Shown here one piece after another: positions 1 to 64,000 of a stretch of DNA of 64,000 nucleotides. This stretch comes from an uncultured Erythrobacter sp. (GTDB lineage Bacteria; Pseudomonadota; Alphaproteobacteria; Sphingomonadales; Sphingomonadaceae): positions 124,001 to 188,000 of the forward strand of contig CANMUS010000005.1 in NCBI GenBank assembly GCA_947501215.1, in the 5' to 3' direction. The translations under genes were made by a program, and so were the position numbers. Numbering within the stretch: position 1 is the stretch's first letter; each line of letters opens with the position of its first letter. The notes under the pieces were generated by a model. The model was given only the letters and a program-made list of their open reading frames with translations. It did not search any database and was not told where the DNA came from.

Positions 1-41
1 CTGCAAAAGTTCCCGCTCAAACCGATCGCGGGGCGCAATAG
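1..41 (+). CDS. C-terminal tail of an upstream gene, probably the RND periplasmic adaptor (partial)
   Basis: An open frame runs in from the left edge and stops with TAG at 39-41, giving the tail AKVPAQTDRGAQ. It ends 3 bases before the RND pump start. In RND operons the membrane-fusion adaptor normally precedes the pump, so this is probably the end of that gene. The visible tail is too short to identify by sequence alone. Confidence 0.5.
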   Translation, partial: AKVPAQTDRGAQ

Positions 42-44
42 ACC

Positions 45-3000
45 ATGGCGCGGTTCTTCATCGACAGGCCGATTTTTGCCTGGGTGGTTTCGCTCGGCAT
101 CCTGCTGGCGGGCTTTATCGCCCTGCGCGCACTTCCGATCGAACAGTATCCAGAGGTCGCCCCACCATCGCTGACCATCAGCGTCGTGTATCCCGGTGCG
201 GACGCAGAGACGCTCGAACAGAACGTCACGCAGGTCATCGAGCAGCAGCTCAACGGGGTGGAGGGTTTCCTCTACATGTCCTCGTCCAGCGGGTCGAACG
301 GAGCGGCGAGTATCACGCTGACCTTCGAGGCGGGTACCGACATCGATATCGCCCAGACCGAGGTGCAGAACCGCTTGAGCACGGTCGAGGCGCGCCTGCC
401 TGAAGAGGTCCGGCGACAGGGTATCACCGTGCGCCAGGCGAACGCCGGCTTCCTGATGATCGTCGCGCTCACATCGGAAAGCGGCGACCTTACGACTACC
501 GATCTGGGCAACATCGCTGCGAACCAGGTTGTGGACGAGTTGCGCCGGGTGACCGGTGTGGGCGATGTCACGCTCTTCGGTTCGCAATATGCCATGCGCA
601 TCTGGCTAGATCCCGAAGCGCTGGCAGCCTACAACCTGTCCCCAAGCGCAGTACTTGCCGCCATCCGCGAGCAGAATTCGCAGACCGCCGGCGGCTCGAT
701 CGGCGCCCGGCCGCTCGCCGATGGGCAACAGATCAGCGCGACCATCTCGACCGAAGGCCGGTTCACCACCGTCGAAGAGTTCGAGAACATCATTCTTCGC
801 GCCAATTCCGGCGCGGCAGTGGTAAGGCTTGGCGAGGTTGCGCGCGTCGAAATCGGTGCGCAAAGCTACGCCACTTCCACCACTCTCAACGGACAACCCA
901 TGGCGGGGATGGCGATCCAGTTGGGGACCGGTGCCAACGCGCTTGCCGCTGCAGGGGGCGTGAAGGAGCGTCTCGCCGAAATCGCGCCCGGTCTTCCGGG
1001 AGACGTAAGCTGGTCGATCCCTTACGATACGACGCCTTTCGTTCAGGCTTCGGTGGAAGAAGTGGTGAAGACCTTGGTCGAGGCCATGGTGCTGGTCTTC
1101 CTCGTCATGTTCCTGTTCCTGCAGAACTGGCGAGCGACACTGATACCGACACTGGTAGTTCCGATTGCCCTGGCAGGCGCCTGTCTCGGTTTGTGGTTGT
1201 TCGGCTTTTCGATCAACGTGCTCTCGCTCTTCGGAATGGTCCTAGCGATCGGTATCCTGGTCGATGATGCGATCGTGGTGATCGAGAATGTCGAGCGCAT
1301 CATGCGTGAAGAAGGCCTCCCGCCCCTGCAGGCGACCCGCAAGGCAATGGGCCAGATCACCGGAGCGATCATCGGCATCACGCTGGTGCTGATCGCGGTT
1401 TTCGTGCCGATGGCCTTCTTCCCCGGCTCCACCGGGGGTATCTATCGTCAGTTCTCGGTTACGCTTGCCATTGCCATTTTCTTCTCGGCGTTCCTGGCGC
1501 TTTCCCTGACGCCGGCTCTTTGCGCCACCTTCCTGAAGCCGATCGCTAAAGGTCATGGGGAGGGCGGGCAGGTTGCGGTCGATACCGAAGCCGAAATGCA
1601 ACCCGGCTGGCGAGGACGCGTCGCCCAAGTGCGCAACAAGGCCGCCCGATTCTTTGGCCGGTTCAATGGCTGGTTCGCGCGGATGCAGGAGAAGTACGGC
1701 CGGGCCAATGACCGCATCCTGTCGCGGCCATGGCGCGGTTTCGCCGTATTTCTGGCTCTGGGCGCAGTAACGATTCTGCTGTTCATGCGCCTCCCGTCTG
1801 CCTTTCTGCCGACGGAGGACCAGGGGTTCCTCATCACCGCAGTTCAGGCGCCGCCGGGAGCGACGCAGGAGCGCACCGACGAAGCTCTGGAGCCGATCGA
1901 GGATTTCTGGTTGGCTCGCGAAGAGGTGGAAAACCTCGTTGTCGTGCGCGGATTCAGTTTCTTCGGTCAGGGTCAGAACAATGCGATCATGTTCGCGTCG
2001 TTCAAGCCATGGGAAGAGCGTACCGCCGAAGGAAGCGGCGCGGCCGAAATCCTCGGCCAGGCGATGGGCACTTTCGGCCAGTTGGACAGCGCGATCGCAT
2101 TCGTAATCCAGCCACCGGCGATCCAGTCGCTCGGGCAGGCAAGCGGCTTTACGCTGAAACTGCAGGATCGCGCAGGTCTTGGCCGTGAGACGTTGACGGC
2201 GGCGCGCGACCAATTGCTCGGCATGGCGTCGCAAAGCCCGATGATCGCCAACCTGCGACCCGAAGATCAGGGACCAAGCCCGCAGCTCGCGCTCGAGATC
2301 GACCGCGTCCAGGCACGGGCGCTTGGGCTCTCGCTTACCGATGTTAACGCGGCACTGTCGATCACCTTTGGCTCGGCCTATGCCAACGACTTCAACCGCG
2401 ACGGGCGTGTCTTGCAGGTGCTCGTCCAAGCGGACGCGCCTTATCGCATGAGCCCCGAAGACGTGCTGTCGCTGCGTATTCCGAACGCGGAGGGGCAGCT
2501 TGTGCCGTTCAGCGCCTTCGCCACTGCGGACTGGTCGGCAGCTCCGGCCAGCCTTGCACGCTACAACGGTTACCCCGCCATGACCCTTTCCGGCATGGCT
2601 GCTCCCGGTGAATCGTCCGGTGCTGCACTCGCGGAAATGGAACGTCTGGCGGAGCAACTGCCGCAGGGGATCGGCTATGAATGGACGGGTATCTCTTACG
2701 AGGAAAAGCAGGCCGGCGGGCAGATTGGCCTGCTGCTCGGCCTGTCGGTCGTTGTGGTATTCCTTGTGCTTGCGGCGCTCTACGAAAGCTGGGCTGTTCC
2801 TCTCGCGGTGCTCTTGATCGTGCCCATGGGCGTACTCGGTGCGGTGTTGTTCTCGATGCTGCGCGGTCTTTCGGCGGACGTCTATTTTAATGTCGGATTG
2901 ATCACGATCATCGGACTCGCGGCAAAGAACGCAATCCTCATCGTTGAATTCGCCATTGAGGAAGAAGAACGTGGCCTAAGGCGGATTGATGCAGTGAAAG

Positions 3001-3299
3001 CGGCCGCTCGCCTGCGCCTGCGTCCGATCATCATGACCTCGCTGGCATTCACTATGGGTATGGTTCCGCTCGTGCTCGCGAGTGGTGCCGGGGCCGCAAG
3101 TCGCATCGCGGTTGGTACCGGAGTGATGGGAGGAATGATCGCCGCGACCGTGCTCGGTATCTTCCTGATCCCGATGCTGTATCTCCTGGTGCGGCGAAAC
3201 GTCAGCCGCAAGCAGCCTGTCGCAACCGGCGGTCATGAAGGCGATACAGACCCAGTCGAGAAATCCGGTCCTGCAATCGAAGAAGGGCGCGCTCCATGA
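45..3299 (+). CDS. RND multidrug efflux permease, HAE1 family
   Basis: This 1084-residue inner-membrane protein is the proton-driven pump of a tripartite efflux system, close in length to AcrB/MexB (about 1050). The N-terminus MARFFIDRPIFAWV is the family hallmark. Residues 406-416 (VDDAIVVIEN) carry the paired aspartates at 407-408, which are the AcrB proton-relay positions, and the matching lysine lies in GLAAKNAILIVEFA near the C-terminus. Two large periplasmic loops separate the membrane blocks. A charged stretch near residues 505-545 lengthens the middle linker. The gene follows the adaptor tail and overlaps the outer-membrane gene by ATGA, so the three form one operon. Substrate cannot be read from sequence; drugs or detergents are typical for HAE1 rather than metals. 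Confidence 0.95.
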   Translation: MARFFIDRPIFAWVVSLGILLAGFIALRALPIEQYPEVAPPSLTISVVYPGADAETLEQNVTQVIEQQLNGVEGFLYMSSSSGSNGAASITLTFEAGTDIDIAQTEVQNRLSTVEARLPEEVRRQGITVRQANAGFLMIVALTSESGDLTTTDLGNIAANQVVDELRRVTGVGDVTLFGSQYAMRIWLDPEALAAYNLSPSAVLAAIREQNSQTAGGSIGARPLADGQQISATISTEGRFTTVEEFENIILRANSGAAVVRLGEVARVEIGAQSYATSTTLNGQPMAGMAIQLGTGANALAAAGGVKERLAEIAPGLPGDVSWSIPYDTTPFVQASVEEVVKTLVEAMVLVFLVMFLFLQNWRATLIPTLVVPIALAGACLGLWLFGFSINVLSLFGMVLAIGILVDDAIVVIENVERIMREEGLPPLQATRKAMGQITGAIIGITLVLIAVFVPMAFFPGSTGGIYRQFSVTLAIAIFFSAFLALSLTPALCATFLKPIAKGHGEGGQVAVDTEAEMQPGWRGRVAQVRNKAARFFGRFNGWFARMQEKYGRANDRILSRPWRGFAVFLALGAVTILLFMRLPSAFLPTEDQGFLITAVQAPPGATQERTDEALEPIEDFWLAREEVENLVVVRGFSFFGQGQNNAIMFASFKPWEERTAEGSGAAEILGQAMGTFGQLDSAIAFVIQPPAIQSLGQASGFTLKLQDRAGLGRETLTAARDQLLGMASQSPMIANLRPEDQGPSPQLALEIDRVQARALGLSLTDVNAALSITFGSAYANDFNRDGRVLQVLVQADAPYRMSPEDVLSLRIPNAEGQLVPFSAFATADWSAAPASLARYNGYPAMTLSGMAAPGESSGAALAEMERLAEQLPQGIGYEWTGISYEEKQAGGQIGLLLGLSVVVVFLVLAALYESWAVPLAVLLIVPMGVLGAVLFSMLRGLSADVYFNVGLITIIGLAAKNAILIVEFAIEEEERGLRRIDAVKAAARLRLRPIIMTSLAFTMGMVPLVLASGAGAASRIAVGTGVMGGMIAATVLGIFLIPMLYLLVRRNVSRKQPVATGGHEGDTDPVEKSGPAIEEGRAP

Positions 3300-4765
3300 C
3301 GCGATCGACGAGAAAGCTGGCCGCTCTGGCGATCGGTTCCAGTCTGCTTGCCAGCTGCGCGAGCATGGCCCCCGAGCACTCCCGCCCCGAGGCAGCCACC
3401 GCGCCTGCCTTCGATGCCGAGTACGGACCGGACGGGACAGTCGTCGCATCGCAATTGTCCTATCGCGAGTGGTTCGGTGACCCGCGATTGGAGCAACTCA
3501 TCGCGAGTGCGCTTGAAAACAACCGCGATCTCCTCGCCGCAACGGCAAGGGTCGAACAGGCCCGTGCGCGCTATCGGATAGAAGACAGCCGGCAATTGCC
3601 GGCGCTGGTTGGAGATGGCAGCGCCGTACGGACGAGGCAGCCGCTCTCGACCAATCCGGCGCTGGACACCGGGGATGTCGAAGGTGCCCCCGACTCAGTC
3701 ACCTTCAACCGCTTTGATGTGGGCGTAGGGGTTACCTCTTTCGAGCTCGATTTCTGGGGGCGAATTGCCAGTTTGAGCGAAGCTGCCCGCGCGGAATATC
3801 TGGCCACGGCTGCCGCGCAGCGGGCCTTCTACCTTTCGCTCATCGCCGACACCGCCAACACCTATTTCGAGATCGTGGAAACCGAGGAGCAGATCGCGCT
3901 GGCCCAGGCGACCGCCGAAAGCAGGCGCGAAGGTTTGCGGATCGCACGGCTACGCCTTGAAAACGGGGTGACCTCGGCACTTCCATACCGGCAGGCCGAG
4001 ACCTTGCTGACGCAGGCGGAACAGCAATTGGCAAGCGAACGACTGGCCTTGGCGCAACTGCGCAACCAGCTCGCCGTTCTGGTGGGCGGGACCATACCCG
4101 AAACTTTGCCAGAAGGCGTATCTCTTGCCGAGCAGGGTGACGAGCGCAGGCTTGCGGCTGGATTGCCGTCAGATCTCCTGCTGGTGCGCCCGGACATTAT
4201 CGCTGCCGAAGAACAGCTACGTGCTGCGCGCGCGAATATCGGGGCTGCTCGCGCGGCCTTCTTCCCGACCATTTCGCTCACCGGAAGTGCAGGACTGTCC
4301 TCGAACAGTCTCGACGGCCTGTTTTCGAGCGATGGGCTGGGCTGGAGTTTTGGGCCGTCCATATCTCTGCCGATTTTCGACTGGGGAGCGCGCGAGGCCG
4401 ATCTCGATCTGGCGCAGGCGCTCGAAGTCGAACAGGTCGCGAACTACGACCGCACCGTTCAGAACGCCTTCCGCGAGGTATCGGATGCGCTGGCAGGGAG
4501 GCGCTATCTCGCCGAACAATTGATGACCCTCGAAACCTCGGTAGAGGCGCAGCAGCAGATCGCCCGCATTGCCCGGTTACGCTACCGCGAAGGAGTGGCA
4601 GACTATCTCGAGGTCCTCGACGCCGAACGCAATCTGTTCAGCGCTCAGCAACAGCTTCTTGCCGTTCAGCGTGCTTGGTTGCAAAATCGTGCGACGCTGT
4701 TCGTTGCCCTCGGCGGCGGCGCCAATCCCAGCATTAAGCACAGGCCGCTTCCGATGGTTCGATAG
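3296..4765 (+). CDS. Outer-membrane efflux lipoprotein, NodT/OprM family
   Basis: This 489-residue protein is the outer-membrane channel of the RND system. A lipoprotein signal peptide ends in LLASC, so Cys21 should be lipidated. Two OEP repeats follow: the first half has long heptad-rich helices (YFEIVETEEQIALAQATAES), and the second ends with the duplicated helix pair and the typical GVADYLEVLDAERNLFSAQQ segment. The ATG overlaps the pump stop codon (ATGA), indicating translational coupling. No clear hairpin terminator follows. The family assignment is secure; the substrate is unknown. Confidence 0.93.
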   Translation: MTRSTRKLAALAIGSSLLASCASMAPEHSRPEAATAPAFDAEYGPDGTVVASQLSYREWFGDPRLEQLIASALENNRDLLAATARVEQARARYRIEDSRQLPALVGDGSAVRTRQPLSTNPALDTGDVEGAPDSVTFNRFDVGVGVTSFELDFWGRIASLSEAARAEYLATAAAQRAFYLSLIADTANTYFEIVETEEQIALAQATAESRREGLRIARLRLENGVTSALPYRQAETLLTQAEQQLASERLALAQLRNQLAVLVGGTIPETLPEGVSLAEQGDERRLAAGLPSDLLLVRPDIIAAEEQLRAARANIGAARAAFFPTISLTGSAGLSSNSLDGLFSSDGLGWSFGPSISLPIFDWGAREADLDLAQALEVEQVANYDRTVQNAFREVSDALAGRRYLAEQLMTLETSVEAQQQIARIARLRYREGVADYLEVLDAERNLFSAQQQLLAVQRAWLQNRATLFVALGGGANPSIKHRPLPMVR

Positions 4766-4840
4766 CCAAAAGCAGCCTGTCCGCTTTCGGCCCCACAAAG
4801 GCCGCTGGATCCAAATTTTCACCTTATGCGGTTGCTTTTC

Positions 4841-4862
4841 CCTTGGCCAATGACGGCCAAGG
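4841..4862 (+). promoter_or_regulatory. Hairpin that buries the ribosome-binding site of the small recombinase
   Basis: CCTTGGCC at 4841-4848 pairs perfectly with GGCCAAGG at 4855-4862 across the loop AATGAC. The 3' arm contributes AAGG to the Shine-Dalgarno AAGGAG (4859-4864), which lies just before the ATG at 4872. Folding would hide the ribosome-binding site, so it could restrain recombinase translation. It could equally be a recombinase or regulator binding site, or a weak terminator of the efflux operon. Confidence 0.5.
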
Positions 4863-4871
4863 AGAAAGACA

Positions 4872-5504
4872 ATGGGATACTCACGATTTGATCCTGCCAT
4901 GCAGAAGTGCGTGGCGTGGAACGCTGGAAAAAATGTCGGAACCAAGCGCCCGCTGACGCAAAAGCAGATTTGGGCGATCCGCTTCCATCTCGACCGCGAA
5001 GGGCTGTTGAGGGACAAGGCCCTCTTCGATCTCGCTATCGACAGTAAACTGCGAGGCTGTGATCTGTTCAAGATCAGGATCGGCGACGTCGTAGCTGGGG
5101 CTGACATCCGCAACCGAGCGACTGTTATCCAACAAAAGACCAGCCGACCGGTTCAATTCGAAATTACCGCAGACGTGCGCACCACTCTGATTGCTTGGCT
5201 GGAGCGGCGTGGTGGGTCCGTGAACGAATATCTCTTCCCGAGCCGCGTCGATCGCCAAGGCCACATGAGCACCCGTCAATACGCGCGCCTGGTCGACGAA
5301 TGGGTGACCGCCATCGGGTTGCGTAAGGCCGAGTACGGCACGCACTCACTGCGTCGGACAAAGGCGGCCATGATCTACCGCGCTACAGGTAACATCGGGG
5401 CAATTCAGATCCTGCTTGGTCATACCAAGATTGAAAATACCGTCCGCTACCTTGGGGTCGACGTAGAGGATGCTCTCCTACTCGCCGAGCGAACGGAGAT
5501 CTGA
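4872..5504 (+). CDS. Small tyrosine recombinase (catalytic domain only)
   Basis: This 210-residue protein matches the catalytic half of tyrosine recombinases. Visible active-site elements are the first Arg in SKLRGCDL, the beta-hairpin Lys in QQKTSRP, HSLRR (His and second Arg), GHTKIENTVRYLGV with the C-terminal His, and the nucleophile Tyr in the same strand. The N-terminal core-binding domain of XerC/D-like enzymes is almost absent (about 40 residues precede the catalytic fold), but the active site looks complete. A good Shine-Dalgarno (AAGGAG) precedes the ATG inside a hairpin. It may serve a mobile element or site-specific inversion. I saw no obvious inverted target repeats beside it. 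Confidence 0.85.
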   Translation: MGYSRFDPAMQKCVAWNAGKNVGTKRPLTQKQIWAIRFHLDREGLLRDKALFDLAIDSKLRGCDLFKIRIGDVVAGADIRNRATVIQQKTSRPVQFEITADVRTTLIAWLERRGGSVNEYLFPSRVDRQGHMSTRQYARLVDEWVTAIGLRKAEYGTHSLRRTKAAMIYRATGNIGAIQILLGHTKIENTVRYLGVDVEDALLLAERTEI

Positions 5505-5610
5505 CTCTGGGAGCGGTCGGTCAGCAGAAGTTGATCGACCGCTTCAGGGTCGAGCCTAAGCAGGTTGCCTTGGCCGATATGGGGTGGGAAGCGGACATGA
5601 GAGTCGAGGT

Positions 5611-6345
5611 TTATCCTTTCGGTGGGCGCGGGTCCTTGAAGGCTTCCCACATCTCCGGCTGAAACCAGTCGCATTGCAATTGCGGTTGAGCGGCCTTGAG
5701 CGCTTCGAATTCAGCTCGCGGGGCGTTAAGTGCAGTGCCAAGATACCTAAGGCTTGCCATGGTTCGCAAAGGAGCCAGGCTCTGGTCTTCAAGCTTGGTG
5801 TTGGTGAGGAAGAGCGCTTCTAGGGCAAAGCCTTCCAGCGGGGCGAGGGTTGGTATTTTTTGGGCAGTCCACATACTACCCTCGATGCCTAATACCTTAA
5901 GCCTACTGGCCAGCGGACGTAACCAATCAAGGTTGCTCAGATGCTTGGCGTTTTCAATGAACAGCCGTTCCAATTTCGGTAGAGCGAGGATCGGCGTGAA
6001 GTCTGCGATGTTGCGCGGCGAGTCGATCTTGAGAATCTTGAGTCCGACGAGTTCAGAGAGCGGAGCGAGATCGGTAGCGGTAACGGGATACTCCAGCGCC
6101 AAGTACTCCAAGCTTTTCAAACAGCTTAATCGCTCCAAAAAGTCCTGATTGACTGCTTGCGCCTCGAACTCACGCAATCCCTGGCGGTCTTCTATCCCAC
6201 GGTGCGACGTCTTAATCCGCGAAAGCCGGGCGCAACTCACATTCAAAGGAACGTCCTCGCCGCGCTCATACGAGCCACAATCAGGGCGGTGAGTATGAAG
6301 CCAAAACCGGTAGTGCTCACTTGGGCTTGTTGCGTTGCTCCCCAT
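5611..6345 (-). CDS. Leucine-rich-repeat protein of unknown function
   Basis: This 244-residue protein has four or five irregular leucine-rich repeats from about residue 70 to 215, visible as LKSLEYLALEYP, LVGLKILKIDSP, LPKLERLFIENA and MASLRYLG. There is no signal peptide, membrane segment or enzymatic motif. The region is less GC-rich than the flanking genes, with more AT-rich codons, which suggests acquired cargo. It has no operon partner: the recombinase converges from the left and the ParB-module terminator lies to the right. Such proteins usually mediate protein binding; immunity or effector-partner roles are possible, but nothing here shows one. Confidence 0.7.
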   Translation of the reverse strand: MGSNATSPSEHYRFWLHTHRPDCGSYERGEDVPLNVSCARLSRIKTSHRGIEDRQGLREFEAQAVNQDFLERLSCLKSLEYLALEYPVTATDLAPLSELVGLKILKIDSPRNIADFTPILALPKLERLFIENAKHLSNLDWLRPLASRLKVLGIEGSMWTAQKIPTLAPLEGFALEALFLTNTKLEDQSLAPLRTMASLRYLGTALNAPRAEFEALKAAQPQLQCDWFQPEMWEAFKDPRPPKG

Positions 6346-6463
6346 AGATGTTCAGTAGCGTTACTCTACAGATGTCCGCAATGGGGTCGTTAGCCGATTG
6401 ACAGCTTTTCGCGTCGTGGTTCGGATAGCGGACCGTCCGTTACCGGCCCAAATTCTGACATGA

Positions 6464-6498
6464 AAAAGGCGGTCCGTCCCAATTGGGACGGACCGCCC
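6464..6498 (-). terminator. Rho-independent terminator of the ParB/helicase/Toprim operon
   Basis: GGCGGTCCGTCCC (6469-6481) and its perfect complement (6486-6498) form a 13-bp stem with loop AATT. On the minus strand it is followed by five T residues (6468-6464). It lies about 30 bases past the ParB-like stop codon, so it ends the minus-strand module. Confidence 0.9.
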
Positions 6499-6526
6499 AC
6501 CGAGCGACCTCGACCTGTCAGGAGGG

Positions 6527-8500
6527 TCAGGCAGCCTGCTCGGCAATTTCGTCTGTCGCATCGTCGCTGACTGCCTCGTCGACTTCGACATCAATCGGCG
6601 CGACCTCCTGAGCAGCAGTGAACAGCATGATCGCAGGAACCCAGGCTTGCGCCCGCTCCTTGACCTCGGCCTCGCCGATGAAGTTGCCTGAGAAGATGCG
6701 CTCGGCTGCGCTCGCAAGCTCAGCCTTCTTCGAAGCAGCGTATCGGCTGACCAGCTCCGGACCACCCGTAGCATCGAGCGCTTCGAGCGTGCGAGCCTTG
6801 GCCACGCGGTCGAAATAGTTTGCCGCGGTGGGACGCCACCAATGCGCGGTTTCGATTTCCAGAAGTGCCCCGAGCGCTTCGTGCATGGGCACCGAACGAT
6901 CGCCTTCGCAGGCTAGGCTGGCGACGAGCGTGCGCGAGACGACATGACCAAGCCAGGCCGAACGCGCCTCATCGGAAAGCGACCGGAACCTGGCAAACCG
7001 CTCGACGTCGGTCTCGCCCGAGCGCCAGCTTTCGTCGAGCGAACCAGCGAACTCGGCCAGAGCAGCGCTCGCCGGTGCATCCTTGGCCTCAAACCCGGCA
7101 ACCGGTCCAGACGCGATGGAGCCGACAAGCGTCGATGCCTTTCTGGCGCGCCAGTCGTGCCCATCGGCATCCGCGAGCGTGAAGACCATGAAGTCGAGCG
7201 CCAGTGCCGGATCGTTAGCGAGATGGATCGCCAGGATATCGCGGCGCTGCATTGCGAGTTCGTCGAGCAGGCGCTGCGAAAGCGAGCTGCCCTTGGGTTT
7301 AACCGCTCCGCTTTCTTCGACTGCCTCCACCACACCTTCGTCAGCGATGACTTCGGTCTCGGTGTAGAACTGCGGGACCAAGGTCGGCTCGCCATTGCGC
7401 GAGAGGATAAGGAAGGCACCGGCCTCGGGTTTCAGCTCGTCGGCGAGCACGGGCGGCCGGTCATTGAGCGCGCGCATGGCGCGGTCGATGACGACGAGTT
7501 CCTGTTCGGCCTTGGCGACCTCGTCCTCGTGGCTGTCCTCGTCTTCGAGCACGGCGGCGACGCGGTCGTAGTCGGCCTCGAGCTCGCCAAGTTCCTTCGC
7601 TTCCTGTTCCGTCATCGGCGCAGGCTCGCAAGGCAGACGGCTCAGACCTTCGACAAGGTCGTGACTGACATAGGTGCCCAGCGTCGGCCGAACCCAGGCA
7701 AGGCCATATTCGAGCGCAGCCTTTTTTGCCGCCTCTTCCATGGCCTTGTGCGCGAGGTCCTCGAGCAGCGCGACATCGATCCAGCTCTCGCTGGCGTCAT
7801 CGTCGAAGAGTTCGCGTTCGATCCGGCCACCCGCACCGATGTACGCATCGCGTCCGACCAAAACAGCTCGCGGATCAGAACCGCGCACCGTGGCATCGAG
7901 CACCATGCGGCGGATTGTATCGGGCGTGATCTGGTACCAGGCATCCTGCAGCTCGGCATAGACATGCGCCTGGCGCTCGACGTCGGAAATCGCGCCGTAG
8001 GCCTTGGCCATATCGAGCGTGATCGTGCCTTCGGCGAGCGCTTCGAAAACGCAAGGCGCGAGGCTTGCGAGGCGCAGACGTCCTTCGACGAAACGGACCG
8101 TGAGGCCGAAGCGGCGCGCCACGTCTTCAGGGGTAGCGCCTGCTTCGATGATGGAGGCGAAGGCCTGCGCCTCGTCGGCCGGGTTCATTGCGAGACGCTG
8201 GAAATTCTCGGCAAGGCTGGCTTCGCGCACTTCGCTTTCCTCGCCTTCGATGACGAGGCAGGTGACCTCGTGGTTCTCGGGCAAGGTGCCCTCTTCGGCC
8301 AGCGCCAGCAGCGCGGCGAGACGGCGACCGCCGGCCTCGACCTCGAACTTGCCGCGCTTTCCTTTGCGTACGACGAGGTTCTGCAGCAGGCCGCGCGCGG
8401 CGATGTCTGCCCGCAGCTGGAGGTCGGCCAGCACGTCGTTCGACTTGCGAACGTTACGCGGGCTGGGAACAAGCTTCTTCAAGGGGATCGACTGGATCAT
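6527..8500 (-). CDS. Large ParB/RepB-like nuclease-fold protein of an integrative element
   Basis: This 657-residue protein begins with a ParB N-terminal fold (residues 1-100: SIPLKKLVPSPRNVRKS, then EAGGRRLAALLAL, a GxRR form of the ParB GERR box). A central helix-turn-helix region follows (ATPEDVARRFGLTVRFVEGRLRLASL, about 115-145). The C-terminal 400 residues include an acidic coiled-coil stretch and no fold I recognise. Canonical ParB is about 300 residues, and no ParA gene is present, so a simple partition role is doubtful. ATG at 8500 was chosen because AGGAGAA lies 7 bases upstream; a longer frame has no such signal. It is the last gene of the Toprim-helicase-ParB set seen on many alphaproteobacterial plasmids and integrative elements. 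Its function there is not established. Confidence 0.82.
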   Translation of the reverse strand: MIQSIPLKKLVPSPRNVRKSNDVLADLQLRADIAARGLLQNLVVRKGKRGKFEVEAGGRRLAALLALAEEGTLPENHEVTCLVIEGEESEVREASLAENFQRLAMNPADEAQAFASIIEAGATPEDVARRFGLTVRFVEGRLRLASLAPCVFEALAEGTITLDMAKAYGAISDVERQAHVYAELQDAWYQITPDTIRRMVLDATVRGSDPRAVLVGRDAYIGAGGRIERELFDDDASESWIDVALLEDLAHKAMEEAAKKAALEYGLAWVRPTLGTYVSHDLVEGLSRLPCEPAPMTEQEAKELGELEADYDRVAAVLEDEDSHEDEVAKAEQELVVIDRAMRALNDRPPVLADELKPEAGAFLILSRNGEPTLVPQFYTETEVIADEGVVEAVEESGAVKPKGSSLSQRLLDELAMQRRDILAIHLANDPALALDFMVFTLADADGHDWRARKASTLVGSIASGPVAGFEAKDAPASAALAEFAGSLDESWRSGETDVERFARFRSLSDEARSAWLGHVVSRTLVASLACEGDRSVPMHEALGALLEIETAHWWRPTAANYFDRVAKARTLEALDATGGPELVSRYAASKKAELASAAERIFSGNFIGEAEVKERAQAWVPAIMLFTAAQEVAPIDVEVDEAVSDDATDEIAEQAA

Positions 8501-8603
8501 TGGTGTTCTCCTGATGGATTGAAGGCGCCAGTGAGGATCACTTGGCCCACAAGCCCAAAGGGCTCCCTCCACTCTCATTCCGAGACTGGGGTCTCCCGAG
8601 GGA

Positions 8604-11600
8604 TCAGGCGGCTAGCGCAGGGAGGACGGACGAGGCTCTCGACACCGGCACGAACAGCCGCGTGCGGTAGCGGATGATCTCGGTGAAGCAGCCCTTGCCC
8701 TTGTACCAGTCGAGCCGATCGGGCGAAAATCCGGTCAGTTCAAGGCGCTGTTCGCCTCCGACCAGCGAGCGCTTCACGGTGAGTGGATCGTGGCTTGCAA
8801 GGTCCAGCGGTTTGCCGCTTTCGAGGACGAGGTCGCCGATCTGGTCCGGCGCCGGACCGGTAACTCCGGAAAGACCAAAGGTATCGGCGATTGCGGCGAG
8901 ATCGATATCGAGCACTTCGCGACCGATGATCGACTGGCCGTCCTCGGCAACGAGCCGGGTGACGCGGACATGATCGCCGGGCAGGCGCTTCCAGACAGGA
9001 AGCAGCAGTCCGGTGGCGAGATGGACGCGCTCGGTCACCGGTGACTTGGCCGCTTCCTCTTCCTCGGCCAGCCAGGCGCTGGTGAACGCTGTGACGCCAA
9101 TTTCCTCCCAGTGGCTCTCACCAAGTGCTTCAAGCGTCCAGTTCGCGGAATTGAGCGGACGCAGAAGGCGTCGGCGTTCGACCACGGTCCCGTCGTCGGC
9201 GATGAGGCGCCGGGCTGGAACAGACAGCGCGACCTTGCCCGAGCGCGCATTGCGCAAGGGGATCGCGTGCGCGCTGCCGATCTCGTGCATCCGCACCAGG
9301 CGCTGCAACCGCAGAGGCCGAAGGTACCTTACCACCTCGAGCGAGACGAGGCGGGTCTCCGCTCCGGTCACGGGGTCGGTGCGCAGGAGCTCATCGGCGA
9401 GGACCGTGAAGCGATCGACCCTGATGGTTTCCAGTCCCTGGTCGAGCGTTCCGGCCTCGCGCGCGGCTTCGATCCGCGCTTCCACCAGCCCGAGATACTC
9501 GTCGAATATGGCGTTCTGCAGCGCGATCGGCAGCGCGAGGATGCGGTTGAGCCAGCGCTGGATCGTGGGGAGATTGTCGGTCAGCCCGCCATCGGGATTT
9601 TCAAGCCGGAGGCCGGTGCGCTCCACGAAGTTGCCGAAGCTCGTGGCCTCTAGCTTGCCGTCATAGAGCAGCTGGAACCAGCGGCTGAGCGCGTCGCGTG
9701 CATAGTCGCTTTCGAGATTGTCTGCCGGATCGAACAGGTTCTGTCCGCCGGTCTGGCGCTGACCTCGCGTGAGCGCGCCCAATGCATCGAGCCTGCGGGC
9801 AATGGTCGAGATGAAGCGGCGCTCGCCCTTCACATCGGTGGTGACCGGGCGGAACAGCGGGGCCGAGGCCTGGTTGGTGCGGTTGGTGCGGCCGAGCCCC
9901 TGGATGGCGTTGTCAGCGCGCCAGCCCGGCTCGAGCAGGAAATGAACCCGGCGCTGCTGGTTCCTGGCGCCCAAATCAGCATGGTAGGAACGCCCAGTCC
10001 CGCCCGCATCCGAAAAGACCAGGATGCGCTTAATTCCTTCCATGAAGCTTTGCGCTTCTGCCACGTTGGCGCTTGGGCTTCGCCGTTCGAGGCGCTGCTG
10101 GCCATCGCGCCCCAGGACAAGCCTGCGGGTTCGGCCTGTGACCTCGGCCACGGCTTCGGTTCCAAAGTGCTCGATGATCGCATCGAGCGCTGTGGCGATC
10201 GGCGGCAGCGCGCAGAGTTGCTCGATCAGTGCATCGCGTGCTGCCACGGCGCGCGGGCAGAAAACGGGATTGCCCTCCCCGTCGCTCATCGCCTCGGAGC
10301 GAAGATTGCCATCCTCGTCGGCGAAGACCTGCATCAGGCGCACCGGGAAGCTCTTCGCAAGATAGTCGATGACGTATTCACGCGGCGAGAGATCGATATC
10401 GAGCGCTTCGCGTTCCTCGTCGGAGAGGTCGGCGAGGCGCCGGTCGAGCATAGCCTCGGCGGTCGAGACCAGCTGCACGACAACCGAATGGTCTTCGCCA
10501 AGCGCCGCTTCCATCGCGGGGATCAGGCTCGGCAGTTTCATGGAGAGCAGGAGCTGGGCAAAGAAGCGCTGCTTGGTGCCTTCGAAGATCGACAGCGCCG
10601 CAGCCTTGGCGTTGCGGTTGAGCGTATCGCCGCTGTCCTCGTCGACCACGCGGGTCGCTTCGAGCGCCGCCTCGAGATTGCGGTGAATGATCGCCCAGGC
10701 CTCGGCATAGGCATCGTAGATCCGCACCTGTGCTTCGCTCAGGTTATGTTCGAGGATTTCGTACTCGACCCCGGCGAAGGACAGCGCACGGGCGAGATAG
10801 AGGCCCTGCGCCTTGAGGTCGCGGGCGACGAGTTCCATCGCCGCGACGCCGCCAGCGCGGATCTCGGTCATGAAAGCCTCGTGGGTCGGGAAAGCAGTCT
10901 CGGGTCCCCAGAGACCAAGCCGGGATGTGTAGCCAAGGTTGGCGATATCCGAAGCGCCAGTGGCAGACGCGTAGAGCACCCGGGCGCGCGGCAGATGGTT
11001 CTGCAGCCTGAGGCCCGCCATGCCCTGTTCGGAGCCCCTGACCTTGCCGCGGTTTGAAGAGCCACGGAGTGCATTGGCCATGGCGTGAGCCTCGTCGAAG
11101 GCAATCACGCCGTCGAAACTCTCACCCGCCCAGGCAAGGATCTGGTCGAGCCGCGTATCCTCGGCACGCCCCGAGCACAGCGTCGGATAAGTGACGAAGA
11201 GAATACCTTCGGACATCGTGACCGGGTGGCCGAGTTTCCAGCGCGAGAGCGGCTGGAGATCGAGCGGCAGCCCGCCAAGCGCTTCCCAGTCGCGGCGTGC
11301 ATCTTCGAGCAGCGCCTCGTTCTTGGTGATCCAGACATGTCGGCGCTCGCCTGCGAGCCAGCGATCCATGATGACCGCGGCGATCTGCCGTCCTTTGCCC
11401 GCTCCGGTTCCGTCGCCGAGGAAGAAGCCTTGGCGGTAGGAGTGTCCGTCCTCGGAGAGTTCCAGCGAGGTGCCTTCCTGGCTCACGTTGAACTGACCCG
11501 GAAGATCGCGCGCAAATGCCTGGGCAGCGTAGACCAGTGTCTCGCATTGCGCTTCGGACAGCAGGCCATCGGCCTGCCAACATGCGGGAAGGCGCGGGCA

Positions 11601-12851
11601 AACATCGGGCTGCGGTGCCGCGACCGAACCCATGGCGACCGATTCCACGAGCGGGGTGGGATGGACCGGAGCATCTTCGAAGGCGATGCGGCTGGGCCGG
11701 TAAGGCAGGTATATGCCTGCCTGTTCGGGCACAGGCGCGGGGTCGGCGAGGACCGAATAGGCAAGGTCGATCGCATTCGCCGTGGCTGCTGGTGTCGCAG
11801 CGAACGGCGCCAGCGGCCGCACCGGCGCGCTTTGGGCCGAAGTCTTGCCAACGAGGCGCACTGGCTTGCCGAGCGGCAGGCGATAGATGTTGGCGGAGGT
11901 CTGTACGCGTGGCGGAAGCGCGGTGATAAGCTCGTGGAGCGAGATGAGGTCGGCAGTATCTCCGATGATCGCAGGCGAGGACGCAGTCGGCGTCTTGTCG
12001 AACACAACCAGGCGAACAGCGATCCCCGTCCCTGTCCGGCGAAACATCTGCTGCAGCCGAGCATCGAGGAGCAGCGATGCTTCGTCCTGTTCCTTGGCGA
12101 AGGTGGAGGCGTCGAAGCCTTCAGGCATAATGGCGACGATCCTCGCCCGATTAGCAGCGGCCCGGATTGCACCGCGTAGGTGACGCATAGCGGTCTCACC
12201 GTCCTTGCCGCGTTCCAGGCTGTGAGCGAACGGCGGGTTCGTCAGCACGGCAGACGGAACATGGCCGCGAAGCAAGTCGGCGATCAGTTCCCCGTCATGC
12301 GCAGTGATGGTGGCCGTGGGGAAGACGTGGGCCAGACCGTCTCGTCTTGCCGGATCGATCTCGTTGAGAAGCAGCGAAGCGTTCTGGAGGCAACCCCAGA
12401 GAGCAAGGGCACCATCGCCTGCGGACGGTTCGAGGAGCGTGTCTTGCGCGCAGACAGCTGCGGACTTCGCCATCAGCCAGGCCAGCATTGGCGGGGTCGA
12501 GAACTGCTGGAGCTCGACCTGTGCTTCGCTGCGAACGTGCCGCGGCGGCAAGGCTGCTTCGAGCCAGTCGAACCGCGCTTCGGCTTCGTGTACATTCGTC
12601 GCCAGATCGATCCGTGAGGACTCTCGAAGCCAGAGTAGTGCGGCGATCTCGACCGCGCTGTTGTAGTCGTCGATCGTCCAGGCACCTCCCCAGTCCAGAA
12701 CACCGGCCTCTTCGGCGAACAGCCCGGAAATGTCGGTACGGGTAAGATGACGTCCCGAAGCAAGAAGCGCGGCAACTCGGGTGCCAATGGCATAGGCCAT
12801 GGGCATGGACGGCAACTGCTCGCCGGCGGGAAACAAGTCAGATTGAAACAT
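8604..12851 (-). CDS. Adenine methyltransferase / Strawberry-notch helicase fusion
   Basis: This 1415-residue protein combines two enzymes. Residues 115-260 form a class I methylase: QFSTPP, the SAM loop EPSAGDGALA (about 142) and NPPF (about 205), the signature of N6-adenine methylation. Residues 440-1010 form an SF2 helicase of the Strawberry-notch type: GDGTGAGKGRQ (about 478, Walker A), FDEAHA (about 583, Walker B), LVFSDAGGTGRSYHAD, and QGLGRTNRTNQ (about 986, arginine-finger motif). A 400-residue C-terminal region follows. Phage P1 DarB and 'polyvalent' proteins of conjugative elements have the same pairing and protect incoming DNA, so anti-restriction is a reasonable inference. The start at 12851 has AGGAGGA upstream. 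It sits between the Toprim and ParB genes on the same strand. Confidence 0.88.
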   Translation of the reverse strand: MFQSDLFPAGEQLPSMPMAYAIGTRVAALLASGRHLTRTDISGLFAEEAGVLDWGGAWTIDDYNSAVEIAALLWLRESSRIDLATNVHEAEARFDWLEAALPPRHVRSEAQVELQQFSTPPMLAWLMAKSAAVCAQDTLLEPSAGDGALALWGCLQNASLLLNEIDPARRDGLAHVFPTATITAHDGELIADLLRGHVPSAVLTNPPFAHSLERGKDGETAMRHLRGAIRAAANRARIVAIMPEGFDASTFAKEQDEASLLLDARLQQMFRRTGTGIAVRLVVFDKTPTASSPAIIGDTADLISLHELITALPPRVQTSANIYRLPLGKPVRLVGKTSAQSAPVRPLAPFAATPAATANAIDLAYSVLADPAPVPEQAGIYLPYRPSRIAFEDAPVHPTPLVESVAMGSVAAPQPDVCPRLPACWQADGLLSEAQCETLVYAAQAFARDLPGQFNVSQEGTSLELSEDGHSYRQGFFLGDGTGAGKGRQIAAVIMDRWLAGERRHVWITKNEALLEDARRDWEALGGLPLDLQPLSRWKLGHPVTMSEGILFVTYPTLCSGRAEDTRLDQILAWAGESFDGVIAFDEAHAMANALRGSSNRGKVRGSEQGMAGLRLQNHLPRARVLYASATGASDIANLGYTSRLGLWGPETAFPTHEAFMTEIRAGGVAAMELVARDLKAQGLYLARALSFAGVEYEILEHNLSEAQVRIYDAYAEAWAIIHRNLEAALEATRVVDEDSGDTLNRNAKAAALSIFEGTKQRFFAQLLLSMKLPSLIPAMEAALGEDHSVVVQLVSTAEAMLDRRLADLSDEEREALDIDLSPREYVIDYLAKSFPVRLMQVFADEDGNLRSEAMSDGEGNPVFCPRAVAARDALIEQLCALPPIATALDAIIEHFGTEAVAEVTGRTRRLVLGRDGQQRLERRSPSANVAEAQSFMEGIKRILVFSDAGGTGRSYHADLGARNQQRRVHFLLEPGWRADNAIQGLGRTNRTNQASAPLFRPVTTDVKGERRFISTIARRLDALGALTRGQRQTGGQNLFDPADNLESDYARDALSRWFQLLYDGKLEATSFGNFVERTGLRLENPDGGLTDNLPTIQRWLNRILALPIALQNAIFDEYLGLVEARIEAAREAGTLDQGLETIRVDRFTVLADELLRTDPVTGAETRLVSLEVVRYLRPLRLQRLVRMHEIGSAHAIPLRNARSGKVALSVPARRLIADDGTVVERRRLLRPLNSANWTLEALGESHWEEIGVTAFTSAWLAEEEEAAKSPVTERVHLATGLLLPVWKRLPGDHVRVTRLVAEDGQSIIGREVLDIDLAAIADTFGLSGVTGPAPDQIGDLVLESGKPLDLASHDPLTVKRSLVGGEQRLELTGFSPDRLDWYKGKGCFTEIIRYRTRLFVPVSRASSVLPALAA

Positions 12852-12926
12852 GGCAATTCGTCCTCCTGATGGGGGCATCGGGACACGCCCTCTGCCGGAT
12901 CAGGAATTCGAGAAGCTTTCTCTCCT

Positions 12927-13841
12927 CTACCGCGCCGCTTTGCGGCGCAGCCATGCTGTAAGTTCATCGTTCCAGTCGGTGTCGCGTGAGGATGGTTTGC
13001 GAACGTGGATCGTCCGCCCTTCGCGGGCATAAGCGGCCAGGCCACGCGACGCGGCCAGCTCGCCGCCAGTATCGTGATCGACGAAGAGGTGAAGCTCGGT
13101 CACGCTCTCAGGCACGCTGACGAGACCGAAGCGCTCATTGCCCAGGGTCGCCCAGACGGGAATGCCGGTGAGAGCATAGGCCGACATCGCGCTCTCGACC
13201 CCCTCGGCAAGGCCAAGCTTGCCGGAAACTGGAGCGAAGAGACGAACAGCAGCTTCACCGAGCGCGCCGAGCGCGCGTTTCGGCTTTTCGAAAGCGGCCT
13301 TGCCTGAAGCCTCGGTAGACAGGAACGTGCGGTGGATGGCGATCGGGCCCTCGTCGAGGCTGACTGCCGCGATCATGGCGGGCAGAAAGCGGGCCCGTCC
13401 TTTCGGGCCAAGCGGCGTTCGTGGAAGGAAGCGGAGCGCCGGAGATGCGGCGAGGATGCCGCGGCTTTCAAGATATGCCTTTGCCGGACTAGCACGCAGT
13501 GGCTGTGCATCGCGCCAGATCCTCAGCGCTACCGCCGAGGGTTTGCAGGTGCTGGTTGATTCGGGTTCGTTGGTGGTCGCAGAACCTGAAAAAAGCGCCG
13601 GTGCCTCGAAACCTTCACGCGCCAGAGCAGCCAGCACGCTCTGCTGATCGCATCCCGCGAAACAGTGGAAGAGGATGGCCTGTCGGCCGAGCGACACACC
13701 GAGTGACGGCGTGCGGTCATCATGCGCGGGGCAACAGGCCATGCCCTTTGTGCCGGACCATTTGCCCCCTCGCGATTCGCAAATGCGACGGGCGGTCTCG
13801 GCAAGCGACCGGTTGGGATGAGTTTGGACAGACAGGGACAT
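12927..13841 (-). CDS. Zinc-finger/Toprim primase-like protein
   Basis: This 304-residue protein starts with a CHC2-like zinc ribbon (CCPAHDDRTPSLGV ... FHCFAGC, about residues 35-70), as in DnaG-type primases. It continues with a Toprim domain: the catalytic glutamate in LAEGVESAMSAY (about 205) and DHDTGG (about 255) for metal binding. It lacks the RNA-polymerase-like middle domain of full DnaG, so it is probably a nucleotide-handling accessory protein of a mobile element. GAGGAG lies 6 bases before the ATG. It is the first gene of the minus-strand module and is followed 75 bases later by the methylase/helicase gene. Confidence 0.88.
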   Translation of the reverse strand: MSLSVQTHPNRSLAETARRICESRGGKWSGTKGMACCPAHDDRTPSLGVSLGRQAILFHCFAGCDQQSVLAALAREGFEAPALFSGSATTNEPESTSTCKPSAVALRIWRDAQPLRASPAKAYLESRGILAASPALRFLPRTPLGPKGRARFLPAMIAAVSLDEGPIAIHRTFLSTEASGKAAFEKPKRALGALGEAAVRLFAPVSGKLGLAEGVESAMSAYALTGIPVWATLGNERFGLVSVPESVTELHLFVDHDTGGELAASRGLAAYAREGRTIHVRKPSSRDTDWNDELTAWLRRKAAR

Positions 13842-13979
13842 GCGAGCTCCTCAGCATGCAAAGTGGCCCCCTCATCAGCGTTCCTCTCCTCTCCCAAAGG
13901 CAGGCATTCGCGGCTTTCCTACAGGCACATGTTCTTTTTATGTTCTCTTTCGATTCGAATCAATGGAGCACAAGACGAG

Positions 13980-14564
13980 ATGAACTGCCTCAATTGTCTG
14001 ACCGCGCTAGCGGTCGCCTGTCTGGGGATGATCGCGACCTCCTCACAGCAAGTACGCGCCCAGGATTTCACCTTGTTCGAGCACGCGATCGTTCCGCCGA
14101 AGACGGGCCAGCAGCCGGCAAGGGAATATCTTCCTGCAATCTACCAGGCCGAGCCAGCAAACGTATCCTACCGGGAAGGCTTGTATATGGCGGCGATAGC
14201 CGAGGCTGAACGCCGTTACGGGCTTCCGACCAACCTGCTTCGTGCTCTTATCTGGGCTGAGTCCCGCTTCAATCCGATGGCTGTTAGTCCAGCCGGTGCT
14301 GCCGGGCTGGCTCAGCTTATGCCGGCCACGGCGAGAGAACTGGGCGTCCGGAACCGTCATGACCCTCTTGCATCGATCAACGGTGGCGCCAGGTACCTTC
14401 GCGATATGTTGGACCGGTTCGACGCAGTCCACCTGGCCTTGGCTGCTTACAATGCTGGCCCAGGTGCCGTCTCCCGATCACGCGGCATTCCCAACAATGG
14501 TGAAACGCCGCAATATGTCCGGTCTGTGTTGGGACGTTGGCAAGCAATTGGTAGGTACAATTGA
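13980..14564 (+). CDS. Secreted lytic transglycosylase (SLT family)
   Basis: This 194-residue protein has a signal peptide (residues 1-28, ending VRAQ) and an SLT/goose-lysozyme-like domain at 75-190. It carries the catalytic glutamate Glu94 in AESRFNP, then SPAGAAGLAQLMPATA and LALAAYNAGPGAV. It should cut murein glycan strands in the periplasm. An earlier in-frame ATG at 13929 would add 17 residues before the signal peptide, and I judge the 13980 start better. Such small transglycosylases (VirB1/TrbN-like) commonly accompany conjugation genes, and the neighbours (secreted nuclease, tiny ORFs, integrase) fit a degraded transfer region. No type IV secretion genes are visible. Confidence 0.88.
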   Translation: MNCLNCLTALAVACLGMIATSSQQVRAQDFTLFEHAIVPPKTGQQPAREYLPAIYQAEPANVSYREGLYMAAIAEAERRYGLPTNLLRALIWAESRFNPMAVSPAGAAGLAQLMPATARELGVRNRHDPLASINGGARYLRDMLDRFDAVHLALAAYNAGPGAVSRSRGIPNNGETPQYVRSVLGRWQAIGRYN

Positions 14565-14628
14565 CGAAACTACCTGATTTCCGGCTATTGTCTGAAATCA
14601 TGTGCCGGAATGAAGACGGACAACGCCA

Positions 14629-15180
14629 GTGAATGAGACCCCAGGTGAGCCGTTCGACTTTCGCAAGGCGTTGAAGGCACAGAAGCGCCGGAAGCTGAGA
14701 AAGGAGATCGCGTTGGGTTTGGGAGCATTCGCGATCGTATTTGCTGGAGGGATGCTGGCACTCAACTGGCCAGTCCATGATGCCAGCCTTGCTAACGACG
14801 ATCAGCAGCCTCAGGCTTTATTCCAGCAAGCAAGCTCCCCACAATTCGACATCTGCGGATCCATCCGGCGCACATGCGTCGTGGATGGAGATACTTTCTG
14901 GCTTGATGGCGTGAAGATCCGGATTGCCGACATCGACACTCCCGAGATCAGCGAGCCTCGTTGCGACTATGAATACCAGCTCGGCATGCGCGCGACACAC
15001 CGCCTTGTCGAATTGCTGAATGGCGGGCCCTTCGAACTGAGGACCATCGGTAGCAGAGACGAGGATCAGTACGGTCGCAAATTGCGGGTTGTAACGCGCG
15101 GCGGCCGCTCGCTTGGCGATCAGCTGGTCAGCGAAGGCCTGGCGCGAACCTGGACCGGGAGACGTGAACCATGGTGCTGA
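14629..15180 (+). CDS. Membrane-anchored thermonuclease (SNase family)
   Basis: This 183-residue protein has a basic N-terminus and one membrane anchor (about 28-50), then a staphylococcal-nuclease domain. VVDGDTFWLDGVKIRIADID holds the calcium-binding Asp and first Arg, DTPEI holds the general-base Glu, and DQYGRKLR holds the second Arg. All catalytic positions appear present. It should cleave nucleic acids outside the cytoplasmic membrane. The start is GTG at 14629. The stop overlaps the next ORF, so it heads a small translational unit. Nucleases of this type are often found in conjugative-element transfer regions. Confidence 0.88.
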   Translation: MNETPGEPFDFRKALKAQKRRKLRKEIALGLGAFAIVFAGGMLALNWPVHDASLANDDQQPQALFQQASSPQFDICGSIRRTCVVDGDTFWLDGVKIRIADIDTPEISEPRCDYEYQLGMRATHRLVELLNGGPFELRTIGSRDEDQYGRKLRVVTRGGRSLGDQLVSEGLARTWTGRREPWC

Positions 15181-15365
15181 ACCGCGATCAGGAATTGTGG
15201 GCCGTCGCGCTCTGGGTCGAAAAGAACCATGGCGAAGAGGGAACCGCGTATATCGCGCAGCAAATCCAGCGGCTATCCAACGAAGGGGGCGAGGCAGGCA
15301 TAGCAACGTGGAAGACTGTTGCTGAGCGCTTCGATCAGCTTAGCTGCCAAAGCTCTACGAACTGA
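15171..15365 (+). CDS. Small conserved-looking protein, 64 aa
   Basis: The ATG lies inside the last codons of the nuclease gene (10-base overlap), so translation is probably coupled. The 64-residue product (starting MVLNRDQELWAVALWVEKNHG) is acidic and helical with a repeated Trp pattern, and has no signal or membrane segment. It resembles the small proteins annotated as DUF6961 in sphingomonads, from memory and unverified. Function unknown. Confidence 0.68.
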   Translation: MVLNRDQELWAVALWVEKNHGEEGTAYIAQQIQRLSNEGGEAGIATWKTVAERFDQLSCQSSTN

Positions 15366-15376
15366 GGCTCGGCACG

Positions 15377-15481
15377 ATGCGGAAGTGGCTTAAGGTCTGG
15401 GGCATCAGAATTGAGTTCGCCTTGCTCGCGTCAGTGTCCCTGATAGGGCTCGTCCTGAGCCTTCAATCCTGCACTGGCTGA
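15377..15481 (+). CDS. Putative 34-aa membrane peptide or lipopeptide
   Basis: This short ORF begins 11 bases after the preceding stop. It encodes a basic start (MRKWLKVWGIR), a hydrophobic segment (residues 14-29) and the end LQSCTG, which has a lipobox-like Cys three residues from the C-terminus. The upstream GAGGC is only a weak ribosome-binding site. Its position in the transglycosylase-nuclease run suggests a real gene, but its length leaves doubt. Confidence 0.38.
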   Translation: MRKWLKVWGIRIEFALLASVSLIGLVLSLQSCTG

Positions 15482-15501
15482 GAAGAAATTCGTTCTTCCG
15501 A

Positions 15502-16725
15502 TCAACCATTCGCAAACTTTCCCATGATGACCTTTCCTCCTGTCCGGAGCTCATCGAGGTAGTCGCTCCACCATTGAGCCATGCGCACGCGCTCTTCCCA
15601 ATGTTTGCCGCGATGGTAGATGCCACGCACAACATTGCTGTCGCCATGTGCCAGGGCACGCTCGATCGCATCGGGATTCCAAAGGCCCGACTCGTTCAGG
15701 AATGTCGATGCTGTCGCCCGGAGTCCATGCGCGGTGACTTCTTCCTTCGAATATCCCATGCGACGAAATGCGGCATTGAGCGTGTTTTCACTCATGGGAC
15801 GCTTGGAGCTGCGCGCAGACGGGAAGACATATCCTTCGCGGCCGAGCATCTCGGCCAGGTCTGTGAGATAACCTCTAACTTGCTTGGACAGCGGGACGGC
15901 ATGCGCTCGGCGCGCTTTCATTTTACCGGCAGGGATCTTCCAGACCCCATCGACCAGGTCGATCTCATGCCATTCGGCGTGGCGGAGTTCGCCGGGACGT
16001 ACGAACACATGCGGCGCGATCTGCAAAGCAAACTTGGTCACCATGTAGCCAGTGAAGTCGTCGATTGCGCGCAGCAGCCCGCCTAGCTCGGTGGGCTCGA
16101 GGATTGCTGCATAATGCGTGGCTCTCGGCGTTACGAGAGCGCCCCTCAGCATACTGGTCGGATCGGATTTGCAGCGGGTGGTAGCGACACCGTAGCGAAA
16201 CACGCGGCCTGCGAACGAGCGGCATTTCTTCGCAGTCTCGTGCTTACCAGTGGCTTCCAGTCGTTTCAGAGGAGCCAGGACTTCGAACGGCTCGATCTCG
16301 TGGATGGGTCGGTTACCGATGGCAGGCGCAAGCTTGTCGAGGAAATAATTGGCCTTGACGATCGTGCCATCGGCGCGGCCATTCTGGACCATCATCTGCT
16401 CGATATATTCACGCGCGACTGCCTCGAACGTCTGTGCAGAAAGGAACTCGGCGCGGATTTTCCGCTTCCGCTTCTCAAAGGCCGGGTCGCCCCCAGAAGC
16501 AACAGCTCGTCGTGCCTCGTAGGCTGCGTCTCGGGCTTGCTTGAGGCTGATGTCAGGATAGCTGCCGATGCAGAGCTTCTTTTGCGCACCACCGATCCGG
16601 TATCGGAATCGCCAAAGCTTGCTGCCGGTCGGCGTGACCTCAACATATAGGCCGCGCTCATCGGTTACCTTGTACGGTTTGTCCTTGGGCTTGAGAGTGC
16701 GGAGGCGAGTATCTGTCAGCGGCAT
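15502..16725 (-). CDS. P4-type tyrosine integrase of a genomic island
   Basis: This 407-residue protein has the DUF4102 arm-binding domain at its N-terminus (LTDTRLRTLKPKDKPYKVTD), a SAM-like core-binding domain (about 100-190), and a catalytic domain. The catalytic Arg is in RPGELRHAEW, Lys in KMKARR, His-Arg in HGLR, and the final His and Tyr in ALAHGDSNVVRGIYHRG. All active-site residues are present. It lies 165 bases from the 3' end of a tRNA-Leu gene and on the same strand, the classic position for a P4-like integrase that inserts in tRNA genes. It defines the right-hand, tRNA end of the accessory region. Confidence 0.95.
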   Translation of the reverse strand: MPLTDTRLRTLKPKDKPYKVTDERGLYVEVTPTGSKLWRFRYRIGGAQKKLCIGSYPDISLKQARDAAYEARRAVASGGDPAFEKRKRKIRAEFLSAQTFEAVAREYIEQMMVQNGRADGTIVKANYFLDKLAPAIGNRPIHEIEPFEVLAPLKRLEATGKHETAKKCRSFAGRVFRYGVATTRCKSDPTSMLRGALVTPRATHYAAILEPTELGGLLRAIDDFTGYMVTKFALQIAPHVFVRPGELRHAEWHEIDLVDGVWKIPAGKMKARRAHAVPLSKQVRGYLTDLAEMLGREGYVFPSARSSKRPMSENTLNAAFRRMGYSKEEVTAHGLRATASTFLNESGLWNPDAIERALAHGDSNVVRGIYHRGKHWEERVRMAQWWSDYLDELRTGGKVIMGKFANG

Positions 16726-16890
16726 GTGGGGGCCTTTTCATCTGGGCCTTTGCGAAACGGCCTCAAAAGGCCCACAAAAGTGTCTGGAACCCCCGAGAAC
16801 AGGCGGGACGATCCGGAACGATCCAAGGGCCAAATCCCTAGGATTTCTGCGGGTTTTATAGATTATTTGGGTGAACGTGAGAAGAACAAA
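16726..16890. other. Integrase-tRNA spacer with short repeats (candidate att/arm sites)
   Basis: This 165-base stretch has no gene. It holds GGGCCTTT twice as a direct repeat near 16733 and 16744, an inverted AAAGGCCC near 16765, and ACGATCC twice (about 16809-16824). Clusters of this kind are where arm-type integrase or excisionase sites lie. I found no second copy of the tRNA 3' end elsewhere in the window. Confidence 0.4.
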
Positions 16891-16977
16891 TGGTGCCCAG
16901 AAGAGGACTCGAACCTCCACGCCCTTGCGAGCGCCGCCACCTGAAGACGGTGCGTCTACCAATTCCGCCATCTGGGC
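16891..16977 (-). tRNA. tRNA-Leu(CAG)
   Basis: This 87-nt class II tRNA is read on the minus strand. The acceptor GCCCAGA pairs with TCTGGGC, followed by ACCA with an encoded CCA end. The D-loop is GCGGAATTGGTAGACGC. The anticodon stem CCGTC/GGCGG has loop TTCAGGT, with anticodon CAG (plus-strand CTG at 16941-16943). There is a long variable arm and a TTCGAGT T-loop. It is intact, so island insertion left or restored a functional 3' end. Confidence 0.96.
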
Positions 16978-17026
16978 ACACATGCGGCAACCGGTCGTCT
17001 GTGCCGGGCCGCGGGTAGGAGCGCGC

Positions 17027-17055
17027 CACTAGCGAAGGGGGACGATTCTTGTCAA
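17027..17055 (-). promoter_or_regulatory. Promoter of tRNA-Leu
   Basis: On the minus strand TTGACA (17055-17050) is followed after exactly 17 bases by CTAGTG (17032-17027) and a GC-rich discriminator. That is the form I associate with stable-RNA promoters in this group. It would start transcription about 43 bases before the tRNA. Confidence 0.65.
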
Positions 17056-17169
17056 CTGCAATCGCATGGCTCTCGAAGCCGTCGCGCTCCTCAGAACGCT
17101 TGCGGCGCGGCGCGGGTTGTGGCTAGGGGCGCAACGACAATTCTTACGATCCGGACACAGGCAGTAGCG

Positions 17170-18120
17170 ATGGCGAAAAGCAGTGCGTTGAACGGCAAGC
17201 TCGTGGTGCTGATGGGCGGCAGTGGCTTCATCGGCAATTACGTGGCGCAGGCCATGCTGGAGCGCGGGGCGCGCGTGCGGATCGCCAGTCGCAACCCGGA
17301 AAAAGCCTTCACGCTGAAGCCGCTCGCCAATCTCGGCCAGCTGCAATTCGCGCGCTGCGATGCGACCGACCGGCAGAGCGTCGAGCGCTGCATCGAGGGC
17401 GCAGATGCGGTCGTCAATCTGGTCGGCAGCTTCGAGGGTAATCTCTACAAGCTGATGGGCGAGAGCCCGGGCTGGATGGCCGAGGCAGCCAAGGCGCAAG
17501 GTGCGAGCGCTTTCGTACACGTCAGCGCGATCGCGGCGGAACCGGACGAGGACACCGAGATCGAATATGCCGGTGCCAAGAAATTAGGCGAGGAGCGCGT
17601 CATGGCGGCCTTCCCCAAGGCAACGATCCTGCGCCCCTCGATCCTGTTCGGCAAGGACGACGAGTTCCTCAACATGTTCGGCGGGCTGATCGCGCGCCTG
17701 CCCGTGCTGCCCGTGTTTGCGCCCGACAGCAAATTGCAGCTGGTCTATGTCGATGACGTTGCCGAAGCCTGCGCCCGCGCCGCCGAAGACCCGGCGGCGC
17801 ATGGCGGAAAGACCTATGAGCTGGGTGGGCCGGAACAACTCACAATGATGGAAATCAATCGCCGCATCGCTGCCGCGCAGGGCCGCAAGCGCACCTTCCT
17901 GCCGATGCCCGATCCGGTCTCGGGCGCGTTTGCCGCGCTACCGGGCACACCGATGTCGAGCGACCAGTGGAAGCTGCTCCAGCAGGGCAATGTCGTTTCG
18001 GGCGAGTTCCCCGGTTTCGCGAAGCTGGGCATCGAACCCAAGCCGGTCGGCCTGTTCCTCGACAAGTGGATGGTCCGCTACCGCAAACACGGGCGTTTCA
18101 CCGATCTGATGGGCGCCTGA
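17170..18120 (+). CDS. Complex I NDUFA9-like NAD(P)-binding protein
   Basis: This 316-residue atypical short-chain dehydrogenase/epimerase has the dinucleotide-binding loop MGGSGFIGNYVAQ near the N-terminus. Conserved NDUFA9-type segments follow (DAVVNLVGSFEGN, ATILRPSILFGKDDEFLNMF, LQLVYVDDVAEACARA). In mitochondria the homologue is a complex I accessory subunit; the bacterial members are poorly characterised and are also annotated as NAD-dependent epimerases. The start at 17170 was chosen for similarity of the N-terminus; an upstream in-frame ATG would add 17 residues. It is monocistronic and convergent with the serine-hydrolase gene. Confidence 0.85.
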   Translation: MAKSSALNGKLVVLMGGSGFIGNYVAQAMLERGARVRIASRNPEKAFTLKPLANLGQLQFARCDATDRQSVERCIEGADAVVNLVGSFEGNLYKLMGESPGWMAEAAKAQGASAFVHVSAIAAEPDEDTEIEYAGAKKLGEERVMAAFPKATILRPSILFGKDDEFLNMFGGLIARLPVLPVFAPDSKLQLVYVDDVAEACARAAEDPAAHGGKTYELGGPEQLTMMEINRRIAAAQGRKRTFLPMPDPVSGAFAALPGTPMSSDQWKLLQQGNVVSGEFPGFAKLGIEPKPVGLFLDKWMVRYRKHGRFTDLMGA

Positions 18121-18124
18121 CGGG

Positions 18125-19384
18125 TCAGCGACCGGGGTAATCCGCGCCATAGACTGCCGCGCGGATGTCGCGGTGGAGGCTGGCATCGAAATCGACTTTC
18201 TGCGTGGCGAAGACGACCGCCATGTCCTGGAGCGGATCGACCCAGAACAGCATCGAGGGATAGCCATCCCAGTAGAATTCGCCGACGCTGCCGCGCGCTT
18301 CTTCGGATGTGAGCGGCGGGCCGGTGCGCACGAAAAAATCGAAACCGAAGCCGCCATTGCCTTTGCCGACCAGCCATGAGCGGTCCTCAGCCGCAATGCG
18401 TGGATCGAGATGGTCGGTCGCCATCAGCTCGACAGTGGCAGGATCGAGGATCGTCACTCCATCGAGGCTCCCGCGTCCAAGCAACATGCGGGCGAAAAGC
18501 ATGTAGTCGTCAACCGTGGTGACGATGCCCGAACCGCCCATGGTCATAGGCTTGGCCATGAAGTTGGGTTCAAGCCATGTGTCGCGCGGCATGGGGGCGA
18601 GCGCGCCATTCTCCTGCGCTACGTATATCCGCGCCAGCCGCGGCAGGTCGGCCTCGCTCCGCCGCCATCCGCTGTCGACCATGCCGAGCGGTGCGAAGAT
18701 ATGGTCCTGCACATAATCGGCGAAGGATTGCCCGGAGAGGACCTCGACCATCCGCGCCTGGACGTCCACTCCGGCGGAATAGTTCCAGTGCGTTCCGGGT
18801 TCGTAGAGAAGTGGCACCTGCGCCATGGCGCGCGAAAACTCGGCGAGCGTCTTATCGACGGAAAGCGGGCTGCGGTCCTCCCATATCCGATCGGCCGCGT
18901 TCTGCGGATTGCCCCCGGCGCCGTAAGTGAACCCCGCCGTGTGGCGCAGCACGTCGCGCACGGTGATCTTCCGTTTCGGCGACCGGGTGATCGGGTTGCC
19001 ATTGCCATCTTCACCAACCAGCACTTCGATGGTCGCATATTCTGGCAGATGCCATTCGAGCGGATCGTCGAGACCGAACCGGCCCTGCTCCCACAATTGC
19101 ATCAGAGCGACGCCGGTGACCGGCTTGGTCATCGAAAATATCTGGACGAGCGTATCGCGCGTGAAAGGACGGTTCGTCTCGCGTTCGGCATCGCCTGCAA
19201 CGGCAAAGCAGGTTTCCTCGCCATCCTTGTAGACGAGCGTCGATGCGCCGACCGTGCGTCCTTCGGCTACCATGCCGTCGAGCGTGGCAGCGATCGCCGA
19301 ACAATCGGGCGCGAAGGGCTCACTTTCCTGCGCGGCAGCCGGCGTGGCGACAACGAGCGCCGCGATAGCGTACAGTCTTTTCAT
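18125..19384 (-). CDS. Periplasmic serine hydrolase, class C beta-lactamase-like
   Basis: This 419-residue protein has a cleavable signal peptide ending TPAAAQ (about residue 19). It carries the SxxK motif at Ser84-Lys87 (FSMTKPVTG) and a YSA motif in GTHWNYSAGVDV. This is the fold of class C beta-lactamases, esterases and DD-peptidases (EstB type). Neither sequence nor neighbours reveal the substrate, and antibiotic hydrolysis should not be assumed. Its ATG overlaps the stop of the dienelactone-hydrolase-like gene by ATGA, so the two are cotranscribed. Confidence 0.88.
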   Translation of the reverse strand: MKRLYAIAALVVATPAAAQESEPFAPDCSAIAATLDGMVAEGRTVGASTLVYKDGEETCFAVAGDAERETNRPFTRDTLVQIFSMTKPVTGVALMQLWEQGRFGLDDPLEWHLPEYATIEVLVGEDGNGNPITRSPKRKITVRDVLRHTAGFTYGAGGNPQNAADRIWEDRSPLSVDKTLAEFSRAMAQVPLLYEPGTHWNYSAGVDVQARMVEVLSGQSFADYVQDHIFAPLGMVDSGWRRSEADLPRLARIYVAQENGALAPMPRDTWLEPNFMAKPMTMGGSGIVTTVDDYMLFARMLLGRGSLDGVTILDPATVELMATDHLDPRIAAEDRSWLVGKGNGGFGFDFFVRTGPPLTSEEARGSVGEFYWDGYPSMLFWVDPLQDMAVVFATQKVDFDASLHRDIRAAVYGADYPGR

Positions 19385-20253
19385 AGAACGTCGGCGTACA
19401 TCGCCAGCAGATTCGACCACGCGCGTTCGGCCTGCACCTCGTTATACGAAGGCGAGTCGAGCACGCACCAGCCGTGATCGGCGGGATAGACCTCGATTTC
19501 GGCAGTCGTGTTCGCCGCATCGGCTGTCTCGCGCAGCGCGGTCTTGTCGCCCGGTGCCTTCTCGTCGTCGTTCTCGGCGATAGCGATCAGGTAATGCGCA
19601 TCCTCGCGCAAGGTGCGGTGCGGGCTGGAGGGATCGTCGGTCACCAGGCCGCCGCCGTGGAAGCTGGCCCCGGCATGAATATGCTCGTCTGCGCTGGGGG
19701 CGACGACGGCATAGCTGCCGGTCATGCAATAGCCCTGCACGCCGATCCCGCGATCCCCGTCGACCTCGGCCTGCGCCATCAGCCATTCTGCGCAGGCGCG
19801 ATTGTCGATCTGCTTGGTGGAGGTCGTGAACCTGTCGCGCCACGGTTTAACTTTATCGAAGCCGCCGCTGCCAGCGAAAGTTGCGAAATCCTCGAACTGC
19901 TGCCCGGCGACGTCGCGATAATAGGGGTTGGCGAGAAGCACCGCGTAGCCCGCCTCGGCCAGCCGCTGCGCCATCTGCCGCTTGGCCGGACGGACGCCGG
20001 CGATATCGGGCCACATAATGACGCCCGGCCGCGCAGTACCGCTGGCCGCAAAAAATTCTCCGTCGAGCGTGCCGTCGGGCGTGCGGAAGCTGACCGGGCG
20101 GCTGGTGAGTGAGCCCGCAGGCGCGTCTCCTCCGGTCGCCGCATTGTCCATCGGGGCACAGGCCATCGCGGCCCCGGCCAATGCGCCCGCGCCGAAGCCC
20201 CGGCGGCTGAGGGTGGTCTTAGCCCAGCGGGCAAGGTCTTCGCGGTCGCACAT
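19381..20253 (-). CDS. Tat-exported dienelactone hydrolase family protein
   Basis: This 290-residue alpha/beta hydrolase has a twin-arginine signal (SRRGFGAGALAGAAM). The nucleophile region GVQGYCMTGSYAV has Cys as in dienelactone hydrolase, and the catalytic His is in YPADHGWCV. Members act on lactones and esters, and the Tat signal implies a periplasmic site. It is the first gene of a two-gene operon with the downstream serine hydrolase. It is divergent from the PQQ dehydrogenase, with about 120 bases between them holding both promoters. Confidence 0.87.
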   Translation of the reverse strand: MCDREDLARWAKTTLSRRGFGAGALAGAAMACAPMDNAATGGDAPAGSLTSRPVSFRTPDGTLDGEFFAASGTARPGVIMWPDIAGVRPAKRQMAQRLAEAGYAVLLANPYYRDVAGQQFEDFATFAGSGGFDKVKPWRDRFTTSTKQIDNRACAEWLMAQAEVDGDRGIGVQGYCMTGSYAVVAPSADEHIHAGASFHGGGLVTDDPSSPHRTLREDAHYLIAIAENDDEKAPGDKTALRETADAANTTAEIEVYPADHGWCVLDSPSYNEVQAERAWSNLLAMYADVL

Positions 20254-20374
20254 ATTTAGGTCTCTCCAGCTTCCCGTCCGCTGCGCATCCTACCTGCGAT
20301 TGGGCGATGGACAAGCCCGCGACTTCGATGCAGGATAGGTTTCATAGAGCGACCGATAGTCGCCAGGGGAGAGG

Positions 20375-22540
20375 ATGATGACGAGGATCGTGCTGGCGGC
20401 GCTGGCCGCGCTATCGCTTGGGGCGTGCAATCTGGGTGCGGAGGAGGTGCCGGAGGGCGGCATCGACAATATCCGCCTGGTGAATGCAGGCCAGGATCCG
20501 GCCAACTGGATCACCCATGGCGGCACCTATGCCGAGCAGCGCTATTCCCCGCTGATGCAGGTCGATCGCGACAGCGTGGGCGATCTCGGCCTCGCCTGGT
20601 TCGCAGATATGGATACGGCGCGCGGGCAGGAAGCGACGCCGCTGGTCATGGATGGCAAGCTCTACGTCACCAGCGCGTGGAGCAAGGTCTTCGCCTTCGA
20701 TGCTGCCACGGGCGAACCGCTGTGGAGCTACGATCCACAAGTGCCGGGCGAAACCGGCGTGAAGGCTTGCTGCGACGTGGTCAATCGCGGGCTGGCTGCG
20801 TGGGGCGAGCACCTGTTCCTCGGCACGCTCGACGGACGGCTGGTCGCGCTCGATCGCGATACGGGCGAGGTGGCGTGGGAGAAGGTCACTGTCGACCAGA
20901 ACGCCAGCTACACCATCACCGGCGCGCCGCGCGTGATCGACGGCAAGGTGCTGATCGGCAATGGCGGCGCCGAGTTCGGCGTGCGCGGCTATATCGCCGC
21001 CTATGACGCGGCCGACGGCGAGGAGCTGTGGCGCTTCTACACAGTGCCGGGCGGCGACGACGACGAGGCGGAGCCGGAATATCTCAAGGCCGCAGCGGAA
21101 ACCTGGTCGGGCGACACGCTTTACGGCGAAGAGAGCATCGGCGGCGGGGGCACGGTGTGGGATTCGATGGCCTACGATCCCGAACTGGACCTGCTCTATT
21201 TCGGGGTCGGTAACGGCAGCCCTTGGAACCGCGCCTATCGCAGTCCCGGCGCGGACGGGACGGGCGAAGGGGACAACCTCTACCTGTCCAGCATCGTCGC
21301 TATCCGCCCCGATACCGGCGAATATGTCTGGCATTACCAGACCACGCCGGGCGAAACCTGGGACTACACCGCCACGCAACACATTGTCCTGGCCGACATG
21401 GAGATCGACGGGCGCGAGCGGCAGGTGCTGATGCAGGCGCCCAAGAACGGCTATTTCTACGTGCTCGACCGGGCGACGGGAGAGTTCATCAGCGCCGAAC
21501 CCTACATTCCGCTCAACTGGTCGACCGGGATGGACGAGAACGGGCGGCCGATCATGAACCCGGAAACCCGTATCGACGTGACGGGCGAACCGGCGCTGGT
21601 CATGCCGGGGCCGCTCGGCGGGCATAACTGGCATCCGATGGCCTACAGCCCGGACGAGAACCTCGTCTACATCCCGGCCTTCGAGGCGGCGATGCTCTAT
21701 GCGCCCGAAGCGGACTGGAAGCCCGACCGCGCGCGCGGCTTCAATGTCGGCTTCGATCTCGGCGCAGGCGACCTGCCACCCGACCTCGGTATTCGCCGCG
21801 AGGTACAAGGCACGATCACGGGCAAACTGATGGCATGGGACCCGGTCAATCAGGAAGCCAAGTGGACCGTCGAACATCCGGGTCCGTGGAACGGTGGCGT
21901 ACTCGCCACCGGCGGCGGTCTGGTGTTCCAGGGCAATTCCGGTAGCGAATTCGCCGCCTATGACAGCGCGACCGGCGACAAGCTGTGGAGCTTTGCCGCG
22001 CAGACCGGCGTCGTCGCCCCGCCGATCACCTATACCGTGAACGGCGAGCAATATGTCGCCGTCTTGGCCGGCTGGGGCGGTGCCTTCGCATTGAGCGCCG
22101 ACGGCGCGTTGATCGATCAGATGAAGCCGGTGCGCAACATCAGCCGCCTGCTGGTGTTCAAGCTCGGCGGGACGGTTGCCCTGCCCGAAGCGCCGACGCT
22201 GGCCCGCGCTCCGCTCGACCCGCCGCCCAGCCGCGCGAGCGCCGCGACGATCGAACTCGGACGCGAAAAATACGCGCGCTATTGTGCCGTGTGCCACGCG
22301 CCTGGCGCGGTCGGCTCGACCGTGCTGCCGGACCTGCGCCGTTCGGGCGCGCTGGAGAACCCGGCGGCGTGGCTGCAGATCGTCCACGACGGAGCGCTGA
22401 AGGACAATGGCATGGCCAGCTTCGCCGACTCGCTCTCCAAGGAGGAAATGCAGGCGATCCGCGAATATGTGATCAAGCGCGCCAACGAGGACAAGGCGAT
22501 GGAAGCGCAACTGGCGACCGACCGGGTGGCGCGCCGCTAG
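20375..22540 (+). CDS. PQQ-dependent alcohol dehydrogenase with cytochrome c domain (lipoprotein)
   Basis: This 721-residue quinohaemoprotein has a lipoprotein signal (LSLGAC, Cys18). Next is an eight-bladed PQQ propeller (residues about 35-590) with the vicinal disulfide in KACCDVVNRG, repeated W-motifs (GEPLWSYDP, GEVAWEKV, GDKLWSF) and GETWDYTATQH. A C-terminal cytochrome c domain has haem motif YCAVCH (about 630) and a distal Met in NGMASF. It oxidises alcohols in the periplasm and passes electrons to the respiratory chain. The lipid anchor is less usual than a soluble form. AGGGGAGAGG lies 2 bases from the first ATG, so the second ATG (20378) may be used. Confidence 0.93.
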   Translation: MMTRIVLAALAALSLGACNLGAEEVPEGGIDNIRLVNAGQDPANWITHGGTYAEQRYSPLMQVDRDSVGDLGLAWFADMDTARGQEATPLVMDGKLYVTSAWSKVFAFDAATGEPLWSYDPQVPGETGVKACCDVVNRGLAAWGEHLFLGTLDGRLVALDRDTGEVAWEKVTVDQNASYTITGAPRVIDGKVLIGNGGAEFGVRGYIAAYDAADGEELWRFYTVPGGDDDEAEPEYLKAAAETWSGDTLYGEESIGGGGTVWDSMAYDPELDLLYFGVGNGSPWNRAYRSPGADGTGEGDNLYLSSIVAIRPDTGEYVWHYQTTPGETWDYTATQHIVLADMEIDGRERQVLMQAPKNGYFYVLDRATGEFISAEPYIPLNWSTGMDENGRPIMNPETRIDVTGEPALVMPGPLGGHNWHPMAYSPDENLVYIPAFEAAMLYAPEADWKPDRARGFNVGFDLGAGDLPPDLGIRREVQGTITGKLMAWDPVNQEAKWTVEHPGPWNGGVLATGGGLVFQGNSGSEFAAYDSATGDKLWSFAAQTGVVAPPITYTVNGEQYVAVLAGWGGAFALSADGALIDQMKPVRNISRLLVFKLGGTVALPEAPTLARAPLDPPPSRASAATIELGREKYARYCAVCHAPGAVGSTVLPDLRRSGALENPAAWLQIVHDGALKDNGMASFADSLSKEEMQAIREYVIKRANEDKAMEAQLATDRVARR

Positions 22541-22771
22541 ACCAACCCGCGCTTTCCTACAGCCCTTCGCCCGGTGCATGCCGGATGCATGGCCTACGCC
22601 CTTTCACGGATTCGCGATGTTCGCGCTGCTATTTCCACCTCGCACGCCAACAATGCGAAAGGTGACAGGTCGCGACGCGAAGCCCATCGCAACATATTGA
22701 ATCAGTGCATTTTCGCGGCGCAACGCAGTTTTCCAAAAGCGCCGCTTCGGTGGTCCAAGTCCCAACCGTCG

Positions 22772-24169
22772 TCAGGCGCTGCGCAGGCTCTCCCATGGGC
22801 CGGTGATGGCATAGGTGAAGCCCGGCTCCTGCACGTTGACGAACAGCGTGCTGCCGTCGGGCGAGAAGCACGCGCCGCAGAATTCGGCGCTGTCCTCATG
22901 CGCGTTGCGGGCGAAATCGTAGATCGCGCCGTCGGGTGTAAGGCCGCGCAAATAGTTGTCGCCGCGGCCGTCCTCGCAGATCATCAGGTCGCCCCACGGC
23001 GTGACCGCGAGGTTGTCGCACAGGTCGAGCGTGTCGGCTCCCGGGCTCTCGTAGATGAGCGTCAGCATGTCCGCCGCGCCGTCCCTGCCCGGCGCGAGCT
23101 GCCAGACCTGCCCGGTGTGATCGGCGCCGCCCTCCGTACAGTTAAAGAAATGCGCGCCCTGGCCGTCGCCGCGCGAACCGTAGGCGAGCCCTTCCCCGCG
23201 CGTGAACATCGCCGCGCCGGCCGCGAAGCCGCGCTTGCGCAGGTCACCCTCGGGCGATTCGACATCCTCGAGATCGATCCAGCGGACGGGCAATGCTTGC
23301 CCCGCCTCGATCCGCTCGGCCGAACCACGGCTCCAATCGCGCGCATAGTTGCGGGTGTCTGCGCTGTCGCGCCCCTCGATGGCCAGTGCCTGCAAGCGCC
23401 CGCCCGCGGCGAGCTTGCCGCGCTCGGTCGGGATGAAGCGATAGAAAAGGCCTTCGCGGTCATCCTCGGTCAGGTAGACGATGCCGCTTTGGGGATCGAC
23501 CGACACCGCTTCATGGGCGAAGCGGCCCATGGCGGTCAGCGGGACGGGATCGACCGGGCCAGTGGCATCGGCAGGCACTTCGAAGACGAAACCGTGGGCC
23601 CGCTGCGCGTCTTCTTCACCGACCGTGAGCGGCTGCTCCTCGCAAGTCAGCCAGCTGCCCCAAGGCGTCGTGCCGCCCGAGCAGTTCGCCGCAGTGCCGA
23701 GAAGCGAGATGTTGTCGCGCACGACCTCGCCCGAGACCGCATCGATGACGACATTGGTCGTGCCGCCGAAGAATGGATCGCCCTCCCGCCGCGCGTCGTA
23801 GATGCGCGAAGTATCGAAGTCGGCGAGCGATTTCGATCCAGCCGCAAACGGACGGCCGTCGTCGGTGCTCGCCCAGTTTTCGTGATTCCGCACAAGGACC
23901 CAGTGGTTCGCCATCGTCGGATGCGCGAAACAGCCCATGCCGTCTGGCCGGCCCGGTGTGGCGAACCCGTCGCTCATCAGCGTGCCGGTCTGCGTCAGCA
24001 GGCGATAGGAAAAGCCTTCTGGCAGATCGAGCAGGCCCTTCGGATCGGGCACGAGCCGCTTGCCGGGGTTGACACTGTAGGCGCGGGTGAGGCTGCCCGA
24101 ACCGAGTGCCGCAAAGGCGACGAAGGCGGCGCTGGAGGCCTTGAGGAGGTTACGGCGGTCGATGGTCAT
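22772..24169 (-). CDS. Tat-exported PhoX-like phosphatase (DUF839)
   Basis: This 465-residue protein has a Tat-type signal (DRRNLLKASSAAFVAFAAL) and a DUF839/PhoX beta-propeller, recognised by NHWVLVRNHEN, GGTTPWGSWLTCEEQ, GRFAHEAVSVDPQSGIVYLTEDD and DLCDNLAVTPWGDLMICEDG. PhoX enzymes are calcium/iron-dependent alkaline phosphatases; many DUF839 members are untested. It faces the PQQ gene convergently across about 230 bases with no gene in them. It follows purU at 78 bases but probably has its own promoter. Confidence 0.87.
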   Translation of the reverse strand: MTIDRRNLLKASSAAFVAFAALGSGSLTRAYSVNPGKRLVPDPKGLLDLPEGFSYRLLTQTGTLMSDGFATPGRPDGMGCFAHPTMANHWVLVRNHENWASTDDGRPFAAGSKSLADFDTSRIYDARREGDPFFGGTTNVVIDAVSGEVVRDNISLLGTAANCSGGTTPWGSWLTCEEQPLTVGEEDAQRAHGFVFEVPADATGPVDPVPLTAMGRFAHEAVSVDPQSGIVYLTEDDREGLFYRFIPTERGKLAAGGRLQALAIEGRDSADTRNYARDWSRGSAERIEAGQALPVRWIDLEDVESPEGDLRKRGFAAGAAMFTRGEGLAYGSRGDGQGAHFFNCTEGGADHTGQVWQLAPGRDGAADMLTLIYESPGADTLDLCDNLAVTPWGDLMICEDGRGDNYLRGLTPDGAIYDFARNAHEDSAEFCGACFSPDGSTLFVNVQEPGFTYAITGPWESLRSA

Positions 24170-24247
24170 GATTGGTATCCTGCGAAGTGTGCTGCCAGGC
24201 TAGCTATCGCAGACGGCACCACCATGACAGGTTCTTTCTGCCATCCG

Positions 24248-25108
24248 TCAGCTGCGAAAGACCACCGTCCGGCGGCCATTGAGGAGAACCCGTTCTTCGA
24301 GATGAAGCCGCACAGCCTCCGCCAGCACACGGTTTTCGATCTCGCGGCCCTTGCGGACCAGCTCTTCGGGCGTGTCCGCATGGCTGATGGGCTCTGCGGC
24401 CTGATGGATGATCGGCCCTTCGTCCAGATCGCTGGTGACGTAATGCGCGCTTGCGCCGATCATCTTGACCCCGCGTTCATAGGCCTGGTGATAGGGTTTG
24501 GCGCCCTTGAAGCCCGGCAGGAAGCTATGGTGGATATTGATGCAGCGCCCGGCGAAGTGGGCCGCCTGCTCGTCCGACAGGATTTGCATGTAGCGCGCCA
24601 GTACGACGAGCTCGGCGCCGGTCTGCTCGGCAACCCCGCGCACCTGTGCTTCCTGCTCGGACTTGGTATCGCGGGTGATCGGCACATAGTGGAACGGGAT
24701 GTCGCCCAGATACGTGTGCCCGATGGCGTCGCGCGGATGGTTGGAGACGATGGCGACCGGCTCCATCGCAAGCTCCCCGATCCGCCAGCGATACAGCAGA
24801 TCGGCCAGACAATGGTCGAACTTGCTCACCATGATGAGCACACGGCGCGGCCGATCGCGGCTGACCAGCTTCCAGTCCATCCCGAACGCGCCTGCAACCT
24901 CTGCGAAATCCACTCGCAGACTGTCCGCCGAGGCGCTGCCCGGCTCGAATTCGACGCGCATGAAAAAGGCATCGGCGGCGCGGTCGTTGAACTGCTGCGC
25001 CTCGAGGATATTGCCGCCACGTTCGAACAGGAAAGATGTGACGCGCGCGGTGATGCCGGGGCGGTCCGTGCAGGACAGGGTGAGGACGAGTGGGGCGGAC
25101 ATATCCAT
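24248..25108 (-). CDS. purU: Formyltetrahydrofolate deformylase
   Basis: This 286-residue enzyme hydrolyses 10-formyltetrahydrofolate to tetrahydrofolate and formate. The N-terminal ACT domain ([26 protein letters not shown]) is the glycine/methionine-sensing module of PurU. The C-terminal formyl-transferase fold has SNHPRD, the catalytic [20 protein letters not shown] and [19 protein letters not shown]. The start is ATG at 25108, with a second at 25102. It lies in the same run as purT, which consumes formate, so the two enzymes together can feed C1 units into purines. Confidence 0.95.
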
Positions 25109-25171
25109 TCGTTTGCCCCGCAGCCCGGCACGCGACAACCGCAAACCGCCTATGGCGCGTCCAATGATGGC

Positions 25172-25489
25172 TTAGTCGTCGAACACCACTTCGCGCATGC
25201 CTGCTTCGCGCAAAGCAATGGCAACGATGTCCTTCTGGCTCGGCGACAATGGCAATTCGGTCGACACCACATGCGCGATCGGGTCTTTGAGCGAAAAGCC
25301 GCCGACCAGAAGTTGCCGGATGGCACGGACGATCGTGTCTTCGAGGAATCGCGTGTTGGCGATCAGCGAGCTATCGGACGAGAAAGCATGCTGTGCCGTC
25401 TGGTCGACGAACTTGCCGGTCGTGCGGTCTGTCACCTGTATCCGGTTGCGATAGATGGACACGTCCACATCGAGGCGGCGGATTTCCAT
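25172..25489 (-). CDS. Small protein (105 aa) resembling a piece of an MreB/actin-like fold
   Basis: This 105-residue ORF starts 6 bases after the nitronate monooxygenase stop and 63 bases before purU, on the same strand, so it is probably cotranscribed. Residues 40-105 read like the MreB segment that begins IADF-x-E-x-x-LxxF: here IANTRFLEDTIVRAI, then PIAHVVSTELPLSPSQKD and ALREAGMREVVFDD, comparable with MreB ERRAIRESAQGAGAREV. The nucleotide-binding motifs of full actin folds are missing. It may be a stand-alone subdomain or a chance likeness; function unknown. Confidence 0.75.
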   Translation of the reverse strand: MEIRRLDVDVSIYRNRIQVTDRTTGKFVDQTAQHAFSSDSSLIANTRFLEDTIVRAIRQLLVGGFSLKDPIAHVVSTELPLSPSQKDIVAIALREAGMREVVFDD

Positions 25490-25494
25490 GCGGG

Positions 25495-26511
25495 TCAGCG
25501 GCGCGTGAGCGCGTCCTCGCTTTGCGCCATCAGCTTGTCGATGATGGTCGCGACTGGTTCCTCTTCCTTCAGCATGCCGACCGACTGGCCTGCCATCAGG
25601 CTGCCGTTCTCGACATCGCCGTCGATCACCGCGCGGCGCAGGGCGCCGGCCCAGTAATGCTCGATCTGGAGCTGCGCCTCGGCCATCGCGATCTCCTCGC
25701 GGTCGAGCACCGCGGCGACTTCGCGCTGCTTGGCGGTGAACTCCTCGGTGCCCTTGTTTTTGAGCGCGCGCACCGGGATGACCGGCAAGCGCGCATCGAC
25801 CTGCACGCTGGCGACGGCATCGCGGGCGCTGGCGCGGAAGAAGGCCTTCTTGAAATCGGCGTGCGCGATGCTCTCCGTCGCGCAGGCGAAGCGCGTGCCG
25901 AGCTGGACGCCCGCCGCACCCATCTCCAGATAGCCCGCGATCGCATGGCCGCGGCCGATTCCCCCGGCGACGAAGATCAAATGCTCCTCGGCCAGCTCGG
26001 GCAGCATTTCCTGCGCCAGCACGCTGGTCGAGACGGGGCCGATATGGCCGCCCGCTTCCATGCCCTCGATCACCAGCGCATCCGCGCCCGAGCGCAGCAG
26101 CTTTTTCGCCAGCGCGAGCGTCGGGGCGAAGCAAATGACCTTGGCCGGGTTGGCACTGCCCTTGATCGCCTCGACGCTGCCTTTTGGCGGAATGCCGCCC
26201 GCAAGCACGACATGGCCGACCCCGTGCTTCCCGCACACCTCGATCAGATCGAACAATTGCGGGTGCATGGTGATGAGGTTCACGCCGAACGGCTTGTCGG
26301 TCAGCGCCTTGGTCGCGGCGATTTCCTTGTCGAGCAGGCCCGGGTCCATCGCCCCGCAGGCGATCACGCCGAAACCGCCCGCATTGGAGATGGCGGAGAC
26401 CAGGTTGCGCTCCGACACCCAGCTCATCGCGCCGCACAGGATCGCTGTCTCGCTGCCGAGGAAGTCGATGCCGCGTTGCATCAGGCCGGTCGTTCTTGTG
26501 TAATTCTTCAT
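25495..26511 (-). CDS. Nitronate monooxygenase family flavoprotein
   Basis: This 338-residue FMN enzyme has the 2-nitropropane dioxygenase TIM barrel: GAMSWVSERNLVSAISNAGGFGVI at the N-terminus, GVNLITMHPQ, a phosphate-binding segment with MEAGGHIGP, and VAGGIGRGHAIAGYLEMGAAGVQLGTRF. It oxidises alkyl nitronates or acts as an NAD(P)H:quinone reductase-like enzyme; close relatives also include enoyl-ACP reductase FabK-like proteins. It sits between purT and the 105-aa ORF in a probable operon. Confidence 0.9.
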   Translation of the reverse strand: MKNYTRTTGLMQRGIDFLGSETAILCGAMSWVSERNLVSAISNAGGFGVIACGAMDPGLLDKEIAATKALTDKPFGVNLITMHPQLFDLIEVCGKHGVGHVVLAGGIPPKGSVEAIKGSANPAKVICFAPTLALAKKLLRSGADALVIEGMEAGGHIGPVSTSVLAQEMLPELAEEHLIFVAGGIGRGHAIAGYLEMGAAGVQLGTRFACATESIAHADFKKAFFRASARDAVASVQVDARLPVIPVRALKNKGTEEFTAKQREVAAVLDREEIAMAEAQLQIEHYWAGALRRAVIDGDVENGSLMAGQSVGMLKEEEPVATIIDKLMAQSEDALTRR

Positions 26512-26559
26512 CCGCAGGGCGCTTACTGCCGCTGTGCCGGCACGGCAAGCGGCAGTGCA

Positions 26560-27720
26560 TCAGTCGCCGTAGTGGATATGAACCTTGTTTGCGGCCTCAC
26601 GTGCCACATGTCTCGCCGCGTCGGTGTCGCCCGCTGTCGCCAGTGCGACGCCCATGCGGCGATAGGGCCGGCTGCTCGGCTTGCCGAAGATGCGGACGTC
26701 CGCGCCGTTCGCCATCGCCTCGGCCAGCCCGCCATAGAACAGCGTTTCGCTGTCGCGGTCGGCAAGGATGACGGCGCTGGCGGCGGGACGGGCGCGTAGT
26801 TCGGCGGGAACCGGCAGCCCCAGTATCGCGCGGGCGTGAAGGTCGAACTCGGTCAGGTTCTGGCTGAGCAGCGTGACCATGCCGGTATCGTGCGGACGCG
26901 GGCTCAATTCGGAGAAGATCACGTCCTCGCCCTTCACGAAGAATTCCACGCCGAACAGACCATATCCTCCGAGATTGTCTACCACCTTGCGCGCCATGTT
27001 CTGCGCCTTGGCGATGGCTTCGTCCGACATCGGTGTAGGCTGCCAGCTCTCCTGATAGTCGCCGCGCTCCTGCCGGTGGCCGATCGGCGGGCAGAAGGTG
27101 ACGCCGCTCTTGTGGCGCACGGTCAGCAGGGTGATCTCGTAATCGAAATCGACGAATTGCTCGACGATCACGCGCTGCCGGTCGCCGCGCATATTAGCGA
27201 CGGCATAGTCCCACGCAGCCTCGAGCCCGCTTTCGTCGCGCACGGTCGTCTGGCCCTTGCCGCTCGACGACATTACCGGCTTGATTACGCAAGGGAACGC
27301 GGTGTGCTGGGCAGCGGCGCGCACTTCCTCGAAATTCTTGGCGTAACGGTAGCGTGACGTCACGAGGCCAAGCTCGTTCGCGGCGAGATCGCGAATACCG
27401 TCGCGGTTCATGGTAAGCTGCGCCGCCCGCGCCGAAGGAACGACCGTGAAGCCTTCGCTCTCGAGTTCGGCGAGCACCTCGGTCCGGATCGCCTCGATCT
27501 CGGGCACGATGTAATCGGGCCGGTGTTGCTCGACGACAGCGCGCAGTCGCTCGCCATCGAGCATGGAGAACACCTCGCGCGCATCGGCCAGCTGCATCGC
27601 CGGTGCATCGTCATAAGCGTCGCAGGCGATGACATAGGCACCCAGCCGCTTGGCCGAAATAACGAACTCGCGGCCAAGCTCACCGGAGCCGAGAAGCAAT
27701 ATTCGCGCGATGTTGCTCAC
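26560..27720 (-). CDS. purT: Formate-dependent phosphoribosylglycinamide formyltransferase
   Basis: This 386-residue ATP-grasp enzyme formylates glycinamide ribonucleotide using formate and ATP, the formate-dependent alternative to PurN. Conserved segments are LLLGSGELGREFVISAKRLG, IKPVMSSSGKGQT, the metal-binding GVEFFVKGEDVIFSELSPRPHDTGMVTL, and ANKVHIHYGD at the end. The start is GTG at 27720, overlapping the lysC stop by GTGA, which couples the two genes. With purU downstream, the operon contains both a formate source and a formate sink. Confidence 0.96.
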   Translation of the reverse strand: MSNIARILLLGSGELGREFVISAKRLGAYVIACDAYDDAPAMQLADAREVFSMLDGERLRAVVEQHRPDYIVPEIEAIRTEVLAELESEGFTVVPSARAAQLTMNRDGIRDLAANELGLVTSRYRYAKNFEEVRAAAQHTAFPCVIKPVMSSSGKGQTTVRDESGLEAAWDYAVANMRGDRQRVIVEQFVDFDYEITLLTVRHKSGVTFCPPIGHRQERGDYQESWQPTPMSDEAIAKAQNMARKVVDNLGGYGLFGVEFFVKGEDVIFSELSPRPHDTGMVTLLSQNLTEFDLHARAILGLPVPAELRARPAASAVILADRDSETLFYGGLAEAMANGADVRIFGKPSSRPYRRMGVALATAGDTDAARHVAREAANKVHIHYGD

Positions 27721-28997
27721 GCAGCCTCATCCGCCGCGTCGAGTTCGTAAGCGGTGTGCAACACGCGCACTGCCAGTTCGGTCTCGTCCTCGTCGATCAT
27801 CACGCTGACCTTGATCTCGCTGGTGGTGATCGCCTGGATATTGATCCCGCGATCGGCCAGCGACTTGAACATGGTCGCGGCGACGCCCGCGTGGCTTTTC
27901 ATGCCAACGCCAACAACGCTGATCTTGGCGATCTTGCTGTCGGTGATCAGGCGGTTGAAACCGATGTCGTCGCGCTTGTCTTCCAGCAAGGCCTGCGCGC
28001 GGGCGAGGTCGGCCTGGGGCACGGTGAAAGTCACGTCGGTCTCGCCCTTGTCGCGCCCGACGTTCTGGATGATCATGTCAACGTTGATGCTGGCCTGCGC
28101 GAGCGGTTCAAAGATGTGGGCCACCGCACCGGGCTTGTCGGGCACGCGGGTGAGGATCACCTTCGCCTCGTTCTTGTCATGCGCGATGCCGGTCACGTGC
28201 TGGCGTTCCATATCGCCCTTCTCCACCAGTTCGTTCATTTCTTCCTCCGACACGATCATCGTGCCGGGGTGTTCGTCGGCCGGGATGGCATCCTCTCCGA
28301 CAAAGCTGGAGAGGACCTGCACGCGCACACCCTCCTTCATGGCGAGACCCACCGAGCGCGTCTGGAGCACCTTGGCCCCGACGCTCGCGAGCTCGAGCAT
28401 TTCCTCGTATGTCACCGCCTTCTGCTTCCTCGCCTTGGCAACGATGCGCGGGTCGGTGGTGTAGACGCCATCGACATCGGTGTAGATGTCGCAGCGGTCG
28501 GCATCGATCGCCGCCGCCACGGCGACCGCCGAAGTGTCGGAGCCTCCGCGGCCGAGCGTGGTGATGCGGCCATCGTCCGACAGGCCCTGGAAGCCCGGGA
28601 TGACGGCGATCTCGCCTGCCTGCATGCTGGCGATCAGGGCCTCGGCATCGATGTCATCGATACGCGCCTTGGCATGCGCCTCGATCGTATGGACGGGCAG
28701 CTGCCAGCCGAGCCAACTGCGCGCCTTGCAGCCTAGCGATTGGAGCGTGAGCGCGAGCAGCCCGCTGGTGACCTGTTCACCGCTGGCGACCACTACGTCG
28801 TATTCGGCCGGATCGTAAAGCGCATTGGCCTCGCGGCAGAAGTTTACCAGCCGGTCGGTCTCGCCCGCCATCGCGCTGACGACGACGGCAACCTCGTGCC
28901 CGCGCGCCTGCTGTTTGCGCACGATATTGGCGACGCGGCGAATGCGCTCGGTCCCCGCCATGGAAGTGCCGCCGAATTTCATCACGATACGGGCCAA
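27717..28997 (-). CDS. lysC: Aspartate kinase
   Basis: This 426-residue enzyme catalyses the first step of the lysine, threonine and methionine pathway (aspartate to aspartyl phosphate). It has an N-terminal kinase domain (KFGGTSMAGTERIRR, LGRGGSDTSAVAVAAAIDADRCDIYTDVDGVYTTDPRI with catalytic residues) and two C-terminal ACT domains for feedback control (TRVPDKPGAVAHIFEPLA and VVGVGMKSHAGVAATMF). TTG at 28997 was preferred over ATG at 28982 because GGAG lies upstream of it and it gives the usual MARIVMKFGG start. It heads the lysC-purT run and is divergent from ubiG. Confidence 0.95.
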   Translation of the reverse strand: MARIVMKFGGTSMAGTERIRRVANIVRKQQARGHEVAVVVSAMAGETDRLVNFCREANALYDPAEYDVVVASGEQVTSGLLALTLQSLGCKARSWLGWQLPVHTIEAHAKARIDDIDAEALIASMQAGEIAVIPGFQGLSDDGRITTLGRGGSDTSAVAVAAAIDADRCDIYTDVDGVYTTDPRIVAKARKQKAVTYEEMLELASVGAKVLQTRSVGLAMKEGVRVQVLSSFVGEDAIPADEHPGTMIVSEEEMNELVEKGDMERQHVTGIAHDKNEAKVILTRVPDKPGAVAHIFEPLAQASINVDMIIQNVGRDKGETDVTFTVPQADLARAQALLEDKRDDIGFNRLITDSKIAKISVVGVGMKSHAGVAATMFKSLADRGINIQAITTSEIKVSVMIDEDETELAVRVLHTAYELDAADEAA

Positions 28998-29050
28998 GCG
29001 CGTGCGTCTCCGTGCTGGAATGCGTGGGCTAAGGCTGCTAGCCAGAGCGC

Positions 29051-29821
29051 ATGAGCGATGCAACCACGCAAGCGCGTAGCAATACTTCGGCCGCCACAAT
29101 ATCGGGCCGGACGATCCGCCCCGACGAAGCGGCGCATTTCGGCAGGCTGGCGAAGGACTGGTGGGACCCGAAAGGCTCCTCGGCCATGCTGCATCGGCTG
29201 AATCCCGTCCGGCTGAAATTCCTGCGCGACGCGATAGACCTCCATTGGGCGAACGACATCGAGGCGCGCAAGCCGCTGGCGGGCAAGAGCGCGCTCGATG
29301 TCGGTTGCGGCGCCGGGCTGCTCTGCGAACCGCTCGCGCGGCTCGGTGCAGATATCACGGGGGTGGACGCCGCGCCCGAAAACGTTGCGGCGGCGGCGAT
29401 CCATGCCGAGGGTGCCGGACTCGATATCCGCTACATGGCGGGGGAGATCGGCACGCTCGATATCGGCTCATTCGACCTGGTCACCGCTATGGAGGTGATC
29501 GAGCATGTCTCAGACAAGCGCGCCTTTATCGCCGCCCTTGCCGCCAGGCTCGCTCCCGGAGGCTTGCTGGCGCTATCCACTCCCAACCGGACACCACAGT
29601 CACGCCTGCTGATGATCGGCGCGGCCGAAACCTTCGGCCTGATCCCGCGCGGCACGCACCACTGGGACGATTTCGTCACCCCGGAGGAACTTGGCGAGCT
29701 GCTGGACGAAGCCGGTCTCGACATGGGCGAGCCGACGGGGATCGCCTTCTCGCCCACCAGGGGGCTGCATCTGTCGGACGATCTCTCGCTCAATTACCTC
29801 GTAACTGCGCGAGCGCGCTGA
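29051..29821 (+). CDS. ubiG: Ubiquinone biosynthesis O-methyltransferase
   Basis: This 256-residue SAM-dependent enzyme performs both O-methylation steps of ubiquinone synthesis. The SAM loop ALDVGCGAGLLCEPLARLGADITGVD and the UbiG signatures AKDWWDPKGSSAMLHRLNPVRL and FDLVTAMEVIEHV, ending GLHLSDDLSLNYLVTA, are all present. It diverges from lysC across 53 bases. Its last 32 bases overlap the end of the phosphodiesterase gene on the opposite strand. Confidence 0.95.
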   Translation: MSDATTQARSNTSAATISGRTIRPDEAAHFGRLAKDWWDPKGSSAMLHRLNPVRLKFLRDAIDLHWANDIEARKPLAGKSALDVGCGAGLLCEPLARLGADITGVDAAPENVAAAAIHAEGAGLDIRYMAGEIGTLDIGSFDLVTAMEVIEHVSDKRAFIAALAARLAPGGLLALSTPNRTPQSRLLMIGAAETFGLIPRGTHHWDDFVTPEELGELLDEAGLDMGEPTGIAFSPTRGLHLSDDLSLNYLVTARAR

Positions 29822-30857
29822 CGACCAGTCCGGGATCGTCGGTGAACACCCCGTCGACGCCCTGTACCTTGAGCAAGTTGACCATGCCGGGCACATCGCC
29901 TGTCGCGCCCGGGGCATCGCCGCGCTGCAAGACGGGCGGCAGGTAGGCATCCTCTTTGCGCAGCGTCCAGACGTGAACCTGCAGCCCGGCCTGCCGGGCC
30001 TCGTCAACGAGGCCAGAAGGAATACCCTCAGGCCCGAAGAGCAGTTGCAGATCCACTCCGATCGCGTCGGCATAGCTGGCGATATCGACCAGACCGGTAG
30101 TGCTCAACATTTCGTCGTAGCTCGTCGCCGGAATGTCGGCCGGCCCGCCCTCGGCCTTCACCAGCTGGACAAGCGGCACCTCGATCATGCTGTCGAGCCG
30201 CCGCAACGGACCGACTTCGAAACTCTGCACGAAGACGAGATTATCCGCATCGTCGAGATCGAGCGAGCGGAGCTGCGTCACCAGCAAGTCGACCATGTCG
30301 ATGCCGGCCTCCTGCAACAAGAAAGTCGGGTTCTTGAGTTCGGGATACAGCCCGATGCGCCGTCCGGTCTCCCCTTCCTTGGCGCGGACCAGCTGCACGA
30401 TCTCGGCAAAGGTCGGGATCGCATAGAGGCCGTCGTAGCGCGCGTTGGCCGGGCGGATCGCAGGAATACGCTCTTTGGCACGCAGGGTCCGCAGCTCGGC
30501 GAGCGTGAAATCTTCCGCGAACCATCCGGTGACCAGCCGCCCGTCGATGGTCTTGGACCGCCGGCGATCCTCGAACTCCTCGCGCACGGCCACATCAGTC
30601 GTTTCCGACAGTTCGCTTTCATGCCGAGCGACCAGCACCAGATCCTTTGTCGCCACGAGGTCCGGCTCGATATAGTCCGCGCCCTGGTCGATCGCACGTT
30701 CATAGGCCGCCAGCGTGTGCTCGGGCCGCTCCCCGCTCGCGCCGCGATGGGCGATCACCAGCATGTCGCCGTCCTGCGCCCAGCTTATGGTTGCCGCGCC
30801 GGCAAGGATGAGCGTTAAAAGGGACTTAACGAACGCCCCTGCAATTTTCAGCGCCAT
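29790..30857 (-). CDS. Secreted glycerophosphodiester phosphodiesterase
   Basis: This 355-residue GlpQ-like enzyme cleaves glycerophosphodiesters to glycerol-3-phosphate and alcohol. It has a signal peptide ending SWAQ (about residue 27), then VIAHRGASGERPEHTLAAY with the catalytic His-Arg and Glu, YIEPDLVATKD and LVLVARHESEL. It ends with the phosphate-binding beta-strands VHVWTLRKEDA and GVFTDDPGLV. The ATG at 30857 follows AGGAGGAG by 10 bases, a clear start. The 3' end overlaps ubiG. Confidence 0.92.
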   Translation of the reverse strand: MALKIAGAFVKSLLTLILAGAATISWAQDGDMLVIAHRGASGERPEHTLAAYERAIDQGADYIEPDLVATKDLVLVARHESELSETTDVAVREEFEDRRRSKTIDGRLVTGWFAEDFTLAELRTLRAKERIPAIRPANARYDGLYAIPTFAEIVQLVRAKEGETGRRIGLYPELKNPTFLLQEAGIDMVDLLVTQLRSLDLDDADNLVFVQSFEVGPLRRLDSMIEVPLVQLVKAEGGPADIPATSYDEMLSTTGLVDIASYADAIGVDLQLLFGPEGIPSGLVDEARQAGLQVHVWTLRKEDAYLPPVLQRGDAPGATGDVPGMVNLLKVQGVDGVFTDDPGLVVSALAQLRGN

Positions 30858-31023
30858 GATCAAGAAACTCCTCCTAGCGACGATGGTCGTTCTTGGCCTG
30901 GTGTACGGATCGGGCAAAGACCTGTCTTCGGTGAAACGCATGGTGACCAGCGCCTCAAACGAGAATGCGCGCGGGGTCACGGGCAATTCTCACGACGGCT
31001 GGGGCACCGGCAGCGGTTACTGA
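30856..31023 (+). CDS. Possible small secreted protein, 55 aa
   Basis: This ORF starts one base from the phosphodiesterase ATG on the other strand, so the two start codons overlap. The product begins MIKKLLLATMVVLGLVYGSG, a plausible signal or anchor, and ends in a Gly/Ser-rich tail. No ribosome-binding site is visible, and its 5' end is antisense to the phosphodiesterase Shine-Dalgarno. It may be real, or it may be open by chance in a 160-base gap. Confidence 0.33.
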   Translation: MIKKLLLATMVVLGLVYGSGKDLSSVKRMVTSASNENARGVTGNSHDGWGTGSGY

Positions 31024-31361
31024 AGCGCGGCCGCCCACTCGCTTTCCGAAAAACCGACCAGCAGGCCACCGGGGTGTTCGACCACCGGTCGCTTGATCAT
31101 GCTCGGGTTCGCTTGCAGCAATGCGACAGCCTTGGCCGCATCGACATCGGCTTTCTGGTCATCGGACAGCTTGCGCCAGGTCGTGCCGCGCCGGTTCAGC
31201 ACCGTATCGACGCCCTCCGCATCGATCCACGCGGCCAGCTTTTCGGGATCGGCGCCTTCCTTCTTGTAGTCGTGAAAGGTGTAGTCGAGCCCCTGCGCAT
31301 CGAGCCACTTGCGCGCCTTCTTGACCGTATCGCAATTCGGAATGCCATAGACGTGGATCAT
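31017..31361 (-). CDS. ArsC/Spx-like reductase family protein (YffB type)
   Basis: This 114-residue thioredoxin-fold protein of the ArsC/Spx family has VYGIPNCDTVKKARKWLD, then LDYTFHDYKKEG, and the family RPVVEHPGGLLVGF near the C-terminus. A single Cys in the CxxV motif makes it closer to YffB than to classical arsenate reductase. Arsenate reduction should not be assumed. It lies 17 bases past the ruvC stop on the same strand, so it is probably in the ruvC operon. Confidence 0.9.
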   Translation of the reverse strand: MIHVYGIPNCDTVKKARKWLDAQGLDYTFHDYKKEGADPEKLAAWIDAEGVDTVLNRRGTTWRKLSDDQKADVDAAKAVALLQANPSMIKRPVVEHPGGLLVGFSESEWAAALQ

Positions 31362-31377
31362 GGTGTCGCGAACTCCA

Positions 31378-31851
31378 TTAGAAACGTTGAACGAGGTGCG
31401 CGTCGGCTATCGCAACGGCCAGAGCATCGGCTGCGTCGGTGCCCGCGATCTGCGTGCCGGGCAGTAGGACCTTCAGCATCGCCTGGACCTGTGTCTTGTC
31501 GGCCCCGCCCGTGCCGACCACCGCCTTCTTAACCAGCCGCGCCGCGTGTTCGTTCACGGTCAGCCCGGCCGCGCCACACGCCGCCAGCACCGCGCCGCGC
31601 GCCTGCGCCAGCTTGAGCGTCGATTGCGGGTTCTTATTGACGAAGATCTCCTCCGCCGCCGCCCGATCGGGTCGGTGCGCTGCGATGACTTCGGCCAGCG
31701 CCGACTGCAATGTGGCCAGCCGCTCGGTTATCGGAGCCTTGGGGTCGGTCGGCACCTGACCGTTCGAGACATGCGCAATGCGCGAGCCTTCCGCGCGGAT
31801 CACGCCCCAGCCGGTGCAACTGAGCGAAGGGTCGAGGCCGAGAATGATCAT
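31378..31851 (-). CDS. ruvC: Holliday-junction resolvase
   Basis: This 157-residue endonuclease resolves Holliday junctions with RuvAB. The acidic catalytic residues lie in LGLDPSLSCTGWG (Asp7 type), AAEEIFVNKNPQSTLKLAQARG (Glu) and GTDAADALAVAI (Asp pair). ATG at 31851 is preferred; an in-frame GTG at 31860 would add three residues. It is preceded by a 29-codon membrane ORF and the yebC gene on the same strand, the familiar yebC-ruvC neighbourhood. Confidence 0.95.
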   Translation of the reverse strand: MIILGLDPSLSCTGWGVIRAEGSRIAHVSNGQVPTDPKAPITERLATLQSALAEVIAAHRPDRAAAEEIFVNKNPQSTLKLAQARGAVLAACGAAGLTVNEHAARLVKKAVVGTGGADKTQVQAMLKVLLPGTQIAGTDAADALAVAIADAHLVQRF

Positions 31852-31864
31852 GCGCCGCACTCGT

Positions 31865-31954
31865 TCACGACAGCCCGATCAGCCAGCCGAGCCGCCATGC
31901 GATCGCCAGCAGGAAGCAGGCTCCCAAGACTCCGGCGATGGCCCAGTCGCGCAT
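31865..31954 (-). CDS. Tiny single-span membrane protein, 29 aa
   Basis: This ORF of 30 codons, between ruvC and yebC, encodes a membrane-spanning peptide beginning MRDWAIAGVLGACFLLAIAW and ending LIGLS. A strong ribosome-binding site (AGGAGA, 6 bases from the ATG) precedes it, and only 10-13 bases separate its stop from ruvC. The ribosome-binding site and spacing support it as a real gene below the usual length cutoff. Function unknown. Confidence 0.52.
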   Translation of the reverse strand: MRDWAIAGVLGACFLLAIAWRLGWLIGLS

Positions 31955-31997
31955 GGTTGTCTCCTGATTGCACTCGAGCCAGGTTTTTGTTGCGTGC

Positions 31998-32019
31998 GGT
32001 CGGGACATCCGTCCCGACC
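31998..32019. terminator. Perfect hairpin between yebC and the 29-aa ORF
   Basis: GGTCGGGAC (31998-32006) and GTCCCGACC (32011-32019) form a 9-bp perfect stem with loop ATCC. It sits 57 bases after the yebC stop (minus strand). No clear T-run follows on either strand, so it may be a weak or Rho-assisted terminator or an mRNA-stabilising structure. Confidence 0.4.
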
Positions 32020-32075
32020 TTGCTGTTCCGGCCGCAAGCCGTCGACGGATGTCGAAGGCGCATCCAGCAGCCTTC

Positions 32076-32822
32076 TTACCCCTCCAGCTTGTCCATCACC
32101 TCGTCGGAGATGTCGTAATTGCCCCAGACGGTCTGCACGTCGTCGTCGTCGTCGAGCGTGTCGATCAGCTTGAGCAGGGTCGCGGCGTTCTTCTCGTCCA
32201 TGTCGACGGTGAGGTTGGGCTTCCACGCCAGCTTGACGGTCTCCGCCTCGCCCAGCGCCTTTTCGAGGTCGCTTGACACCTGGTGCAAATCTTCCGCAGC
32301 GGTCCAGATTTCGTGGCCATCATCGGTCGAGGCGATGTCTTCTGCGCCGGCTTCCATTGCCGCTTCCAGCACCGCATCCTCGCTGCCCGCGTCCGCCGGA
32401 TAGATGATCAGGCCGAGCCGCTCGAAGCCGTGCGCCACGCTGCCTTCCGTGCCGAGATTGCCGCCGTTCTTGCTGAAGGCGGTGCGGATGCTGGTGGCCG
32501 TGCGGTTGCGGTTGTCGGTCAGCGCTTCGACGATGATCGCGCTGCCGCCCGGGCCATAGCCTTCGTAGCGTACTTCCTCGTAATTCTCGCCGTCCTGCGC
32601 GCTCGCCTTGTCGATCGCGCGCTGGATGTTGTCCTTGGGCATGGATTGCGATTTCGCCGCATTGACCGCCAGCCGCAGGCGCGGGTTCATGTCCGGATCG
32701 GGCATGCCCATCTTGGCTGCCACGGTGATTTCGCGGGACAGTTTGGAGAACATCGCACTGCGCTTCTTGTCCTGCGCGCCCTTGCGATGCATGATGTTCT
32801 TGAATTTGGAATGGCCTGCCAT
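32076..32822 (-). CDS. yebC: YebC/PmpR family protein
   Basis: This 248-residue protein has the unmistakable start [20 protein letters not shown] and the central [23 protein letters not shown]. The three-domain YebC family contains transcription regulators (PmpR) and translation factors that relieve ribosome stalling; which role applies here cannot be told. It lies upstream of ruvC on the same strand, divergent from the CPBP protease. Confidence 0.95.
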
Positions 32823-32888
32823 GGTGTCGCTTTTTGCAATGCTGTGGTGGGAACCACCTCGGTGGAATCAGGGGGCAGCCTTAGCCGC

Positions 32889-33662
32889 ATGGACGCAGTA
32901 ACCACAAGTGCAAGCGGCGCGATCGCGTCCGCCGGTTCCACCATGGGCGAATGGCGCCAGTTCGGTCGCTTTCTCAAGCGCCCGACCCTACCCCCCCGCG
33001 CGCCGATGCCGCGGATGGCCAGCCTCTTGGCGACTCTAAGACTGCTGCTGCTCGATTTCGCGATCATGCTCGCACTGCTGGCGATCGCGGGTATCGTGAT
33101 GGCTGCGGGGACGGAGCTGCCGGAGACGGCCATTGCCGGGATGGAAATGACGGCGGGACTTGTCTTCGCCGCAGTCGTGGTTGCGCCGTTGTCCGAGGAG
33201 ATCGCATTCCGCGGCTGGCTATCCGGGCGGCCGGGGCATGTTCTCGCGATCGTTCTTGCAATCCCGGCCGCCCTGGTCGCGGTGGCAGTCACGTCGGCAT
33301 TTGCGGGAGAAGGTTTGGGAGAAATCTGGCTCGGCGCCTTGATCGGAGTACTGGTCGCAGCCGTAGTCGCGCTGGCAACGATCTATGTCTTGCGCCGGCG
33401 CGACGCGATGGGCTGGTTCCAACGGCTCTTCCCGCTGTTCTTCTGGCTCAGCACGCTCGCCTTCTCGCTGATTCACATCTTCAACTTCCCGGCAGACCAG
33501 ATGGTCATGGCGCTGCCGCTCGTCCTGCCGCAATTCGCGACCGGCGCGATCCTGGGCTACGTCCGCGTGAATTACGGGCTGTGGGCGAGTATCCTGCTGC
33601 ACACGCTCCACAACGGCACCTTCGTCGGCCTCGTCCTGCTTGCAGGGCAGGCGGCCGCCTAG
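32889..33662 (+). CDS. CPBP-family intramembrane metalloprotease
   Basis: This 257-residue protein with six or seven membrane helices carries the Abi/CPBP active-site motifs: EEIAFRG (EExxxR), the first His in SLIHIFNF and the second in LLHTLHNGT. Such proteases process prenylated or other membrane proteins and are sometimes linked to bacteriocin immunity. An ATG at 32943 would give a shorter N-terminus. It is convergent with the YbjQ-family gene, 1 base apart, with no room for separate terminators. Confidence 0.88.
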   Translation: MDAVTTSASGAIASAGSTMGEWRQFGRFLKRPTLPPRAPMPRMASLLATLRLLLLDFAIMLALLAIAGIVMAAGTELPETAIAGMEMTAGLVFAAVVVAPLSEEIAFRGWLSGRPGHVLAIVLAIPAALVAVAVTSAFAGEGLGEIWLGALIGVLVAAVVALATIYVLRRRDAMGWFQRLFPLFFWLSTLAFSLIHIFNFPADQMVMALPLVLPQFATGAILGYVRVNYGLWASILLHTLHNGTFVGLVLLAGQAAA

Positions 33663-33663
33663 C

Positions 33664-34011
33664 TCAGACCTTCACTGCCGTGCCGCTGGCGCTGACCATC
33701 AGCATCGAGCCTGTGTCCCCGATCACCTCGTAATCGAGGTCGATCCCGACCACCGCATTGCCGCCGCGGCTGGCCGCTTCCGCCTGCAGTTCCTGGATCG
33801 CCTGCTCGCGCGCGTCGGCGAGGATGCGTTCGTAGCTCCCGGACCGCCCCCCGACGATATCGCGGATATTGGCGAACAGGTCGCGAAAGAGGTTGACCCC
33901 GACGATCACCTCGCCGGTGACGATGCCGAGATATTCCCGGATTGGCTGGCCTTCGATGGTCGGCGTGGTCGTCACGGTTACTCCGCGCGCGTCTTTCCAG
34001 TGTGGGGGCAT
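33664..34011 (-). CDS. YbjQ/UPF0145 heavy-metal-binding-domain family protein
   Basis: This 115-residue protein matches UPF0145 (YbjQ): [28 protein letters not shown] and [31 protein letters not shown]. The family forms pentameric beta-rings; its biological role is unknown. ATG at 34011 follows AAGGAGAGAGAC; an upstream in-frame ATG at 34050 has no such signal. It stands alone between the CPBP gene and the Tad-like cluster. Confidence 0.9.
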
Positions 34012-34309
34012 GTCTCTCTCCTTGTGTGTGTTATTTATATAACTCACCAATTGCCGGTTTCAAGGCGGTGCCGACGCGCAAGCTGATTCGACTGAACGGC
34101 CACGTCGCTAATCGTATCAAAGGAAAATGGTGAACGGACTGTCGGAGAAACTGCCTTGCGCGATCCCAGAATCTCATGACAACAAGGGCAAGTAACCTAA
34201 ATATAAACGTTGCGTTTACCTTAGTCGTACTTCAATTCTCAACTATGTTTAGCACGCAAATCCTATGGAAAATACTTTAGTCCCCCAAGAAATTACCAGG
34301 GGAAATTTT
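34012..34309. other. AT-rich intergenic region upstream of the Tad-like operon
   Basis: No gene is visible in these 298 bases. The right half is distinctly AT-richer than its surroundings and should hold the operon promoter. A perfect 15-base palindrome TAAACG-TTG-CGTTTA lies at 34204-34218 and is a candidate regulator site. I could not identify an unambiguous -35/-10 pair. Confidence 0.45.
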
Positions 34310-35800
34310 ATGCGTCGTCCATTCATGAATAGGCTCGCCAGAGATGAAGGGGGCAATGTTCTCCCGCTCTTCGCGGCAGGCATCTTTCCGCTGATCGCGC
34401 TCGTCGGCGGGGCCATGGACATTAGCATAGCCTATATGGCGCGGTCCAAGCTCCAGAAGGCGTGCGACGCGGGTGTTCTGGCCGGCCGACAATCGATGAC
34501 CGGAACCCAGTTCGGCGATTCCGAAAAGGGCCAGGCGAAGAAGTTCTTCGATTTCAACTTCCCCAATGGTCTCTACAATACGAAGAATCTGAAATTCAAC
34601 GTCGCGCAGAACAGCTCCGCGGCATCAGAGCTGAAAGGGACCGCATCGGCCGACGTTCCGACCTCCTTGATGCGGGTATTCGATTACACCGAGATTTCGA
34701 TTTCGGTGAGCTGCAATGCCAAGAAGGACCTCGGCCATAACGACATCGTCATGGTGCTCGACGTGACGGGATCGATGAACGACGCACCTTCGACGGGCGG
34801 TGGTTCGAAAATCTCCAAGCTGAGGACGGGCGCATCTGGCCTCTATCGTGCGCTGGAAACGAATGACGGTTCTACCACGCGCTACGGCATCGTGCCCTAT
34901 TCGCACACAGTGAACGTTGGCCGTTCACTCCGCAACAGGGACATCGTGGTCGAGCAGCAGTATGTCGACGGATACTTTTACCAGAATCGCGGACGCACCT
35001 ATTTCGCCAATAACGGGCTGAAAACCGTGCACATAAACCAGTCTAGCTGGAACATTGGCAACGGTGGCGGCAATTCGGGTGGCAACCGCCAAGGGTTTCG
35101 TACCAGCGGTGATGCCTGCATCGAAGAACGGGCGTCGAACGGGTACAGCAGCAATCCCATCGAATATGCCGACACGGTCTCGATGGAGGATGTCGACGGC
35201 GTTCCCGCAAACGGCAATGATTCCGCAATGCAGTTCGGCCGCTACGATCCCGGGGTCCAGAACGGCCATACGCAGGATGGTTGCCCTTCTGAGGCGACCA
35301 CCTTGCGCGAATACGCCAACGAAACGGCATTCAATAACGCCATCAGCAACGCCACGGCGCGCGTGACCGGCGGTACTTATCACGACATCGGCATGCTGTG
35401 GGGCCTGCGTTTCATATCGCGGAACGGGTTCTTCGCATCCGACAATCCCGAAACGCGCGGGCAATATCCGGTCAATCAGCACATTGTGTTCATGACCGAT
35501 GGCAAGCTCGACACCGGCCCTTCTCTTTATTCCGCATATGGCGTCGATTGGTTGACTGACCGCATGCAGGGCAGTGGCACTCAGACACAAAAGCACGTCA
35601 ATCGCTTCGAATCGATCTGCACCCTGGCAAAATCGATGAAGGTCACCGTCTGGGTGATCGCGCTCGATGTCACCAATGTCGACGATATCAAGAAATGCGC
35701 GACCAGCGATTCCCACTTCCACGCCAGCGATGGCAGCGACCTCGAAGAAGTCTTCGAAACGATCGGTCGCGGCATCGGCAATCTCAGGCTGACCGAATGA
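34310..35800 (+). CDS. TadG-like protein with von Willebrand A domain
   Basis: This 496-residue protein has an N-terminal TadE/TadG-type membrane anchor (RDEGGNVLPLFAAGIFPLIALVGGAMDISI, residues 11-40) and an extracytoplasmic vWA domain starting at 146. The metal-site motif is DVTGSMN at 151-157, where the usual DxSxS serine is Thr. The last third contains VFMTDGKLDTG and VTVWVIALDV. TadG proteins are minor components or assembly factors of Flp/Tad pili. ATG at 34310 was chosen for the AGGGGA ribosome-binding site, 15 residues inside the longer frame. It starts a three-gene, ATGA-coupled operon. Confidence 0.87.
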   Translation: MRRPFMNRLARDEGGNVLPLFAAGIFPLIALVGGAMDISIAYMARSKLQKACDAGVLAGRQSMTGTQFGDSEKGQAKKFFDFNFPNGLYNTKNLKFNVAQNSSAASELKGTASADVPTSLMRVFDYTEISISVSCNAKKDLGHNDIVMVLDVTGSMNDAPSTGGGSKISKLRTGASGLYRALETNDGSTTRYGIVPYSHTVNVGRSLRNRDIVVEQQYVDGYFYQNRGRTYFANNGLKTVHINQSSWNIGNGGGNSGGNRQGFRTSGDACIEERASNGYSSNPIEYADTVSMEDVDGVPANGNDSAMQFGRYDPGVQNGHTQDGCPSEATTLREYANETAFNNAISNATARVTGGTYHDIGMLWGLRFISRNGFFASDNPETRGQYPVNQHIVFMTDGKLDTGPSLYSAYGVDWLTDRMQGSGTQTQKHVNRFESICTLAKSMKVTVWVIALDVTNVDDIKKCATSDSHFHASDGSDLEEVFETIGRGIGNLRLTE

Positions 35801-36432
35801 TGCGTGTATGTAGCCAAAGGCAGGCCGCCCGACTGAGCCGAGACGAAACCGGGGCGACGGCGGTCGAGTTCGCCCTGCTGCTGACGCCGTTCCTCGTCAT
35901 GCTTATCGGAGCGATGGACCTGGGCCATCAGTTCTACATGCGCGGCGTGGCGCAAGGGGCGCTCGACGATGTGAGCCGCCGGGCATCGGTGGAGGAACCC
36001 AACTTCATCGCGTCCGGCTCGACCCTGGAAGAACGCGTCGAGAATACGTTGAAGCTGCAGATCAACAATGTCGCTCCGAAAGCGACATATACGATCACGC
36101 AAAAGAACTTCTTCGATTTCAACGGGATCGGCAATCCGGAACGGCTGGTGACGGACGTGAATGGGAATGGCCAGTTCGACAATGCCGATGCCGATTGCTG
36201 GGAAGACCTGAACGAGAACGGGACCTACGATCTTGACTCCGGTCGCGTCGGGGTGGGCGGTGCCAACGACGTGACCTTCTACTCCGTGCGCGTGCAGCAT
36301 CCGCGACTGTTCCCGACGCCGGAGCTGATCGGCTTTTCGGACACGATCGATTTCACGGTCGAGACCGCGGTGCGCAACCAGCCGTACGCCAACCAATCGA
36401 CCCCGCCGGTCCTGTGCGGAGATGGAACATGA
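35797..36432 (+). CDS. TadE-like minor pseudopilin with EF-hand-like loops
   Basis: This 211-residue protein has a TadE anchor (DETGATAVEFALLLTPFLVMLIGAMD, residues 16-41) with the conserved Glu of prepilin-like proteins. Its C-terminal domain contains two acidic loops that look like calcium sites: D120-VNGNGQFDNA-D131 and D137-LNENGTYDLD-146. Such loops are not a general TadE feature. It overlaps both neighbours by ATGA. It should be an inner-membrane or surface pilus-assembly component. Confidence 0.85.
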   Translation: MMRVCSQRQAARLSRDETGATAVEFALLLTPFLVMLIGAMDLGHQFYMRGVAQGALDDVSRRASVEEPNFIASGSTLEERVENTLKLQINNVAPKATYTITQKNFFDFNGIGNPERLVTDVNGNGQFDNADADCWEDLNENGTYDLDSGRVGVGGANDVTFYSVRVQHPRLFPTPELIGFSDTIDFTVETAVRNQPYANQSTPPVLCGDGT

Positions 36433-37064
36433 AGCTGAAGCCCGCTGCGTTCACGCGCCGCCTCGCCCGTTCGGAAGATGGCATCGCCATGCTGGAATTC
36501 GCCCTGATCGCCCCGTTGATGGCGGCGCTGACCATCGGCGGCCTGGAGCTCGCCAATCTGGCCATCACTCACATGCGCGTCAGCGAGATCGCCAATACGG
36601 TGTCCGACAATGCAGGACGTGTGACCAACGGCATGGACGAGGCGAATGTCTACGAGATTTTCGCAGGGGCAGGCGTGCTCGGCAAATCCATCGACTTCGA
36701 GCCGGAGGGACGAGTGGTCATTTCCTCGCTGCAGGACAATGGCGGCAAGGGTGGGGCCAAGGGCCAGAAGATCGAATGGCAGCGCTGCTGGGGCGATCTC
36801 GCCGTCGCACCGAAATACGGCAAGCAGGGCAAGGGCAAGAACGATGCGACGCTGAAGGACGGCCTCGGCCCGCCAGGCAAGCGCATCAAGTCCGAAAACG
36901 GCAATGCGGTGATGTTCGCCGAGGTGTCCTACAAATACAAACCGCTGTTCCTGAATGGTTTCGTCAAGGAGCGGACGATCCGCTACGAAACCGCATTCAA
37001 CGTTCGCGATTCCAGCAACCGCACGATCTCGAACACGCAGAACCTGGCGGTAATGTCCTGCTGA
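36429..37064 (+). CDS. TadE-like minor pseudopilin
   Basis: This 211-residue protein has an N-terminal TadE segment (SEDGIAMLEFALIAPLMAALTIGGLELANLAI, about 15-46) and a soluble C-terminal domain with a Gly/Lys-rich stretch around residues 100-160. It is the third gene of the Tad-like set, overlapping the previous gene by ATGA. The rest of a Tad system (CpaB/C/E/F, TadB/C, pilin) is not in the window, so these may serve a pilus encoded elsewhere. Confidence 0.85.
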   Translation: MKLKPAAFTRRLARSEDGIAMLEFALIAPLMAALTIGGLELANLAITHMRVSEIANTVSDNAGRVTNGMDEANVYEIFAGAGVLGKSIDFEPEGRVVISSLQDNGGKGGAKGQKIEWQRCWGDLAVAPKYGKQGKGKNDATLKDGLGPPGKRIKSENGNAVMFAEVSYKYKPLFLNGFVKERTIRYETAFNVRDSSNRTISNTQNLAVMSC

Positions 37065-37080
37065 TCGATGCGCGGCGCGC

Positions 37081-37317
37081 TCAGGCCATGCCGAGCGCGG
37101 CCTTGTAAGTGTCGAGGATCGATTCCTGCTCGCTGCGTTCGTCGGGCTTCATCTTCCTGAGGCGGATGACCTGACGCATGATCTTGGTGTCGTAGCCGAC
37201 GGCCTTGGCTTCCGCATAGACGTCGCGGATGTCGTCGGCGATGCCCTTCTTCTCTTCCTCGAGGCGTTCGATGCGCTCGATCAGAAGGCGCAGGCGGTCG
37301 TCGGTGGCTTCGGCCAT
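37081..37317 (-). CDS. gapR: GapR-family DNA-binding protein (DUF2312)
   Basis: This 78-residue protein closely follows Caulobacter Gap[45 protein letters not shown]. GapR is a nucleoid-associated protein that encircles overtwisted DNA ahead of replication and transcription and helps topoisomerases. The family is nearly restricted to alphaproteobacteria and their phages. It ends 16 bases from the converging TadE-like gene. It is probably cotranscribed with the DUF1244 gene upstream (92-base gap). Confidence 0.92.
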
Positions 37318-37409
37318 GGTCAGTCAGCTCCGGTAATGTGAGAATCGCCGCGAAGGCGCGTGGCGGATGCGATAGCCAGCCATGCCCTGCGGGTGAAGGG
37401 TGCGAATCC

Positions 37410-37733
37410 CTATTCCTGTGCGTGACCCTGTGCATTTTTCGCGACGCTGGCCTGCATCCGTGCGAGCTGCTCTGCGGTCGCGGGGGTTTTGCGGGTCGCC
37501 TTCCATTCGTCCTGCGGCATGCCGTGGATCAGCTCGCGCGCTGCGGCCTTGTCGCCCTCGTATCCGGCATCGCGGATCCAGTCGGCCAGGCAATTGCGGC
37601 AGAAGCCCGACAGGCCCATAAGGTCGATATTCTGCGCATCATGGCGATGGCGAAGATGGCGCACCAGCCGCCGGAATGCCGCCGCCGCCACGGCATCGTC
37701 CAACCTGTCGAGCGGGTCTGTATTCGTATCCAT
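37410..37733 (-). CDS. DUF1244 family protein
   Basis: This 107-residue protein matches DUF1244 (LDDAVAAAAFRRLVRHLRHRHDAQNIDLMGLSGFCRNCLADWI), with the conserved paired Cys in GFCRNCLADW that could bind metal. The core family length is about 70 residues, so this one has a C-terminal extension of about 25. AAGGA lies 10 bases before the ATG. Function is unknown. It is divergent from pyk by 50 bases. Confidence 0.85.
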   Translation of the reverse strand: MDTNTDPLDRLDDAVAAAAFRRLVRHLRHRHDAQNIDLMGLSGFCRNCLADWIRDAGYEGDKAAARELIHGMPQDEWKATRKTPATAEQLARMQASVAKNAQGHAQE

Positions 37734-37782
37734 GAAGCACTTGTCCTTGAGTTGCAGCCTGCCTGTGCCATAGCCATCGGCC

Positions 37783-39267
37783 ATGGCAAAGACCCCGTCC
37801 TCGCGCTCCAGCGCGCCCAAGCTCGATCCGCGCGGCCGCAAGGTCAAGATCCTCGCCACCGTCGGGCCGGCCAGCCGCTCCCCCGAAATGCTCGCGCGCC
37901 TGTTCAAGGCCGGGGTCGATGCCTTCCGCGTCAACATGAGCCATGGCGAACATGCGGACCACGCCGATACGATCAAGGCGATCCGCGACCTCGAGAAAAA
38001 GTTTATGCGCCCGATCGCGATCCTAGCCGATCTGCAGGGCCCGAAACTGCGCGTCGGCAAGTTCAAGGACGGCGAAGCGGTCATCCGCCATTCCGGCCAT
38101 TTCACGCTCGATCGCGATCCGACGCCGGGCGACGAAACCCGGGTCCAGCTGCCCCACCCCGAATTGTTCGGCCTGCTCGAAAAGGGCCAGCGCCTGCTGA
38201 TCAACGACGGCAAGATCCGCCTCAAGGTCATCAGTGCAGACGAAAACGCGATCAAGTGCTCGGCCGAAGTCGGCGGGGTCATCTCCGACCGCAAGGGCGT
38301 CAACGTGCCGGACGCCGAAATCCCCATCCTCGCGCTGACCGAGAAAGACCGCAAGGACCTCGCCTTCGCGATCCAGCAGGGGGTCGACTGGATCGGCCTG
38401 TCTTTCGTGCAGCGACCTGAAGACCTTGCCGAGGCGCGCAAGCTGATGGGCGGCCGCGGCTCGCTTTGCGCCAAAATCGAAAAGCCGATGGCCGTCCGCC
38501 GGCTCGACGAGATCATCGAAATGAGCGACGGCATCATGGTCGCGCGCGGCGACTTGGGCGTGGAGCTGGAGCCGCAGGAAGTCCCGCCGCTGCAGAAGCG
38601 GATCGTCAACGCGACGCGTCTCAAGGGCAAGCCGGTCATCGTGGCGACGCAGATGCTGGAAAGCATGATCGAGAGCCCCGCCCCGACCCGCGCCGAAGTC
38701 TCCGACGTGGCCAATGCGGTGTACGACGGTGCCGATTGCGTGATGCTGTCGGCGGAAACCGCCGCAGGCGACTGGCCGGAAGAAGCCGTGACCATCATGC
38801 ATCGCATCGCGCGTCAGGTCGAAGGCGACGATAGCTATCTCGACCGTGTGCGCTTCCTCGACACGCCGCCCGATGCGACCACCGCCGATGCGCTGGCCCA
38901 TGCCTGCATGACGGTTGCGGACACGGTTTCGATCAGCGCGATCACGGTGTTCACCGGCTCCGGCTCGACCGCCCGCCGCGTTGCGCGCGAGCGGCCGAGC
39001 GTGCCGATGCTGGTCCTGACGCCGAGCATGAAGACTGCCCGTCGCCTCGGCCTGCTATGGGGTGCACATGCTGTCGCCACCAAGGACATCGGCAGCTTCG
39101 AGGAGATGATCGCCAAGGGCAAGCGCATGGCGCTACGCCACGGCTTCGGCCAGGCGGGAAGCAAGCTCATCGCGCTGGCCGGGGTCCCGTTCGGCACGCC
39201 GGGCTCGACCAATCTCATGCATGTCGTGAACGTCAGCGGCGACGAGCTGGAGAAGCACGGCGGCTAG
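37783..39267 (+). CDS. pyk: Pyruvate kinase
   Basis: This 494-residue enzyme catalyses the last step of glycolysis, phosphoenolpyruvate plus ADP to pyruvate plus ATP. KILATVGPASRSPEMLARLFKAGVDAFRVNMSHG begins the barrel. The signature FVQRPEDLAEARKLMGGRGSLCAKIEKPMAVRRLDEI includes the catalytic Lys, and MVARGDLGVELEPQEVPPLQKRIV and MLSAETAAGDWPEEAV follow. The C-terminal allosteric domain is present. Its stop overlaps the end of the converging oxidoreductase gene by 4 bases. Confidence 0.96.
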   Translation: MAKTPSSRSSAPKLDPRGRKVKILATVGPASRSPEMLARLFKAGVDAFRVNMSHGEHADHADTIKAIRDLEKKFMRPIAILADLQGPKLRVGKFKDGEAVIRHSGHFTLDRDPTPGDETRVQLPHPELFGLLEKGQRLLINDGKIRLKVISADENAIKCSAEVGGVISDRKGVNVPDAEIPILALTEKDRKDLAFAIQQGVDWIGLSFVQRPEDLAEARKLMGGRGSLCAKIEKPMAVRRLDEIIEMSDGIMVARGDLGVELEPQEVPPLQKRIVNATRLKGKPVIVATQMLESMIESPAPTRAEVSDVANAVYDGADCVMLSAETAAGDWPEEAVTIMHRIARQVEGDDSYLDRVRFLDTPPDATTADALAHACMTVADTVSISAITVFTGSGSTARRVARERPSVPMLVLTPSMKTARRLGLLWGAHAVATKDIGSFEEMIAKGKRMALRHGFGQAGSKLIALAGVPFGTPGSTNLMHVVNVSGDELEKHGG

Positions 39268-40556
39268 TTCGCGCACCGCGCTTTCATGATCCGTTTATTG
39301 CGGGCGTCGACGGTGCGGAACGCTTTCATCACCGAGAGATCGCGATCGACACGCCCCTCGTGGCCGAGCAGCCAGAGCTGCTGGTAGAACCAGTAGATAC
39401 CGGCAAAACCGTTGACCGCCTTCATTGCCTGAAAGCGTTTGAGGAAACCCAGCCAGGCCGGCAACAGGTCGAGACCGTCTTCGTAACGAGCAAGCTGGCC
39501 AGCGCCTGCCAGGAGCTGCGCCGGAGCTTGCGTGTCGAGACACATGGGTCGGCCGAGCCCGACCACATCCGCCGCACCGCTTTCCAGCGCCTGCACCATC
39601 GCCATGCGGGTGCGGAATCCGCCGGTGACCATGAGCGGGATCGAAACCTCCGCCTGCATCGCTCTGGCGAAATCTACGAAATAGCCCTCGCGCGCGGCGG
39701 TTGATGGCGCAACGTTCTGCGGTTCCTCGGCTTCCTGCCCCGCGACACCCAGCAGCTTGGGCTGCTCATAGGTACCGCCCGAAATCTCGATCAGATCGAC
39801 CGAAGCCGCTTCGAGCCATTGGACCACCTGGAGGCTGTCGCCGAAATCGAAGCCGCCCTTCTGGAAGTCGGCACTGTTGAGTTTGACCGAGATCGGGAAG
39901 GCGGGGCCCACTGCAGAGCGGACAGCCGCCAATATATCGAGCAGGAAGCGCGCGCGATTTTCGAGGCTCTCGCCATACTCGTCGGTCCGCAGGTTCACGC
40001 GCGGGGAGAGGAATTGCGAGATCAGATAGCCATGCGCGCCATGTATCTGCACGCCGGTGAAGCCCGCCTCCTGGCAAGCACGTGCGGCGATGGCCCAACG
40101 ATTCACGAGGTCGGCAATCTCGTCTTTCGTCAGCGGCTCGGGCTTGCCGAATTGGCCCCCCGGTAGCGCGAGCTGGACGTCGGATGACGACTTGGGATGC
40201 GGGTTCACCAGCTTTTGCGTCTGCCGCCCGCCATGGCTGATTTGCGCCCAGAAATGGTTGCCACCCCGCGTGGCAGCCTTGGCCAGACTGGCGAGTCGGG
40301 CCTTCATGTCCGCGTCGGGCTCGTGCTCAATCACGACATTGCCGGGGCGTTCCAGATGGTCCCGGTCGACGATGATGTTGCCGGACAGAAGCATGCCCGC
40401 ACCGCCATCGGACCAGATGCCGTAAAGGCGCTCCAGTTCCGGAGTCGGACGGCCATCGGGCGTTGCCATGCCTTCGGTCATCGCTGCCTTGGCGATGCGA
40501 TTGGGAAGCACTGCCCCGCAGGGCAATTCGAGTTGCGAAGCCAGTGTCGGTGCCAT
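39264..40556 (-). CDS. Old yellow enzyme-type NADH:flavin oxidoreductase
   Basis: This 430-residue FMN enzyme has the OYE barrel: ELPCGAVLPNRIAKAAMTEGMA, FWAQISHGGRQTQK, FTGVQIHGAHGYLISQFLSPRVNLRTDEYGESLENRARF and VTGGFRTRMAMVQALESGAADVVGLGRPM. Family members reduce activated C=C bonds, trimethylamine or nitro groups; the substrate is not evident. Over 60 extra residues follow the barrel at the C-terminus. It lies 14 bases after gltX on the same strand. Confidence 0.93.
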   Translation of the reverse strand: MAPTLASQLELPCGAVLPNRIAKAAMTEGMATPDGRPTPELERLYGIWSDGGAGMLLSGNIIVDRDHLERPGNVVIEHEPDADMKARLASLAKAATRGGNHFWAQISHGGRQTQKLVNPHPKSSSDVQLALPGGQFGKPEPLTKDEIADLVNRWAIAARACQEAGFTGVQIHGAHGYLISQFLSPRVNLRTDEYGESLENRARFLLDILAAVRSAVGPAFPISVKLNSADFQKGGFDFGDSLQVVQWLEAASVDLIEISGGTYEQPKLLGVAGQEAEEPQNVAPSTAAREGYFVDFARAMQAEVSIPLMVTGGFRTRMAMVQALESGAADVVGLGRPMCLDTQAPAQLLAGAGQLARYEDGLDLLPAWLGFLKRFQAMKAVNGFAGIYWFYQQLWLLGHEGRVDRDLSVMKAFRTVDARNKRIMKARCAN

Positions 40557-40570
40557 GCCGGTCTCCCCCG

Positions 40571-41920
40571 TTATTGCGCGGCAGCCTCCTCCAGCCGCTC
40601 GCGCGCGCGCTCCTCACCGATCAGCGGCAGAAGCTCGCCCATATCGGGGCCGTGGTCCATCCCCGTCAATGCCTGCCGCAACGGGAGAAACAACTGCTTG
40701 CCCTTGCGCCCGGTGCGCTCCTTGAGCGTGGCAGTCAAATCCCGCCATGGGTCCTCGCTCCAGCTCAGCGCCTTTGCAGCCTCGCCTAGGTAGAGGCGAT
40801 CCTCGTCCGAGAATTCCGGCGGGTCGATCGGGCCGGTCACCAGGCGCCACCATTCCGCCGCTTCGCCGACATGCGTGAGGTTCGGGCGAATGGCATGCCA
40901 GCCCGCCTCGTCCATGCCTTCGGGCAGGCGACGCGCGACGTCGGCGAAGTCGAGCTGGTGGACCAGGGCAGCATTGATCCGCTCCAGTTCGGCATCGTCG
41001 AACCGCGCCGGTGCCCGGCCGAAGGTAGACAGGTCGAAAGTCTCCAGTAAAACTTGCCGGTCCGCGATCGGTTCGACCGGCAGTGAAGTGCCGAGCCGGG
41101 CCAGCAGCGCGATTACCGCCTGCGGCTCGATCCCCTGCTCGCGAAACGCATCGCAGCCGAGCGAGCCGAGCCGTTTGGACAGCTTGCCCTCGTGTCCGAT
41201 CAGCAGCGCCTCATGCGCAAACCGCGGCATTTGCTGCGCCGGATATAGTGCAGCAATGAGTGCGGTAAACATCTGTATTTGCACGGCGGTGTTACTTACG
41301 TGGTCCTCGCCGCGCAGCACATCGGTGACTCCCATATCGAGATCGTCGACCGCACTCGGCAGCATATAGAGCCAGCTGCCGTCGGCGCGGCGGATAACCG
41401 GATCGGACAGCTGCGCGGGATCGACTTTCTGCGCACCGCGGACGCCATCGTCCCACGCGATGGGCTCGTCATGGTCGAGCTTGAAGCGCCAGTGCGGCAC
41501 CCCGCCCTCCGCCTCTTTCGCCGCCCGCTCCGCATCGCTCATCGCCAGCGCGGCACGATCGTAGATCGGCGGCAGTCCGCGGCCGAGCTGGATCTTGCGC
41601 TTCAGTTCCAGTTCCTGCGCGGTTTCATAGGCCGGATATACTCGCCCCGCCGCTTTCAGCGCCTCGAAAGCCGCTTTGTAAACCGAGAGCCGCTGCGACT
41701 GGCGCTCCTCGCCATCGGGTTCGAGACCGAGCCAGGCAAGGTCTTTCCGGATCGCATCGACATATTCCTCACGGCTGCGCTCCGCATCGGTGTCGTCGAT
41801 CCGCAGCAAAAACGTGCCGTCCGCCTTCTTCGCCAGCATCCGGTTGTGAAGTGCGGTGCGGATATTGCCGACATGCAGGCGGCCGGTCGGCGACGGCGCG
41901 AAACGCGTTGTAATGGTCAT
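40571..41920 (-). CDS. gltX: Glutamyl-tRNA synthetase
   Basis: This 449-residue class Ic synthetase has the HIGH-type signature HVGN at residues 16-19 (RFAPSPTGRLHVGNIRTAL) and the KMSKS-type KLSKR (about residue 245). FLLRIDDTDAERS forms the glutamate pocket. Alphaproteobacteria often carry two GltX proteins, and this shorter HVGN type may be the second one, which charges tRNA-Gln or a subset of tRNA-Glu; that is an inference. It is probably cotranscribed with the downstream oxidoreductase. Confidence 0.93.
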   Translation of the reverse strand: MTITTRFAPSPTGRLHVGNIRTALHNRMLAKKADGTFLLRIDDTDAERSREEYVDAIRKDLAWLGLEPDGEERQSQRLSVYKAAFEALKAAGRVYPAYETAQELELKRKIQLGRGLPPIYDRAALAMSDAERAAKEAEGGVPHWRFKLDHDEPIAWDDGVRGAQKVDPAQLSDPVIRRADGSWLYMLPSAVDDLDMGVTDVLRGEDHVSNTAVQIQMFTALIAALYPAQQMPRFAHEALLIGHEGKLSKRLGSLGCDAFREQGIEPQAVIALLARLGTSLPVEPIADRQVLLETFDLSTFGRAPARFDDAELERINAALVHQLDFADVARRLPEGMDEAGWHAIRPNLTHVGEAAEWWRLVTGPIDPPEFSDEDRLYLGEAAKALSWSEDPWRDLTATLKERTGRKGKQLFLPLRQALTGMDHGPDMGELLPLIGEERARERLEEAAAQ

Positions 41921-41960
41921 GGCCGAGCCGATAGCCGAGCCCGCCTGCCATTGCGAGAGG

Positions 41961-44339
41961 TCAGGCGACGCGGCCTTCGCGCTTGCGCAGCACGGCTTCG
42001 CGCGCCTTGCGATAATCGACCACGTCGGGGCCGCGATCGGTCAGCGCCGCTTCCACCGCCTCGGGTGTAGCGAAGGTTTCCGCCGGAGCCGGCTTGCAGA
42101 TCAGGAAGCCTTGCGCTTCCTGGCAGCCCAGCTTGCGGAGCAGGTCGAGCTGCTCTCGCGTTTCGATGCCTTCCGCCGTGCTCGCCATACCAAGCGCATC
42201 GGCAAGGCGGGTGATGCTGGAAACGATGGCCTGGCTATCGTTGTCCTCGACGACGTCTTCGACGAACTTGCGATCGATCTTGATGCGATCGAAGGGGAAC
42301 CGGCGCAGGTAGCTGAGCGAGCTGTAACCGGTGCCGAAATCGTCCAGGGCGATCCGTGTGCCGAGCTCGCGCAGGCGCGCGAGCGCTTCGGGAATCCGCT
42401 TGCCCTCCTGCATCAGCACATGTTCGGTGATCTCGAACTCGATGCGGCCGGGATCGATGCCGCTGGCGTAAATCGCCTGGGCGACCTGCGAGACGAGTTG
42501 CGGGCTCCGAACTTGTGTCGGCGACAGATTGATCGCGATGCGGAAATCGCCCGCCCATGGTGCGGTTTCGGATAGGGCTTGCCGGATCACCCATTCGCCG
42601 ATCGGGATTATCAGTCCGGTCGTCTCTGCGAGCTCGAGAAATTCGTTCGGCCCAATCAGGCCGCGCTGGGGATGGTTCCAGCGAAGCAGCGCCTCGTATC
42701 CGGTGGTCTCTGCGGTATCGAGATCTATCACCGGTTGGTAATGGACGCGCAGCTCGCCGCGCGAGAGCGCCTCGCGCAAGTCGTTTTCCAGATCGCGCCG
42801 CTCTCTCGCCTCGCGATCCATGGCGGGCTCGTACAGGGCGAGCGTGTCGCGTCCCTTGCGCTTGGCTGCGAACAGCGCGAGGTCCGCGCGCCGCATGAGT
42901 TCCTGCGCGTCGCACTCACCCTCGCTGCAACGCGCGACGCCGATGCTGGTCGACAGGCGATAGAGGTGCCCGTCGACTTCCAGCGGTTCCCGCACGGCGG
43001 AGAGGAAACGGTGGGCACGTTCAATGAGCATGCCCACGCCCGCCCGGCTTTCAAGCAGGATTGCGAACTCGTCCCCGCCCAGCCGCGCCACGATGTCCGA
43101 TGGACGCACCTCTTCGCCGAGGCGTGCGGCAACCTGACGCAGAACCTTGTCGCCGGTGAGGTGGCCGCGGGTGTCGTTGATCGACTTGAAATCGTCCAGA
43201 TCGAGGTAGAACAATGCCAGATTGGGGCTGCGGGAGTGTTTGGCTCTCAGTGCATTGCGCAACCGCTCGTCGAACTGGTGGCGATTGGCGAGCCCGGTCA
43301 GACTGTCGAAATGCGCCATATGGGCGATCTGCTCTTCGGCGCGGCGACTGTCGGTGACGTCGCGAGCCACTCCGCTCATCCGGCCATCCTGACGCGGGTG
43401 GGCGGAGAGCCGCCAGAAGCGCCTCGCACCCTCTACATGGAACTGGACGAGCAGGTCGCGGAACGGTTCGCCTGCGGCCAGATGATCGATCAGTTGTTGG
43501 CGACTGTCGGTGTCGTCGAAATATCCCGCCAGCGCGGTGCCTTCCAACGCATCGATATTGCTGCCGAAGGCGGCGGCCAGACGCGGTCCCACGTCGCGCA
43601 GGTTGCCGTTGGGCCCTACGGTCCAGAGCCAGTCGGTCGTGTGCTCCTGATAGTCGTTGAGCAGCATGCGCACGGTTTCTTCGGCCTCGCGCCGGTCGAT
43701 CTCGGAGCGGACCGATCGCTTGAAGTTGCGTTCGTAGAGCCAGACCGCCGCAAGCAGCACGGACCCGAATGTGCCGATCAGCAGGAAGGTCGGCCAGCTA
43801 CGCCATCCGGCGACGAGGAAGGCACACCAGCCGAATACGCCGGACAGCGCCAGAATGTGAAAGGTCGCCGCGCGGGGGCTGCCGCGATGGACGATCAGCG
43901 TGGCGCAGTAGACGGCCGTCGCGATGATCCCGAGAACCGACATTTCGCGCGGTCCAGCCACGGGCGTGAGGTAGGGAAAGATCGCCATCCAGCCGGCCGT
44001 GATGAGGCCCTGCGTGAACTGGATCAGCCCCCACCGACGCCGCAATCGCGCGAGCGGCGCTTCATCGAGCTGCATCCGGACGAAGAACGCGGCAAGGAGG
44101 CCGACGAACAGGAACTGGACGCCCGCCCAGCCCGCCAGGGATATCGGCGGGACGTCGTCGGAAAAGATGAAAGCGATGACGAAAACGGCGAAGAATGACG
44201 GCACCAGCAGGATCGCCGCGCCGCTGCGCGCATCCGCCAACCGCCAGCGCAAGCTCAGCGCCTGCGCGAGGTGCTCCCCCGAATATGTCATCGGCCTGTC
44301 AAGCGCGCCACTCCTGCCCCCGGACGTCTCGCTTCCCAT
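41961..44339 (-). CDS. Membrane c-di-GMP signalling protein (PAS-GGDEF-EAL)
   Basis: This 792-residue protein has about six membrane helices (residues 40-215) without an obvious periplasmic sensor, a PAS-like domain (235-355), an intact GGDEF domain (RLGGDEFAILLES) and an intact EAL domain (YEALLRWNHP, DDFGTGYSSLSYLRRFPFDRIKIDRKFV). Both active sites look competent, so it could make or degrade c-di-GMP. It is not a LapD-type receptor by architecture. The start is uncertain: ATG at 44339, or 44291. It follows the rpoC terminator on the same strand and is probably independent of it. Confidence 0.92.
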   Translation of the reverse strand: MGSETSGGRSGALDRPMTYSGEHLAQALSLRWRLADARSGAAILLVPSFFAVFVIAFIFSDDVPPISLAGWAGVQFLFVGLLAAFFVRMQLDEAPLARLRRRWGLIQFTQGLITAGWMAIFPYLTPVAGPREMSVLGIIATAVYCATLIVHRGSPRAATFHILALSGVFGWCAFLVAGWRSWPTFLLIGTFGSVLLAAVWLYERNFKRSVRSEIDRREAEETVRMLLNDYQEHTTDWLWTVGPNGNLRDVGPRLAAAFGSNIDALEGTALAGYFDDTDSRQQLIDHLAAGEPFRDLLVQFHVEGARRFWRLSAHPRQDGRMSGVARDVTDSRRAEEQIAHMAHFDSLTGLANRHQFDERLRNALRAKHSRSPNLALFYLDLDDFKSINDTRGHLTGDKVLRQVAARLGEEVRPSDIVARLGGDEFAILLESRAGVGMLIERAHRFLSAVREPLEVDGHLYRLSTSIGVARCSEGECDAQELMRRADLALFAAKRKGRDTLALYEPAMDREARERRDLENDLREALSRGELRVHYQPVIDLDTAETTGYEALLRWNHPQRGLIGPNEFLELAETTGLIIPIGEWVIRQALSETAPWAGDFRIAINLSPTQVRSPQLVSQVAQAIYASGIDPGRIEFEITEHVLMQEGKRIPEALARLRELGTRIALDDFGTGYSSLSYLRRFPFDRIKIDRKFVEDVVEDNDSQAIVSSITRLADALGMASTAEGIETREQLDLLRKLGCQEAQGFLICKPAPAETFATPEAVEAALTDRGPDVVDYRKAREAVLRKREGRVA

Positions 44340-44421
44340 TTAGTCGAGACACTATGCGCCAGTTTTCCACCGATTCCAACAGCTTCTCCACACGCACCCG
44401 AAAAGGCCCTTGGCAGCAACG

Positions 44422-44450
44422 AAAAAGCCCCGCGGATCGCTCCGCGGGGC
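44422..44450 (-). terminator. Rho-independent terminator after rpoC
   Basis: On the minus strand, GCCCCGCGGA and its perfect complement (44441-44450 and 44427-44436) form a 10-bp stem with loop GCGA. It is followed by TTTTT at 44426-44422, about 30 bases past the rpoC stop. It ends the rpoB-rpoC transcript, so no other ribosomal genes are in that operon. Confidence 0.92.
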
Positions 44451-44479
44451 CTTCGGGATTTGGCGGATGACCGGCCGGC

Positions 44480-48808
<4,329 letters not shown>

Positions 48809-48871
48809 GACTTTTTCCCTAAACGGGTGAATTCAAATGGGCGGAAGAGCGGTGGGGAGCGCTGGGCTCCC

Positions 48872-51800
48872 CTATTCCGCCGCGATCGCGAAGGGGTCGT
48901 CGTCCTCGTCCTCGTCGCCATGCGACTTGAGTTCGACGTTGAGGCCCAGGCTGCGCATTTCCTTGACGAGCACGTTAAAGCTCTCCGGAATGCCGGCCTC
49001 GAAGGTGTCGTCGCCCTTGACGATGGCTTCGTAGACCTTGGTCCGCCCGATCACATCGTCCGACTTCACGGTGAGGATTTCCTGCAGCGTGTAGGCCGCA
49101 CCGTAGGCCTGGAGTGCCCAGACCTCCATTTCCCCGAAGCGCTGGCCGCCGAACTGCGCCTTACCGCCCAGCGGCTGCTGGGTGACGAGGCTGTAGGGGC
49201 CGATCGAGCGCGCGTGGATCTTGTCGTCGACAAGGTGGTGCAGCTTGAGCATGTAGATGATGCCCACGGTGACCTTGCGGTCGAAGGCATCGCCCGTGCG
49301 CCCGTCGTACAGCACCGACTGGCCCGAGCTGTGCAGGCCGGCCTTTTCCAGCTCCACCGTCACGTCGCCTTCGCGCGCCCCGTCGAACACCGGCGTACCC
49401 ATCGGGACGCCTGCGCGAAGGTTGGTGGCGAGTTCGACGATTTCCTCGGTCGAGCGGCTGTCGATGGCGTCGGTATACTGCTCGCCATAGACATCCTTCA
49501 GCCGGTCGATCACGGCCTCGGGCGGCTTCGCCTTGGCGTAATCTTCCGAAGCGTTCGGATTGGCCTTCTTCCACTCTTCGAGCTGCTCGCCGATCTGCAT
49601 GCCCAGGTTACGGGCCGCCATGCCGAGATGCGTTTCGAAGATCTGTCCGACGTTCATGCGCGAAGGCACGCCCAGCGGGTTGAGCACGATGTCGACCGGG
49701 GTGCCGTCCTCCAGGAACGGCATGTCCTCGACCGGCAGGATGCGCGAAATCACGCCCTTGTTACCGTGGCGGCCGGCCATCTTGTCGCCCGGCTGCAGCT
49801 TGCGCTTCACCGCGACGAAGACCTTGACCATCTTGAGCACGCCCGGGGCGAGCTCGTCGCCGCGCTCGAGCTTTTCCTTGCGGTCCTCGAACTTCTCTTC
49901 GATCGTCTTGACGGCTTCGTCATACTGCGACTTGACCGCTTCGAGCTGCTGTTGGCGACCATCGTCGGCAACGGCGAATTTGAACCATTCGTGCTTGTCG
50001 ACGCCCTCGAGAACTTCCTCGGTGACCTCGGTACCCTTCTTCACGCCCTTCGGCGCCGCCGAAGCGGTCTGGCCGAGCAGCATGTCGCGCAGGCGGTTGT
50101 AGGTCGCACGGTTGAGGATGGCGCGTTCGTCGTTCGCATCCTTGCGGAGGCGTTCGATTTCCTCGTTCTGAATGGCGCGCGTACGATCGTCGATCTCGAT
50201 GCCGTGACGGTTGAACACGCGCACTTCGACGACGGTCCCGGCAACGCCCGGCGGCAGGCGGAGCGAGGTGTCGCGCACGTCGCTGGCCTTTTCGCCGAAG
50301 ATGGCGCGCAGGAGCTTTTCTTCCGGCGTCATCGGGCTTTCGCCCTTGGGCGTGATCTTGCCGCAAAGAATATCGCCCGGGTGCACTTCGGCGCCAATGT
50401 AGACGATGCCCGCCTCGTCGAGGTTGCGCAGCGCTTCCTCGCCGACATTCGGGATGTCGCGGGTGATGTCCTCGGGCCCGAGCTTCGTGTCGCGGGCCAT
50501 GACTTCGAACTCCTCGATGTGGATCGAGGTGAAGACGTCGTCCTTCACGATGCGCTCGGAGATGAGGATACTATCCTCGTAGTTGTAGCCGTTCCAGGGC
50601 ATGAAGGCGACGAGGCTGTTGCGGCCCAGCGCCAGCTCACCGAGATCGGTCGAGGGGCCGTCGGCAATGACGTCGCCGGCCGAGACCGTCTCACCCACCT
50701 TCACCAGCGGACGCTGGTTGATGCAGGTATCCTGGTTCGAACGCTGGAACTTCTGCAGCGTGTAGATGTCCACGCCCGACTGGCCGGGTTCGACATCGCC
50801 GATCGCGCGGATCACGATACGCGTCGCGTCGACCTGGTCGACGATCCCGCCGCGGGTCGCGGTGATGGCCGCGCCGCTGTCGCGGGCGACGGTTTCTTCC
50901 ATGCCGGTGCCGACCCAGGGCGCTTCCGCCTTCACGAGCGGCACGGCCTGGCGCTGCATGTTCGAGCCCATGAGCGCGCGGTTGGCGTCATCGTTTTCCA
51001 GGAACGGAATGAGCGATGCGGCAACCGAGACAAGCTGCTTGGGGCTGACGTCCATCAGCGTGATCTGGTCGTTCGGCGCCATGAGATTGTCGCCGTCGTG
51101 GCGGGCCGAAACCAGCTCTTCCACGAAGCTGCCGTCATCGGTCAGCTCGGCCGAAGCCTGCGCGACCGTGTGCTTCTGCTCTTCCATGGCCGAGAGGTAG
51201 ATCACCTCGTCGGTCACCTTGCCGTCCACGACTTTGCGGTACGGCGTCTCGATGAAACCGTACTTGTTAACGCGGGCGAAGGTGGAGAGCGAGTTGATCA
51301 GACCGATGTTCGGGCCTTCCGGCGTTTCGATCGGGCAGATGCGGCCATAGTGTGTCGGGTGGACGTCGCGCACTTCGAAGCCGGCGCGCTCACGGGTCAA
51401 GCCGCCCGGGCCGAGCGCCGAAACGCGCCGCTTGTGGGTGACTTCCGAGAGCGGGTTGGTCTGGTCCATGAACTGCGAGAGCTGGCTGGAGCCGAAGAAC
51501 TCGCGCACCGCGGCCACGGCAGGCTTGGCGTTGATGAGGTCGTTCGGCATGACGGTGCTGACGTCGACCGAGCTCATGCGCTCCTTCACGGCGCGCTCCA
51601 TGCGCAGCAGGCCGACGCGGTACTGGTTTTCCAGCAGTTCACCGACCGAGCGGACGCGGCGGTTGCCGAGGTTGTCGATGTCGTCGACGTCGCCCTTGCC
51701 GTCCTTGAGGTCGACCAGTTCCTTGACCACCGCGAGGATGTCTTCCTTGCGAAGCGTGGTGACGGTGTCTTCGGCATCGAGGTCGAGGCGCATGTTGAGC

Positions 51801-53056
51801 TTGACGCGGCCGACGGCCGAGAGGTCGTACCGCTCGCCGTCGAAGAACAGGCCTTCGAACAGCGCTTCGGCGGTTTCCTTGGTCGGCGGTTCGCCGGGGC
51901 GCATGACCTTGTAGATCGCCTCGAGGCCCTCGTCGCGGTTCTCGGCCTTGTCGACCTTCAGCGTGTTGCGGATCCACGGGCCGGTGGTGACGTGGTCGAT
52001 GTCGAGCAGGTCGACGGCATCGACACCCGCAGCGTCCAGCGCTTCGAGGTTCTCGGCGGCGACTTCGTCACCCGCTTCGATGTAGATGCGACCGGTCTTC
52101 TCGTCGATCATGTCGCGCGCGGCATAGCGGCCGAAGATTTCCTCGGTCGGCAGCAGCAGCGTTTCGAGACCGTCCTTGGCAGCCTTGTTGGCGGCTCGCG
52201 GGCTGATCTTCTGGCCGGCGGGGAACACTTCCTCGCCCGTCTTGGCATCGACCAGCGGGAAAGCCGGCTTCTGGCCGCGCCAGTTTTCGGCGACGAACGG
52301 GATTTCCCATCCGTCCTTGGCGCGCTTCCAGCTGACGATGTCGTAGAAGTGGTGGAGAATGTCCTCGCTATCGAGACCGAGCGCATAAAGCAGCGCGGTG
52401 ACCGGCAGCTTGCGCTTGCGGTCGATACGCACGTTCACGATGTCCTTGGCGTCGAATTCGAAATCGAGCCAGGAACCGCGATAGGGAATGATGCGGGCAG
52501 CGAACAGCAACTTGCCCGAGCTGTGCGTCTTGCCTCGGTCGTGGTCGAACAGCACACCCGGCGAACGGTGCATCTGCGACACAATCACGCGCTCGGTACC
52601 GTTGACGATGAAGGTGCCATTGCCCGTCATCAGGGGCATGTCGCCCATGTAGACGTCCTGCTCCTTGATATCGAGGACCGAGCGGGTTTCGGTTTCCTGG
52701 TCGACTTCGAAGACGATCAGGCGCAGCGTGACCTTCATCGGCGCGGCATAGGTGATCCCGCGCTGCCGGCATTCGACGATGTCGTATTTCGGCGGTTCGA
52801 GTTCGTAATGGACGAAATCGAGTTCGGCGGTGCCGGCGAAGTCGCGCAACGGGAAGACTGAACGCAGCGTCTTCTCCAGCCCCGAAACATGGCCCTTTTC
52901 CTTGTCGGAACGCAGGAACTGCTCGTAGCTCTCGCGCTGGACCTCGATCAGGTTGGGCATGTCGACGACTTCGTGGATGTCGCCGAAGATCTTGCGGATA
53001 CGCCGTTTCGCGGTGCCCGACGATGTGTTGCGGGGTGCCTTCGCCTTGGTAGCCAT
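48872..53056 (-). CDS. rpoB: RNA polymerase beta subunit
   Basis: This 1394-residue subunit begins [24 protein letters not shown]. The rifampicin pocket [20 protein letters not shown] retains the wild-type Asp, His and Ser positions (516, 526 and 531 in E. coli numbering), so no resistance change is visible. The C-terminal clamp end and acidic tail ([14 protein letters not shown]) are present. The start at 53056 was chosen at MATKAK; the longer frame would add 20 unlikely residues. Its own promoter is about 235 bases upstream, unlike the common rplJL-rpoBC operon. Confidence 0.99.
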
Positions 53057-53289
53057 AAAGGTGCTGTGCCTCGTATCAGTGCTGCATCGGCCCGCAGAAC
53101 AGGGCCGGAAGTTCATGTCTCATGCGCGTGAGAAGCCATACGGGACGCGAAAAAGCCGCAGGACATGCACACCCGGTCGGGCGGCGGCTGCAGCTCTTCT
53201 AGAACGTCGCGATATGGAAACGCCGCTTCCATCCTGGTTCCGATCCCCGCGCATGAATCGGACTCGCTCGAAGCGGTCGGTCGAGAGGG

Positions 53290-53318
53290 CATATAGGGAG
53301 CCACCGGCGCAGGGTCAA
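53290..53318 (-). promoter_or_regulatory. Promoter of rpoB-rpoC
   Basis: On the minus strand TTGACC (53318-53313) is separated by exactly 17 bases from TATATG (53295-53290), a good match to the housekeeping sigma consensus. The expected start near 53283 gives an untranslated leader of about 225 bases before rpoB, unusually long. The leader contains no obvious terminator. Confidence 0.68.
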
Positions 53319-53340
53319 GCGGCGGACGCTCCGACAGGCA

Positions 53341-53402
53341 TATCGTTTTTCGATATTATCGATTGACGATAAGGACGAAACGGCTCATATCGAAAATCGA
53401 TA
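53341..53402. promoter_or_regulatory. Three palindromic operators TATCG-N5-CGATA
   Basis: The same palindrome, TATCG-N5-CGATA, occurs three times: 53341-53355 (spacer TTTTT), 53357-53371 (ATTGA) and 53388-53402 (AAAAT). Centres are 16 and 31 bases apart, so the dimer sites lie on related faces of the helix. They stand immediately before the DUF2975/HTH genes and cover their candidate promoter, and they are the natural binding sites for the HTH protein encoded two genes on. They also lie 22 bases from the rpoB -35. Confidence 0.78.
53363..53391 (+). promoter_or_regulatory. Candidate promoter of the DUF2975-HTH operon
   Basis: TTGACG (53363-53368) lies inside operator 2. It is followed after 17 bases by CATATC (53386-53391), which overlaps operator 3. 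The -35 is strong and the -10 weak. Occupied operators would block polymerase, consistent with autorepression. Confidence 0.5.
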
Positions 53403-53416
53403 AGGGAGACTCGCTC

Positions 53417-53929
53417 GTGTTCGGAACCACCATCTGGCTGTTACGCATCGCAAACTGGCTCAACTGGATCGGGGCCGTGCTTTTCGCATTGCTCCTTGCT
53501 GCCCTGCTGCTGGCGAACGAGCACTTCTATCCAGCGATCACGCAGGCCTTTGAAGTTCAGGGGCGGCAGGCGGTCGAGGCCGTGTGGACATGGCTTGTGT
53601 CGGCATGTGCCCTCGTCGTGCCGATGGCGGTTTGCATCCATCTCATTTTCACTCGGCTCATCGCCTTGCTCCGGGACGCGGCCGAAGGTCGGGCATTCAG
53701 CGAGTTGAACGCCAAGCGCCTCATGATCGTCGGCTGGGCGCTGCTGGTCGTCAACATTCTCGACCTCGTATTCGGCCAGATTTCGATCTGGGCGAGCGAA
53801 GCCAGCGGCGAGTATTTCGGCTGGACTTTCTCGCTTACAGGATGGTTCGCTGTACTGCTGCTGTTCCTGCTGGCGCGAGTCTTCCGCGAGGGTGCTGCCA
53901 TGCGCGAAGATCTGAAGGGCACCGTCTGA
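53417..53929 (+). CDS. DUF2975 membrane protein
   Basis: This 170-residue protein has four predicted membrane helices: LLRIANWLNWIGAVLFALLLAALLL, WLVSACALVVPMAVCIHLIF, LMIVGWALLVVNILDLVF and WFAVLLLFLLARVF. The family motif EGRAFSELNAKRLMIVGWALL identifies DUF2975. These proteins are almost always encoded with a small Cro/CI-like regulator, as here. GTG at 53417 is chosen because AAGGGAGA precedes it; the longer TTG frame would start inside operator 2. The stop overlaps the HTH start (TGATG). Confidence 0.87.
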   Translation: MFGTTIWLLRIANWLNWIGAVLFALLLAALLLANEHFYPAITQAFEVQGRQAVEAVWTWLVSACALVVPMAVCIHLIFTRLIALLRDAAEGRAFSELNAKRLMIVGWALLVVNILDLVFGQISIWASEASGEYFGWTFSLTGWFAVLLLFLLARVFREGAAMREDLKGTV

Positions 53930-54168
53930 TGCCCGCCGAAGATACGCACGCCATCGCGGTCCGGCTCGACGAGCTGCTGCAGGATCGCGGCATGACGCTG
54001 ACCGAACTGTCCGAACGCATCGGACTGACGCTCGCTAACCTATCCATCCTCAAAACCGGCAAGGCGAAGGCGATCCGCTTCTCCACGTTGGAGGCGATTT
54101 GCCGCGAACTGCAGTGCCAGCCGGGCGATCTTCTGAACTACGACAAGTCCAAGGGGGACAATCGATGA
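53929..54168 (+). CDS. Small Cro/CI-type HTH regulator (YozG-like)
   Basis: This 79-residue XRE-family protein has the HTH in residues 15-65 (LDELLQDRGMTLTELSERIGLTLANLSILKTGKAKAIRFSTLEAICRELQCQPGDLLNY). It is the typical partner of DUF2975 proteins. It should bind DNA as a dimer, and the three TATCG-N5-CGATA sites before the operon are the obvious targets. It overlaps the genes on both sides (TGATG and ATGA), so all three are translated together. Confidence 0.92.
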   Translation: MPAEDTHAIAVRLDELLQDRGMTLTELSERIGLTLANLSILKTGKAKAIRFSTLEAICRELQCQPGDLLNYDKSKGDNR

Positions 54169-54896
54169 GGAACTTTCTGACCGCCTTTCGCGACGTGCAT
54201 CGCAGCAGCCTCGCCTTTGCTGCCGCCCTGCCGCTCGTCTTCGCGATCCCGCTGGTCGCCGAGTTCGTCCAGCACGTGATCGAAATGCAGATCGGCATGT
54301 ACGACGGCGTGGAAGGAGCCAAAGCCGTGGAGAACGATCCGGCGCGCATGTGGTTCGGCTCCGCGAAGGTCGCGGCGTTGAACGTCGTCGGCTATTTCGT
54401 CATCCGCTGGCTGCATTGGGGTGGCGACCGGGCTTTCGCTCTCGCTTTCCCGCGCAAGGCGGTCACGCTCTTCGGCCTCATGCTGGCGCTGAGCCTGTTG
54501 CTTGCGTGGCTTTCGCTGTTCGTCTGGACCGACGGCTACATGGGGATCGGGTTCTTCGTCTTTTCCCTCATCTTCATGCCGTTGATCGTGCGGTTCGTGG
54601 TGGCGGCCCCGCTGGGCATTCTCGTCACGCCGGCCCAATCGATCAGGGTCATGGCAGGCGACGCGATATTTGCGATTATCTTCTCGATCGCGGCGATCCT
54701 GCCGCTCATGGCGATACACTACGCTTTGGGCATCGGCGCGATATTCGTCGAGGGCGACGGGCTGAAGTGGATGCTGCTGGTCGTCGACAGTTTCGTGACC
54801 GCACTACTCGGCATCGTCATGGTCGCGGCGCAGTACACGATTGCCACCCGGCCTGCGCCGATCGAAGGCGCTGCAGCGGGAACATCGGCGAGTTGA
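54165..54896 (+). CDS. Polytopic membrane protein of unknown function
   Basis: This 243-residue protein has about six membrane helices and no domain I recognise. Its translation is coupled to the HTH gene (ATGA), so it belongs to the same regulated unit. The N-terminal soluble part is short, and the large hydrophobic blocks at 20-45, 75-95, 105-150 and 170-230 suggest a channel-like or sensor membrane protein. Function unknown. Confidence 0.75.
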   Translation: MRNFLTAFRDVHRSSLAFAAALPLVFAIPLVAEFVQHVIEMQIGMYDGVEGAKAVENDPARMWFGSAKVAALNVVGYFVIRWLHWGGDRAFALAFPRKAVTLFGLMLALSLLLAWLSLFVWTDGYMGIGFFVFSLIFMPLIVRFVVAAPLGILVTPAQSIRVMAGDAIFAIIFSIAAILPLMAIHYALGIGAIFVEGDGLKWMLLVVDSFVTALLGIVMVAAQYTIATRPAPIEGAAAGTSAS

Positions 54897-54930
54897 GGCC
54901 ATTTCCACTGCAAACCCACGGAGACAGATC

Positions 54931-55191
54931 ATGAAAACATCCGCCCTTCTCGCCGCCCTTCCCCTAACCATCGCGCTGGCCGCCTGCGGAGAAGCGCCCG
55001 ACGGGGGAGACACGGCAGACCTCGCGCCCGAGGCCGTGACCGCTGGAACCGGCGAGACGACCGACGAGACGTACCAGCCGGGCGAAGACGGCCCGCTGCA
55101 GAACGACGTCGTGCCCGCCGACGAAACCATGGAGCCGATGGACGAGCCCCCCGTCATGGACGAGGACATGGGCACCCCTCCCGCAGAATAA
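54931..55191 (+). CDS. Small acidic lipoprotein
   Basis: This 86-residue protein has a lipoprotein signal (LPLTIALAAC, Cys19), then a very acidic, Pro/Glu/Asp-rich, disordered tail with repeated Met-Asp-Glu-Pro-type units (TMEPMDEPPVMDEDMG). No enzyme motif is visible. It lies 34 bases after the membrane-protein gene on the same strand and may be the last gene of that transcript. A hairpin terminator follows. Confidence 0.78.
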   Translation: MKTSALLAALPLTIALAACGEAPDGGDTADLAPEAVTAGTGETTDETYQPGEDGPLQNDVVPADETMEPMDEPPVMDEDMGTPPAE

Positions 55192-55219
55192 TTGAGAGCC
55201 CGGCGAAACGCGCTTTCGC

Positions 55220-55247
55220 TTGACTCTCCGCCAGAAAAGCTTAGAGG
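55220..55247 (+). promoter_or_regulatory. Candidate rplJ promoter
   Basis: TTGACT (55220-55225) precedes TAGAGG (55242-55247) by 16 bases and a GC-rich discriminator, similar to the tRNA-Leu promoter in the window. The spacing is shorter than ideal. It would give a leader of about 260 bases before rplJ. Confidence 0.42.
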
Positions 55248-55271
55248 CCCGCCCCCGAAGGCGGGTGTCTT
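55247..55271 (+). terminator. Hairpin terminator after the lipoprotein gene
   Basis: CCCGCC (55248-55253) pairs with GGCGGG (55260-55265) across CCCGAA, extended by one G-T pair, and is followed by GTCTTTATA. It ends the lipoprotein transcript and begins where the candidate rplJ -10 box ends. Confidence 0.62.
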
Positions 55272-55304
55272 TATATCCGCCCTCATCCGTCCGAGACAGT
55301 TGGT

Positions 55305-55358
55305 GACCGGGATTGGCCGGTCTTAATTTCCGGCCTAGACGGGGAAAAGAGATTTTCC
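55305..55358 (+). promoter_or_regulatory. rplJ leader with alternative hairpins
   Basis: GACCGG (55305-55310) can pair with CCGGTC (55317-55322). Alternatively GGCCGG (55315-55320) can pair with CCGGCC (55330-55335). The two share bases 55317-55320 and exclude each other. A third stem, GGAAAA (55343-55348) with TTTTCC (55353-55358), follows. The leader of about 260 bases before rplJ contains no gene. The position fits the L10-binding autoregulatory leader, but the match to that fold was not tested. Confidence 0.45.
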
Positions 55359-55515
55359 GGTGGGCCTTGCGCTCGCCGTTTCGCGTCAGAACTCCAAGCA
55401 GTCCGGCGCACTCCTTCCCCCATCAACGGACTCGCCCGTGTCGCCTAGGTGACATGGACAAACGTAGCCGGTCGCTGCGGGTTCGCCCGTTTCGGCCATA
55501 GTGAAGGAGTATGGC

Positions 55516-56031
55516 ATGGATCGTTCGCAAAAAGCCGACGCGGTCGCCCAGCTCAGCGACGTCTTCAACCAGGCAGGCGTGGTCGTCGTGACCCGCAACC
55601 TGGGCCTTACGGTCGCCCAGTCGACCGAACTGCGTACGAAGATGCGTGAAGCCGGTGCGTCCTACCAGGTCGCGAAAAACCGTCTCGCCAAGCTCGCCCT
55701 GAAGGACACCGACTATGCGGGAATCGAAGAATTCCTGAGTGGTCCGACCGCCCTCGGTTATTCCGAGGATCCGGTCGCTGCGGCGAAAGCCGTGGTGGAG
55801 TTCGCCAAGACCACCGACAAGATCGAAATCGTCGGCGGTTCGATGGGCGCAAACGTACTCGACGAAGCTGGGGTCAAGGCACTCGCCTCGATGCCGAGCC
55901 TCGACGAACTGCGTGGCAAGATCGTGGGTCTCGTCAACGCCCCGGCAACGAAAATTGCCCAGGTCGTCAACGCACCCGCAGCCAAGCTCGCCCGCGTTTT
56001 CGGTGCCTATGGCGCCAAGGAAGCCGCGTAA
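55516..56031 (+). CDS. rplJ: Ribosomal protein L10 (uL10)
   Basis: This 171-residue base of the ribosomal stalk has [41 protein letters not shown] as the L10 rRNA-binding domain, and the C-terminal helix that binds L7/L12 dimers. ATG at 55516 has AAGGAG 7 bases upstream; an in-frame GTG at 55501 would give a five-residue longer form. It is followed by rplL after about 80 bases. It is in opposite orientation to rpoBC. Confidence 0.97.
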
Positions 56032-56112
56032 GAGCTGGTTCTCGCAAAGAACACATATTCATCGGGGTCGATCCGTTCGGACGCCCCGGCCTATTATTTG
56101 GAGTGAAACATC

Positions 56113-56493
56113 ATGGCCGATATCGCCAAGCTTGTTGAAGAACTGTCGAAACTGACCGTCATGGAAGCCGCCGAGCTCGCCACGGCGCTGGAAGAAGAGT
56201 GGGGCGTCAGCGCCGCCGCTGCTGTTGCCGTTGCCGGGCCCGCCGCCGGCGGTGCTGACGGTGGTGCTGCAGCCGAAGAAAAGGACGAATTCGACGTCGT
56301 CCTGACCGGCGATGGTGGCAAGAAGATCCAGGTCATCAAGGAAGTCCGCGCCATCACCGGCCTGGGCCTGACCGAAGCCAAGGCTCTTGTCGAAGGCGCG
56401 CCCAAGCCGCTCAAGGAAGGCGTCAACAAGGCGGAAGCCGAAGAAATCAAGGGCAAGATCGAAGCAGCCGGCGGTACCGTCGAGCTCAAGTAA
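56113..56493 (+). CDS. rplL: Ribosomal protein L7/L12
   Basis: This 126-residue stalk protein has an N-terminal dimerisation domain ([23 protein letters not shown]), an Ala/Gly-rich hinge (about 33-55) and the C-terminal factor-binding domain ([36 protein letters not shown]). Shine-Dalgarno GGAG precedes the ATG. A strong terminator follows directly, so transcription does not continue to rpoB. Confidence 0.98.
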
Positions 56494-56520
56494 GCTTCTT
56501 TCTTACTTTCGAAATCGAGG

Positions 56521-56554
56521 AAGGGCGGTGCCAGCGATGGCGCCGCCCTTTTTC
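56521..56554 (+). terminator. Rho-independent terminator after rplL
   Basis: AAGGGCGGTGCC (56521-56532) pairs with GGCGCCGCCCTT (56539-56550) over loop AGCGAT, with one G-T wobble, and is followed by T-rich TTTC. It lies 27 bases after the rplL stop. Confidence 0.9.
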
Positions 56555-56699
56555 GTTTCGTACGCCACCCGGGCGTTGGCTGCACGTGGTTTCCCTACAA
56601 TACGGTCCCGGCGAGCCGGGCAGCAGCTCCACTGAGGCAAACGCCCGTTAACCAAGACCGGAAACCGTAGATTGACGATGGCGACCTAATCCATGCTGC

Positions 56700-57668
56700 A
56701 TGGAAAAGCGCCTCACCTTTCCGAACCGCAAGGTCTTCGCCACGCTCGGCCTCGGACTCTCGGCTTGGATGACTGCCGCTCCGGCGACGGCGCAGGTTTA
56801 CGCACCTGTGATCCTTCCCGCCCTGAGTTCGGCCTTGTCGACGGGCGTGTGTCCGGTTGCAGCGTCCGCGTCCCTCGCATCGTCTGGACCGACCGGTACG
56901 GGGGTCTCGAAGGCATCCGCGATTCTCGGCGGTGCGTCCAGTGCGCTCGAAACGATCCGCGCACGGCAGGATGGGTTCGAAACGATGGGCCCCTTGATGC
57001 CGGGGGCGGGAACGGCCGAACCGCCGGTCGAAACGATGTCCACCACGGCAGCGTTGGCCCTTCCCCCGATGGCAGACTGCGCTTCGAGCCCAGGGACGGC
57101 GCCCGCCAGACTGGCGCAGCTTTCTTCACCCATTGCCGACACAAGCTTGCCGGGACCGAACGACTTCCTCGCCAGCCGCCGGGTGCCGATCGCAACGACC
57201 AATTTCGACGCCTCGTGGGACCGGGTGAATCGAGAACGCGGTTCCGTGGGTCGCTCGGCGCGCCAGTTGCTCGGACAGTCCGAGGGACTCGAGGACAAAC
57301 TCGCTATCGTTAATCGCTGGGTCAACCAGCGGATCACCTACAAGGAAGATCGCGACCTGTTCGGGCAGGCCGACTATTGGGCCGGACCCCGCAAGACCCT
57401 GCGCCTTGGCCAAGGCGACTGCGAAGACTACGCTCTTTTGAAGATGCACATGCTCGCTGCAGCCGGTGTGCCGCGCGAGGACATGTTCCTGACCATCACA
57501 CGGGATCTCGCGCGCAGGGCCGATCATGCAGTGCTGATCGTGCGTACTCCGGACGGGTTCCGCATGCTCGACAATGCAAGCGACGCCGTTCTCGACGCCA
57601 GCTCGGCCAACGACTACCGGCCGGTGTTGAGCTTCAGCGGCCGCAAGAGCTGGCTGCACGGCTATTGA
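56700..57668 (+). CDS. LapG-like periplasmic cysteine protease (BTLCP family)
   Basis: This 322-residue protein has a signal peptide ending TAQ (about residue 32), a low-complexity region of about 120 residues, then a bacterial transglutaminase-like cysteine proteinase domain from about 155 to the end. The catalytic triad candidates are Cys241 (GQGDCEDYALLK), His276 (ADHAVLIV) and Asp291 (MLDNAS). LapG of Pseudomonas cuts adhesins from the outer membrane when c-di-GMP is low and is about 90 residues shorter. It faces a type I secretion operon of the adhesin-export kind, which supports the role. No LapD homologue is in the window. Confidence 0.9.
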   Translation: MEKRLTFPNRKVFATLGLGLSAWMTAAPATAQVYAPVILPALSSALSTGVCPVAASASLASSGPTGTGVSKASAILGGASSALETIRARQDGFETMGPLMPGAGTAEPPVETMSTTAALALPPMADCASSPGTAPARLAQLSSPIADTSLPGPNDFLASRRVPIATTNFDASWDRVNRERGSVGRSARQLLGQSEGLEDKLAIVNRWVNQRITYKEDRDLFGQADYWAGPRKTLRLGQGDCEDYALLKMHMLAAAGVPREDMFLTITRDLARRADHAVLIVRTPDGFRMLDNASDAVLDASSANDYRPVLSFSGRKSWLHGY

Positions 57669-57677
57669 TCGCCGGCG

Positions 57678-58946
57678 TCACCGTTCGGTCATCGCCCGAT
57701 CCAGGGCCTTGTTTACCGGCTTGAACAGGTAGGTCAGGATGCTGTGGCGTCCGGTAATGATCTCCACGTCGCAGATCATGCCCGGCACGATCGGCAGGCG
57801 CTGGCCATTCTTGACGATGAACGACCGGTCGGTTTCGATGACCACGGTATAGTAAGCCTCGCGTTCGGCTTCGTCGTAGATGCTATCGGCCGAAACCTGT
57901 TGCACCTTGCCGCGCAGCCCGCCGTAGATCGAGAAATCATAGGCGGTGACCTTCACATTCGCGCGATCGCCGACCTTGATGAAGGCCCGGTCGCTCGGAG
58001 CGATGCGGGCTTCTACCAGCAGTTTGTCGCCAACGGGCACGACCTGCATGATCTTCTCGCCCGCATTCACGAACCCGCCCACCGTGGTAATCTGGACGTC
58101 ATTCACGATCCCGTCGGCAGGCGCGCGCAGTTCGTTGCGCTGCTGGCGCGCTGCAGCGCCGCGGATCGATTCCTCATTGACCGCGAGGCGCGTGGTGACT
58201 TCGCTGCGCTCGGCAAGCGCCTGCTGGCGAAAATCGAGGCGTGCCTGGCTGAGATCCGCCTGCGCCTGCCGGATAGCCGCCGAAGACCGGCCCACGGCCT
58301 GCCGCGCCGCAGCCAGCCGGCCCTGGGTGTCCACGAGGTCCCGCTGCGCCTGGATCAATTCGGTTTGCGGGACGATATTCTTCTGGGCCAAAGGCTCCAG
58401 CATCTGCACCTGTTCGCGCGCGAGCCGTACGCTGTTTTCGAGGGCCGAGGCAGTCGCCTGCGCTTCCTGCAGGTCGCGGCGGCGCTGTTCGATGGCCGAG
58501 CCGAGCGCGCTCTCGCGTGCCCTGGCCGTCGCGGTGCGCACCTGTTGCAGCCGTCGTTCTTCGGCGCACAGGCTGCCCGCCTCGCACCCGGCCGCTCCGC
58601 CCGATGCTTCGTTCTCCAGCCGCTGGGCCCGCGCAGCAAGCCTGCGGTTTTCTTCTTCGAGCTCGCCCAGGGCGGAAGCCGACTGGGTATCGTCGAGCCG
58701 GACGAGGAGGTCGCCTTTGCTGACCGATTGCCCTCCACGGACCAGAATCTCCGAGATGACGGCCGGTTCGGCCGGCTGGACAAGCTGCGCCTTGCTCGAC
58801 GGAATAACCTTTCCGGTGCCGCGGGTAATCTGTTCGACCTGGGCGAAGGCCGACCATGCGAGGAGCAGCAGAATCCCGACGGCCGCAATCGCGATCAGGC
58901 GCTGCGGCGCATCCATGCCCGCGAAGCGATAGCGCAACCCGCTCAT
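57678..58946 (-). CDS. Type I secretion membrane-fusion protein (HlyD family)
   Basis: This 422-residue adaptor links the ABC exporter to the outer-membrane channel. It has an N-terminal membrane anchor (IAAVGILLLLAWSAFA), a biotinyl/lipoyl-like half (QLVQPAEPAVISEILVRGGQSVSKGDLLVRLDD), a long coiled coil (about 95-255), the second lipoyl half (NELRAPADGIVNDVQITTVGGFVNAG), and the C-terminal beta domain with IVPGMICDVEIITGRHSIL. Its ATG overlaps the cell-wall hydrolase stop (ATGA). It is the last gene of the operon. Confidence 0.94.
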   Translation of the reverse strand: MSGLRYRFAGMDAPQRLIAIAAVGILLLLAWSAFAQVEQITRGTGKVIPSSKAQLVQPAEPAVISEILVRGGQSVSKGDLLVRLDDTQSASALGELEEENRRLAARAQRLENEASGGAAGCEAGSLCAEERRLQQVRTATARARESALGSAIEQRRRDLQEAQATASALENSVRLAREQVQMLEPLAQKNIVPQTELIQAQRDLVDTQGRLAAARQAVGRSSAAIRQAQADLSQARLDFRQQALAERSEVTTRLAVNEESIRGAAARQQRNELRAPADGIVNDVQITTVGGFVNAGEKIMQVVPVGDKLLVEARIAPSDRAFIKVGDRANVKVTAYDFSIYGGLRGKVQQVSADSIYDEAEREAYYTVVIETDRSFIVKNGQRLPIVPGMICDVEIITGRHSILTYLFKPVNKALDRAMTER

Positions 58947-59944
58947 TCTCCGCCTCCCGCACCCATCGGCTCGACGGAATTGCCTGCCTGCCCTGCAAGA
59001 GTGGCGCGATAGCCCGCGCTGGCGGAAACGGGATCGGGAATGCTCAGCGTCCAGCCCGTCGTCGTATCGAGCCGCCCGCCCACATCGGAAGCCGCGTGCC
59101 GATCGGTCACATCGGGTGCAACGGTGGTGCCGGGCACCAGATCATGCGCGATCTCTGCGCCCGCTTCTTCCTCGCTCGCGAAGCGGTCCCGCAGCTGGGC
59201 GAAATTCACCGTGGGTATCGCTTCGCGGCCCGACCAGGCGCGGTTGAATGCCATTGCCGAGCCCGCCCTGCCGGGAAAGCGATAGAATATATGCCGACCG
59301 ATCTGCCGGATCTTGCCGAGGGTGAACGCCCAGCGCGGCACGACGTAATCGGCATGATAATGCGTTGCGGTGCCGACTTCGGGAGCCCTGCCGCCATCGA
59401 GCATATCGCGGGCGATCCGCTTGGCCGATGCCCAGTGGCTCGCCATCGGTTGGCGCAGCAACGACCCGTCGCAGGTGAAGCTGAACTGGCAGACGGGGCG
59501 CGACACCCCTTCGTAGACCACGCCGCAAACACTGTTCGGATAGGCGGGGTGTGCGACGCGATTGAGAACGACCTGCGCCACGGCACGCTGCCCCGAAACC
59601 GGTTCAAGCGCCGCTTCGTAATAGATCGCCTGCGCGAGGCATTTCTCGGCCGTCGCGAGACTGCCGGCAGACATGTCCCGGCGCGATATGTGGCCGGGTT
59701 GCTCGAGCCGCAATCTGGCCAGCGGGATCGCCGCGTTGCGGGCCTCCGCGCTCTCCGCCGAGACGCTGAGCGGCTGGTCCTCGCCCGTCGACATCTGGGC
59801 GATATCGCCGACGTCCGGCACCTGTGCCAGCTCCATGGCCTGCGCTTTTTGCGGCAGGGGTGCGATCGAAGGCGCTGCGGCCAGAAGGCATCCGGCCACC
59901 ACGGTCAGAATGCCGCCGATGCGCGCGATCGGGAGGGAGGTCAC
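58943..59944 (-). CDS. SleB-like cell wall hydrolase
   Basis: This 333-residue protein has an N-terminal hydrophobic signal or anchor (about 8-26) and a Hydrolase_2/SleB domain from about 140 to 260: CLAQAIYYEAALEPVSGQRAVAQVVLNR with the catalytic Glu, VCQFSFTCDG, and the metal-site-like HYHADYVVPRW. SleB proteins are lytic transglycosylase-type murein hydrolases. The start is GTG at 59944, overlapping the ABC stop (GTGA); the longer frame lacks support. Finding it inside a type I secretion operon, coupled on both sides, is unusual. Confidence 0.87.
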   Translation of the reverse strand: MTSLPIARIGGILTVVAGCLLAAAPSIAPLPQKAQAMELAQVPDVGDIAQMSTGEDQPLSVSAESAEARNAAIPLARLRLEQPGHISRRDMSAGSLATAEKCLAQAIYYEAALEPVSGQRAVAQVVLNRVAHPAYPNSVCGVVYEGVSRPVCQFSFTCDGSLLRQPMASHWASAKRIARDMLDGGRAPEVGTATHYHADYVVPRWAFTLGKIRQIGRHIFYRFPGRAGSAMAFNRAWSGREAIPTVNFAQLRDRFASEEEAGAEIAHDLVPGTTVAPDVTDRHAASDVGGRLDTTTGWTLSIPDPVSASAGYRATLAGQAGNSVEPMGAGGGE

Positions 59945-62091
59945 GCCGGGTCCCCTTTCGCCAATTCGGATCCTGCCTGCTTCAAGACGTCCTGCACCGG
60001 ACCATCCGCAACGATTTTGCCGCCATCGAGCACGATGAGCCGGTCGCAAATGGAGAACAGGGCCGGCCGGTGGGTCGCGATGATCAGCGTCTGTTGCGGC
60101 GCCAGAGCCTTGCCGAGACGCTCTACCAGTAGCTTTTCCGTGTGGCTGTCCATCGCACCGGTGGGTTCGTCGAGGAACAGGACCTCGGCATCGGTGACGA
60201 GGGCGCGTGTCAGCGCCATAAAGGCACGCTGCCCCCCCGACAGCATGCGGCCATCCTCGCCCACGGGGCGGTCGAAGCCACCTGCGTCGCGAGACAGGAA
60301 TATGTCGGCCCCGGTTTTGCGCATCGCCTCGATCAATCGCTCGTCGGCTATGCCGTGACCGGAGATGGCCAGATTGTCCTTGATCGACCCGGTGAACAGC
60401 ACGGCGTCCTGGCCAACGAAGCGCAAGGCCTGCCTCAACAATTCGGGCCTGAACTGACGGGCATCGATGCCATTCAACAGAAGGCTGCCATCGCTTGGCG
60501 GGTATAGCCCGCAGATCACCCTGCCCAGCGTCGACTTGCCCGAAGCGACCCGCCCCACGATGGCGACCTTTTCCCCGGGCGTGATCGTCAGATCGATTCC
60601 CGAAAGGGCGGACTGTGCCGTGCCTTCATAGGCGAACGAGAGGTTTTCCAGCCGGATCGTCGGCTTTTCCAGGGCCCCCAGCGCCAGACTACTGCCCTGC
60701 TTGCGTTCGTCCCCACCTTCGAAGAGCTTCTCGATACTGTCGAGCGCTTCTTGCGCCTGCCGGCCACGTGTCAGCAGGTAGGCAATCTGGCCCGCGGGCG
60801 CGAGCGAGCGGGACGAAAGCATCACGATGGCGATGATCGCGCCCATCGTGATGTCGCCGTTGGCGAACAGGTAATAACCGCCGACGATCAGCGATACGGT
60901 CGAAACTTGCTGGAAGGTCTGGGCCAGGCCGACCGCCAGCGAATTGATATCGCGCAGGCGCTGCTGGGAATGGCTGCCGATGTCCGCCAGCTTGTGCCAG
61001 CGCGACAGCATCGTCCCCTCACCCGAGACGCTCTTCAGTGTCTCCATGCCTGCGAGCGATTCCACCAGCATCGTCTGCTGGAGACCGTAATCCGCCTGTG
61101 CGTCCCGCGCCGCGTCGACCACCTTGCGCTGAAGCACGTAACCCGCCCCCAGCATCGCGAGAATGATCGTCAGCGGGACCAGCGCGAGCCAACCGCCGAT
61201 GATGGCAATCACACCCACGAAAACGAACAGGAACAGCACGTCGATGACCATGACCAGCGTGGTCGAGGCGAAGAAGTCCCTGACGATTGCGAATTCGGAC
61301 ACGCGCGCAGCGAGCGATCCGGTGTGCCCTTTTCGCTCTTGCAGCGGGGAAGCAAGCAGGCGGCCGAAGATCTTTTGCGACAGTTTGAGATCGAGGCGAC
61401 GAGCAGTCTGGTCGACCACCGCGGTCCGGGCCCGGCGCAGGAAGAATTCGAGCCCGAAGGCCAGAACCACGCCGACGGCGAGGACCCAGAGCGTTTCGGC
61501 CGCGCGGTTCGGGATCACGCGATCGTAGACATTCATGGTGAAGATCGGCAGCGCAATGGCCAGCAGATTGATCAGGAACGATGCGAGGAAAACCGGGCCG
61601 AAAGACCGCCGCTCCTTGCGCATTTCGGTCCAGAACCAGTGGCCGCGCGCCTTGGCATGCCAGGGCGCCTCGCTCTCGCGCATTTCGTCCGGATCGCCGA
61701 AAACCCGATAGAGCGTCCCGGCATAGCCCCCGGCAAGCCGCGCATGCGCCTCCCACTGTTCCAGCCCCGTCTCGGGTCGCCAGACGAGAATCTCGCCATC
61801 GCGCGCATCAAGCAGGAGTGCGGCTTCTCCATCGGCGAACTTCACAATGGCGGGGTAGTTGGCGGCCCCGACCGGGAGCCTGCGCGGATTGGCGGGATCG
61901 AAGTTCAGGCGCGCAAGATCGAGCGCCGCCCCGGCCTGGTGCCAGGGAAGAATGCCGCGCTCGTTCTTGGGCAGCTGAACGAGCAGCGTGGTGTCGAAAG
62001 AGGGGCCGAAGCGGCGCGCGGCTTCCGCGATACACTCGCTGAGCGAGTCTATCTCGACGCCTGCCTCAATTTCCCCCTCTTTGGACATCAT
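59941..62091 (-). CDS. Type I secretion ABC transporter with C39-like domain
   Basis: This 716-residue protein has an N-terminal C39-peptidase-like domain (about 10-135) without an evident catalytic Cys-Gly, a membrane domain (about 160-430, FGPVFLASFLINLLAIALPIFTMNVYDRVIP) and an ATPase domain with Walker A GRVASGKST, signature LSGGQR and Walker B VLFLDEPTGAMDS. The inactive C39-like domain, as in HlyB and LapB, binds RTX substrates rather than cutting leader peptides. It starts 19 bases after the TolC-like stop and couples to the next gene. Confidence 0.94.
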   Translation of the reverse strand: MMSKEGEIEAGVEIDSLSECIAEAARRFGPSFDTTLLVQLPKNERGILPWHQAGAALDLARLNFDPANPRRLPVGAANYPAIVKFADGEAALLLDARDGEILVWRPETGLEQWEAHARLAGGYAGTLYRVFGDPDEMRESEAPWHAKARGHWFWTEMRKERRSFGPVFLASFLINLLAIALPIFTMNVYDRVIPNRAAETLWVLAVGVVLAFGLEFFLRRARTAVVDQTARRLDLKLSQKIFGRLLASPLQERKGHTGSLAARVSEFAIVRDFFASTTLVMVIDVLFLFVFVGVIAIIGGWLALVPLTIILAMLGAGYVLQRKVVDAARDAQADYGLQQTMLVESLAGMETLKSVSGEGTMLSRWHKLADIGSHSQQRLRDINSLAVGLAQTFQQVSTVSLIVGGYYLFANGDITMGAIIAIVMLSSRSLAPAGQIAYLLTRGRQAQEALDSIEKLFEGGDERKQGSSLALGALEKPTIRLENLSFAYEGTAQSALSGIDLTITPGEKVAIVGRVASGKSTLGRVICGLYPPSDGSLLLNGIDARQFRPELLRQALRFVGQDAVLFTGSIKDNLAISGHGIADERLIEAMRKTGADIFLSRDAGGFDRPVGEDGRMLSGGQRAFMALTRALVTDAEVLFLDEPTGAMDSHTEKLLVERLGKALAPQQTLIIATHRPALFSICDRLIVLDGGKIVADGPVQDVLKQAGSELAKGDPA

Positions 62092-62110
62092 CTATTGTCC
62101 CGCTCCACCC

Positions 62111-63535
62111 TCAGCCCGGTTCGACCCGGCGCTGCAATTCCGCAGGAACCGGAGGCCCGAAGTCGAAGCGTTCGCGCTCCGCCGCCCCGGCGCCGGCACC
62201 CGGCGCGATCTGCAACGCGTCGAGGAAGTTATTGGTAGCAGCAAGGGTCTGATACTGCGCAAACAATTGCGAGAAGCGTGCCGTTTCGAGACGCACCTGC
62301 GTGTTGTAACGCGTGTTCTGCGCATCGAGCACATCGAGCAGTGAACGCCTGCCGACATTGAACTGGCTTCTGTAAGACAGGAGCAAATCGTCGCTGACCT
62401 GGCTCTGGCGGTCGAGAGCCTGAACCACCCGCCCCTGCGTTTCCAGCGCCTGCCAGGCGAGGCGAACGTCTTCCTCGGCCTGCCGCTGGCGATCGTGCAG
62501 GGCGTAGCGCGCCACGCTGGCCTGACGGATCGTCTCCTGCGCGCGGGCGTATTTGATGCCGCCATCGAAGATATTCCAGCGCATCACGACGCGCCCCTGG
62601 ATATCGTTGGTCTCGCCGGCAAAACCGTCGATATCCTCACCGACGCGCCCTCTTACTTCGAGGCCGACGGTCGGCCAGTAATCGCCCTCGGCCGACTTCA
62701 CGAGCGCGTTGGCGGCATCCACGTCCGCCTGCGCTTCGCGAACCAGCGGGTTGCGCAGCCGCGCCTGCCCAACCGCCGTCTCAAGGCCTGGCGGCATCGC
62801 CGATGCGAGATTGGGCGGCATGCTCGCGCCCGTTACGTCGAGTCCGGTCAACCGACGCAGGCTGATAAAGGCGTTCTGCAAGCCCTGCAGCGCCTCTTCC
62901 TGCTGCACGAGCGCCGCTTGCAACCGCTCTTCGGCCTGCTGGCGATCCGCGATGCTGATCGATCCCTGCTCCACCCCCTGGCCGAGATCGGCCACGAGGC
63001 TGCGATGAAACGCCGCGTTGTCCTGCGATGCTGCGGCAACGCGCTGCTGCAGCAGCACATCGAGATACTGCCGCGCCACTTGCAGCGCGACGAATTCCGA
63101 ACGCTCGACAACGCGCAGCGATGCACCGTCGACCCGTGCTGCCTGCCGCAGCAATTCACCGCGCCGCCGACCGAAGTCGAGCACGGTCCATTCGCCGGTG
63201 ATGCCGGCTTCCAGGGGATACAGCTCGTCGGAAGCGATACCGAGGGTGCGGCGGGTATTGTTCTCCAGTCGCCGCACTCCGGCAGAGGCCTCGATATCGA
63301 CCCGCGGGTAGTACAGACCCTGCGCCTGTTCGCGTTCGAACTCGATCGCCTCCTTGTTGAACTGCGCCTGCAGGATTTCCGGGTTGGACTGCATCGCGAC
63401 GGCGATCGCTTCCTGCATGGTCACGGACTGGGTGTCGCCAGGCACTGCTTCCACCGCGGCGGTCTGGGCCATCGCTGCGGGCGCCACACCGCCGAGCAGA
63501 GCTGCGCCGATGGCTATAAGGGTTGGCTTACGCAT
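62111..63535 (-). CDS. TolC-like outer-membrane protein of type I secretion
   Basis: This 474-residue protein has a signal peptide ending AMAQ (about residue 24) and two repeats of TolC type: helices around VTMQEAIAVAMQSNPEI and a second half starting VDAANALVKSAEGDYWPTVGLE. It ends with SQFNVGRRSLLDVLDAQNTRYNT, the AggA/LapE-type signature. AGGAGG precedes the ATG at 63535; longer frames have no ribosome-binding site. It forms the outer-membrane channel of the exporter and is 13 bases from the OmpA-like gene. Confidence 0.94.
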   Translation of the reverse strand: MRKPTLIAIGAALLGGVAPAAMAQTAAVEAVPGDTQSVTMQEAIAVAMQSNPEILQAQFNKEAIEFEREQAQGLYYPRVDIEASAGVRRLENNTRRTLGIASDELYPLEAGITGEWTVLDFGRRRGELLRQAARVDGASLRVVERSEFVALQVARQYLDVLLQQRVAAASQDNAAFHRSLVADLGQGVEQGSISIADRQQAEERLQAALVQQEEALQGLQNAFISLRRLTGLDVTGASMPPNLASAMPPGLETAVGQARLRNPLVREAQADVDAANALVKSAEGDYWPTVGLEVRGRVGEDIDGFAGETNDIQGRVVMRWNIFDGGIKYARAQETIRQASVARYALHDRQRQAEEDVRLAWQALETQGRVVQALDRQSQVSDDLLLSYRSQFNVGRRSLLDVLDAQNTRYNTQVRLETARFSQLFAQYQTLAATNNFLDALQIAPGAGAGAAERERFDFGPPVPAELQRRVEPG

Positions 63536-63548
63536 GATTTCCCTCCTC

Positions 63549-64000
63549 CTATTGGTTGACCAGGATTTCGACGCGCCGGTTCTGTAGTTCGCGCACGCCA
63601 TCGTCCGTCGGCACACGCGGGTTTTCCTCGCCGCGCGCCGTAGTATCGATCGATCCGGTCGCGATCCCGCGCGAGCCCAGGAGGCTGGCGACGGCATCCG
63701 CACGCCGCTGGGACAGGTCCATATTATAGGCGCTGCTGCCCGATCGATCGGCATGGCCGACCACGTTGAAACTGCGCCAGCTGCAAGCCGCCGCATTCTG
63801 GGCGACATAATCTGCAATCTGGCTGGCCTCCGTCCCGGGTACGGCGGAATCGAATTCGAAGAAAATCAGGCCGGGCAGCTCGGTGTTGCAGGCTTCGGCA
63901 GGAGGGGGAGGCGGCGGCGGCGGCGCCATCGCCCGCGTCGTCTGCGTCATGCGCGCATAGGCATCGCGGCATTTGCCGAGCGATACGGGATCCCGAGCCC
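63549..64000 (-). CDS. OmpA-family peptidoglycan-binding protein (partial, runs off the right edge)
   Basis: The frame is open to the right end of the window. The visible C-terminal 150 residues include a Pro8 tract (APPPPPPPPA), then an OmpA domain: LIFFEFDSAVPGTEASQIADYVA, FNVVGHADRSGSSAYNMDLSQRRADAVASLL with the meso-DAP-binding Asp and Arg, and GEENPRVPT, ending NRRVEILVNQ. It should anchor the outer membrane to murein. Adhesin-secretion loci such as Shewanella bpf carry an OmpA-type gene at a similar place. Its N-terminus lies outside the window. Confidence 0.9.
   Translation of the reverse strand, partial: ARDPVSLGKCRDAYARMTQTTRAMAPPPPPPPPAEACNTELPGLIFFEFDSAVPGTEASQIADYVAQNAAACSWRSFNVVGHADRSGSSAYNMDLSQRRADAVASLLGSRGIATGSIDTTARGEENPRVPTDDGVRELQNRRVEILVNQ

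Follow-up and report, generated by a model that had tools for sequence, protein, structure and literature searches.

A probable leading-region gene trio behind a LexA-type box in an integrative conjugative element of Erythrobacter

Methylase-SNF2 dyads, the Toprim primases of mobile elements and ArdC have already been described (Iyer et al. 2017, in the relevant sections of PMC5512222), as have anti-defence genes of leading regions (PMC11541004) and Erythrobacter integrative conjugative elements (ICEs) at tRNA-Leu-CAG (relevant sections of PMC4919336). Three genes in the window, by which is meant the whole stretch of 64,000 nucleotides analysed here, can be set beside these systems (Table 1). 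All three are present as open reading frames on the minus strand at the lengths given by the first-pass annotation (304, 1415 and 657 aa, the longer two counted from an ATG within ORFs of 1424 and 683 aa, respectively), and the terminator that it had placed behind them is borne out by a hairpin and T-run. Each gene is under purifying selection, with a median dN/dS of 0.09 for the ParB-like protein (61/68 pairs usable), 0.12 for the helicase (63/69) and 0.17 for the Toprim protein (59/72).

Table 1. The trio and neighbouring features, in window coordinates.
Feature	Position	Strand	Basis or note
Cargo between ParB and ArdC: RND efflux transporter, outer-membrane factor, short tyrosine recombinase	45..5504	+	
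Intrinsic terminator 3' of ParB gene	6467..6498	-	GGCGGTCCGTCCC-AATT-GGGACGGACCGCC then five T
Leading-region-type ParB-like protein, 657 aa	6527..8500	-	Pfam ParB_N + HTH_ParB, long C-terminal part
Adenine-methylase + Strawberry-notch-type SF2 helicase fusion, 1415 aa	8604..12851	-	Pfam AAA_34 + Helicase_C_4
Toprim primase-like protein, 304 aa	12927..13841	-	Pfam CHC2 zinc ribbon + DUF7146 + Toprim_3
Second conserved promoter motif	13915..13924	-	CTGTAGGAAA; also adjoins secretion-operon boxes
LexA-type box (GAAC-N7-GAAC)	13931..13945	-	GAACATAAAAAGAAC; starts 104 bp ahead of Toprim start
Divergent lytic transglycosylase (SLT), 194 aa from presumed signal-peptide start	13980..14564	+	Pfam SLT
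SNase-domain protein, 183 aa	14629..15180	+	Conserved next to integrase
Tyrosine integrase of element, 407 aa	15502..16725	-	Pfam
Probable attachment core, 36 bp, 3' end of tRNA-Leu	16880..16915	.	
tRNA-Leu (CAG), integration site	16891..16977	-	ARAGORN

Like the DarB-type methylase-SNF2 proteins, in the part of PMC5512222 that treats them, the methylase-helicase bears TP and NPPF motifs in an adenine methylase that is joined to an SF2/SNF2-type ATPase at the C-terminus, has four predicted helices ahead of the methylase (residues 18-31, 38-49, 60-77 and 87-100 of the structure model) and is found in mobile elements with ArdC and a Toprim primase. It differs from P1 DarB in its Strawberry-notch-type helicase and in size (1415 aa vs 2255); hhalign aligns the two with a probability of 55% and E 1e-4 over the methylase, BLASTP gives no significant match (E 0.42), and DarB reads NVPF at the fusion's NPPF. 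The likeness to DarB proposed earlier is one of motifs and domains. The same part of PMC5512222 defines LPD36 by four N-terminal helices, the second and third of which flank a GXGU motif; as GXGU was not found in residues 1-120, the protein is not classed with LPD36. AlphaFold and Foldseek assign residues 1-415 to a methylase fold, in which T119-P120 and N205-P-P-F are invariant across 29 sequences. Among 73 homologues of the fusion, Walker A is retained in all, QGLGRTNR in 70 and a DEAH-type box in the form FDEAHAM in 64 or FDESHAM in 4. The motifs reported as intact are thus kept in nearly all homologues, and the inactive methylase or helicase residues that had been named as grounds for abandoning the proposal did not appear.

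The Toprim protein has the CHC2 zinc ribbon, the Toprim acidic residues and the DaN- motif of mobile-element Toprim primases, the last as defined in the relevant section of PMC5512222: across 21 sequences C37, H40, C60, C64, E213-G-x-E216, D255-x-D257 and D289-W290 are invariant and N291 almost so. It matches the viral family phrog_510 (E 5e-34), the methylase part matches phrog_10691 (E 2e-18) and the ParB-like protein matches phrog_7783 along its whole length (E 1e-61). Phage records gave a single weak helicase match, in a Bacteroides phage (23% over 40% of the query), and a distant phage link of the single trio genes is conceivable on these similarities.

Residues 3-219 of the ParB-like protein have profile matches to ParB/Noc structures, and the structure model is poor (pLDDT 53). 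As first reported, it is a large ParB (657 aa, about twice the usual size) with no ParA, since no ParA-family match lies on the trio contig; the seven in the genome are all on other contigs. Its full-length homologue is the leading-region ParB of plasmid F (29% over 651 aa, E 7e-40), encoded between ssb and psiB. The leading region of F and pED208, in the part of PMC8406263 that describes it, resembles the trio's ICE in this homologous ParB of F and in gathering SSB and an anti-restriction gene into one block of co-oriented genes. Unlike that region, the ICE has a ParB operon that begins with a primase and a methylase-helicase, and a LexA-type box with no evident single-strand promoter hairpin. 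For PsiB, neither the contig (best E 0.026) nor the 80 loci gave a convincing match. Deletion of ParB2, the presumed counterpart in pED208, had no detected effect on transfer, according to the same part of PMC8406263.

All three genes occur in 71 of 80 fetched relatives, without exception in the order Toprim, methylase-helicase, ParB; in the remaining nine loci a gene is missing on the side of a contig end. On the same strand after the trio come ArdC (56/83 loci), YAcAr (45/83) and SSB (23/83). Where genomes of the family have a TraD-type gene no more than 120 kb from the helicase, this gene is downstream and co-oriented at 29 of 31 places; the same holds for other coupling-protein types at 16 of 19, and TraN lies downstream on the opposite strand at 22 of 24. 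No conjugation gene of the searched families was found within 120 kb at 24 of 81 helicase places, many of them in fragments or on contigs of limited length. For three of those on long contigs, 40 kb was inspected: at two the trio is accompanied by ArdC and YAcAr and not by TraD, and at the third Toprim and helicase occur with no ParB or ArdC match. The trio occurs at some places lacking nearby transfer genes, as had been asked of it, but mostly sits beside transfer or leading-region genes. Plasmid records matching the helicase number 696 (359 conjugative, 82 mobilizable and 255 non-mobilizable). Three sphingomonad plasmids, pCHQ1, pTSSC1 and Croceicoccus marinus plas2, have the trio in the same order with an ArdC-like zincin gene next in line, preceded in the plasmids by SSB or by ParA and a ribbon-helix-helix gene; identities to the window are 52-54% for the helicase, 42-44% for ParB and 36-44% for Toprim, and the three fetched stretches have no GAAC-N7-GAAC box near Toprim.

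Judged from gene content and relatives, the window cuts an F-type ICE at tRNA-Leu(CAG); the name is given on these grounds because a second attachment copy was not found. Beyond the left edge of the window, at a distance of 14-63 kb, the trio contig carries a TrwC/TraI relaxase, TraD and F-type secretion genes (TrwC 279 bits, TrwB/TraD 524, TraC 440, TraN 310, TraK 101); SSB and ArdC are on it as well. The earlier statement that relaxase and type IV secretion genes are absent is correct within the window and fails on the contig, the absence arising because the window edge cuts the element. Erythrobacter ICEs in the relevant sections of PMC4919336 are alike in having an integrase right after tRNA-Leu-CAG, TraC-type conjugation genes and DNA-metabolism cargo; the words 'strawberry' and 'ParB' are absent from the main text of that paper, and its section on these ICEs does not treat regulation. 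Integrase copies 98-99% identical adjoin the trio in other genera (e.g. L008, L035, L081), and the 36-bp attachment core recurs at 100% elsewhere in a sister genome (G169). Neither a left attachment site nor direct repeats at both ends were found: a 28-bp core has no second copy in its own genome (up to 3 mismatches) or on the contig (up to 6), and the left tRNA flank of the sister loci tried had no contig match beyond integrase or transposase pieces and one short match. With a single attachment core in the genome this copy may not excise and may be defective, possibly having lost its left end to transposase genes (read by eye) near C5:57289-58481. A Dpd-like set, distinct from the trio, is present on this ICE as well.

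The LexA motif of alpha-Proteobacteria is GTTC-N7-GTTC (relevant section of PMC3323433), and the promoters of both the trio and the secretion operon contain sequences of that definition. GAAC-N7-GAAC stands about 104 bp 5' of Toprim in 54 of 67 distinct promoters and is absent from 13, boxes with a spacer of 6 or 8 occur in none of the 67 upstream regions, and at least one LexA-type box precedes the secretion operon in 22 of 27 loci. Boxes at both operons suggest, at the level of sequence, that SOS may control trio and secretion operon alike. Genome-wide, the pattern only modestly exceeds its control, with 79 matches against 58 for the pattern reversed; of nine chromosomal boxes opened, five precede genes read as imuA-imuB, uvrA, radA, rmuC and a radical-SAM gene, and four have no evident SOS gene. 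Among the matches listed in open-licence literature on the trio or on SOS control of such ICEs, the trio with LexA boxes was not found, and the boxes before both operons are apparently new. No sigma-70 consensus promoter was found between 5500 and 17100 (1.7 expected). A Frpo-like single-strand promoter hairpin before Toprim was considered and rejected, as folding of the plus strand is weaker than that of shuffled sequence (z +2.08), with 196 of 200 shuffles at least equal to it. At the other end of the operon, 12 of 63 distinct regions downstream of ParB, with the window among them, contain a strict hairpin with T-run, where shuffles expect 0.2.

Taken together, the trio is probably the distal part of the leading, or first-entering, region of an F-type ICE, serving the entry, protection and copying of its DNA with SOS-linked expression; 'leading region' here refers to gene order and orientation, as no oriT was located in the element. 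Its most likely role would be to prime, adenine-methylate and protect element DNA on entry. What is directly observed is which genes are present and in what order, their conservation, the intactness of the catalytic residues, the shared orientation towards TraD and the conserved LexA-type boxes; from these we infer the functional steps at T-strand entry and their regulation. As the T-strand enters a recipient, or a circular form arises in the donor, the Toprim protein would prime complementary-strand synthesis; the methylase-helicase would travel along the new duplex by ATP hydrolysis, methylating adenines in cis, which would keep restriction enzymes from cutting element DNA; the large ParB would load onto the element's DNA; and ArdC and SSB, encoded next, would add further protection. 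Repression through GAAC-N7-GAAC would probably be the work of LexA or of an S24 (LexA-like) protein encoded by the element, and single-stranded DNA, by triggering SOS, would release both the trio and the secretion operon, where the same boxes occur.

A reading centred on the donor, in which the excised circular ICE is maintained by primase, helicase and ParB, is unlikely, even though it accords with the composition of the trio and with a plasmid relative (L087) in which ParA and a ribbon-helix-helix gene immediately precede the trio; ICEs of the SXT/R391 type reportedly replicate and partition, according to the title of PMC4489591. The lack of a ParA-family match on the contig and the end-to-end alignment with the leading-region ParB of F weigh against it, and the methylase domain and the ArdC and SSB neighbours favour entry. 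Action in both phases is possible. That the genes form an ordinary partition locus with passengers is highly improbable: the ParB_N and HTH_ParB domains and the ParB/Noc profile matches would suit it, but the protein is twice as large as is usual for ParB, its contig again offers no ParA-family match, and primase and methylase keep their fixed order in all 71 complete loci.

A methylase joined to an SF2 helicase could also be the modification and translocase pair of an anti-phage system protecting the host, as weak PADLOC matches (zinc-ribbon part of the Toprim protein with a model of a reverse-transcriptase system, E 3e-5; helicase protein with a mads_2 model, E 0.0012) and the Dpd-like set on the same ICE might hint. 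This seems improbable, since no PADLOC match spans a large part of any trio protein, no Pfam nuclease domain occurs in any of the three, and transfer or leading-region genes are their usual neighbours; no defence family gave a convincing match. Nor do the data support the stand-alone, poorly described system of the first-pass annotation. ICE genes on the contig, ArdC, YAcAr and SSB beside the trio in relatives, TraD downstream and the fixed orientation led us to reject a free-standing system in favour of conserved genes of an ICE. A joint role in protection, replication or maintenance fits the evidence, but most of what the annotation had named as counter-evidence was found, in the form of relaxase, coupling protein and F-type secretion genes on the contig of the trio.

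The entry reading would make a likely entry module of a loosely annotated trio that recurs on plasmids and ICEs of alphaproteobacteria. It also offers a candidate regulatory link, through LexA-type boxes before transfer and entry operons, in elements of a family that is common among Erythrobacteraceae. Protection of incoming DNA by the methylase, if it occurs, would help to explain how closely related elements cross genera. More tentatively, and as a possibility that we hold to be somewhat doubtful, SOS may be the clock of the ICE, with damage in the donor or single-stranded DNA on entry into the recipient relieving LexA or S24 at the boxes of both operons. The donor would then begin transfer, and the recipient methylation, priming and ParB loading, on one and the same signal, in contrast to F, which suppresses SOS with PsiB, and the second shared motif would mark a co-regulator.

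The efflux genes of the cargo beside the trio were named from reading of their translations, and the short tyrosine recombinase among them consists of the catalytic domain only; in one relative (L007) the RND transporter adjoins ParB at 89% identity.

The Toprim, methylase-helicase and ParB-like genes (the trio) are best supported as the entry module of an F-type integrative conjugative element (ICE). The three same-strand genes and the terminator proposed in the first-pass annotation are present, with open reading frames and Pfam domains, and purifying selection acts on all three genes. That annotation saw no relaxase because the edge of the window (bases 124001-188000 of the 190-kb contig C5) cuts the element: the reported absence of relaxase and secretion genes holds within the window and fails for the element, whose relaxase, TraD and F-type secretion genes lie elsewhere on the contig (TraE, TraB and the pilin being assigned from their location and their likeness to genes annotated on plasmid L087). 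The suggested role in protecting, replicating or maintaining the element fits; the idea of a free-standing system does not, since the trio belongs to an ICE with conjugation genes on the contig. To the right of the trio lie tRNA-Leu(CAG), a tyrosine integrase and, nearer the trio, an SNase-like gene and a divergently transcribed lytic transglycosylase.

Features of the trio (window coordinates) and of the element to its left (contig coordinates, C5)
Feature	Coordinates	Strand	Remarks
Toprim gene	12927-13841	-	Pfam CHC2 + DUF7146 + Toprim_3
Methylase-helicase gene	8604-12851	-	Pfam AAA_34 + Helicase_C_4 (Strawberry notch type)
ParB-like gene	6527-8500	-	Pfam ParB_N + HTH_ParB
Strong terminator	6467-6498		after ParB-like gene
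ArdC	C5:114621-115601		left of window
YAcAr/SLOG protein	C5:113015-113950		left of window
SSB	C5:112008-112406		left of window
TraD	C5:107740-110169		left of window
TrwC/TraI relaxase	C5:104756-107680		left of window
S24 LexA-like gene	C5:104105-104740		left of window
F-type secretion genes	C5 from ~60.9 kb		left of window

Relatives were the best 80 of 252 loci from one scan of species genomes: 71 hold the complete trio, with identical gene order in every one, and in the other nine a gene is missing on the flank at which the contig stops. Most loci have gaps of 76 bp between Toprim and methylase-helicase and 99-106 bp between methylase-helicase and ParB. Across 83 loci (these 80 plus three plasmids), ArdC (56), YAcAr (45), orf146 (42) and SSB (23) share the strand of the trio, and TraD occurs in eight, four (62-82%) downstream on the same strand and four (31% matches) upstream on the other; because the flanks of the 80 loci extend no further than 10 kb, distal genes are under-counted. 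Three annotated plasmids carry Toprim, helicase, ParB and an ArdC-like zincin gene consecutively, and the helicase has matches in 696 plasmid records, 413 of which cover 80% or more of it. Within the family, 54 of 149 genomes have a helicase match. A TrwB/TraD-type gene lies within 120 kb of 31 of 81 helicase places (downstream on the same strand in 29), another coupling-protein type at 19 further places (likewise in 16), and at 22 of the 24 places with TraN this gene lies downstream on the opposite strand. At 24 of the 81 places (29 lacking a coupling-protein or TraN match, less five with matches in added searches), many on fragments or short contigs, no conjugation gene of the families searched lies within 120 kb. 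Three such places on long contigs were inspected over 40 kb each: two carry the trio, ArdC and YAcAr without a TraD match, and the third (genome G122, C1 near 996270; loci L177 and L178) has Toprim, methylase-helicase (63%) and transglycosylase, with ParB, ArdC and TraD unmatched within 40 kb, and reads as a form of the block that is reduced or otherwise different.

Erythrobacter ICEs integrated at tRNA-Leu-CAG are already reported in PMC4919336 and the domain logic of the trio is in print; what looks new, within the literature searched, is that the entry and transfer operons share a putative LexA-type control. The region upstream of Toprim is poorly conserved except for a stretch with GAAC-N7-GAAC (the box) and CTGTAGGAAA; PMC3323433 gives the alphaproteobacterial LexA motif as GTTC-N7-GTTC. 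Of 67 distinct upstream regions, 54 contain the box, down to 56% Toprim identity and 93-106 bp ahead of the start (88 bp in locus L083); sharing descent, they do not represent 54 independent events. Spacers of 6, 8, 9, 10 and 11 occur in none of the 67 and of 4 and 5 in one each. Of 27 loci (22 genomes), 22 have one or more boxes before the secretion operon, and 19 have two at fixed distances; the 22 are all those whose TraE reaches 55% identity, and the five more distant loci have none. As controls, the same 1500-bp stretches hold spacer 8 in nine loci and spacer 6 in none, with spacers 4, 5, 9, 10 and 11 in 3, 1, 0, 3 and 2. Another box, at C5:104021, precedes the S24 gene. The evidence for the box is conservation and position, not count: the five in the window exceed the 1.9 expected without reaching significance (five are also attained in 6 of 100 shuffles), and genome-wide there are 79 matches against 58 for the reversed pattern. 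Among nine hand-picked chromosomal boxes, five precede genes read as imuA-imuB, uvrA, radA, rmuC and radical-SAM repair-like, and four have no evident SOS gene downstream. Between divergent genes, the box could serve the transglycosylase as well as the trio; a single-strand promoter hairpin before Toprim was sought and not found. Beside the boxes of the entry and secretion promoters, CTGTAGGAAA (window 13915-13924, C5:60742-60751 and C5:60967-60976; 11 copies genome-wide against five for the reversed pattern, three of the 11 at these promoters) is a candidate mark of a regulator or promoter part. One further box match (window 16873-16887) overlaps the attachment core at the tRNA 3' end and may be chance.

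The Toprim protein retains zinc ligands, acidic Toprim residues and the DW-N motif, a mark of mobile-element primases according to Iyer et al. (PMC5512222). The claim of intact methylase and helicase motifs was borne out: all 29 sequences aligned share the TP and NPPF signatures, and nearly all of 73 retain the helicase motifs. The methylase, the N-terminal third of the fusion protein, has no Pfam match at E 0.001; a structure model of residues 1-415 (mean pLDDT 70; residues 21-310 mostly 70-95, low around 101-120, 211-220 and 271-280, below 50 beyond 320) matches type I restriction methylases, EcoKI M, BseCI and TaqI methylases, and also RNA methylases (best E 5e-11; query TM-scores 0.28-0.43 among the PDB matches listed). 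The proposed likeness to P1 DarB stands as a fair analogy of working, not as established DarB/LPD36 membership: pairwise BLAST gives no significant match (E 0.42) and the GXGU motif of LPD36 is absent from residues 1-120, while profile comparison aligns the methylase parts (probability 55%, E 1e-4).

The ParB-like protein (657 aa) aligns end to end with plasmid F ParB (652 aa; 29% identity, E 7e-40), whose gene lies between ssb and psiB. ParB2 of pED208, likened to F ParB by gene position, is itself transported via the secretion channel, and pED208 lacking it showed no detected change in transfer and no increase in SOS response (PMC8406263). As first described, no ParA-family gene accompanies the window protein, none being matched anywhere on C5. 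It also matches viral family phrog_7783, of unknown function, over its whole length (E 1e-61).

Leading-region genes transcribed towards oriT are readable from the entering strand. We infer the position of oriT here from the TraD-relaxase order, as in plasmid R388. Judged by their domains, the proteins would act in priming, in adenine methylation linked to ATP-driven movement along DNA, and in ParB loading, and may protect ICE DNA from restriction, by analogy with DarB and as proposed in PMC5512222; methylases and SSBs are enriched in leading regions of conjugative elements (PMC11541004).

Cargo between the ParB-like gene and ArdC comprises an RND efflux pump, a short recombinase and ORFs read as transposase-like. 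The RND set (window 45-4765 and C5:122875-124041) may travel with the element, because locus L007 likewise has it directly after ParB (RND 89% identical). The short tyrosine recombinase (210 aa, catalytic domain only) adjoins an LRR-like ORF (window 4872-5504 and 5611-6345), and neither was matched in the 83 loci compared. Left of the window, ICE cargo at C5:84816-103729 (L004) resembles a Dpd system for 7-deazaguanine modification of DNA (QueC 39 bits, DpdJ 2628, DpdH 1097, DpdG-like 33, DpdF 803), with a 124-aa neighbour that is QueD-like by eye and has no PADLOC match. Genomes G149, G163, G168 and G169 of the genus carry short copies of the tRNA 3' end (94-100% over 28-36 bp) some 5-34 kb from tRNA-Leu(CAG), as if elements were stacked there in sister genomes.
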